This document shows positions 1 to 37,758 of a DNA stretch of 37,758 nt, one piece after another. Origin of the DNA: an uncultured Brachyspira sp. (GTDB lineage: Bacteria > Spirochaetota > Brachyspiria > Brachyspirales > Brachyspiraceae); contig NZ_CALXRM010000029.1 in the NCBI RefSeq assembly GCF_944390845.1, positions 1-37,758 on the forward strand, read 5' to 3'. Each line of letters begins with the position of its first letter. Positions within the stretch are counted from its first letter, which is position 1. Under the pieces are notes generated by a model. The model was not told the DNA's origin and did no database searches. It worked only from the letters and a program-made list of their open reading frames with translations. The translations under genes and the position numbers were made by a program.

Positions 1-2640
1 CCTTTTCTTAAACTTGATATATCTTTGAAAGTTTTAAGATTCTGTTCCAACATCACACTGTTATAGTTGGCATTATTTTGATCAAGTTTCTCGTCTATCT
101 TATTAGATATTTCTTCCTGCAATTTAGAAGTATTATCATCTACTTTATTATTTAAATTATTAATCAATTCTTCATATTTAGCATTATTTTGATTAATTGT
201 TTCGTTTACAGTGTTAACTAATTCTTCATTCTTTTTATTTAAATTTTCTTTTTCTTCCTCTAAGAATCTTGTTTGTTCTTCTTTTTGTGAGTCTAATTTA
301 GTATTTAAATTATTTATTAATTCATCATATTTAGCATTATTCTGAGCTATAGATTCGTTTAAACTTTCTTCTAAATCTTTCTGGCCTTTTCTTAAACTTG
401 ATATATCTTTGAAAGTTTTAAGATTCTGTTCCAACATCACACTGTTATAGTTGGCATTATTCTGTTCAAGTTTTTCGTCTATTTTATTAGATATTTCTTC
501 CTGCAATTTATTTATATTACCAGAATTTTCATCTACTTTTGAACCTAAATTATTAATCAATTCTTCGTACTTAGCATTGTTCTGATTAATTGTATCGTTT
601 ACATTGTTAACTAGTTCTTCGTTCTTCTTGTTAAGATTTTCTTTTTCTTCCTCTAAAACTCTTGTTTGTTCTTCTTTCTGTGAATCTAATTTAGTATTTA
701 AATTATTTATTAATTCATCATATTTGGCATTATTCTGAGCTATAGATTCGTTTAAACTTTCTTCTAAATCTTTCTGACCTTTTCTTAAACCGGATATCTC
801 TTTGAAAGTTTTTAAATTCTGCTCCAACATTACAATGTTATAGTTGGCATTATTTTGATCAAGTTTTTCATCTATCTTATTAGATATTTCTTCTTGTAAT
901 TTAGAAGTATTATCATCTACTTTATTATTTAAATTATTAATCAATTCTTCATATTTAGCATTATTCTGATTAATTGTTTCGTTTACATTGTTAACTAATT
1001 CTCCATTCTTTTTATTTAAATTTTCTTTTTCTTCCTCTAAGAATCTTGTTTGTTCTTCTTTTTGTGAGTCTAATTTAGTATTTAAATTATTTATTAATTC
1101 ATCATATTTAGCATTATTCTGAGCTATAGATTCGTTTAAACTTTCTTCTAAATCTTTCTGGCCTTTTCTTAAACTTGATATATCTTTGAAAGTTTTAAGA
1201 TTCTGTTCCAACATCACACTGTTATAGTTGGCATTATTTTGATCAAGTTTCTCGTCTATCTTATTAGATATTTCTTCCTGCAATTTAGAAGTATTATCAT
1301 CTACTTTATTATTTAAATTATTAATCAATTCTTCATATTTAGCATTATTTTGATTAATTGTTTCGTTTACAGTGTTAACTAATTCTTCATTCTTTTTATT
1401 TAAATTTTCTTTTTCTTCCTCTAAGAATCTTGTTTGTTCTTCTTTTTGTGAGTCTAATTTAGTATTTAAATTATTTATTAATTCATCATATTTAGCATTA
1501 TTCTGAGCTATAGATTCGTTTAAACTTTCTTCTAAATCTTTCTGGCCTTTTCTTAAACTTGATATATCTTTGAAAGTTTTAAGATTCTGTTCCAACATCA
1601 CACTGTTATAGTTGGCATTATTTTGATCAAGTTTCTCGTCTATCTTATTAGATATTTCTTCCTGCAATTTAGAAGTATTATCATCTACTTTTGTATTTAA
1701 ATTATTAATCAATTCTTCGTACTTAGCATTATTCTGATTAATTGTATCATTTACATTGTTTAATAATTCTTCGTTCTTCTTGTTAAGATTTTCTTTTTCT
1801 TCTTCTAGGAATCTAGTTTGTTCTTCTTTTTGTGAGTCTAATTTATTATTTAAATTGTTTATTAACTCATCATATTTTGCATTATTCTGACTGATAGATT
1901 CATTCAAACTTTCTTCTAAATCTTTTTGGCCTTTTCTTAAACTTGATATATCTTTGAAAGTTTTAAGATTCTGTTCCAACATCACACTGTTATAGTTGGC
2001 ATTATTTTGATCAAGTTTCTCGTCTATCTTATTAGATATTTCTTCCTGCAATTTAGAAGTATTATCATCTACTTTTGTATTTAAATTATTAATCAATTCT
2101 TCGTACTTAGCATTATTCTGATTAATTGTATCATTTACATTGTTTAATAATTCTTCGTTCTTCTTGTTAAGATTTTCTTTTTCTTCTTCTAGGAATCTAG
2201 TTTGTTCTTCTTTTTGTGAGTCTAATTTAGTATTTAAATTGTTTATTAACTCATCGTATTTAGCATTGTTTTGAGTAATTGCATCATTTACAGAATTATT
2301 TATATTTTCATTGATATTTGCTTCTAAATCTTTTTGACCTTTTCTTAAACTGGAAATTTCTTTGAAATTCTTAAGATTCTGCTCTAGCATTACATTATTA
2401 TAGTTAATGTTATTTTTTTCTATTTTTTCATCTATAGCATTAGATAATTCTTCTTGTAATTTATTAATATTTTCTTTTTCTTCTTCAAAAAATTTAATTT
2501 GTTCTTCTTTTTGCAAATCTAATTTATTGTCTAAATTATTTAATAGTTCATCATATTTTGCATTGTTTTGAGTAATTGCATCATTTACAGAATTATTTAT
2601 ATTCTCATTGATATTTGCTTCTAAATCTTTTTGACCTTTT
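1..2640 (-). repeat. In-frame 384-bp tandem repeat array (about seven units)
   Basis: Units begin at about 1, 385, 778, 1162, 1546, 1930 and 2338, with a first, shorter unit ending near 2635. Units near the gene start (2338-2640) are shorter and divergent. Inner units are nearly identical at DNA level: 1-461 matches 1162-1622 base for base by eye. Length changes between units are whole codons (297, 384, 393, 408 bp), so the array stays in frame and is under coding constraint. Confidence 0.9.
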
Positions 2641-2966
2641 CTTAAACCTGATATCTCTTTGAAAGTTTTTAAATTCTGCTCTAACATTACATTATTATAG
2701 TTAATGTTATTTTTTTCTATTTCTTCATCTATCTTTTCGTCTATAGTATTAGACAATTCATCTTTTAATTTATTTATATTGTCTTCATTTTCTTTTACTA
2801 CAATATCTTTGATAAACTTCTCCTGCTCCTCTGGAGTTTTATTTTCAGAAGAAACTAATTCTAAATTTTTCTCTAATTTCTCTATTCTTTCTGAAATATC
2901 ATTTTTTTTATTCACATCCTCAGAAGATTCCATTTGATTGTTAGTTATATCATTTGTTGTAGCCAT
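1..2966 (-). CDS. Giant tandem-repeat coiled-coil protein (5' part; C-terminus beyond window)
   Basis: The frame is open from an ATG at 2964-2966 to the left edge, 988 codons, so the protein is incomplete. AAGGA lies about 8 nt before the ATG. There is no signal peptide or membrane segment; the N-terminus (MATTNDITNNQMESS) looks cytoplasmic. After about 110 residues the anchor LRKGQKDLE recurs eight times, at about 2635, 2338, 1930, 1546, 1162, 778, 385 and 1. The spacings are 297, 408, 384, 384, 384, 393 and 384 bp, all multiples of three. Each 128-residue unit carries sub-repeats such as QNNAKYDELINNLN, QNNAKYEELINNLN and QNNANYNSVMLEQNLK, rich in Glu, Lys, Asn and Leu with heptad-like spacing, so a long parallel coiled coil is expected. 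I recognise no family. A filament, scaffold or tether role is inference from composition only. Confidence 0.85.
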   Translation of the reverse strand, partial: MATTNDITNNQMESSEDVNKKNDISERIEKLEKNLELVSSENKTPEEQEKFIKDIVVKENEDNINKLKDELSNTIDEKIDEEIEKNNINYNNVMLEQNLKTFKEISGLRKGQKDLEANINENINNSVNDAITQNNAKYDELLNNLDNKLDLQKEEQIKFFEEEKENINKLQEELSNAIDEKIEKNNINYNNVMLEQNLKNFKEISSLRKGQKDLEANINENINNSVNDAITQNNAKYDELINNLNTKLDSQKEEQTRFLEEEKENLNKKNEELLNNVNDTINQNNAKYEELINNLNTKVDDNTSKLQEEISNKIDEKLDQNNANYNSVMLEQNLKTFKDISSLRKGQKDLEESLNESISQNNAKYDELINNLNNKLDSQKEEQTRFLEEEKENLNKKNEELLNNVNDTINQNNAKYEELINNLNTKVDDNTSKLQEEISNKIDEKLDQNNANYNSVMLEQNLKTFKDISSLRKGQKDLEESLNESIAQNNAKYDELINNLNTKLDSQKEEQTRFLEEEKENLNKKNEELVNTVNETINQNNAKYEELINNLNNKVDDNTSKLQEEISNKIDEKLDQNNANYNSVMLEQNLKTFKDISSLRKGQKDLEESLNESIAQNNAKYDELINNLNTKLDSQKEEQTRFLEEEKENLNKKNGELVNNVNETINQNNAKYEELINNLNNKVDDNTSKLQEEISNKIDEKLDQNNANYNIVMLEQNLKTFKEISGLRKGQKDLEESLNESIAQNNAKYDELINNLNTKLDSQKEEQTRVLEEEKENLNKKNEELVNNVNDTINQNNAKYEELINNLGSKVDENSGNINKLQEEISNKIDEKLEQNNANYNSVMLEQNLKTFKDISSLRKGQKDLEESLNESIAQNNAKYDELINNLNTKLDSQKEEQTRFLEEEKENLNKKNEELVNTVNETINQNNAKYEELINNLNNKVDDNTSKLQEEISNKIDEKLDQNNANYNSVMLEQNLKTFKDISSLRK

Positions 2967-3153
2967 TAAAATATTCCTTGTTTTTAATTATAATGTAATA
3001 CTTTTAATAGTAAAAAATAAAAAATTAAACACTATAATAAAATATCGTCATCATTATATTTATAATTTAAAATCACATAAAAAATTATTGTTGATATAAA
3101 TTTATTTATGATTTATATATTAACAAAGCTTAATAAAGTTATAGAGGTAAAAA

Positions 3154-4551
3154 TTGGCAAAAGTATTAGGACAAACAACACCGCTAAAAATAATGTCTGG
3201 AATATATAAAAGCGGCAGACTTCATCATGCTTATCTTTTTTACGGAGATGAAGGAGTTGGAAAATTTGAAAGTGCTTTAAACTATGCTAAAGCTATTTTA
3301 TGCGAAAGAGGCAATGGAACATATTGCGATGAATGTAAATCATGTAAAATGATAGATCAATACAAACACCCAGATGTAATAGTTGCAGGCACTGATGAAA
3401 GATTCAGAAATGCTGAACTCTATTTTAATCAATATTTAGAATATAAATTACCTCATTTGTTCAATAATTTTTATTCAGCCTGCAGATCCATACTTTATAA
3501 AGTTGAATCTATGCTTTTTGACAGCTATGATAACTACCCTTCAAGCGAACCTAAAGAATATATGCTTGGGAGTAAAAAAGAAAGTTCAAGATATGCATTA
3601 ATAGAACCTTATTATTTAGCTGTTAATTATACTTTAAACGAATTAAATCCGGATAATGTTGATTTTATAGACTCAATATTTAGAAATAAATCAAAAGAAG
3701 CATTAAATATAGTGAAAAATAAAGGCGGAAAGAAAAAAATTAGTATAGAAGGCGATTTTTTTGAAGCTTTAAAAAAAATACATTATAATATAATACATAC
3801 GGTAATTCCGTTAGATACAGTAAGAAATATTATAGAGATTACTTACAGAAAGCCGAGAATATCACATAAGAGAATTGTCATCATTGAAGGAATAGAATTG
3901 ATGGATAAAAGGGCTCCTAATATATTTTTACGTACTTTAGAAGAGCCTTCAGACAATAATATATTCATTCTAATAACTTCTGATGCTAATAAACTGGTTC
4001 AGGACGGCATGAAGCCTTTACGATCCCGTATGATGGAATTAAAATTTTCTTCTTTATCAGAAAATACTTTAAGATCCATATTAATGAAGAGATTAAGGCT
4101 AAATGAAGAAAAAACTGCCCTTGCACTGGAAAATTCTTATGGAAGTGTTGCTAAAGCTATAAAATATGTACTTGACAAAAAATCAAATACAAGCGATAAT
4201 ATATACAAAGTATTGTTATCTTTTATGGAAGCTGTTTTAAATAACAATCCTTCTCAAATAGCCTCATTAACTACATTGCTTAGTGACGGAGATTATGAGA
4301 TCGTTGATACTTTTAGAGAAACGATTAATATTTTAAAGAAGCACCTAGAAGATAAATATCTTGAAGTAGAAAATAGAGATTATATATTTCCAGGTTCTAT
4401 TTCAGATGAAAGTATTGTATGGACTATTGATGAATTAGATTCTACAATCAATACTCTAATTAATACAAATACTCAACCAAAAATGCTGCTTTATAAAACT
4501 TTAGGCAACATTTATATGTGGTTACACAATTATAATAATAAAAACTTATAG
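3154..4551 (+). CDS. holB: DNA polymerase III delta'-like clamp-loader ATPase with a large insertion
   Basis: A clamp-loader AAA+ subunit that would help load the sliding clamp at the replication fork. Seen in the 465-residue product: the HHAYLFYGDEGVGK segment with the P-loop at residues 31-37, a four-cysteine zinc module (C50, C58, C61, C64), a Walker-B-like strand KRIVIIEGIELMD at about 239-251, FLRTLEEPSDNNIFILITSD at 258-277, and the arginine pair of LRSR near 289-292 where delta' proteins have their SRC motif. Residues about 82-215 are an extra segment between the zinc module and the Walker-B region; delta' proteins are usually about 310-340 residues. The start is TTG at 3154, preceded by GAGG with about 7 nt spacing. 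It is probably co-transcribed with the secreted-protein gene 9 nt downstream. A DnaX-type subunit is less likely because of size and motif layout. Confidence 0.8.
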   Translation: MAKVLGQTTPLKIMSGIYKSGRLHHAYLFYGDEGVGKFESALNYAKAILCERGNGTYCDECKSCKMIDQYKHPDVIVAGTDERFRNAELYFNQYLEYKLPHLFNNFYSACRSILYKVESMLFDSYDNYPSSEPKEYMLGSKKESSRYALIEPYYLAVNYTLNELNPDNVDFIDSIFRNKSKEALNIVKNKGGKKKISIEGDFFEALKKIHYNIIHTVIPLDTVRNIIEITYRKPRISHKRIVIIEGIELMDKRAPNIFLRTLEEPSDNNIFILITSDANKLVQDGMKPLRSRMMELKFSSLSENTLRSILMKRLRLNEEKTALALENSYGSVAKAIKYVLDKKSNTSDNIYKVLLSFMEAVLNNNPSQIASLTTLLSDGDYEIVDTFRETINILKKHLEDKYLEVENRDYIFPGSISDESIVWTIDELDSTINTLINTNTQPKMLLYKTLGNIYMWLHNYNNKNL

Positions 4552-4560
4552 GAGTTATAC

Positions 4561-5613
4561 ATGAAAAAACTATTTCTTGTATTAAGCGTAATGATTCTAG
4601 CGTTAAGCCCAGTATACGCTCAGGATGAAACTACAGCAGATGCTACTGCTACAACAGAAACTGCTACTACTGAAACTACTACTACTGAGAATCAAGAATC
4701 ATCAGAAAGTGTTGATACAGTAAATGAAATCACACCTTTTGCACCTTCTTTTACTGATTTAAGAAATACTGACGATGTTGCTCTTGATAAAGAATACAAT
4801 CTTCTTCAAACTAATCTTACTAAAATTAAAGAAGATTATCTTTTCAGAGTACTTTACAAAGCTAATAAAATATTAGAGCGTTATACTAACGTTAATTTCA
4901 CTGATACTAATGAAATGTTCTATAATGCTGTTTATTATTATGACTTAGTAGCTAAACCTTTAGCTGGTGATAATAATGTTGACATAGCTCTTCATGAATT
5001 AGACAAATGTTTCAAACTTTATGATGACATCAAACCTATATATGAAATACTTGGAAAAACTAATGAATTAATACAATCTGATTATGAATTAAATCTTTAT
5101 GCTGGTATTTTCAATCTTTTCAAAGGTACTGCTGGTTACTACGCTAAAAGCAGATATCATTTAATGAATGCTTTATTAAATGAAAGTGCTGCAAAAAGCG
5201 ACACTACTAACTTAATAATGTTAAATACTTATTTAGCTGGTGTTAACTATAACTTAGCTACAATCAATCAAAACAGCGATGTTAGCAAAGTTTATTTCTT
5301 AAATGAAATGTTCAATAACCTTTGGGATTTAACAACTTTAAAAACTACTGATGAAAACATCAAAACTGCTAAATATAAATTATTAATAACTAAATACCAT
5401 AAAATACTTTACACTACTTCTGATAGATTTAGAACTACATATTCTAAATACTATGATGAATTAGGTTTCGTTTATGGTCAAACTGAAGATGAAATATTAA
5501 GCAGAGAAGTTAGACCTGTTTACAGAGATTACGAAAATGAAGCTGCTAACCCAGCTGATGCTCCTGCTGAAACAACTACTGATACTGCAGAAACAACTGA
5601 AACAGCTAATTAA
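4561..5613 (+). CDS. Exported protein of unknown function with Thr/Glu-rich ends
   Basis: 350 residues. The N-terminus MKKLFLVLSVMILALSPVYAQ is a clear Sec signal peptide with a cleavage site after AYA or AYAQ, so the product should be periplasmic or at the cell surface. A low-complexity Thr/Glu/Ala stretch (about 22-50) follows, then a long mostly helical region, then a second Ala/Glu/Thr tail (about 330-350). No cysteine follows the signal, so it is not a lipoprotein. Codons lean to AAC, GCT and CTT, as in the sodA and mgl genes nearby, suggesting high expression. It starts 9 nt after the clamp-loader gene with AGGAG before the ATG, and a strong terminator follows. I do not recognise the family. 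Confidence 0.8.
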   Translation: MKKLFLVLSVMILALSPVYAQDETTADATATTETATTETTTTENQESSESVDTVNEITPFAPSFTDLRNTDDVALDKEYNLLQTNLTKIKEDYLFRVLYKANKILERYTNVNFTDTNEMFYNAVYYYDLVAKPLAGDNNVDIALHELDKCFKLYDDIKPIYEILGKTNELIQSDYELNLYAGIFNLFKGTAGYYAKSRYHLMNALLNESAAKSDTTNLIMLNTYLAGVNYNLATINQNSDVSKVYFLNEMFNNLWDLTTLKTTDENIKTAKYKLLITKYHKILYTTSDRFRTTYSKYYDELGFVYGQTEDEILSREVRPVYRDYENEAANPADAPAETTTDTAETTETAN

Positions 5614-5633
5614 TTATATTTAATATAACAAAT

Positions 5634-5672
5634 AAAGGCATGCCAAATTAATTTTTGGTATGCCTTTATTTT
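5634..5672 (+). terminator. Rho-independent terminator after the exported-protein gene
   Basis: AAAGGCATGCCAAA pairs with TTTGGTATGCCTTT (14-bp stem with one G-U pair) around a short AT loop, followed by a T-rich run. It separates the clamp-loader operon from sodA. Confidence 0.85.
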
Positions 5673-5721
5673 ATTAACAGTAATTTTTATCAATAAGATA
5701 TAAATATTATTTAATAAATAC

Positions 5722-5750
5722 TTGACATTAATTGAAAAAAGGTTTATTAT
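5722..5750 (+). promoter_or_regulatory. Sigma-70 promoter of sodA
   Basis: TTGACA at 5722-5727 is a perfect -35 box, a 17-bp spacer follows, and TATTAT at 5745-5750 is a good -10. The RNA should begin near 5757, leaving a short leader of about 23 nt that contains the sequence AAATGAAGGAG at 5761-5771, which includes the ribosome-binding site. Confidence 0.8.
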
Positions 5751-5779
5751 TAAAACAATAAAATGAAGGAGTAAAATAT

Positions 5780-6376
5780 ATGTTTGAATTAATGAAACTA
5801 CCTTATGGTAAAGAAGACTTAGCTCCATATATGTCTTCAAATACATTAGATTTCCATCATGGAAAACACTTAAATACTTATGTTACAACTCTTAACGACT
5901 TAGTATCTAAAGATGCTTCTTTACAAGGAAAAAGCATTGAAGAATTAATCACTTTATCACATAACAATGCTGATAAACAAGCAGTGTTTAATAATGCTGG
6001 TCAAGTTTATAACCATGAAGAATTCTTCAAAATGCTTAAAAAAGATGTTGCTATACCTGCTGAAGTAAAATCAAAAATCGAAGCTGATTTCGGTTCTTTC
6101 GATGCTTTCAAAGAAGCTTTCACTACTGGCGGTAAAACTCAATTCGGTTCTGGCTGGGTTTGGCTTGTAATTAATAACGGTAAATTAGAAGTTAGAAAAT
6201 ATGCTAACGCTATGAACCCTGTTGCTGACAAAGTACATGGTGTTTTAACTTGTGACGTTTGGGAACATGCTTACTACTTAGATTATCAAAACAGAAGACC
6301 TGATTTCTTAACTACTTTTGTTGATCATTTAGTAAACTGGGACTATGTTGCTGAAAGAATTAAACTTGCTAAATAA
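5780..6376 (+). CDS. sodB: Iron-type superoxide dismutase
   Basis: Converts superoxide to hydrogen peroxide and oxygen in the cytoplasm. The 198-residue length is normal. Metal ligands are visible at H26 (DFHHGKH), H79 (YNHEEFF), D159 and H163 (CDVWEHAYYLDY). Iron preference is suggested by Gln75 in NNAGQVYNH, where Mn enzymes usually carry Gly, and by the LTCDVWEHAYY motif; cambialistic use cannot be excluded. AAGGAG lies 9 nt before the ATG. Rubrerythrin follows 44 nt downstream, forming an oxygen-defence pair that fits an aerotolerant anaerobe. Its leader is complementary over 9 consecutive bases to the candidate small RNA at 9709-9717. Confidence 0.95.
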   Translation: MFELMKLPYGKEDLAPYMSSNTLDFHHGKHLNTYVTTLNDLVSKDASLQGKSIEELITLSHNNADKQAVFNNAGQVYNHEEFFKMLKKDVAIPAEVKSKIEADFGSFDAFKEAFTTGGKTQFGSGWVWLVINNGKLEVRKYANAMNPVADKVHGVLTCDVWEHAYYLDYQNRRPDFLTTFVDHLVNWDYVAERIKLAK

Positions 6377-6407
6377 TTTAGTTTGACTAATTATTTATAA
6401 ATTTTTT
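6370..6407 (+). terminator. Weak hairpin with U-run between sodB and rubrerythrin
   Basis: TAAATAATTTAG and CTAATTATTTA can pair with one bulge, overlapping the sodB stop codon, and a run of seven T follows at 6402-6408. The stem is all A-T apart from one G-C pair, so it may act as a partial terminator or attenuator rather than a full stop. Confidence 0.4.
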
Positions 6408-6420
6408 TAGGAGAATTAAA

Positions 6421-6957
6421 ATGAAGGATTTAAAAGGTACAAAAACAGAAAAAAACTTAAATGAAGCTTTTGCTGGCGAATCTATGGCTAGAAACAAATA
6501 CACTTATTTCGCTAGTGTAGCAAGAAATGAAGGTTATGAGCAAATTGCTGCTATATTCCTTGAAACAGCTGAAAATGAAAGAGAACATGCTAAAATACAC
6601 TTCAAATATCTTAATGGTATAGGTGATACACTTCAAAACTTACAAGCTGCTTGGGAAGGTGAAAACGAAGAATACGAAAATATGTACCCAAGAATGGCTA
6701 AAGAAGCTACTGAAGAAGGTTTTGAAGAAATCGCTCGTTCTATGAAATTAATTGGTGATGTTGAAAAAGAACACAGAGAAAGATATGCTAAATTAAGAGA
6801 AGCTGTTAAAAACGGAAGCGTTTTCAAAAAAGCTACTAAAGTTCAATGGAAATGTAGAAACTGCGGTTTCATCGTTGAAAGTGAAGAAGCTCCTGAACTT
6901 TGCCCAGTTTGTAAACATGCTAAAAAATTCTTTGAAGTACGTGTTGAAAACTTCTAA
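6421..6957 (+). CDS. rbr: Rubrerythrin
   Basis: A diiron peroxidase that reduces hydrogen peroxide to water in anaerobes, taking electrons through its rubredoxin domain. The 178 residues show the four-helix ferritin-like domain (about 1-135) with diiron motifs E20, E53-x-x-H56 (EREH), E95-x-x-E98 and E115-x-x-H118 (EKEH). A C-terminal rubredoxin-like iron centre follows with C145, C148, C161 and C164 (CRNC and CPVC). AGGAG precedes the ATG. Located directly after FeSOD, it would remove the peroxide made by the dismutase. Codon use points to strong expression. A strong terminator follows. Confidence 0.95.
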   Translation: MKDLKGTKTEKNLNEAFAGESMARNKYTYFASVARNEGYEQIAAIFLETAENEREHAKIHFKYLNGIGDTLQNLQAAWEGENEEYENMYPRMAKEATEEGFEEIARSMKLIGDVEKEHRERYAKLREAVKNGSVFKKATKVQWKCRNCGFIVESEEAPELCPVCKHAKKFFEVRVENF

Positions 6958-6990
6958 TTATTAATGAAATTATTTTAAAGAATTTAAATA

Positions 6991-7014
6991 GGGGGAAATA
7001 TTTCCCCCTTTTTT
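6991..7014 (+). terminator. Terminator after rubrerythrin
   Basis: GGGGGAAATATTTCCCCC is a perfect 18-nt palindrome followed by T6. It could also stop transcription of the convergent gene ending at 7029, although the T-run on the minus side is poor. Confidence 0.85.
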
Positions 7015-7028
7015 ATTATTTTATGTTT

Positions 7029-8108
7029 TTATTTTTTTAAGACAAATGATGAAAATACGTCAAATATTATAGGGTCTATCTTAACATCTTTATCTAAATA
7101 ATTCTCTTTCATCACTTCTAAAGCCTTATTATAATCTAATATCTCTTTATTTGAATACGCTATATTGTCAAATAGATTAACTATTTCAAGTACCTTAGAA
7201 GGAAAATATGATATGCTGCTCAATTTTAAAGCATCATTATAATCAAAACTAATAACATAATTAGGACTTAAAAATGGTTTTCTGTTTATAACGCTATTAT
7301 AGTAATTTAAAAATATTCCATGTCCATGTCCGTAATATTCATTATGTAATCCAACTATTAATGATACTTCATCATTATATTTTATAAAATGCTTCAAATA
7401 TGAATAGCATTTCATATTACTGCATTCGTTTAAAGCTTTTAAATTAACTATATCATACCAAAAAGCAGCTATAGAAATATTAACTATCTCATTAAATAAA
7501 ATCTCTCTTAAACCATGTTTATACACATGCTCTAGTTGAGATATATTCTTTTTTATATGAAATTTTTTAAATATATTCTTATAATATTTTAAATACTTGT
7601 CCTTAAAGTTATTTCTAACATCAAGAACCAAGTTATTATTTATACTATCATTATAATACTTGATAAAGTTTATAATATTGAAAAATACCCTATTAGAATG
7701 CGATATACTGTCATTATTTTTTAATGCCTCAATATTATCAAAATCGATATTCTCATTCTTTATATTTATTAAAAGTCTTACTATAATTTTTAAAGAATAA
7801 TCTATAAGCTGTTTTGAATATTTTAATTGCTTTATAAATGATAAATCCTTCTCCTTTATGCTTTCCATACATTTTATCAAATCAATTCTAGCAATCAAAG
7901 AAAGCTTCATCAATATACCAACAATATTATTTATATCATCTTCAGATATACTCTCATATTGTTTTTTTTCAATAATTTTTACTTCTTCCATTATTGACAA
8001 TAAAATATCATTCAATTTACTATTTATAAACTCTCCAAAAATAATATTGTCTTCTTCTACATACTTTCTGTACATACTAAATACATCATCTTTCATCATA
8101 ACTGTCAT
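7029..8108 (-). CDS. Degenerate HD-GYP-like protein (probably non-catalytic)
   Basis: 359 residues, clearly paralogous over its last two thirds to the HD-GYP-like protein at 12733-14172: shared HSNRVF (H137 here), AAFWxDI, LHxEYYGxGxGIF and SYFPxKVLEI blocks in the same order. HD-GYP domains hydrolyse cyclic di-GMP using metal-bound His/Asp residues. Here the HD pair reads YD (218-219), the HHE motif reads HNE (255-257), GYP reads GHG, the mid-domain His is Tyr235 and the late Asp is Asn311. With most metal ligands gone, catalysis is unlikely; a ligand-sensing or partner-binding role is inferred. No membrane segment. The start is set by a strong AAGGAGG 7 nt upstream. Confidence 0.7.
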   Translation of the reverse strand: MTVMMKDDVFSMYRKYVEEDNIIFGEFINSKLNDILLSIMEEVKIIEKKQYESISEDDINNIVGILMKLSLIARIDLIKCMESIKEKDLSFIKQLKYSKQLIDYSLKIIVRLLINIKNENIDFDNIEALKNNDSISHSNRVFFNIINFIKYYNDSINNNLVLDVRNNFKDKYLKYYKNIFKKFHIKKNISQLEHVYKHGLREILFNEIVNISIAAFWYDIVNLKALNECSNMKCYSYLKHFIKYNDEVSLIVGLHNEYYGHGHGIFLNYYNSVINRKPFLSPNYVISFDYNDALKLSSISYFPSKVLEIVNLFDNIAYSNKEILDYNKALEVMKENYLDKDVKIDPIIFDVFSSFVLKK

Positions 8109-8310
8109 AATCCAACCTCCTTAAAGAAAAATAGTAAATTTCCTTTACATTTATAATATAATATAATATATTATAGGAATTTTGTAAATATAATTTACTA
8201 ACAAATTAATGTTTTATAAATATTTTTTACAATATTTATAATTAATACAATACATTTCCTACATAAATAGATAGTATAACAAAAAATTATAATTAAAATA
8301 TAAAAAATAA

Positions 8311-8339
8311 TTGCAATTAAAGTACTTTTACTATAGAAT
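8311..8339 (+). promoter_or_regulatory. Probable sigma-70 promoter of guaB
   Basis: TTGCAA at 8311-8316, a 17-bp spacer and TAGAAT at 8334-8339. The implied start near 8346 gives a leader of about 50 nt. No purine-riboswitch-like structure is seen in this leader. Confidence 0.6.
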
Positions 8340-8395
8340 AGTTTATCAAAATATCTATATATCAAATCATATCTAATAAAAAAGAGGAAAAATTT

Positions 8396-9517
8396 ATGTC
8401 TATACAAATGAGAGAAGCATTAACCTTTGATGATGTACTATTAGTTCCACAAGAATCAGATATTCTTCCAAAAGACGTTTCTTTAAGAAGGAAATTAACA
8501 AATAAAATAACATTAAATACCCCATTAATAAGCTCTCCTATGGATACTGTAACAGAATCACAAATGGCTATAGCGATGGCATTATGCGGAGGATTAGGTG
8601 TTATACACAAAAACATGTCATTAGAACAGCAGGCAAAAGAAGTAGAAATAGTTAAAAGTTTCAAAGACATAGAAAATAAAGAAAAAGCAAGCTTAACAAG
8701 TAATGGTACTTTGATAGCTGCTGCTGCAATAGGTATATCTGAAGATAGATATGAGAGAATAGAAAAGCTTATACAAGCTGGAGTTGATTTAATAGTAATA
8801 GATACGGCACATGGTCATTCTAAAAATGTACTTACTGCTATAAAAGAAATAAAAGATAAATACAAAGAAGTTGAAGTAATAGCTGGAAATATAGCTACTG
8901 CTGACGGTGCTAAAGCATTGATTGATGCCGGTGTTGATGCCATAAAAATAGGTATAGGTGCCGGTTCTATATGTACTACAAGAATAATAGCTGGCGTAGG
9001 AGTTCCTCAGCTTACTGCTATAGCTGATGCCTCAGAAGTTGCTAAAAAGAACAATATTGGTTCTATTGCTGACGGAGGAATTAAATATTCCGGCGATATA
9101 GTAAAAGCATTTGCTATAGGTGCTGATGCTGTTATGGCTGGAGGACTTTTCTCATCTACTTATGAAGCTCCTGGTGATGTTATTATAATAGACGGAAAAA
9201 AATATAAACCTTATAGAGGAATGGGTTCTGTTGGTGCTATGATACATGGAAGCAAAGACAGATATTTCCAAAGTGAAGTTGTAAATAAATCTAAATTTGT
9301 TCCTGAAGGTATTGAAGGAGTTACAGAATATAAAGGTCATGTTTCTGATGTTGTATATCAAATTGTAGGCGGTATACGTTCAGGAATGGGCTATATTGGT
9401 GCTAAAGATATAGATACTCTACAGAAAAAAGCTCAATTTATTAGAATAACTAATCAAGGTTTGGCCGAAAGTCATGTTCATGATGTAAAAATTACTTCAA
9501 AAGCACCTAACTATTAA
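8396..9517 (+). CDS. guaB: IMP dehydrogenase lacking the CBS (Bateman) domains
   Basis: Oxidises IMP to XMP with NAD+, the committed step of GMP synthesis. The catalytic loop [11 protein letters not shown] with Cys193, the YRGMGS segment (273-278), PEGIEG (303-308), [12 protein letters not shown] (325-336) and AESHVHDV (357-364) are all present. The protein has 373 residues against about 485-490 for typical enzymes. The missing part is the CBS pair normally inserted after the [10 protein letters not shown] region; only a short linker (about 88-105) joins the two halves of the barrel. CBS-less IMPDHs are known in Borrelia burgdorferi and Cryptosporidium. Loss should remove adenine/guanine-nucleotide regulation. 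GAGG precedes the ATG. Confidence 0.95.
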
Positions 9518-9548
9518 TTAAGAATAATATAAAATAACAATAAATAAA

Positions 9549-9587
9549 AATCAATAATATTATTTTTTAGTATTATTGATTTTTTTA
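9549..9587 (+). terminator. Terminator after guaB
   Basis: ATCAATAATA pairs with TATTATTGAT around a T-rich loop and is followed by T7. It insulates the promoter that begins at 9599. Confidence 0.8.
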
Positions 9588-9598
9588 TGCTTTTTGTA

Positions 9599-9634
9599 TT
9601 GACAAAAATACTTAATATGTTAGAATATACTAAC
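9599..9634 (+). promoter_or_regulatory. Promoter with operator palindrome driving a short transcript
   Basis: TTGACA at 9599-9604, a 16-bp spacer and an extended -10 TGTTAGAAT (TAGAAT at 9621-9626). The -10 lies inside GTTAGAATATACTAAC (9619-9634), and a third half-site GTTAG follows at 9639-9643. The same arrangement, with a perfect palindrome, stands before the DUF3793-flavodoxin operon at 19321-19357. Overlap with the -10 box implies repression. The regulator is not identified; Fur, PerR or DtxR-type proteins are candidates because of the flavodoxin link. Confidence 0.7.
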
Positions 9635-9760
9635 AAATGTTAGAGAACATATACAAACTATTTAGTCAACAACTTTGTATCCCTAAATTGATACAATATA
9701 TTTTATAACCTTCATTTAATTAAACTGTGCCCTATCTGCTCAAGATAGGGCTATTTTTTT
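9634..9760 (+). ncRNA. Candidate regulated small RNA (about 125 nt), or leaderless micro-gene
   Basis: A good promoter (9599-9626) and a strong terminator (stem GCCCTATCT / AGATAGGGC at 9729-9751, then a T-run) bracket a 125-nt unit between guaB and the DUF486 gene with no normal gene inside. The RNA can form a hairpin TTGTATC / GATACAA (about 9675-9697) with a loop containing CCCTAAA. Between this hairpin and the terminator is a probably unpaired stretch, AACCTTCATTTAATT (9707-9721), complementary to ribosome-binding sites of GAAGG type. A 23-codon ORF starts at ATG 9637 and stops at 9708, with no ribosome-binding site and only a few nt from the expected RNA start. A leaderless peptide therefore cannot be excluded. 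Promoter and operator are seen; the regulatory role is inferred. Confidence 0.55.
9729..9760 (+). terminator. Terminator of the candidate small RNA
   Basis: A perfect 9-bp stem GCCCTATCT / AGATAGGGC with a five-base loop is followed by TATTTTTTTA. It is GC-rich for this genome and typical of small-RNA 3' ends. Confidence 0.85.
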
Positions 9761-9875
9761 ATTGTTTACAGTAATATTTTTTAAAATAACTATAGAAAAT
9801 AATTTTTTATAACTTACAATAGTTTATCAATAAAAATAATTTTTCGTAAAATACGGAGGAATAAAAAAAATTATT

Positions 9876-10244
9876 ATGAAAGCTATAACAACTATATTAT
9901 TGCTTATTTTGTCCAATACATTCATGACATTTGCTTGGTATGGACATTTAAAATTCAGTGAAATGAAAGGATTTGCTAAATTATCACTTCCTTTTATCAT
10001 TTTAATAAGCTGGGGAATTGCTTTATTTGAATATTGTTTTCAGGTTCCTGCTAATAGAATAGGTTTCCAGGGAAATGGCGGGCCATTTTCTCTTATGCAG
10101 TTAAAAGTTATGCAGGAAGTTATAACTTTGACAGTATTTACTATATTTACTGTTGTATTCTTTAAAACAGAAACTTTAAAAATTAATCATTTTATAGGTT
10201 TCTTATGTCTAATAATGGCTGTATTCTTTATATTCAAAAAATAA
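9876..10244 (+). CDS. DUF486 (DMT-like) small membrane protein
   Basis: 122 residues with four hydrophobic segments (about 3-22, 36-53, 78-98 and 103-120). The signature blocks FMTFAWYGHLKF, ISWGIALFEYCFQVPANRIG and QLKVMQEVITL match my memory of the DUF486 / drug-metabolite-transporter-like family, whose substrate is unknown. Length is normal. The visible GGAGG (9855-9859) stands 16 nt before the ATG with an A8 run between, so either spacing is unusual or a non-standard ATT codon at 9870 or 9873 is used; the family N-terminus supports the ATG. It stands alone with its own terminator. Confidence 0.85.
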   Translation: MKAITTILLLILSNTFMTFAWYGHLKFSEMKGFAKLSLPFIILISWGIALFEYCFQVPANRIGFQGNGGPFSLMQLKVMQEVITLTVFTIFTVVFFKTETLKINHFIGFLCLIMAVFFIFKK

Positions 10245-10256
10245 TAATATAATAAA

Positions 10257-10297
10257 TAAAAATCGGTATGCTTTATATTTAAGTGTACCGATTTTTT
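10257..10297 (+). terminator. Terminator after the DUF486 gene
   Basis: AATCGGTA pairs with TACCGATT around a 17-nt loop and is followed by a T-run. Confidence 0.75.
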
Positions 10298-10308
10298 ATT
10301 ATAAACTT

Positions 10309-10640
10309 TAATTACACTTGCCCACCCTCTACCATTTCAATATTTTTCTCATATTTATATATTATTTTTCTTTTTAAATCTTAACTGTTTTTATAGCTGC
10401 CCACCCAAGAATTTTGTAAATTTGTTGTGTTTTCACCGCACGCTAAATAAAACTAAAAATATATCTTTATTTGTAATTCAAATTTAATTATATTATAAAT
10501 TTAGTTCACCGTGCGTTAAATTCATTTTAAAATTAATTTCAACTTGGGCGGGTGCTTTAATTTATTATTTGGCTATAAATATAGTAAAAATTAGAATTTC
10601 TCAATAAAGCTATAAAAAATAAAGGGCGGGGTATGTAATA
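10309..10640 (-). repeat. Nested inverted-repeat element, copy A (inverted orientation)
   Basis: This fills the gap between the DUF486 gene and the membrane-anchored protein. Arms in order: TTGCCCACCC (about 10318), GCCCACCCAAG (about 10398), CACCGCACGC (about 10434), CACCGTGCG (about 10507), CTTGGGCGGGTGC (about 10543) and AAAGGGCGGGG (10621). The arms pair outer with outer, middle with middle and inner with inner. Read in reverse complement it aligns with copies at 29029, 31211, 35539 and 37401, so this copy is inverted. No coding potential. Confidence 0.85.
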
Positions 10641-10660
10641 AAATTTCATAGAAATAGTAA

Positions 10661-10696
10661 TAAAAAAGCTCCAGCATATTTCTATACCAGAGCTTT
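10661..10696 (-). terminator. Terminator of the membrane-anchored protein gene
   Basis: On the minus strand AAAGCTC pairs with GAGCTTT around an 18-nt loop and is followed by a T-run. Confidence 0.7.
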
Positions 10697-10720
10697 AATA
10701 TATTAATTGGAAATTAAATA

Positions 10721-11590
10721 CTATTGTAAAGTAACCACATAATTCCATTTAGGAAGCGGATATCTGCCAGCTTTACCAATTGATTTGCCGTTAGCATCAG
10801 TAATTTCTGCTTCAGCATATAATAAATATCTGCCTTTTGGAAGATAACGGTTTCCTGATGACATTCTTCCAGCAAAATAGAATTGTGTTTGAGCTTGTCC
10901 GTCTAATACATATATTTTAGGCAAATAGAATACTAAATCTCTGCTTAAAATATTATAATTATTATCTATTTTTCTAGCATATACTCTTATTTTAGCATAT
11001 CTAGCTTCCTGAGGAGCTTTAACAGCTAAAGTTATTAAAAGAGGATTTCCTCTTGTAGCCACAAATCTATCATTATAATTGATTATAAATGAACTTATTC
11101 TTACAGGCTGATTAGTATCATTTGATGTTGTATCAGCGATATTGTTGTTAGGTCTAAGAGTATTAGAGGTAGTTACTAATACTGTATTGTCAGTATTATA
11201 TGTATAAGCAGAACTTCCGCCTGTACTATTTGGTTTTGTAGAAGGTTTTACATCAGGTATATTACTATTATTAACCTCATATAATCCGCTATCAGATAAA
11301 TTGATAGAAGAATCCTTATTAGTTTGCGTATTAGTATTATTATCAACTGTTATTGTATTGTTAGTAGCCAAAAAGTCTTTATCTTCTGGGCTTATATTAT
11401 CACCAAATATATCATCTGTAGTGATAGTATCTTCAGGCATATCATTAGTTTCATTTCCGCCCAAATCTAATAAAGGTATATTTTTACTTCCTAATAAACT
11501 TTTAGCAATAAAAAATCCTGCCACAACTACAACAAGAACTATTACTATAATAATAATTGGTTTTAATTTAGCTTTCATTTCGTTAGACAT
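10721..11590 (-). CDS. Membrane-anchored extracytoplasmic protein of unknown function
   Basis: 289 residues. A short cytoplasmic start (MSNEMKAKLK) leads into one strong transmembrane segment (about 11-32), then a long Asn/Thr/Ser/Asp-rich linker (about 33-165) and a compact beta-rich C-terminal domain (about 167-289; motifs VATRGNPLLITLAVKAP and LPKGRYLLYAEAEITDANG). The C-terminal domain resembles an Ig-like or FlgD-type beta sandwich by feel only. Topology N-in, C-out is expected. GGTGGAA precedes the ATG. It lies 101 nt downstream of the sigma-factor gene on the same strand and may share its transcript. No recognised family. Confidence 0.75.
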   Translation of the reverse strand: MSNEMKAKLKPIIIIVIVLVVVVAGFFIAKSLLGSKNIPLLDLGGNETNDMPEDTITTDDIFGDNISPEDKDFLATNNTITVDNNTNTQTNKDSSINLSDSGLYEVNNSNIPDVKPSTKPNSTGGSSAYTYNTDNTVLVTTSNTLRPNNNIADTTSNDTNQPVRISSFIINYNDRFVATRGNPLLITLAVKAPQEARYAKIRVYARKIDNNYNILSRDLVFYLPKIYVLDGQAQTQFYFAGRMSSGNRYLPKGRYLLYAEAEITDANGKSIGKAGRYPLPKWNYVVTLQ

Positions 11591-11691
11591 AAAGTTCCAC
11601 CCATGATTTTTTAGTATATATTAGTTTTTCGGATAAAATAGAAATTATTTAATAAAAAAACAAAATAATTTGTACGATTTGATAAATAAAA

Positions 11692-12621
11692 TTAATCCCA
11701 CAAGAAACTTTTTAGTTCTTTAGATAAATTAAGACCTGCAAGCTTTTTTATAGCTTTGATTTGAATTTGTCTTACTCTTTCTCTGGTAATATTTAATTCC
11801 TTGCCTGTATCTTCTAAAGTTTTGGCTTCTTTTCCATATAAACCATATCTTGAAATAATAACAGTTCTTTCTTTCTCATCTAAACATTTTAATGCTTCTG
11901 TTAAAGTATCTCTTAAACTATCCATAAATGCTTTTTGATGAGGAGATGGGAAATTTCTATCTTCTATAACTGAAGTCATATCATTATTATCTGAATTTTT
12001 GAAAAATGAATCAACACTAGCTGTATCTTGAGTAAATATCATTATATATGATAGAGTTTTTCTATCCACTTTCATTTCTTTAGCTATTTCATCTATAGTA
12101 GGTTCTCTGCCCAATTGCTGTGTTAAAGTTTTTGAAGTTTGTATACTTTTTTTAATTAATCTAGCTATATGCATAGGGAAACGTATAATATGTCTTTTGC
12201 TTGATATTTCTTTAACTATACTCTGTTTTATCCACCAAACACCATAAGTAGAAAATTTAAAACCCTTTTTATATTCAAATCTTTTTACAGCTTCTATAAG
12301 TCCAATATTTCCCTCATCTATAATATCAATAAAAGGTACTCCGCTATTATAGTATCTTTTTGCAATACTTATTACTAATCTTAAATTAGACTTTACAAGT
12401 TTATGCTGTATAGAATCTATTTCTTTTTCTAAATCTTCTAATTCTTTTTTAGATTCTTCATCATCTTTTTCTAAAAGTAAAGCCTTTTTATCCCGGCAAA
12501 CCTCAAGACGCTGCCATAATTCAAGTTCTTCTTCTTTAGTGAGTCTTCTTATTTCACCTATTTGCTTTAAATATACGCTAACAGGACCCTTATACTCTTG
12601 ATTAATATCTTTTTTTAACAA
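11692..12621 (-). CDS. Alternative sigma-70-family factor (RpoD/RpoS-like, group 2)
   Basis: 309 residues. Visible regions: 1.2 (PVSVYLKQIGEIRRLTKEEE, 13-32), 2 (NLRLVISIAKRYYNSG at 79-94, DIIDEGNIGLIEAVKRFEYKKGFKFSTY at 99-126, WWIKQSI), 3 (HIARLIKKSI onward) and 4 (DEKERTVIISRYGL at 248-261, helix-turn-helix TLEDTGKELNITRERVRQIQIKAI). The acidic region 1.1 is absent and the length is that of group 2 factors (RpoS, RpoH-size), not the primary RpoD. It should direct RNA polymerase to -10/-35 promoters under particular conditions; which genes cannot be said. The start is TTG at 12621 preceded by AGGGAAAG, a weak combination that may limit synthesis. Confidence 0.9.
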   Translation of the reverse strand: MLKKDINQEYKGPVSVYLKQIGEIRRLTKEEELELWQRLEVCRDKKALLLEKDDEESKKELEDLEKEIDSIQHKLVKSNLRLVISIAKRYYNSGVPFIDIIDEGNIGLIEAVKRFEYKKGFKFSTYGVWWIKQSIVKEISSKRHIIRFPMHIARLIKKSIQTSKTLTQQLGREPTIDEIAKEMKVDRKTLSYIMIFTQDTASVDSFFKNSDNNDMTSVIEDRNFPSPHQKAFMDSLRDTLTEALKCLDEKERTVIISRYGLYGKEAKTLEDTGKELNITRERVRQIQIKAIKKLAGLNLSKELKSFLWD

Positions 12622-12676
12622 TTACTTTCCCTAAAATACAAACATTTTATAAATTAAAAAGCAGAAACCCTATATA

Positions 12677-12704
12677 AGGATATAAGATTTTTGCAAATTG
12701 TCAA
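12677..12704 (-). promoter_or_regulatory. Possible promoter of the sigma-factor gene
   Basis: On the minus strand TTGACA (12699-12704), a 16-bp spacer and a weak TATCCT (12677-12682). The -35 is perfect and the -10 is poor. Confidence 0.4.
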
Positions 12705-12732
12705 GGTATTTTAAATAATTAATTTCAAATAA

Positions 12733-14172
12733 TTATAAAGGACAATCAAATATAGATGCATTCCTAACTTTTTCCAAATACCTCACAAATAAATGGAAAA
12801 GTATAGGATCTAATTTTATAGTTTCCTCCAAGAAATTTTCATACATATATGAAATAACATCATTTATTACATTACCTTCAGTCTTATTTTTTATAGAATT
12901 AGTGTATAAAATATCATAAGAATCTATAATTTCTAAAACTTTAGCTGGAAAATATGATAATGCCAACATATTATTAATATCATTAGGATCATAAGTTAAT
13001 ATATTTTCTATAGTATTATACTGTTTATTAGCAAACTGCTTATGATACATATTAATAAATATGCCGTATCCATTTCCATAATATTCATGATGAAGCCCAA
13101 CTGTAGTATATGTATACTCATTTTGTGCCATACAATATTTCAAAAGATTAAAACCTAGTATAGAATGAGTATCGCCTATATTATTTTGAATAATAGGAAT
13201 GTTAGGAAGTTCATCAACCAATGCTATATCATGCCAAAATGCTGCTCTGGCATAATATTTTATTTCATTTTGACCTATCTTTCTAAATCCAACTTTAGAT
13301 ATATCTTCTATCCTATCTGCTTTTGTAAATAAATTATATTTCTCCCCTATTTTATTATAGTAAGAATGATATTTTTTCTTATATTCTACTCTTAATTTAG
13401 AAGCTACACCTCTTGATATCTCTTCATTATAGAAATATAAAAATTCAACCATCATAATAAATACCCTGTTACTATGAGCTATTATATTATGATCATTAAA
13501 AGCAGAAAGATTATTAAATATACCAAAACCATCATATTCTTTTTCTAATAGGTTAACTATAGTACCTATTATATCTGCAAATATTAAATCATCTTTCTTA
13601 ACATTTTGATAATCTTTTAAATTGGATATACTATTTTGTTTAATATAATTTAAATGATATATAAGATTTAATCTCTCTATAATACCAACATCTGTTAAAA
13701 TAGTACCTATTAATTTAGCTAATTCAACATCTAATTTACTTTGAGTAACAAAAAGTTTTAATCTATTAAATATATTCCTCAAATACTCTATTCTATCAAC
13801 ATTCCTTATAGATATAAGTTCATTGAAATGCTGCTCATAATATTCTTTATCATTTTCAAATTGACAATTTTTATAAACATTATAGAAAAGATTAATATCA
13901 TGAATATCAGCATGCTGTTTATTTATATCTATACTGCTTTGAGTTCCAAGTATGGTACTGAAAGATTTATGTATATAAATGGAACATTTAGAAATATATT
14001 CACTATTTTCCAAAGAATTGAATACTTCTTCAACTTTATCAAAAGGAACAAAACTAAATACACCGCTTTCATTAATAAGTATAACATCTAATTGTCTTTC
14101 TATGATATTATTGATGTACATTTTTATATATGAAGGACTTACTGTCATATATTTTTTTAAATCTACTATCAT
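12733..14172 (-). CDS. HD-GYP-like phosphodiesterase (HHExxxGxGYG variant)
   Basis: 479 residues. The C-terminal two fifths carry an HD-GYP-type layout: H233 (AHSNRVF), H314-D315 (AAFWHDIAL), H336 (DTHSILGFNLL), H361-H362-E363 and GNGYG (366-370), and D417 in YFPAKVLEIIDSYDIL. In this family such residues bind a metal centre that hydrolyses cyclic di-GMP; here GYP is replaced by GYG. The N-terminal about 200 residues are unrecognised and could be a sensory or dimerisation part. Unlike its paralogue at 7029-8108, all metal ligands appear kept, so it may be active. No membrane segment or classical receiver domain. The start at 14172 lacks a clear ribosome-binding site. The sigma gene follows 111 nt downstream. 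Confidence 0.75.
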   Translation of the reverse strand: MIVDLKKYMTVSPSYIKMYINNIIERQLDVILINESGVFSFVPFDKVEEVFNSLENSEYISKCSIYIHKSFSTILGTQSSIDINKQHADIHDINLFYNVYKNCQFENDKEYYEQHFNELISIRNVDRIEYLRNIFNRLKLFVTQSKLDVELAKLIGTILTDVGIIERLNLIYHLNYIKQNSISNLKDYQNVKKDDLIFADIIGTIVNLLEKEYDGFGIFNNLSAFNDHNIIAHSNRVFIMMVEFLYFYNEEISRGVASKLRVEYKKKYHSYYNKIGEKYNLFTKADRIEDISKVGFRKIGQNEIKYYARAAFWHDIALVDELPNIPIIQNNIGDTHSILGFNLLKYCMAQNEYTYTTVGLHHEYYGNGYGIFINMYHKQFANKQYNTIENILTYDPNDINNMLALSYFPAKVLEIIDSYDILYTNSIKNKTEGNVINDVISYMYENFLEETIKLDPILFHLFVRYLEKVRNASIFDCPL

Positions 14173-14329
14173 ATTATTAATCCAATAAATAAAAATATTA
14201 CACCCTCTATTTTATACTATTTTTTATTTATTTACCAGATAATTTTTATTTTTTAGTTAATTATTTTTTTATTGATATTTATATGATTTTTTGTTATATT
14301 ATAAATATATCTAATTATTTTTATAATAT

Positions 14330-14758
14330 ATGAAAATGATAAAAAGACTTAACATATTAATATTTTTAACATTATTTATTATAATACAAAAAGATTTATT
14401 TTCAAATAGTGCTATATTACCGGAAAACTCAATAAATTTTATAAAAAATTATTTCGATTATGAAGATATAATAAATGTAGAAAAATTAAATGATTTATAC
14501 AAAGTGCTATTTAGTGATGGTAAAATAATATATTTCAATTTTAACGGTGTATGGGAAGAAGTAGATGGAAATTCTGCTCCAATACCTACTGATTTTATTG
14601 ATGAAAATGTAATAAATACCATAAAAAAAACAAATCCCAATGCCGCTGTTATAAAAATAAAAAGAAGCTGGAATATGTATATTATTAGTTTGGATAATTA
14701 TATAAATGTGTTTATAGATTTTGCAGGAATGCTTATAGGTCAAAAAATACATTATTAA
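14330..14758 (+). CDS. Exported PepSY-like (DUF2874-type) protein 1
   Basis: 142 residues with an N-terminal hydrophobic segment (about 7-24) that may be a signal peptide or anchor. The body shows two half-repeats of the PepSY-like pattern: ILPENSINFIKNYF ... LYKVLFSDGKIIYFNFNGVWEEV, then IPTDFIDENVINTIKKTNP ... MYIISLDNYINVFIDFAGMLIGQKI. Proteins of this type sit in the periplasm of gut bacteria; function is not established. It is a tandem paralogue of the next gene, which starts 22 nt after its stop. No good ribosome-binding site precedes this ATG, and the cleavage site is less clear than in its neighbour. Confidence 0.75.
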   Translation: MKMIKRLNILIFLTLFIIIQKDLFSNSAILPENSINFIKNYFDYEDIINVEKLNDLYKVLFSDGKIIYFNFNGVWEEVDGNSAPIPTDFIDENVINTIKKTNPNAAVIKIKRSWNMYIISLDNYINVFIDFAGMLIGQKIHY

Positions 14759-14780
14759 CTTATATTTTTTAAGAGGAAAC

Positions 14781-15209
14781 ATGAATAAAAAAACAATACT
14801 TTTACTGCTATTAATGTTAACAACTATGTTATACGCTGATGGTATGTATGTACCTCCAGGTCAATTGCCTACTAATATAATACAATTTATAAATTCATAT
14901 TTTCCAGATGCCACAATAGTATATGCTGAGATGGACAGAAAAAGTTATGAAATAGGTTTAGATAACGGCGTTGAAATAGAATTTTTAAGGAATGGGGATT
15001 TAAAAGAAATAGAAGGAAATTATATAGCATTGCCTTTAAATATACTTCCAAAATCTGTAGCAAATACTGTTACTAAAACTTATCCTAATACAGTAATAAC
15101 AAAAATTAAAAAGAAATGGAATCTATACGAAGTAAAACTAAATAATATGATGGAGCTTTATATAGATGCAAGCAACGGACAGCTTCTAGGTCAGAAATTT
15201 GATGATTAA
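14781..15209 (+). CDS. Exported PepSY-like (DUF2874-type) protein 2
   Basis: 142 residues, with a clean signal peptide (MNKKTILLLLLMLTTMLYA, cleavage after YA). The mature part repeats the pattern LPTNIIQFINSYFPDATIVYAEM ... YEIGLDNGVEIEFLRNGDLKEIEG and LPKSVANTVTKTYPNTVITKIKK ... YEVKLNNMMELYIDASNGQLLGQ. It aligns with protein 1 throughout and has the same length, so a tandem duplication is likely. AGAGG lies close to the ATG. The two genes probably form a bicistronic unit. Substrate or ligand unknown. Confidence 0.8.
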   Translation: MNKKTILLLLLMLTTMLYADGMYVPPGQLPTNIIQFINSYFPDATIVYAEMDRKSYEIGLDNGVEIEFLRNGDLKEIEGNYIALPLNILPKSVANTVTKTYPNTVITKIKKKWNLYEVKLNNMMELYIDASNGQLLGQKFDD

Positions 15210-15246
15210 AAATATTATTATTACTAATAAAAATTGTCCGTTATTA

Positions 15247-15722
15247 GTATATACCTAAACAACTATATTTTGTCAAAAATAAATTTATATTTTTGTTTTT
15301 ATATATGGGGCTTTGCCCCATACCCCAGTTCTTTTATTGGTATAAAAGAACCAAAAAAACTGCATTTTTAGTCTAAATCTAGGTTATACCATACATTTAA
15401 TACATATATTTTTAATATAAAGTTCTAGCAATTGCGTTTTTTGCAACTTTTTTGTGCGGAAAAAAAGTTGATAATATTACATAATGTGCAGTAGTCGGCA
15501 AAATGAAATCGTTTCAGTATATACTAAAAATTTTAGAGTTTGTCAAAAAATACAATTTTAAATTTAGGTTATTTGTGGGGACTAGCCCCCACCCCCCCAG
15601 TTCTTTTGCGACCTAAGGGAGTGCCTTTGGCGTGGCACAAAGAACCTATATCCTCGATAAACTCGGATACGCTTCGCGAAAGACTGCATTTTTAGTCAAA
15701 ATATAGTTGTTTAGGTATATAC
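15247..15722. mobile_element. MITE-like element 1 with 26-bp terminal inverted repeats
   Basis: Ends are perfect inverted repeats of 26 bp: GTATATACCTAAACAACTAT... at 15247-15272 and its complement at 15697-15722. Inside are GC-rich hairpins (GGGGCTTTGCCCC near 15307), two related segments containing CCAGTTCTTTT...AAAGAACC (about 15330 and 15595), and a second end-like sequence at 15517 (AGTATATACTAAAAATTTT) that also forms one end of element 2 at 18961. No transposase is encoded. It occupies the otherwise empty gap between the PepSY genes and htpG. Confidence 0.7.
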
Positions 15723-15820
15723 CAAGACATTTAGATTATTTAATATATATTTTATTTATATTTTGAAGTAAGTTAAATAAAAAATAATAATATACAAAAG
15801 TTTTATTAAAAAAATTAAAT

Positions 15821-15855
15821 AAAAAAGGACTGTATTTTTAATACAGCCCTTTTTA
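15821..15855 (-). terminator. Terminator of htpG
   Basis: AAAAAGG(G)CTGTATT and AATACAG(T)CC form a long stem with one G-A type mismatch, followed on the minus strand by T6. Confidence 0.8.
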
Positions 15856-15878
15856 TAATATAAATATTTACTTAATCA

Positions 15879-17798
15879 TTATTTAAGCATTAATTTACTC
15901 ATTCTGCTGGCAAATAATTTAGGATCTTCAAGAGGAAGTCCTTCAAGTATGCAAGCTTCATCATAAAGAAGTTCGCTGTATTCTTTGAAAGTTTCAGAAA
16001 TTTTATTAGCTTGATATTCTTTTTCTATAGCTTTGAAAACTTCATGAGAAGTATTAATTTCCAATACTCTCTCAGGCTTCATTCCAAACATATTATTACC
16101 TGTTTCAGCAAGAACTTTAGCCATATTAAAGCTGATAGAATCCTCTTTATTTGATAAACATACAACACTTTCTTTAAGTCTGTCAGTTTCTCTTACTTCA
16201 GCTACCCTATTTTCTCCCAATACTTCTTTTATAGCATTAAGTATATCTTTATTAGCTGAATCTTTGTTTTCATCTTTATTTTCAGAATCTTTATGATCAG
16301 CCTGAAGTATAGAATGAAGTTTAGTACCGTCAAACTCTCTCATCATGCTAACCATAAATTCATCTACTCTGTCAGTGAAATAAAGAACTTCATATCCTTT
16401 ATCTTTCATACCTTCCATGTGAGGAAGTTTTTCTATTGAAGCTTTATCTTTAGCAGCAGCATAATATATATATTCCTGACCTTCTTTCATTCTTGATTTA
16501 TATTCTGCTAATGTTGTATATTCGCCTTCAGCAGTATTTGAAGATTGGAATAATAAAAGATTAGATAATTTATCTTTCTTGCTGAAGTCTGAATATATAC
16601 CTATTTTTATAGACTCACCAAACTCTTTGAAGAAGTTTTCATATTTTTTTCTGTCATTTTTTAGTAAACTTTCTAAAGTATCAAGTACTTTCTTTTCAAC
16701 ATTAGAAGCTATTCTTTTTAATTGAGTGTTATGCTGTAAAATCTCTCTTGAAATATTTAAAGAGAAGTCTGGAGAATCAACTAATCCTCTGACAAATTTT
16801 AAATATTCAGGAAGCAAGTCTTTACATTTACCCATTATAAATACATTTCTTGAATAAAGCTCTAATCCTCTTTCAAAATCTGGGTGTAAGAAATTGAAAG
16901 GAGCTTTTGAAGGTATAAATAATAAAGCAACATATTCTATAGTACCTTCAGCCTTTGTATGTATAACCTCAAATGGATCAGCATAATCATGGAAATGCTC
17001 TTTATAAAACTCATTATATTCTTCAGGCTTAACATCATTTTTAGATTTCTGCCAAATACTTATCATAGAGTTAATAGTTTTTTCTTCGTATTGCTGAACT
17101 TCTTTATCATCTTTTTTAGGTATAGGCATGTCCATAACTATAGGATAATGAACATAATTAGAATATTTATGTATTAAACGCTCTAATGTATATTTATTGC
17201 AATAGTCATCATCTATAAAACCATCATCATCTTGTTTTTCTTCTTTAGCTTTTAATTTAAGTATAATTTTTGTACCTCTGTCCTGTTTATCAATATCTTC
17301 TATAGAATAAGATCCGTCCCCATTGCTTTCCCAGCGTACACCTTTTTCACTATCAACATGCTTAGTTTCTATTGTGATATTATCAGCAACCATAAAAGCA
17401 GAGTAAAAACCTACACCGAATTGACCTATTAAATCAATACCGCTTTCTTTAGATGCTTCTTTGTCTTTTTGTATTCTTTCTAAAAATGCTTTAGTACCGC
17501 TTCTTGCAATAGAACCTATATTATTAATAACGTCCTCTCTTGTCATACCGATACCGTTATCTTGAATAGTTAATACTCTGTTCTGTTCATCAGTTTCTAT
17601 TTTTATTCTTAAATTATCTATATCAGTATATTTATCGCCGTTTGTTATAGATTCAAATCTAGCTTTGTCTAATGCATCGCTTGCATTTGATATAAGCTCT
17701 CTTAAAAATATTTCTTTATGAGTGTATATAGAATGCACCATTAAATTTAATATTTGTTTAGTTTCGGCTTCAAAATTAAGTATTTGTTTTTCTGCCAT
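15879..17798 (-). CDS. htpG: HSP90-family chaperone HtpG
   Basis: ATP-dependent cytosolic chaperone. The 639 residues show the GHKL ATPase domain: ELISNASDALDKAR with catalytic E34 and N38, DNGIGMTREDV (about 79-89) and IGQFGVGFYSAFMVAD, then the middle domain (RGLVDSPDFSLNISREILQ) and C-terminal dimerisation domain (SFNMAKVLAETGNNMFGMKPERVLEIN). Length is near the E. coli protein (624). A short Lys/Asp/Glu/Asn repeat (DSENKDENKDSANKD) lengthens the start of the C-terminal domain. AAGGAG lies 7 nt before the ATG. No CIRCE element is visible upstream, so HrcA control is not supported here. It is divergent from the permease gene. Confidence 0.97.
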   Translation of the reverse strand: MAEKQILNFEAETKQILNLMVHSIYTHKEIFLRELISNASDALDKARFESITNGDKYTDIDNLRIKIETDEQNRVLTIQDNGIGMTREDVINNIGSIARSGTKAFLERIQKDKEASKESGIDLIGQFGVGFYSAFMVADNITIETKHVDSEKGVRWESNGDGSYSIEDIDKQDRGTKIILKLKAKEEKQDDDGFIDDDYCNKYTLERLIHKYSNYVHYPIVMDMPIPKKDDKEVQQYEEKTINSMISIWQKSKNDVKPEEYNEFYKEHFHDYADPFEVIHTKAEGTIEYVALLFIPSKAPFNFLHPDFERGLELYSRNVFIMGKCKDLLPEYLKFVRGLVDSPDFSLNISREILQHNTQLKRIASNVEKKVLDTLESLLKNDRKKYENFFKEFGESIKIGIYSDFSKKDKLSNLLLFQSSNTAEGEYTTLAEYKSRMKEGQEYIYYAAAKDKASIEKLPHMEGMKDKGYEVLYFTDRVDEFMVSMMREFDGTKLHSILQADHKDSENKDENKDSANKDILNAIKEVLGENRVAEVRETDRLKESVVCLSNKEDSISFNMAKVLAETGNNMFGMKPERVLEINTSHEVFKAIEKEYQANKISETFKEYSELLYDEACILEGLPLEDPKLFASRMSKLMLK

Positions 17799-17873
17799 AA
17801 TAAACTCCTTCGTTTAATTATTTAAAATTCTTTACAGGTTAAAGATAAATTTATAAAAGTATTAAAGTGAATA

Positions 17874-17902
17874 TATAAAGTCTAATAAATAAAAGTCGTC
17901 AA
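17874..17902 (-). promoter_or_regulatory. Probable promoter of htpG
   Basis: On the minus strand TTGACG (17897-17902), 17-bp spacer, TTTATA (17874-17879). The implied leader is about 70 nt. Confidence 0.55.
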
Positions 17903-18027
17903 AATATAATATCTATATTCTATAATAAAAAATAAAAAAAGCAATTATTTTAACTATAAAAACTATTGCAGTAATAATATAGTAAAATATAATATAACAT
18001 ATATAAATACTATGATTGGGTAAAAAG

Positions 18028-18951
18028 ATGTATACTATTATAGAATTAATACTTCCTATATTTATTTTAATAGTTTTTGGTAAAATATTAAGACATTTTA
18101 ATATAATAAGCATTGAAGGAATAAAAACTATAAAAAATTTAGCAGTTAATTTATTTCTTCCATTTACTTTTTTTAATATAATTATTCATGGCACATTCAA
18201 TAAAGATTCTATAATATTAATAATTGCCGGATTTGTAATTGTATTCGGAGCATATTTATTAGGCTTTCTTTATAAGCCTTTGTTCAGTAATGATATAAAA
18301 GAATATGTACCTTATGCCAATACATGTATTGAAAGCGGAATGTTTGCATTGGCTATACTCAATATAATAATAGGAAAAGAAAATTTATTTCCAATAATAC
18401 AAATGGATATGGTAAATAATATATTTGTTTTTACCGTAGTTACAACAGGATTAACTTTAATATCAGGAAAAAAACAAAGCAGCAAACAAATAATAAAATC
18501 TATATTTACAAGCCCAATAATAATAAGTCTTATATTAGGAATTATAGGAGCATTATTCAATTTAGGTGAAAAAATAGATAATTCTAATTTTGCTGAAACA
18601 TATAATAGGATAATATCTTTTTTAACAGAGCCTTTATCACCTATGATACTATTATGTATAGGTGCTGAACTTGAATTTGAACTAGATATATTCAAAAAAG
18701 CCATTAAATTATTCTTTGTAAGATTTGCCACAATGGCTGTATTAATATCGTTAACTTTATTTGTAATATCTAAAATAATAATTGTTAATTCCATATTTGT
18801 GAAATCTATGATTATATATTTTCTTTCTCCATCACCTTTTATACTATTAATGTATACTAATGATGAAAAAGTTAATAAATTTCTATCGGGGTTCTTGTCA
18901 TTACAAATAATAATGTCTTTAATATTCTGTATAGTTGTTAGTTTAATATAA
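18028..18951 (+). CDS. AEC-family permease (auxin efflux carrier / malonate-malate transporter type)
   Basis: 307 residues with about ten hydrophobic segments in two halves of five. The opening MYTIIELILPIFILIVFGKILRHFNII and the LAVNLFLPFTFFNIII segment are typical of AEC transporters, which export or import small organic acids or amino acids; the substrate is unknown. Two starts are possible: TTG at 18016 (MGKKMYT...) and ATG at 18028. The ATG is preferred because the family starts directly at the first helix and GGG lies about 7 nt upstream. It diverges from htpG and stands alone. The repeat element begins 9 nt after the stop. Confidence 0.8.
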   Translation: MYTIIELILPIFILIVFGKILRHFNIISIEGIKTIKNLAVNLFLPFTFFNIIIHGTFNKDSIILIIAGFVIVFGAYLLGFLYKPLFSNDIKEYVPYANTCIESGMFALAILNIIIGKENLFPIIQMDMVNNIFVFTVVTTGLTLISGKKQSSKQIIKSIFTSPIIISLILGIIGALFNLGEKIDNSNFAETYNRIISFLTEPLSPMILLCIGAELEFELDIFKKAIKLFFVRFATMAVLISLTLFVISKIIIVNSIFVKSMIIYFLSPSPFILLMYTNDEKVNKFLSGFLSLQIIMSLIFCIVVSLI

Positions 18952-18960
18952 TTATTTTTA

Positions 18961-19268
18961 ATATATACTAAAAATTTTAGAGTTTGTCATTTTTTTTAGT
19001 CAACTTTTTCCCGCCGCACACGCTCTGCGGACTTCGTCAAAGTTGCAAAAAGAGCAAGGATAGAATTAGTACTAAATCATACTAAAATTGTCTTACATGT
19101 AAAATAATTTATTAAATTAAAGCCAAAATGTAGCCTTTTTGCTTCTTTGTGGCACGCCACTGGCACTCCCTACAGTCGCAAAAGAAGTGGGGTCTGGGGT
19201 AAAGCCCCAGATATAAAAGCAAAAATGTAAATTTATTTTTGACAAAATATAGTTGTTTAGGTATATAT
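18961..19268. mobile_element. MITE-like element 2, related to element 1
   Basis: The left end TATATACTAAAAATTTTAG (18962 onward) matches the internal end at 15517 of element 1. The right end (about 19183-19268) is an inverted copy of about 85 bp of the left end of element 1, including the GGGG...CCCC hairpin. The interior has GGCACGCCACTGGCACTCCC and GCAAAAGAAG motifs shared in reverse with element 1. No gene. It ends 30 nt before the operator of the DUF3793 operon. Together the two elements flank htpG and the permease as inverted repeats. Confidence 0.7.
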
Positions 19269-19297
19269 TATAAATTTAATAAAAAACAATAAAAAAA

Positions 19298-19357
19298 GTT
19301 AGAATATACTAACAAAAGTATTGACATTCTAAAAAATATATGTTAGAATATTCTAAC
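19298..19357 (+). promoter_or_regulatory. Promoter with two operator palindromes, DUF3793-flavodoxin operon
   Basis: TTGACA at 19321-19326, 17-bp spacer, extended -10 TGTTAGAAT (TAGAAT 19344-19349). One palindrome, GTTAGAATATACTAAC (19298-19313), lies upstream of the -35; a second, perfect one, GTTAGAATATTCTAAC (19342-19357), covers the -10. Their centres are 44 bp apart, about four helical turns, which would suit cooperative or looped repressor binding. The first sequence is identical to the operator at 9619-9634. Confidence 0.8.
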
Positions 19358-19358
19358 A

Positions 19359-19952
19359 ATGAGTAAGTATACATTTGATGAGTTAATTATTAATCACTGT
19401 GCACCTGCCCTTTCAGGTATAAAGATAGCTAATATATTTACTTATCAGTATGACTCTAAAAAAGAGCTTGAGAAAGAAATTTCTTCATACAATGATATTC
19501 TTAGCTTTAAAAACATAAAGGTATCTATAATAAAAGATAATGCCAATAAGGCTATAATTTATGTTTATAATGAAAAAGAGTTAGAGAATTATTTATTAGA
19601 TGATGAGATTTTTGAGTTTTTAGAGAATTACGGATATAAATCTAAGAATATACATGAAAGCATAGATTTCTTAAAAATAAGAATGCAATATGCTGAAAGT
19701 TTCCCTCATGAAATAGGTATATTTTTAGGATATCCTCTTATTGATATAAACGGCTTTATAAATAATTATGGAAAAAATAGTTTATATACTGGATATTGGA
19801 AAGTATACCATAATAAAAATGAAGCTATTAAAATTTTTGATAATTACAATAAATGCAGAGATTTTTATATTAGCACATTTTTGAACGGCAAAGGCATTTT
19901 GGAAATAATGGACAATTATCAAAAGTATGTTTTAAGAAAAAATATTATATAA
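19359..19952 (+). CDS. DUF3793 family protein, apparently translated from a leaderless mRNA
   Basis: 197 residues. The opening (FDELIINHCAPALSGIKIANIF) and later blocks (ESFPHEIGIFLGYPLIDINGFI, GYWKVYHN) fit DUF3793 proteins of anaerobes, which I recall lying next to flavodoxin or iron-uptake genes; the biochemical role is unknown. The ATG is 10 nt after the -10 box, so the RNA start should fall at or next to the start codon and no ribosome-binding site exists upstream. The N-terminus agrees with the family, so the start is probably right. Flavodoxin follows 11 nt downstream. The operator at the -10 box points to repression, probably relieved by iron or redox stress (inference). Confidence 0.8.
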   Translation: MSKYTFDELIINHCAPALSGIKIANIFTYQYDSKKELEKEISSYNDILSFKNIKVSIIKDNANKAIIYVYNEKELENYLLDDEIFEFLENYGYKSKNIHESIDFLKIRMQYAESFPHEIGIFLGYPLIDINGFINNYGKNSLYTGYWKVYHNKNEAIKIFDNYNKCRDFYISTFLNGKGILEIMDNYQKYVLRKNII

Positions 19953-19963
19953 GGAGTTTATAT

Positions 19964-20395
19964 ATGAATGATAAAATAGCAATAATATATTGGAGCGGTA
20001 CTGGAAATACAGAAACTATGGCTCAAAATGTAAAAAAAGGAATAGAAAACTCTGGAGGAAATGCTGATATTTTTAATGTATCCAGCTTCGATATAGGAAA
20101 TATAAATAATTATTCAAAATTAGCTTTAGGATGTCCGGCTATGGGAGCTGAAGTTTTGGAAGAATCTGAATTTCAGCCTTTTTATGACTCTATAAGAGAT
20201 AGTTTATCAGGCAAAAAAGTTGCTTTATTTGGTTCTTATGATTGGGGCGATGGTGAATGGATGAGAAACTGGCAAGATGATGTAAGCAGCGTAGGAGGTT
20301 CTTTAGTAAAAGATGGTTTAACAGCAAATTTATCTCCTGATGATGATGCTATAAATCAATGTGTAAGTTTAGGTGAAGCATTAATGAAAGCATAA
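19964..20395 (+). CDS. Short-chain flavodoxin
   Basis: An FMN-binding electron carrier that can replace ferredoxin when iron is scarce. 143 residues, short-chain type. The phosphate-binding loop WSGTGNTETMA (about 10-20) is clear. LGCPAMGAEVLEESEFQPFYD and LFGSYDWGDGEWMRNW carry the isoalloxazine-side loops, with Trp in the second. AAGGAG stands 7 nt before the ATG. It is the second gene of the operator-controlled operon and is followed by a strong terminator. Confidence 0.92.
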   Translation: MNDKIAIIYWSGTGNTETMAQNVKKGIENSGGNADIFNVSSFDIGNINNYSKLALGCPAMGAEVLEESEFQPFYDSIRDSLSGKKVALFGSYDWGDGEWMRNWQDDVSSVGGSLVKDGLTANLSPDDDAINQCVSLGEALMKA

Positions 20396-20419
20396 GTTGG
20401 AAAATCCTAAGACAAAAAG

Positions 20420-20457
20420 AGGCATTAATAAATATTTATTAATGCCTTCTTTTTTAT
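20420..20457 (+). terminator. Terminator after flavodoxin
   Basis: AGGCATTAATAAA and TTTATTAATGCCT form a 13-bp stem with a minimal loop, followed by a T-run. Confidence 0.85.
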
Positions 20458-20489
20458 TGTAATTTTTATTGTAAGAAATTTAATTTTTA

Positions 20490-21182
20490 TTATTTTTTAT
20501 CTATTTGAAAAAGCATAGTTATATCATTCATATTTATATCATCTTTTCCAAACGAATAAGAAGTAATTTTATTTGTACCTTCTTCAGAACTTTCTTCTAT
20601 AAAATTGGTTAGATAAAAATGAGTAATATTATGATTTTCCTCTATTCTAAATTTATAAATATCTGTGTACTCATATTCATCATCATATCTTAAAACCTCA
20701 AATTCAAGCGTACCATTATCAACAGTAGGTTTTATATTAATATCCTGAGAATGTCTAGTAAAAGGATAAAATCCAGCTGCAAAATATGCATTATCTCTAT
20801 ATAATCCCCATAAACTCACATAAATATAATGCTCATTTATATCAGAAAAATTTTCATCATCTATATTTACCGTATAAACACTTGAAACATAATATTTATT
20901 GCCATTAATATCAATAACACTATTTGTGCATGGTTTATAAGCATTAAGAGTTTTTATTACTTCATTATCTATATTAGTGTATCCGCCATTTTTTAAATCA
21001 ACTATACCAAAAGGAATTTTAGTAACATCAAATTCAATACTAGCTTCCACTATATTTTTATTGACCAATTCAGAATCTTTTAAATCAGCAGTTTTTTTTA
21101 TATTATTATCTAAATTATTAGTTTCAGAACATGATACTAATAACACCATAAATATAATAATTTTATAAAAAATCTTATTCAT
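20490..21182 (-). CDS. Lipoprotein of unknown function
   Basis: About 230 residues from the ATG at 21182 (MNKIFYK). The lipobox LVSC at the end of a hydrophobic segment predicts a lipid-anchored protein, with Cys followed by SETNN. The mature part has acidic beta-rich segments (FDVTKIPFGIVDLKNGGYTNID, YYVSSVYTVNIDDENF, TLEFEVLRYDDEYEYTDIYKFRIEE). No family recognised. A start five codons further up (21197) is possible, but the 21182 ATG has GAGG about 9 nt upstream and gives a compact 8-nt overlap with the aroB stop, a sign of translational coupling. Why a lipoprotein is coupled to aroB is unclear. Confidence 0.75.
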   Translation of the reverse strand: MNKIFYKIIIFMVLLVSCSETNNLDNNIKKTADLKDSELVNKNIVEASIEFDVTKIPFGIVDLKNGGYTNIDNEVIKTLNAYKPCTNSVIDINGNKYYVSSVYTVNIDDENFSDINEHYIYVSLWGLYRDNAYFAAGFYPFTRHSQDINIKPTVDNGTLEFEVLRYDDEYEYTDIYKFRIEENHNITHFYLTNFIEESSEEGTNKITSYSFGKDDINMNDITMLFQIDKK

Positions 21183-22245
21183 TGATAATATCCTCAATAT
21201 TTACTTTATCAACATAAGGTTTGCCTATTGATTCTAAGAATACGAAATTTATTTTATCATCGCTTCTTTTTTTATCTAATTTAACAGCATCTTTTAAATT
21301 TATATTTTCAGGAACTGATATAGGCAGAGAAAATTTACTTAATATTTTTTTTGTTCTTTCAAGTAAATTTTTATCTTTGGTTATTCCTTTTTTAATTCCA
21401 TATTCAATTGCATAAACCATTCCTATAGCAACTGCCTCACCATGAAATAAAACTCCATAACCAGCTGCATTCTCAACACTATGACCTATAGTATGTCCAA
21501 AGTTTAAAAACATTCTTTCCTTTTGTTCTTTATAATCAATCTCTACAATACGGGCTTTTAATTCACAATTTCTTTTAAGAACAAAATCCATATCTAAATT
21601 TGAATTATTATTGCAATTAGCTTCTATCAATTCTAAAAGTGCATCATCAAATAATAAAGCATGCTTAATTACTTCAGCCATACCAGAATTAAATTCTCTT
21701 TTCGGCAAAGATAATAAAGTATTGCTATCTATTATTACAAGTTTAGGACTATGAAAAGCTCCGACTAAATTTTTACCTTCTTTTATATTAATCCCAGTTT
21801 TTCCGCCTACAGAAGAATCAACACATGCAAGAAGTGTTGTTGGTATCTGTACAAAATCAATACCTCTCATCCAAGTAGCAGCAGCATAACCAGCCATATC
21901 ACCAACTACACCTCCGCCTAAAGCTATTATTATATCTTTGCGGCTCAATTCATTTTTTGCTAAATGAGAGTAAATATTTGAAATACTTTCTATATTTTTA
22001 TTAACTTCCCCATTTTCAAGTACACATACAGATGTAATTATATTTTCTTTTTCTAAACTTTCTTTTACAGTATCAGCATATAATTTTGCTACTATATCAT
22101 CAGTAACTATTAATGCTCTTGTACCCTTTAGTATATTTTTTACTAATTCACCTGTTTTGCTTATGATTCCCTTTTCAACTAAAATATCATAGTTAATTAA
22201 GTTATTTGAATCATTATTAATTTTTACTTCTACTCTATTCATCAT
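21175..22245 (-). CDS. aroB: 3-dehydroquinate synthase
   Basis: Second step of the shikimate pathway: DAHP to 3-dehydroquinate, using NAD+ and a divalent metal. 356 residues, normal length. Seen: the nucleotide/substrate core GGGVVGDMAGYAAATWMRGIDF followed by QIPTTLLACVDSSVGGKTGIN, the metal ligand Glu in AEVIKHALL, and the two metal His in NFGHTIGHSVE and HGEAVAIGM. Met at position 1 or 2 (22245 or 22242) could start; the ribosome-binding site is weak. It stands apart from other aro genes and overlaps the following lipoprotein gene by 8 nt. Confidence 0.95.
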   Translation of the reverse strand: MMNRVEVKINNDSNNLINYDILVEKGIISKTGELVKNILKGTRALIVTDDIVAKLYADTVKESLEKENIITSVCVLENGEVNKNIESISNIYSHLAKNELSRKDIIIALGGGVVGDMAGYAAATWMRGIDFVQIPTTLLACVDSSVGGKTGINIKEGKNLVGAFHSPKLVIIDSNTLLSLPKREFNSGMAEVIKHALLFDDALLELIEANCNNNSNLDMDFVLKRNCELKARIVEIDYKEQKERMFLNFGHTIGHSVENAAGYGVLFHGEAVAIGMVYAIEYGIKKGITKDKNLLERTKKILSKFSLPISVPENINLKDAVKLDKKRSDDKINFVFLESIGKPYVDKVNIEDIINE

Positions 22246-22405
22246 TATTCATACCCATTATTAATAATATTATGTTTACATTATAAATCATTTTTAAAAA
22301 ATAAAAAAGTTAGAAAGATAAAAGTTTTATATTAAATTTTTATATAAACTTAAATAAAAATACAAACTTTCATAAAAGCTTTATATATTTAAATTATTGA
22401 TTTAC

Positions 22406-22433
22406 TTGACAATAAAAACTATTAAACTATAAT
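22406..22433 (+). promoter_or_regulatory. Consensus sigma-70 promoter before the first mglB-like gene
   Basis: TTGACA (22406-22411), 16-bp spacer, TATAAT (22428-22433): both boxes are perfect consensus. The leader is about 20 nt and includes AGGAG. Confidence 0.8.
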
Positions 22434-22459
22434 TTAAAAGTTATTATTAGGAGTGCATA

Positions 22460-23476
22460 ATGAAAAAAATTTTTATTTTATTATTAGTTTTATTATCATC
22501 TACTTTAATGCTATATACACAAAAAAAGAACAATTCTATAGGTATAGCATTTTACCGATATGATGATAAATATATAGAATATTTAAAGCAATATATAGAA
22601 AAAAGCGTTAATAAAAGTGCTTCATTATTAATGGTTGATTCATACAATAGCCAATCAACTCAAAATGCCCAAATAGAAATGCTTTTGAAAAAAAATGTTA
22701 ATATATTAGCAATAAATTTAGTAGATAAAAGTCAAGCCCAAAAAGTAATAGATAAAGTAAGCGTTAAAAATACACCTATTATATTCTTTAATAGAGAACC
22801 AAGCTTTGAATCAATGAAAACTTATGATAAAGCATGGTATATAGGCGGAACAGCTCAAGAAGCAGGAAGTGCTCAAGGCAGAGTTATAGCAGAAAGCTGG
22901 CAAAAACGTATGAATTGGGATAAAAACCAAGACGGTAAAATACAATGCGTAATAATAAAAGGCGATTTAAATGATTATGATACAACAAATAGAACTGAAT
23001 ACATGAAAAAATATGTAGCTTCAAACAATATAAAATTAGATATTTTAGCTGAAGTTTCTGCAATGGGTAAAAGAGAAAATGCTTCAAAAGTTATGGAAAA
23101 TCTAATTTCTAAATATGGAGAAAAAATAGAGTACATTATATGCAATAATGATTATATGGCATTAGGTGCATTAGATAGTTTAAGAAAATTTGGAATAAAC
23201 AAAGGCAGCAGAATGCTTAATTATATACCTATAATAGGAGCTGACGGAATACCTGAATGCTTACAAGAAATACAAAATTATGGTATATTTGCTACAGTAT
23301 TACAGAACCCAGTTACTCAAGCTGAACTTCTTACATCAATATCAAAAAATTTAATAAGCGGAAAAGCACCATTAGACGGCACACATTTTAATTTTTATAA
23401 TAATAAATACGTTGTAATACCATATATACCTGTAACTATATCTAATATAGATAAGGCTATAAAATTATATGAATAA
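22460..23476 (+). CDS. Divergent MglB-like periplasmic sugar-binding protein
   Basis: 338 residues, type I periplasmic binding protein of the galactose/glucose (MglB) family, paralogous to the next two genes. The Ca-binding loop DKNQDGKIQ (154-162), FFNREP, CNNDYMALGAL and the Asp of GADGIP are kept. Two differences stand out. First, the signal peptide (MKKIFILLLVLLSSTLMLYTQ) lacks a lipobox Cys, unlike both neighbours, so it should be soluble or anchored by an uncleaved signal. Second, pocket residues of galactose-binding protein are changed: the His of GHPDAEAR becomes Asp172 and the Trp of AMWDT becomes Gly203. A different ligand is therefore likely. It has its own consensus promoter. Confidence 0.85.
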   Translation: MKKIFILLLVLLSSTLMLYTQKKNNSIGIAFYRYDDKYIEYLKQYIEKSVNKSASLLMVDSYNSQSTQNAQIEMLLKKNVNILAINLVDKSQAQKVIDKVSVKNTPIIFFNREPSFESMKTYDKAWYIGGTAQEAGSAQGRVIAESWQKRMNWDKNQDGKIQCVIIKGDLNDYDTTNRTEYMKKYVASNNIKLDILAEVSAMGKRENASKVMENLISKYGEKIEYIICNNDYMALGALDSLRKFGINKGSRMLNYIPIIGADGIPECLQEIQNYGIFATVLQNPVTQAELLTSISKNLISGKAPLDGTHFNFYNNKYVVIPYIPVTISNIDKAIKLYE

Positions 23477-23563
23477 ATTGTATTTTTTTACATATTTTTA
23501 TTTGACTTATAAGTTTTTTTTTAATAAACTAAAATATAACTATTAAAAAATAGGAGCTTTTTT

Positions 23564-24595
23564 ATGAATAAAGTAATTTTTACTTTTTTAGCATCTTTGT
23601 TATTGTTGGTATCGGTTAGCTGCGGAAATAATTCCAAATCAGCTGACGGCGAAATAGAAGTTGGCATAACAATATATAGATATGATGACAACTTCATTTC
23701 ATTTATGAGAAGAAATATTGAAACAATGTTAAGCGGTAAAGTTAAATTTATTATGAACGATTCTGAAAATGATCAGGTAAAACAAAATGACCAAATTGAT
23801 GCCGCTATTCAAAGAAATGTTGATGCTTTAGCTATTAACTTAGTAGATCCAGCATCAGCAAGTTTTATGATTAACAAAATAAAACCTACTGGAATTCCTG
23901 TAATATTTTTCAACAAAGAGCCTAGCAAAGAAGATATGTTGAGTTATGATAAAGCTTGGTATGTTGGTACTTTAAGTGAAGAATCAGGAAACATACAAGG
24001 CGAATTAGTTGTTAAAGCTTGGACATCAAATCCTAATTGGGATAAAAATGGTGACGGCGTTCTACAGTATGTACTATTAAAAGGTGAAGCAGGACACCCA
24101 GATGCTGAAGCCAGAACATCAAGAATTAAAGCAGTATTAGCTGATAATGGTATTAATATAGAACAATTAGATGAACAAACTGCTAACTGGGATATACTTC
24201 AAGCACAAAATGCTGCTGATGCTTGGATCGAAAAATTTGGAGATAAAATAGAGTTTATATTCTCTAATAATGATGCTATGGCTTTAGGTGCATTAAAATC
24301 AATACAAAAACAAGGATATAATATAGGCGATGCTGCTAAATTCATTCCTATAGTTGGTGTTGATGCTATACCTGAAGTAATCGAAGAAATAAAAAAAGGT
24401 ACAGTAGTTGGTACAGTATTACAAAGCCCTAAAGATCAAGCTAAAGCTATAGTAGACATGCTTTTAAATGTTGCTAATAAAAAAGATGTACTTGACGGAA
24501 CAGAATATAAATTAGATGATGTTAAAGCTGTAAGAGTTCCATACAGAGCAATTACATTAGAAAATATAGAAGAATCAGCAGAAGCTTATAAATAA
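23564..24595 (+). CDS. mglB: MglB-like galactose/glucose-binding lipoprotein (second copy)
   Basis: 343 residues. The signal ends in the lipobox SVSCG, so it is lipid-anchored. The binding-site blocks of galactose/glucose-binding protein are present: YRYDDNFISF, FFNKEP, Ca loop DKNGDGVLQ, KGEAGHPDAEARTS (His, Asp, Arg), NWDIL (Trp), SNNDAM (Asn) and GVDAIP (Asp). A later Asn position reads Gln (VLQSP). It would deliver hexose to the MglAC transporter. A possible promoter with TTGACT lies at 23502. A long hairpin follows the stop, so it may be transcribed alone. Confidence 0.9.
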   Translation: MNKVIFTFLASLLLLVSVSCGNNSKSADGEIEVGITIYRYDDNFISFMRRNIETMLSGKVKFIMNDSENDQVKQNDQIDAAIQRNVDALAINLVDPASASFMINKIKPTGIPVIFFNKEPSKEDMLSYDKAWYVGTLSEESGNIQGELVVKAWTSNPNWDKNGDGVLQYVLLKGEAGHPDAEARTSRIKAVLADNGINIEQLDEQTANWDILQAQNAADAWIEKFGDKIEFIFSNNDAMALGALKSIQKQGYNIGDAAKFIPIVGVDAIPEVIEEIKKGTVVGTVLQSPKDQAKAIVDMLLNVANKKDVLDGTEYKLDDVKAVRVPYRAITLENIEESAEAYK

Positions 24596-24616
24596 GAAAT
24601 AAATAAAAAATATTTA

Positions 24617-24675
24617 AACAATTAGATTCACATATTTATTCTTAATATGTGAATTTAATTGTTATTATTCTTTTT
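24617..24675 (+). terminator. Terminator hairpin after the second mglB
   Basis: AACAATTAGATTCACATATT and AATATGTGAATTTAATTGTT form a stem of about 20 bp with one mismatch, followed by ATTATTCTTTTT. The remaining gap to the third mglB (24676-25038) is AT-rich with no gene or repeat that I can see. Confidence 0.7.
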
Positions 24676-25038
24676 AATAAAAAATCAATACAATATATAC
24701 AATTCATAAAAACAATTTTTAATATCTTAAAATATTACAACTTAAAAAATTTCACTAAAGTCTAGCTATTTTTATATGATAAATTATCATAATTTTATAT
24801 TTTATAAAAATAACAAATCATATAATTATATAATAATCAAGTTATAAAAAAGTTAAAATACTGAAATATATAAAAATGATTATAAAAAATTCTTCAAAAT
24901 ATTAAATAATATACAAAATTTTAAGTACCAAATATCAACATAACATAATAAAAAAACATATATAAAATGTAAATAATGCAAATTAATTAAGAATTTTAGT
25001 CATATAATTGTTATGAATATGTAAAAATGTCATTTTAC

Positions 25039-25066
25039 TTGATTTAAGAAAATAAATTTATATACT
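25039..25066 (+). promoter_or_regulatory. Probable promoter of mglBAC (third copy)
   Basis: TTGATT (25039-25044), 16-bp spacer, TATACT (25061-25066). The leader is about 35 nt with AAGGAG before the ATG. Confidence 0.6.
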
Positions 25067-25108
25067 AATTAGGTAGAGAATATTAATTAATTTAAGGAGT
25101 TTTCTAAT

Positions 25109-26164
25109 ATGAAAAAATCACTTATCGTTACTGGAGCATTATTAGTAATGACTTCAATTTTCGCAATCTCATGTGGTGGCGGATCTTCTTCTTCTTCTTC
25201 AGCTGCTGCTAACGGTCCTACTATCGGTGTAACAATTTACCGTTATGACGATAACTTTATGTCTTTCTATAGAAGAAACATTGAAAGTAGAATCAGCGGA
25301 AAAGCTAATCTAATTATCAATGACTCTCAAAACAACCAAGCTCAACAAAATGACCAAGTTGATGTAATGATTCAAAAAGATGCTAAAGCTTTAGCTATTA
25401 ACTTAGTAGACCCACAAGCTGCTCAAACTATAATAGACAAAGCTAAAACTAAAAATATACCTGTTGTATTCTTCAACAAACAGCCTAGTGCTCAAGCTAT
25501 GGCTAGCTATGATAAAACTTGGTATGTAGGTACTACTCCTGAAGAATCTGGAGATATGCAAGGACAAGTTGTTGTAGACACTTGGAAAGCTAATCCAACT
25601 TGGGACAAAAACGGTGATGGTGTTATACAGTATGTATTATTAAAAGGTGAACCAGGCCACCCAGATGCTGAAGCTAGAACTAGTCACGTTACTTTATTCA
25701 TCACTAACAACGGTTTAAAAATCGAAAGATTAGAACCAGAACAAACAGCTATGTGGGATACTGCAAAAGCTAAAGATATAGTTGATGCTTGGATGCAAAA
25801 ACATGGTGATAAAATAGAATATATTTTCTGTAACAATGACGCTATGGCTTTAGGTGCTTTACAGTCTGTACAGTCTTTAGGTTACAACAAAGAAGGCGAT
25901 ACTACTAAATATGTACCTATAGTTGGTGTTGACGCTATTCCAGAAATGATCAACGAAATCAAAAAAGGAACTGTAGTTGGTTCAGTTCTTAATGACCCAG
26001 TTGGACAATCTCAAGCTCTAGTTGACATTACATTAAATGTTGCTGCTGGTAAAGATCCTTTAGATGGAACTACTTGGACTTTAGACGAAGTTAAAGCTGT
26101 TCGCGTTCCTTATGTTCCTATAACTAAAAATAATGTAAATGTTGCTGAAGAAGCATACAAATAA
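25109..26164 (+). CDS. mglB: MglB galactose/glucose-binding lipoprotein (main copy)
   Basis: 351 residues. Lipobox FAISCG followed by a Gly/Ser linker marks a surface- or membrane-anchored lipoprotein. All pocket elements of galactose-binding protein are kept: YRYDDNFMSF, FFNKQP, Ca loop DKNGDGVIQ, GEPGHPDAEARTS, AMWDTAKA, CNNDAM, GVDAIP and VLNDP. Codons shift toward AAC, ATC, GCT and ACT, unlike the first copy, indicating very high expression. This is the copy directly joined to mglA and mglC. It probably arose with the upstream copies by tandem duplication. Confidence 0.95.
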   Translation: MKKSLIVTGALLVMTSIFAISCGGGSSSSSSAAANGPTIGVTIYRYDDNFMSFYRRNIESRISGKANLIINDSQNNQAQQNDQVDVMIQKDAKALAINLVDPQAAQTIIDKAKTKNIPVVFFNKQPSAQAMASYDKTWYVGTTPEESGDMQGQVVVDTWKANPTWDKNGDGVIQYVLLKGEPGHPDAEARTSHVTLFITNNGLKIERLEPEQTAMWDTAKAKDIVDAWMQKHGDKIEYIFCNNDAMALGALQSVQSLGYNKEGDTTKYVPIVGVDAIPEMINEIKKGTVVGSVLNDPVGQSQALVDITLNVAAGKDPLDGTTWTLDEVKAVRVPYVPITKNNVNVAEEAYK

Positions 26165-26183
26165 TAAATAATTTATTTTTGAT

Positions 26184-26216
26184 AAACAGGGATATTTAAA
26201 CAAATATCCCTGTTTT
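26184..26216 (+). terminator. Intra-operon attenuator hairpin between mglB and mglA
   Basis: AAACAGGGATATTT (26184-26197) pairs perfectly with AAATATCCCTGTTT (26202-26215), 14 bp with a 4-nt loop, but only a short T-run follows. A leaky terminator here would give many binding proteins per transporter, and would protect the mglB message end. Confidence 0.7.
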
Positions 26217-26253
26217 GTAAATAGGTATTTGTAATTTATTGAGGTTTTTAATA

Positions 26254-27756
26254 ATGGATAATAAAAAGATTGTTCTTGAAATGAAAGGTATTTCAAAGTC
26301 TTTTCCAGGTGTTAAGGCATTGGATAATGTACAACTCACTGTAAAAGAAGGCGAAGTTGTTGCCCTTATGGGTGAAAACGGAGCTGGAAAATCCACTTTA
26401 ATGAAATGTTTATTTGGTATATATCGTAAAGATAGCGGAGAAATATTTTTAGATGGTAAAGAAGTTAATTTCACTTCTCCTAAACAAGCATTAAATAATG
26501 GTGTAGCAATGGTTCACCAAGAACTTAACCAAGTTAGACAGAGAAATATACAAGATAATATTTGGCTTGGTAAGTACCCAACTAAATTTGGAATTGTTGA
26601 TGAAAAGAAAATGTATGACGATACTAAAGCAATTTTTGATGATTTAGAAATACCTCTAGATCCAAGGACAAAAGTATCTACTTTGTCTGTATCAGAAATG
26701 CAAATGGTTGAAATCGCAAAAGCTGTTTCTTACAATTCTAAAATATTAGTATTAGATGAGCCTACAAGTTCTCTTACTGAAAAGGAAGTAGCTAAATTAT
26801 TCAAAATTATTAGAAAGCTTCAAAGCAGAGGTGTTGGAATGGTTTATATTTCACACAAAATGGAAGAAATTCTACAGATCTCTAATGAAGTTACTATAAT
26901 GAGAGACGGTAAATATGTTGCTACAACTCCTGCTAAAGAATTAACTACTGATATGATAATTAAACAAATGGTAGGTAGAGATTTAACTAATCGTTTCCCA
27001 GAAAAAACTAATGTCCCTGGTGAAGATATATTAGAAATTAAAAATTTCACTGCTTTCTATCAGCCTTCTCTTAAAGATGTTAATTTTAGTGTAAGAAAAG
27101 GTGAAGTATTCGGTATAGCCGGTCTTGTTGGTGCTAAAAGAACTGAAGTACTAGAAAGTATATTTGGTATGAGAACTATATCTTCTGGAACTGTTATAAA
27201 AATGGGAAAAGAAGTTAATAATTCTTCTACTAGAAAAGCTATAAGAAATGGTTTTGCTTTGGTTACAGAAGAAAGAAGACAAACAGGTATATTTGGCATG
27301 TTATCTATTAATTTCAATTCTATAATAGCAAATATAGACCATTATAAAAATAAATTCGGATTCTTAGATGATAAAAATATGCATGAAGACACAAAATGGG
27401 TAATAGATAGTATGCAGGTAAAAACTCCTTCTGAGAAAACTGCTATACAATCATTATCCGGTGGTAATCAGCAAAAAGTTATTTTAGGAAGATGGCTTTT
27501 AAGCAAACCTGATATTCTTATGCTTGATGAGCCTACAAGAGGTATAGACGTTGGTGCTAAGTATGATATATATAGACTTATTATTGACTTAGCTACTGTT
27601 GGAAAAGCTGTAATAGTGGTTAGCTCTGAAATGCCTGAGTTACTTGGTATAACTGATAGAATTATGGTTATGAGTAATGGTAGAGTAGCTGGTATTGTAG
27701 AAACTAAAAATACTAATCAAGAAGAAATTATGGCATTGTCTGCTAAATATTTATAA
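26254..27756 (+). CDS. mglA: MglA galactose/methyl-galactoside ABC transporter ATPase
   Basis: 500 residues, tandem-ATPase subunit of sugar importers. First half: Walker [10 protein letters not shown], signature-like [14 protein letters not shown], Walker [12 protein letters not shown]. Second half: degenerate Walker [10 protein letters not shown], intact signature [15 protein letters not shown] and Walker [16 protein letters not shown] degenerate second P-loop is usual in MglA/RbsA proteins. The start is placed at ATG 26254, with GAGG 9 nt upstream, rather than an in-frame TTG five codons earlier. It follows mglB through the attenuator and leads into mglC with a 21-nt gap. Confidence 0.95.
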
Positions 27757-27777
27757 TTTAATTAAAAAGGAAGAATT

Positions 27778-28800
27778 ATGGACAAGAATAAAATAAACGT
27801 TAAAACTATTAAATCATTTATATTAAACAATGCTATATTCGCAGCATTACTTATAATACTTATAGGTATTATCATTAAAGAACCTACTTTTTTTAGGCTT
27901 AGCAACTTCTTAAACATATTTGCTCAAGCTTCTACTCGTATGATAATAGCTGTTGGTATTGGTACTCTTTTAGTAACTCAAGGTAACGACTTAGGTGCTG
28001 GTAGAGCTGTTGGACTTGCTGCTGTTGTAAGTGCTTCTCTTTTACAATCTACTACTAACCCTACTAGAATGTATCCTGATTTACCTGTACTTCCTGTTAT
28101 ATTACCTATACTTTTAGTTATGCTTATACTTATGGTATTTGGTCTTATCAACGGTTTCATCATTTCTAAATTATATGTAACTCCATTTATTGCTACTTTA
28201 GGTATGCAGCTTATTCTTTATGGTGTAACAAGTACTTATTTTGACAGACCTCCTTATGGTGCTCAGCCTATCGGAGGACTTGATCCTAGATTTACTAATT
28301 TAGCTCAAGGCGGTATTAAATTAGGAAGTTATACTATTTCATACTTAATCATATTTGCTGTCATAATAACTGCCATAATGTGGGTTATTTGGAATAAAAC
28401 TAAATTAGGTAAGAACATATTTGCTGTTGGAGGAAACCCTGAAGCAGCTGCTGTTTCTGGTGTAAATATTCCTGTTACTCTTATGATAGTTTACACTATG
28501 GCTGGTGCTTTATATGGTATAGCTGGTTCATTAGAGGTTGCTCGTGTTGGTTCTGCTACTAACAACTTAGGTAACGGTTACGAACTTGATGCTATTGCTG
28601 CTTGTGTAGTTGGTGGTGTTTCTTTCTCTGGCGGTATTGGTTCTATATTAGGTATTGTATCTGGTGTATTAATATTCCAAGTTATTAACTATGGTATGTC
28701 ATTTGTTGGTATTTCTCCATACATGCAATACATAATTAAAGGTGCTATCATTATAGCTGCTGTTGCTGTTGATACACAAAAATATTTGAAAAAAGTATGA
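27778..28800 (+). CDS. mglC: MglC galactose ABC transporter permease
   Basis: 340 residues with about ten membrane segments, forming the membrane channel for the sugar delivered by MglB. Typical family blocks: GIGTLLVTQGNDLGAGRAVGLAA, NGFIISKLYVTPFIATLGMQLILYG, GKNIFAVGGNPEAAAVSGVN and CVVGGVSFSGGIGSILG. AAGGAAG precedes the ATG. It is the last known gene of the mgl operon, and a small membrane peptide gene begins 10 nt after its stop. Confidence 0.95.
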   Translation: MDKNKINVKTIKSFILNNAIFAALLIILIGIIIKEPTFFRLSNFLNIFAQASTRMIIAVGIGTLLVTQGNDLGAGRAVGLAAVVSASLLQSTTNPTRMYPDLPVLPVILPILLVMLILMVFGLINGFIISKLYVTPFIATLGMQLILYGVTSTYFDRPPYGAQPIGGLDPRFTNLAQGGIKLGSYTISYLIIFAVIITAIMWVIWNKTKLGKNIFAVGGNPEAAAVSGVNIPVTLMIVYTMAGALYGIAGSLEVARVGSATNNLGNGYELDAIAACVVGGVSFSGGIGSILGIVSGVLIFQVINYGMSFVGISPYMQYIIKGAIIIAAVAVDTQKYLKKV

Positions 28801-28810
28801 TGAGTCTATT

Positions 28811-28966
28811 ATGGAAAATAATAATAACGATCCTTTTAGAAGAGAATTTAATAAAAAGGAAACTAGAAGACGTACTTTGAAATCTTGGATATTCCTTGGT
28901 TTTATAGTGATGATATTTCTAGTAGCTGAGTTTATAAGATACATAATGAGTATAATTTACAATTAA
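28811..28966 (+). CDS. Small single-pass membrane peptide at the end of the mgl operon
   Basis: 51 codons. The N-terminal half is polar and basic (MENNNNDPFRREFNKKETRR), then one transmembrane helix (about residues 26-45, WIFLGFIVMIFLVAEFI) and a short tail. A positive-inside rule predicts N-terminus in the cytoplasm. It starts 10 nt after mglC, has only a weak TGATGAG ribosome-binding site and is followed at once by the operon terminator, so it is inside the mgl transcript. Too short for most gene finders. A role as an accessory peptide of MglAC is inference from position; similarity to a known family is not recognised. Confidence 0.65.
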   Translation: MENNNNDPFRREFNKKETRRRTLKSWIFLGFIVMIFLVAEFIRYIMSIIYN

Positions 28967-28973
28967 AAATAAT

Positions 28974-29007
28974 AAGGGCTGTACTTAATTTTAAGTATGG
29001 CCCTTTT
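28974..29007 (+). terminator. Terminator of the mgl operon
   Basis: AAGGGCTGTACTTAA and TTAAGTATGGCCCTT pair with two G-U pairs, followed by T-rich sequence. Confidence 0.85.
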
Positions 29008-29028
29008 TATATATAAAACTTCTTTTAA

Positions 29029-29354
29029 TTCTCCCACCTTTTTCTACATCACTGTATTCTTAATTCTAATTCATATTACATTTTTTATTTTAGATAGAAT
29101 TTTTAGCACCCACCCAAGTGTTAATTATATTAGAACTTCATTTAACGCACGGTAAACTAATTTATAATATAATAATAATTTGAATAAAAATTAAATCTAT
29201 ATTCTTAATTTGATTCTGCGTGCGGTTAATAAACAATAAATTTAAATAAATCTTGGGCGGGAAGTTAAAATAACAATAAAAATTTCAGAAGAAAAATAAT
29301 ACAAAAATATCAGAATAGTATTGAAAGTATAAAGGGCGGGCAAGTGTAATTAAA
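29029..29354 (+). repeat. Nested inverted-repeat element, copy B
   Basis: It fills the gap between the mgl terminator and the sdaAA terminator. Arms: TCTCCCACCTTT (about 29030), TTTAGCACCCACCCAAG (29103), TTTAACGCACGGT (about 29151), CTGCGTGCGGTTAA (about 29216), CTTGGGCGGG (about 29252) and AAAGGGCGGGCAAGTGTAATT (29332-29352). It is the reverse complement of copy A in arrangement. The outermost left arm is the most diverged. No coding potential. Confidence 0.85.
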
Positions 29355-29373
29355 ATTGAAAGTATATATTTAT

Positions 29374-29407
29374 AAAAAAAGCCTACAAAAATATTTGTAA
29401 GCTTTTT
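29374..29407 (-). terminator. Terminator of the sdaAB-sdaAA operon
   Basis: On the minus strand AAAAAGC(T)TACAAA and TTTGTAG(G)GC-type arms pair around a short loop, followed by T7. Confidence 0.7.
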
Positions 29408-29430
29408 ATAATACACAAAAATTATTTATT

Positions 29431-30312
29431 TTATTTATTTATTTTTCCTAAAAGTTTTTCTGCAATAGCACGTCCGGTAGGAGTATTAGCAAGTCCCCCT
29501 TGAGAAGTCTCTCTGAATCTTTCGTCCATTCCTTCTCCAACCTCTTTCATAGCAAGTACAACCTCATCAGCAGGAATAACGCTTTTAAATCCAGCACAAG
29601 CCAATTCAGCAGAAACTATAGCATGTACAGATGACATAATATTTTTACTCATACATGGCACTTCAACGAACCCTGCCACAGGATCACATACTAAACCAAG
29701 TATAGCAGATAAAGACAAAGCAAAAGCATTAGCACATTGTTCAGGAGTACCGCCCATAATCTCAGCACAAGCACAAGCAGCCATAGCAGCAGCACTTCCG
29801 CATTCAGCCTGACATCCGCCGCCAGCACCAGCAAATGTAGCTACTTGGGCAATTATATCAGCAAGTCCAGCAGCTGTAAACATTGATTGTACTATATCTT
29901 CTCTTTTGTATCCTCTATTTTCACATACAGTTAAAACGGCCGGCATTATTCCGCAGCTTCCCGCTGTAGGAGCCGCTATTATTTTACCCATACAAGCATT
30001 ATATCCGCTAACGGCCATTGCTGCAGTTACAACCTCACCTACTGTTTCACCTAATATACTTTTTTTAGATTTATAAAATTTTTCTACTATTTCAACACAT
30101 TCATTCTGCAAACCTGTTACAAAATTAAATTTTTCTTTTTTTCCATTTTCAACAGATTCTCTCATTATATCATAATAACTTGACATCTTATCTATAATAA
30201 CTTGTCTGTCAATTTTTTCGCTTCTAGCTTCTATATCTATTACTATATCACTTATTTTTTTATTTTGTTCTGTAGCCAAAACCACTAATGATTCTATAGA
30301 TTTTATATCCAT
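29431..30312 (-). CDS. sdaAA: L-serine dehydratase, Fe-S alpha subunit
   Basis: Deaminates L-serine to pyruvate and ammonia using an oxygen-sensitive [4Fe-4S] cluster; works with the beta subunit upstream. 293 residues, normal for the alpha chain. Conserved blocks: AAPTAGSCGIMPAVL (113-127), GGCQAECGSAAAMAACA (165-181) and GLVCDPVAGFVEVPC (206-220). Cys167, Cys209 and Cys220 have the spacing (42 and 11) of the three cluster ligands I recall from the Legionella enzyme. Many further Cys surround them. It begins 21 nt after sdaAB. Serine breakdown suits an amino-acid fermenter. Confidence 0.95.
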   Translation of the reverse strand: MDIKSIESLVVLATEQNKKISDIVIDIEARSEKIDRQVIIDKMSSYYDIMRESVENGKKEKFNFVTGLQNECVEIVEKFYKSKKSILGETVGEVVTAAMAVSGYNACMGKIIAAPTAGSCGIMPAVLTVCENRGYKREDIVQSMFTAAGLADIIAQVATFAGAGGGCQAECGSAAAMAACACAEIMGGTPEQCANAFALSLSAILGLVCDPVAGFVEVPCMSKNIMSSVHAIVSAELACAGFKSVIPADEVVLAMKEVGEGMDERFRETSQGGLANTPTGRAIAEKLLGKINK

Positions 30313-30333
30313 ACTTTAAACTCCATATTATTT

Positions 30334-31008
30334 TTAATATAATTTATCTAAAAATACGAAATCTCTTATATTTTCTATACTTCTTATTTTATTCTCAATT
30401 TCTTTAGATATAACATTAGTCATTCCTATAACGATAATAGCATACCCTCTATTAGGACCTTCAAACTGAGGAGTTACACTCATATTTTCAATATTAATAT
30501 CATTTTCAAATATAATAGAAGTAACTTGAGCTATGATGCCAGGAACATCTTTATTTACTATAGCAATAGTAGGAAAATCACCTTTATAATGCACCTCAAT
30601 ACCATTAACTTTATCAAGAACTATAGAACCGCCTCCAATAGAAGAAGCTAAAATATTAGCCTCGTTAGTATCTCCCTTTACTTCAATATAAACACTATTA
30701 GGGTGAAAAGCATCTCTTAATGTTGTAGGTATGAATTCATATTTAAGATTAGCTTTCTCAGCATAAGAATAACTATCTCTAAGTTTAGGATCATCTGTTT
30801 CAAAACCTAAAAGTCCAGCTAATAGCGCCTTGTCTGTTCCATGACCTTTCCAAGTCAAAGCAAAAGAACCATGAAGATATATCTTTGCTTCCCTTACATC
30901 TTCTCCCAAAATTTTTTTAGCAAGTTTTCCTATACGGCATGCTCCTGCAGTATGTGAACTTGAAGGACCTATCATAACAGGACCTATTATATCAAATAAT
31001 GTAGCCAT
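30334..31008 (-). CDS. sdaAB: L-serine dehydratase, beta subunit (with ACT domain)
   Basis: 224 residues from the ATG at 31008. The N-terminal catalytic part carries LFDIIGPVMIGPSSSHTAGACRIG, with SSSHTAG contributing to the active site together with the alpha chain. The C-terminal part is an ACT domain (IAIVNKDVPGIIAQVTSIIFENDINIENMSV), often a serine-sensing module. An in-frame ATG 11 codons upstream exists at 31041, but the 31008 start has AGGAG about 8 nt before it and matches the family N-terminus. It is first in a two-gene operon with sdaAA. Confidence 0.95.
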   Translation of the reverse strand: MATLFDIIGPVMIGPSSSHTAGACRIGKLAKKILGEDVREAKIYLHGSFALTWKGHGTDKALLAGLLGFETDDPKLRDSYSYAEKANLKYEFIPTTLRDAFHPNSVYIEVKGDTNEANILASSIGGGSIVLDKVNGIEVHYKGDFPTIAIVNKDVPGIIAQVTSIIFENDINIENMSVTPQFEGPNRGYAIIVIGMTNVISKEIENKIRSIENIRDFVFLDKLY

Positions 31009-31210
31009 AAAATTCCTCCATTTATTAATATAATTTAACATAATAAATAATTTTTGAATACATTTTTTATAATTTTATTAACCAAAAAATAAAAAAATAA
31101 TGATATTTTTGTAACCTATTTTAAAATTATTTTCATTAATTAAATATCTTTTTATTTAAACTTTATATATCAATATACAATAGAAATTCTAAATTACAAA
31201 ATAAATTTTA

Positions 31211-31532
31211 TTTACATACCCCGCCCTTTATTATTTATAACTATATTTTGAATTCCAATTTAATTATATTTTATACTTTAATCAGAATTTTTAGCACCCA
31301 CCCAAGTGTTAATTATATTGTGAATTCATTTAACGCACGGTGAACTAAATTTATAATATAATAAAATTTGAATTAAAAATAAATCTATATTTTTAAGCTT
31401 ATTCTGCGTGCGGTCAATATACAATAAATTAAAAAAATTGGGCGGGCATTTAAAATATATATAAAATCAAAAAAGAAAAATAACATCAAAATACCCGAAA
31501 GATTAAAAGGATATAGGGCGGGACAATACAAA
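31211..31532 (+). repeat. Nested inverted-repeat element, copy C (most complete)
   Basis: Lies upstream of sdaAB and upstream of the TPR gene. Arms: ACCCCGCCCTTTA (31218), TTTAGCACCCACCCAAG (about 31289), TTTAACGCACGGTGAACTAA (about 31329), CTGCGTGCGGTCAATA (about 31403), TTGGGCGGGC (about 31437) and AGGGCGGG (31515). Spacing between arms matches copies A and B. The rest of the gap (31533-31786) is AT-rich with no gene I can support. Confidence 0.85.
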
Positions 31533-31786
31533 TAGAACATTAATTAAAAATTATTATATAATTAAAAAAAGCAGTTTTTATATCTTCTGATATAATCAGC
31601 AATTACTAAAAATACTTTAGGATTATAAAATGAGACCATTAAAGATTTTAATAAAGCTAAAGAATTATAGCTGAATTGATTTTATAAAAGTATAAATTAA
31701 TTTAAATAATTTAAAACTATATTGAAAATATAAATAAATTCTTTATAATCATTGTACAAGTATATAAAAAAATGGAATTTTAATTT

Positions 31787-33571
31787 ATGAAAAAGATTAA
31801 ATTTAATTTACAAATTAACGGAAAAACTTGCTTTAATATAGAACAATTAAGGGATAACTTCAATATTAATGATGTCGTTGAACTTTTTGATAAAGGCGTA
31901 TTAAAAAGATGGCTTTCTATTCACAATTTAAAAGAGTTAGAAGATAAAGTTTCTTCTATAGATATAAATACAAGTTTAGATAATAAAGTAAGAGAATTAA
32001 CTTTAATATTTTTTAAAGATACCAATAAAGCAGAAGAAATAATAAAAAAATATTTTGAAGAATTAGAATTAAAAAAACAGCAGGAAACCGAGGAAGCTAA
32101 TCAATACAATTTAAGAAACTATTATGAAGAAGCCAAAAAATTATATAATGAAAAGAGATACGAAGAATCAATTGAATATTACAATAAAGCTATAGAACTA
32201 GAACCTAATAATGCATATTTATATAACAACAGAGGTAATGCTAAATTAGAATCAGAAAGATATGAAGAAGCTATTTCAGATTCATATAACAGCAGAGGAT
32301 ATGCTAAATTAGAATCAGAAAGATATGAAGAAGCTATTAAGGATTACGATAAAGCTATAGAGTTAGACCCTAATAATTCAGATTCATATAACAGCAGAGG
32401 ATATGCTAAATTAGAATCAGAAAGATATGAAGAAGCTATTAAAGATTATAATAAGGCTATAGAATTAAATCCTAATAATGCATATTACTATAATGACAGA
32501 GGAAATGCTGAATATAAATTAAAAAGATATGAAGAAGCTATTAAAGATTATGATAAAGCTATAGAATTGAATCCTAATCATGAGTATTACTATGATAAAA
32601 GAGGATATACAAAAAACAAATTAGGAAGATATGAAGAAGCTATTAAAGATTATGATAAAGCTATAGAATTGAATCCTAATGATGCATATTATTATAGCAA
32701 CAGAGGTGATTCTAAAAAACAACTAGGAAGATATGAAGAAGCTATTAAAGATTATGATAAAGCTATAGAGTTAGACCCTAATAATTCAGATTCATATAAC
32801 AGCAGAGGATATGCTAAATTAGAATCAGAAAGATATGAAGAAGCTATTAAAGATTATAATAAGGCTATAGAATTAAATCCTAATAATGCATATTACTATA
32901 ATGACAGAGGAAATGCTGAATATAAATTAAAAAGATATGAAGAAGCTATTAAAGATTATGATAAAGCTATAGAATTGAATCCTAATGATGCATATTATTA
33001 TAGCAACAGAGGTGATTCTAAAAAACAACTAGGAAGATATGAAGAAGCTATTAAAGATTATGATAAAGCTATAGAGTTAGATCATAATACGGCATATTAC
33101 TATAATGACAGAGGAAATGCTAAACTTGAATTAGGAAGATGTGTTGAAGCTATTGAAGATTATGATAAATGTATTGAATTAGACCCTAATTATAACGATG
33201 CATATCACAATAGAGATATTGCACGTAAACATTTATATGGAACAAGTTCTGAATGTTTCATTACCACAGCAGTATGTTTATCTTTAGGAAAAAATGATGA
33301 CTGTGATGAATTGATGGAGTTTAGAAGATACAGGGATAATATATTAATAAATGATTATGACGGACTTCAATTAATAAAAGAATATTATAATATAGCACCA
33401 AAAATAGTAGAAAGTATTAATAAAAACAATAATAGTAAAAACATATACAAAAATATATATAAAGATTTTATTTCTGTAATATATGAAGATCTGTTAGCTA
33501 AAAATTATAAAAAAGCTAAAAATATGTATATAGATATGGTTAGAGAATTACAAAACAAATACTTAATATAA
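31787..33571 (+). CDS. Tetratricopeptide-repeat protein with C-terminal CFI-box domain
   Basis: 594 residues. An N-terminal segment (RDNFNINDVVELFDKGVLKRWLSIHNLKELEDKV, about 22-56) resembles a short domain often placed at the start of such proteins. About ten 34-residue TPR units follow (about 110-480), each close to YYYNDRGNAEYKLKRYEEAIKDYDKAIELNPN; one unit near residues 146-165 is cut to half length. The end carries CFITTAVCLSLGKNDDCDELMEFRRYRDN, which I recognise as the CFI-box C-terminal domain with conserved Cys and the following EYYNIAPKIV. TPRs bind protein partners; the partner is unknown. No signal peptide. DNA repeats show recent duplication. The start has GGAA only. Confidence 0.85.
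   Translation: MKKIKFNLQINGKTCFNIEQLRDNFNINDVVELFDKGVLKRWLSIHNLKELEDKVSSIDINTSLDNKVRELTLIFFKDTNKAEEIIKKYFEELELKKQQETEEANQYNLRNYYEEAKKLYNEKRYEESIEYYNKAIELEPNNAYLYNNRGNAKLESERYEEAISDSYNSRGYAKLESERYEEAIKDYDKAIELDPNNSDSYNSRGYAKLESERYEEAIKDYNKAIELNPNNAYYYNDRGNAEYKLKRYEEAIKDYDKAIELNPNHEYYYDKRGYTKNKLGRYEEAIKDYDKAIELNPNDAYYYSNRGDSKKQLGRYEEAIKDYDKAIELDPNNSDSYNSRGYAKLESERYEEAIKDYNKAIELNPNNAYYYNDRGNAEYKLKRYEEAIKDYDKAIELNPNDAYYYSNRGDSKKQLGRYEEAIKDYDKAIELDHNTAYYYNDRGNAKLELGRCVEAIEDYDKCIELDPNYNDAYHNRDIARKHLYGTSSECFITTAVCLSLGKNDDCDELMEFRRYRDNILINDYDGLQLIKEYYNIAPKIVESINKNNNSKNIYKNIYKDFISVIYEDLLAKNYKKAKNMYIDMVRELQNKYLI
32348..32986 (+). repeat. Exact internal duplication in the TPR gene
   Basis: 32348-32578 and 32756-32986 (231 bp) are identical by eye, offset 408 bp, which equals four 34-residue TPR units. 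A further block around 32680-32770 recurs near 32984-33075. Recent in-frame unit duplication is implied. Confidence 0.85.
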
Positions 33572-33680
33572 CATAAAAACATCTATATAAATATATATTT
33601 TTACAAATAGTTAAACTCTTTTTATAACTCGCCGATAACAAAAGAAAAAAATAAATATAAGAAGAAATTTATAATATATT

Positions 33681-35534
33681 ATGAACGAAATTAGAAAAAT
33701 CAATTTAGAAGCAATCAATAAAAATATCAAGGCATATCCATATAATTTTATCAATATGCTTGAAAACTCTAAACAGTCAGACATTACTTTAGAAGTTATA
33801 GAAACAAAATCACAAAAACCATCTGGAAAAGTCATAAAAAACGGAAAACAAATACTTCTTCATAGTGCTTATGACCCTATAAAAGAAGCTAATACTTTAA
33901 TAAAAGAAATTGAAAATGATGAAGATCTGGATTTAGTGTTTGTATTTGGTATTGGAGCTGGTTATTTAGTTAATGCGGTTAGAAAATTGCATATACCAGT
34001 TGCTGTAATTGAACCTTCTATAGATTTTTTTAATACATTAATAGATAATTTCAAATTAGATACTATATTAGAAAATAATAAAATAACTTTCTTTATAGGC
34101 GGAAATGATGATGAGGATATAGAGAAATTTATATCATTGACAACAACAAAAAAGGTGAAATTTTTTATTACTAGGTCTTATGCTACCCTATTTGCTGAGG
34201 AAGCATTGCATTATCAATCCAAAGTATTATCTATAGTGGATAAAAAAATAATAAATATAAATACTATTTCAAGATTCGATAAACTTTGGGCTTATAATAT
34301 AGCCTCTAATGTGGTTGAAATAGCAACACATTATGGTGTTAATAAATTCTTCAATAAATATAAAAACATACCTGCAGTTATAGTATCAGCTGGCCCTTCA
34401 CTTGAAAAAAATATAAGAAAATTAAAAGAGATGAAGAATAAAGCGATTATAATAGCTGTTGATACTGCAATGAAGCCTTTATCATCGCATGGAATATCTC
34501 CACATTTTGTTATAACAATAGACCCTCAAAAGAAAAACTCTAAATATTTCAGGAATATACATTTTGAAGATACCGTATTAATAGCAGAATCTTCTGTTGA
34601 TCATGAAGCAATAGAATCATTCAAAGGAGCTGAATACTTTATTGATTCTATATTCCCACTAGCTAAATATTTTATGAAACCTTTAGGAGATAGAGGCGAC
34701 ATCACTATGGGAGGAAGCGTATCCACCGCAGCTTATGATTTTGCTATAAGAATAGGAGCTAATCCAATAATAATGGTAGGTTTGGATCTCTCTTTCCCTA
34801 ATCATCAAACTCATATAAAAGGAAGCTATCATGAAGAAAATTTCTTTACTGAAATAGGAAAGCTTGATTCTTATGACAGCAGAATATATAAAGTACTTGT
34901 TGCAGGAAATTTGAGAGAAGAAAAAAATGTTTATGGTGAGAGTGTATTCACCGATTCAAGATTTGATATGTACAGAAACTGGTATGAATCTCAATGTGCC
35001 AACAACAAAAATGTAAAATTCTACAATGCTACAGAAGGCGGTGTTATAATAAAAGCTATGGAGAATATTACATTACAAGAACTTATTGATAAATTTGATG
35101 ATATTAATATACAAATAGATAAAAACGATAGAAATACAGAAGACAAAACCAAAATACTTGACAGCATTAAAAATGGATTAATAAAAATAGATAAAAAAAT
35201 ATTATCATTAAAACCTTATGTTGATGATGCTATTAATTTATGTCACACAATTAATAATGATTTATCAAAAAACAGAAAAGTAGATAAACTTATTGCAAAA
35301 CTAGATGAATCCGATGCTAAAATACTAACTATAAGTAAAGTTAATGAGTTTTTAGGTATTACTATGCAAAAAACAATTAAAATGATAACAGAAGGTTTTG
35401 ATTTTAAAGATGATACAATGCATAAATCAATAATAAGTTCTTTCAAACTATACGAAGCTATGAAAGACAGTATTGATTTTAACCATTATATAATAGAGCG
35501 TGCTTTGATAAAGATAAACAAAGAATTAGAATAA
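33681..35534 (+). CDS. Maf/DUF115 family protein (motility accessory factor, flagellin glycosylation)
   Basis: 617 residues. The central DUF115 (MptE-like) domain is clear: VIVSAGPSLEKNIRKLKEMKNKAIIIAVDTAMKPLSSHGISPHFVITIDPQ (about 231-281), GDRGDITMGGSVSTAAYDFAIRIGANPIIMVGLDLSF (about 336-372), then a tail with FYNATEGGVIIKAM (about 448-461). An N-terminal Rossmann-like part has FVFGIGAGYLVNAVRKL and AVIEPS. In Campylobacter, Helicobacter and Aeromonas, Maf proteins transfer nonulosonic acids to flagellin in the cytoplasm; a like role on spirochaete flagellins is inference. No signal peptide. No clear ribosome-binding site before the ATG. The stop is only a few nt from repeat copy D. Confidence 0.85.
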   Translation: MNEIRKINLEAINKNIKAYPYNFINMLENSKQSDITLEVIETKSQKPSGKVIKNGKQILLHSAYDPIKEANTLIKEIENDEDLDLVFVFGIGAGYLVNAVRKLHIPVAVIEPSIDFFNTLIDNFKLDTILENNKITFFIGGNDDEDIEKFISLTTTKKVKFFITRSYATLFAEEALHYQSKVLSIVDKKIININTISRFDKLWAYNIASNVVEIATHYGVNKFFNKYKNIPAVIVSAGPSLEKNIRKLKEMKNKAIIIAVDTAMKPLSSHGISPHFVITIDPQKKNSKYFRNIHFEDTVLIAESSVDHEAIESFKGAEYFIDSIFPLAKYFMKPLGDRGDITMGGSVSTAAYDFAIRIGANPIIMVGLDLSFPNHQTHIKGSYHEENFFTEIGKLDSYDSRIYKVLVAGNLREEKNVYGESVFTDSRFDMYRNWYESQCANNKNVKFYNATEGGVIIKAMENITLQELIDKFDDINIQIDKNDRNTEDKTKILDSIKNGLIKIDKKILSLKPYVDDAINLCHTINNDLSKNRKVDKLIAKLDESDAKILTISKVNEFLGITMQKTIKMITEGFDFKDDTMHKSIISSFKLYEAMKDSIDFNHYIIERALIKINKELE

Positions 35535-35538
35535 AACT

Positions 35539-35750
35539 TTTTACACGCACGGTTAGCTAAATTTCAAATATAATCAAAATTATAATTCAAATAAAACAAC
35601 ATTTTAAATTTTATTCACCGTGCGGTATATAACACTATAAATTTAAAAAAATCTAGGGCGGGTGCTATAATGTCTATTAATGCCCAAAAGAAAATAGAGC
35701 TATATTGTAAAAAACAGTTAATGAGGATAAAGGGTGGGATTTGTAAATAG
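35539..35750 (+). repeat. Nested inverted-repeat element, copy D (left arms missing)
   Basis: It begins directly after the Maf-like gene with ACGCACGGTTAGCTAAATTT (about 35545), then ACCGTGCGGTATAT (about 35617), CTAGGGCGGGTGC (about 35653) and AAAGGGTGGG (35730). The two left GC-rich arms present in copies B and C are absent, as though the element was cut where the gene ends. Same orientation as B and C. The rest of the gap to 35935 is AT-rich with nothing recognised. Confidence 0.8.
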
Positions 35751-35935
35751 CACATTAAGCTTAAATGTCTAGTTTTTTATTTATAAAGGTTTTATCATAT
35801 ACAATAAATAATTTTACATATTTTCCATTATTTTTTTAATTATATAATAGTATAGAAATGAATATAATTTTTCTTATGTTATTTTATATTTTTTCCGATA
35901 AAGAACTATAGTAGTATTTTTTAAGGTAATGACGT

Positions 35936-37315
35936 ATGAAACATAGAATATTATTACTTTTATTTATAATGAGCTTTTCTAGTATATTTGCTCAAAATGA
36001 CAATTTTTTAGATACAATCATGCTAGATCAAATTAAAAGGGTTTATCCTAATGATAATGTAGTAGCACCATCAAGCTATGTTATCAGCATGAATTTTGAT
36101 TTGAATAGATATAGATTGAATGAACCTATAACTATGGAAATAAAAATATATGCTAAAAAAGGAACAATAAGCTTCACAAACTCAGCAAATCCTTTTAATA
36201 ATTACAGCTTTACAGTTTATGATAATTATAATAATCCTGTTGTATCTTCAGATAATTACACACTTTGGAAATATAAAAATGAAAGAACTTTGGATAATTC
36301 TAAAGATAGAGTTGTAACTTTGAATGAAGGAGAAAGTTTTTCATATTTTGTAGATTTGAATAATTGGTTCTATTTCGATAAAACAGGAAGATATAGAGTA
36401 GAATGTAGTTTTAATCCTATGCCGGAAATAAGTGATAATTTTTCTATGAAAGCAGATACTGCTTATTTCCTATTAGATGGAGTTAGAACTTATAATCAAA
36501 ACAATAGCACTGCTAATTATAATGTTATAACTAATGTATCTGAATTAGAACAATTTTCACCTACAACTGTTATATCAAATACTTTATTCTCTATGAAAAA
36601 TAAAGATTGGACAAATTATTTCAAATATATGCATATGCCTTCTATGATAAGCATAAGCCAAAGATATTATGAAACTTACAGAAATAATTACAGCAATACT
36701 TATCTTGAAGATTTTACAGATACAGGTGTTCGTCAAAAAGCTAGAAGATTGAGTTTTGAAGCATTTTTAAGAAGTCAATTCTCTGATAATATAAGTGCCG
36801 AAATGCTTAGAACTAACTTTGGAAATAATTTCTTAAATAATTTGGAAATGGCTTATAAATCAAGCAATATAAGAGAACTTGCTATAAGATTTGATATTCT
36901 CTATAGAACTTCTCTACCTGAAGATAGAAAAGCTTTATTTGATGAGTTTAAAAAATATTTGGCATCAGCTTATGACAGACAAGTAAGAAATGCTTTTGTA
37001 GCAGAACTTCAAAGAGATATAATGTCTACTAAAGATGCTAAATTAAAAGCACATTATACAAGCGTACTTAATATGATAAAAAATGAATACGAACCGGCTG
37101 TTACTTATACATTATTAAATTATACTATTGATAAAGTAACTATTATTGAAGAATATGGCTTACCAAGAGCTGAAGTAGAAACAAGATTACATCACAGATA
37201 CTTCAATGCTGATACTGGTGATGTATATGATCCTGTTGTAAAAAGAACTTTCGTTTTAAGACAAATGGGACAATATTGGTACATTGTAAACTATTATGAT
37301 ACAGTTGTAAATTAA
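35936..37315 (+). CDS. Exported protein of unknown function
   Basis: 459 residues with a clear signal peptide (MKHRILLLLFIMSFSSIFAQ, cleavage after FA or FAQ). The N-terminal mature part looks like an Ig-type beta domain (MNFDLNRYRLNEPITMEIKIYAKKG ... SYFVDLNNWFYFDKTGRYRVEC, about 50-165). A helical middle follows (about 220-390). The final segment (YTIDKVTIIEEYGLPRAEV ... VVKRTFVLRQMGQYWYIVNYYD) has the feel of an NTF2-like fold. No lipobox. No family recognised. A strong terminator follows. It is presumably periplasmic or outer-membrane associated. Confidence 0.78.
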   Translation: MKHRILLLLFIMSFSSIFAQNDNFLDTIMLDQIKRVYPNDNVVAPSSYVISMNFDLNRYRLNEPITMEIKIYAKKGTISFTNSANPFNNYSFTVYDNYNNPVVSSDNYTLWKYKNERTLDNSKDRVVTLNEGESFSYFVDLNNWFYFDKTGRYRVECSFNPMPEISDNFSMKADTAYFLLDGVRTYNQNNSTANYNVITNVSELEQFSPTTVISNTLFSMKNKDWTNYFKYMHMPSMISISQRYYETYRNNYSNTYLEDFTDTGVRQKARRLSFEAFLRSQFSDNISAEMLRTNFGNNFLNNLEMAYKSSNIRELAIRFDILYRTSLPEDRKALFDEFKKYLASAYDRQVRNAFVAELQRDIMSTKDAKLKAHYTSVLNMIKNEYEPAVTYTLLNYTIDKVTIIEEYGLPRAEVETRLHHRYFNADTGDVYDPVVKRTFVLRQMGQYWYIVNYYDTVVN

Positions 37316-37338
37316 TTAAATTATAAAAATAAAATATA

Positions 37339-37384
37339 AAAAAGAAGTAAGTTTATAGTTATTATATTCTTACTTCTTTTTTTA
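37339..37384 (+). terminator. Terminator after the exported-protein gene
   Basis: AAAAGAAGTAAG and CTTACTTCTTTT form a 12-bp stem with a 17-nt AT loop, followed by T-run. Confidence 0.85.
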
Positions 37385-37400
37385 TACTTTAAATATTTTA

Positions 37401-37616
37401 TTCACATACCCCGCCCTTTTATCCTTATTACTCCATCTTGAATTTTGGTTTATATTATATTTGCTGCTTTAATTAGAGATTTTAGCACCCACCCAAGTTT
37501 TTTTAAAATTTAGATTTTTTTAACGCACGCTTGGCCAAATTAAGAATATAGTAAAAATTTGAATTATAAATAAATTTTTCTATTTAACTTTGTTCTGCGT
37601 GCGGTCAATATTTAAT
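37401..37616 (+). repeat. Nested inverted-repeat element, copy E (right arms missing)
   Basis: Arms present: CACATACCCCGCCCTTTT (37403-37420), TTTAGCACCCACCCAAG (about 37481), TTTAACGCACGCTTGG (about 37518) and CTGCGTGCGGTCAATA (about 37595). The two right GGGCGGG arms are absent well before the window edge, so the element is truncated. No feature is seen in 37617-37758. Confidence 0.8.
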
Positions 37617-37758
37617 TTTGCAAGAATTATTAACTGTACATAATAAAAAAATAATTAATATAATAAGTAGAATTTATTTTTATATGCACAGGAGCCAGAC
37701 ATATTGCATTAAGTATTCCTTAGTTTTTTAAAGTATAACATAGGTGTATCATAATTTA

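Follow-up and report, generated by a model that had tools for sequence, protein, structure and literature searches.

What is made from the short interval between guaB (8396–9517) and the next gene on the same strand, a member of the DMT superfamily (9876–10244, by PF04342), in a Brachyspira genome of 3.4 Mb? The window, which is the whole stretch of 37,758 nucleotides that was analysed, holds at 9599–9760 a near-consensus promoter and a strong terminator enclosing about 125 nt without an ordinary gene. A first-pass annotation had read this as a trans-acting small RNA under an operator, regulated jointly with flavodoxin and probably responsive to metal, or as a leaderless gene for a 23-residue peptide. 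The first of these proposals is now strongly supported, with regulation by iron itself remaining an inference. We consider it probable that the locus encodes a small RNA that acts in trans in an iron-sparing response and is carried in two copies by at least half of the Brachyspira genomes: its operator is common to an iron importer and its core is complementary to the starts of iron-protein genes, so that the RNA probably saves iron when iron is scarce. At the level of sequence, we show the promoter, the operator, the terminator, a paralogue, genus-wide conservation, an invariant core and conserved complementarity. Our statements on expression, on the sensing of iron, on which protein is the repressor and on target repression are inferences, made without expression or iron-response data.

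A putative RNA gene with its own promoter and terminator

The following elements were delimited, all on the forward strand.

9599..9626, +, promoter: -35 TTGACA (9599–9604) and extended -10 TGTTAGAAT (9618–9626)
9618..9635, +, operator palindrome TGTTAGAATATACTAACA (TGTTAG-N6-CTAACA), overlapping the -10 and the probable start site
9632..9760, +, predicted small RNA of about 125–129 nt, starting at about 9632–9634 (5' end inferred from the -10)
9675..9696, +, middle hairpin UUGUAUC-CCUAAAUU-GAUACAA, from the fold
9701..9724, +, invariant core UUUUAUAACCUUCAUUUAAUUAAA, predicted to be single-stranded and to be the target-pairing region (fold and alignment)
9729..9760, +, intrinsic terminator: hairpin 9729–9751 (9 pairs), then a T tract

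The -35 hexamer is separated by a 16-nt spacer from the -10 hexamer TAGAAT (9621–9626), which has a TG upstream, and with 11 matches out of 12 this promoter came top of the 60 promoter-like sites scanned in 7000–13000. A scan of the same interval for terminators returned two, against 1.3 expected, and the hairpin at 9729–9751 is one of them. With its own promoter and terminator, and no conserved ORF in the 125 nt or so between them, the locus qualifies as an independent gene, as in the class of iron-sparing small RNAs.

Compared with shuffled sequences, the fold of the RNA has a z-score of -3.2, and it contains the single internal hairpin that had been foreseen, at 9675–9696; the window copy also presents a weak 5' hairpin at 9637–9650. 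The stretch before the terminator had been described as single-stranded and C/U-rich. It is indeed predicted to be unpaired, but its composition is A/U-rich with an ACCUUC island. No tRNA or tmRNA identity was found in the region, and none of 4227 Rfam families, including RyhB and PrrF, matched at the gathering score (best sub-threshold E-values above 1). Judged by its sequence, the RNA is a new family.

Distribution and conservation in Brachyspira

A DNA search of the same genome identified a paralogue (copy B, C21:29416–29559) that is 80% identical to the window copy (copy A). Promoter, operator and core are as in copy A, and the terminal hairpin differs. Copy A neighbours sod, rubrerythrin and guaB; copy B lies between a prephenate-dehydrogenase-like gene and an RNase R-like gene. 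Long matches to the RNA were obtained by DNA search in most of 26 Brachyspira genomes, and an RNA model built from 32 copies matched 24 of the 26, the exceptions being G003 (88% complete) and G019 (2.0 Mb). The model matched none of five genomes from other genera of the same family and order, and when genomes of 84,980 species were scanned, the exact core turned up in Brachyspira only. Two further loci may be mentioned here. In G003, which lacks the core, an operator drives a short stretch ATGTTAGAATATACTAACA (L048, about 1500–1600), with a hairpin and a T-rich tail within about 90 nt, possibly a diverged or replacement RNA. In G007, a decayed copy B (L067, 452–530) has kept much of the core and hairpin and lost promoter and operator.

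The 24-nt core is invariant in the 32 aligned copies, for a mean column identity of 64%; one further copy (L061) differs from it at three positions. The hairpins behave in another way. Among 38 copies, the terminal hairpin persists with 25 different 5' stem arms, and the middle hairpin, found at the equivalent place in nearly all copies, is built from 12 different stems. A fixed core, together with hairpins that persist as their letters change, is what a small RNA with a constant pairing region shows. Poor conservation across the genus would have spoken against the first-pass proposal; instead, TTGACA and the -10 are present in nearly all copies, and the hairpins are kept. Because the sequences of the terminal hairpins cannot be aligned, MAFFT followed by RNAalifold yielded hardly any consensus structure, and hairpins were therefore located copy by copy; the covariance model R1, with three base pairs, behaves essentially as a sequence model. 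In most species the terminal hairpin of copy B is followed by an A-rich flank without a U tract, as seen at the copy-B loci L002 (1464–1596, minus strand) and L049–L059, and no terminator-like site was found downstream of these loci up to the RNase R-like gene.

An operator common to iron-related genes

The palindrome that contains the -10 had been reported to recur at the flavodoxin operon, and the window does contain two such repeats.

19297..19314, +, operator copy 1 of the DUF3793–flavodoxin operon, one mismatch to TGTTAGAATATACTAACA
19341..19358, +, operator copy 2, immediately before the DUF3793 start codon, no mismatch to TGTTAGAATATACTAACA
19359..20395, +, co-regulated operon: DUF3793 protein (19359–19952, PF12672) and flavodoxin (19964–20395, PF00258)

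Beyond these two sites and the one at 9618, the window has no operator match with fewer than three mismatches. The DUF3793 gene begins right after its operator (CTAACAATG, window 19341–19359), and its mRNA should therefore be leaderless or nearly so.

The whole genome contains seven exact TGTTAG-N6-CTAACA sites, and 23 sites with at most one mismatch compared with four for a reversed control pattern. Exact operators precede a FeoA–FeoB fusion (PF04023, PF02421), the DUF3793–flavodoxin operon, both RNA copies and three other genes, namely two methyltransferases and a 222-aa protein without a family whose gene is divergent from a glyA-like gene. The sites of these three genes lie at 1501–1518 of L008, L014 and L010. 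At feoAB and at flavodoxin, the operator overlaps a TTGACA promoter in the same manner as at the RNA. Feo and flavodoxin are classic low-iron genes; since they share the operator, iron is most likely the signal, and regulation of the RNA by iron is inferred from this regulon. The genome encodes one Fur-family and one DtxR-family protein as candidate repressors.

Predicted targets in the window genome

The search for targets covered, besides the window, stretches of the genome totalling about 1.2 Mb (about a third), where a simple ORF rule gave 1096 start regions that were scored for pairing with the core. By longest helix, rnfC ranked first (16 bp), ferritin second (15 bp), an FMN dehydrogenase with an N-terminal cysteine-rich motif (possible Fe-S) fifth (12 bp) and a PduS-like Fe-S protein related to RnfC eighth (11 bp). 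Ranks of about 29–33 went to serine dehydratase beta, superoxide dismutase and rubrerythrin. By duplex energy, rnfC was second, the FMN dehydrogenase fifth and sod sixth, each equalled by none or one of 100 shuffled cores. Three of the predicted sites lie in the window.

5761..5769, +, predicted target site AAAUGAAGG in the RBS of superoxide dismutase (Fe/Mn; gene 5780–6376; PF00081/PF02777)
6419..6427, +, predicted target site AAAUGAAGG spanning the rubrerythrin start codon (gene 6421–6957); a weaker candidate, lost in the group L284–L288
31015..31024, -, predicted target site UAAAUGGAGG in the RBS of the serine dehydratase beta chain; a weak candidate

The superoxide dismutase carries FNNAGQ, the iron-type residue pattern, and is treated here as an Fe-type enzyme. 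At another place in the genome (L020, 229–1488), two ferritin genes stand in tandem, the first with a one-mismatch operator and the second with the 15-bp core match in its leader, which could place the pair under two levels of control.

Pairing with many start regions is to be expected of any anti-Shine-Dalgarno sequence. Overall, strong duplexes exceed the level of shuffled cores only modestly (14 versus 7 ± 4.5, equalled by 10 of 100 shuffles), and single target predictions should therefore not be over-read; several high-ranking start regions (metI-like, fliG, enoyl reductase) have no iron link. Four of 16 proteins with Fe-S Cys motifs fell in the top 43 of the 1096 (p 0.003), a number reached by none of 100 shuffled cores, but this test is only supportive because the choice of motifs was settled once the list had already been looked at. 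By Pfam, iron proteins make up about seven of the top 40 by helix (some of the 40 were not scanned) versus two of 30 random genes, which is not significant alone. Outside the RNA genes, the 14-mer complement of the core was not clearly commoner in the 26 genomes than a reversed control, and targets were therefore sought as duplexes at start regions. Four candidates were dropped or kept as weak: an anaerobic sulfatase maturase (L114), truncated where its contig ends; an hsp20-like 5' region (L062–L066); serA, present in two genomes only; and a MetI-like permease, without an iron link. Taken as a prediction only, the RNA has the conserved single-stranded region complementary to iron-protein mRNA starts that is typical of iron-sparing small RNAs.

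Conservation of the predicted pairing

We next turned to orthologues across the genus, for which the mean duplex energy with the real core was compared with that of 400 shuffled cores. The signal was strong for the FMN dehydrogenase (z -5.1, 0/400 shuffles), sod (z -4.1, 3/400) and rnfC (z -3.6, 0/400), weaker for the PduS-like protein (z -1.8) and the neighbouring DMT gene (z -1.6), and absent for guaB, used as a negative control (z 0.0). The three highest scores are inflated, because these targets had been chosen for their high score in the first genome. Pairing is retained in most of their orthologues. For rnfC, UUAAAUGAAGG or UUGAGUGAAGG occurs in many genomes, with A-to-G changes between clades that leave G-U pairs, and pairing is gone in L179, L180, L185 and L187. 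The FMN dehydrogenase keeps AGTTTAATTA, which complements the 3' part of the core, in many genomes at a varying distance from the Shine-Dalgarno sequence and start; its pairing is weak in G001 and G003. For sod, AAUGAAGGAG is kept in most genomes. The use of different core parts by different targets would explain why the entire core is frozen.

Alternative explanations

An ORF for the 23-residue peptide does exist (9637..9708, +), and its ATG stands right behind the operator, as in the leaderless DUF3793 gene. This peptide gene, which the first-pass annotation had offered as an alternative, was rejected: many copies lack the ATG, others would encode peptides of 3, 4, 7, 15, 18, 19 or 23 residues in differing frames, and the invariant core lies at or past the end of any such frame without a conserved reading frame, which leaves the idea hardly credible. 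It is only slightly less improbable that the element is a 5' leader or attenuator of the DMT-family gene at 9876, or a DNA-binding site instead of an RNA. The position between guaB and a same-strand gene would suit a leader, but a terminator stands between the RNA and 9876, the paralogue sits in an unrelated gene neighbourhood, and the copies have nothing in common beyond promoter, operator, core and hairpins.

A less remote, still unlikely, alternative keeps an identical trans-acting RNA and changes its signal to oxygen or peroxide, sensed by a PerR-like or CRP/FNR-type regulator, with repression of SOD and Rnf as a redox response. With its even N6 spacing, the palindrome does not correspond to a classical Fur box, the genome does have a Fur-family protein, and one-mismatch operators precede an AhpC-type peroxiredoxin, a hemerythrin, ferritin and a heavy-metal ATPase. 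However, chance alone would give about four one-mismatch sites, the exact sites whose iron link is clear (feoAB, flavodoxin) indicate low iron, and lowering Fe-SOD and rubrerythrin would be odd for an oxidative-stress RNA. The trans-acting character itself is backed by the genus-wide conservation, the paralogue, the invariant single-stranded core, the operator at feoAB and the complementarity to iron-protein starts, and we retain an iron-sparing small RNA as the preferred reading.

A model for iron sparing and its relation to known systems

In the proposed mechanism, when iron is plentiful, a metal-sensing repressor (a DtxR- or Fur-family candidate) bound to TGTTAG-N6-CTAACA would cover the -10 and silence the RNA along with feoAB and flavodoxin. 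Iron scarcity would release the repressor and let the RNA be made up to its terminator hairpin. Messages for proteins that use or store iron would then be bound at their RBS or start region by the single-stranded core of the RNA: ACCUUC would pair with the Shine-Dalgarno region, UAAUUAAACUG with positions a little upstream of it, and UAUAUUUUAUAACC within the leader of ferritin. Ribosomes would thereby be kept from translating these mRNAs, among them those for Rnf, Fe-SOD and ferritin. Meanwhile Feo and flavodoxin would be induced, and flavodoxin would substitute for ferredoxin-type carriers. The Hfq profile PF17209 found nothing in the genome at E<=1, which does not exclude an unusual Hfq-like protein; pairing may therefore be unaided or rely on another chaperone. 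With somewhat less assurance than for the RNA's role as such, we favour a dedicated, Hfq-less system of post-transcriptional iron sparing, in which the RNAs are duplicated, the 24-nt core is frozen since its parts pair with different iron-protein mRNAs (Rnf complex, Fe-SOD, ferritin, cysteine-rich FMN dehydrogenase), and the repressor is possibly of the DtxR type. It would be the first in a spirochaete as far as the literature was searched.

RyhB of enterobacteria is likewise an RNA under an iron repressor that represses mRNAs of iron-using proteins, which for Brachyspira is inferred. Its targets include sodB and ferritin, matched here by the predicted Fe-SOD and ferritin sites. Unlike RyhB, the Brachyspira RNA has another operator, no Rfam match, no Hfq model match in its genome and a range known in Brachyspira only. 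The two paralogous iron-sparing RNAs per genome recall PrrF1 and PrrF2 of Pseudomonas, but the Brachyspira copies occupy separate loci, share only promoter, operator, middle hairpin and the 24-nt core, and show no Rfam relation. FsrA of Bacillus subtilis pairs with the Shine-Dalgarno sequence via a C-containing motif and uses the chaperones FbpA, FbpB and FbpC (PMC9410917). Such pairing is predicted for Brachyspira too, with the difference that the core is A/U-rich with one ACCUUC. IsrR of Staphylococcus is restricted to its genus, has a conserved single-stranded target region and a poorly conserved terminator sequence, is independent of Hfq and belongs to a low-GC host (PMC9410917), traits that the Brachyspira RNA shares, its target region and its independence of Hfq being predicted. 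In contrast, IsrR has three C-rich regions and is controlled by Fur, whereas the Brachyspira RNA has one invariant core and an unidentified repressor; fold and alignment gave no conserved set of three C-rich regions. MrsI of Mycobacterium tuberculosis, predicted to spare iron under the DtxR-type regulator IdeR in an organism without Hfq (PMC9410917), resembles the Brachyspira RNA in these respects (the DtxR-type regulator being a candidate here) and differs in phylum and targets, the sequence relation having been compared through Rfam only. RyhB, PrrF, FsrA and MrsI are reported to be non-orthologous to IsrR even though targets are shared (PMC9410917). The best reading is that the Brachyspira RNA, its function being inferred, works like RyhB, FsrA and IsrR while being unrelated to them in sequence.

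A literature search found no description of Brachyspira small RNAs. If the function holds, this would be an iron-sparing small RNA in a phylum where we found none described, and the conserved operator defines a small iron regulon with two candidate regulators. The RNA would add to iron control in these host-associated gut anaerobes the post-transcriptional half that has been missing, and suggest how iron is spared without Hfq. It would also mean that the RyhB strategy has arisen independently once more, again with superoxide dismutase, ferritin and Fe-S electron carriers as the point of convergence.
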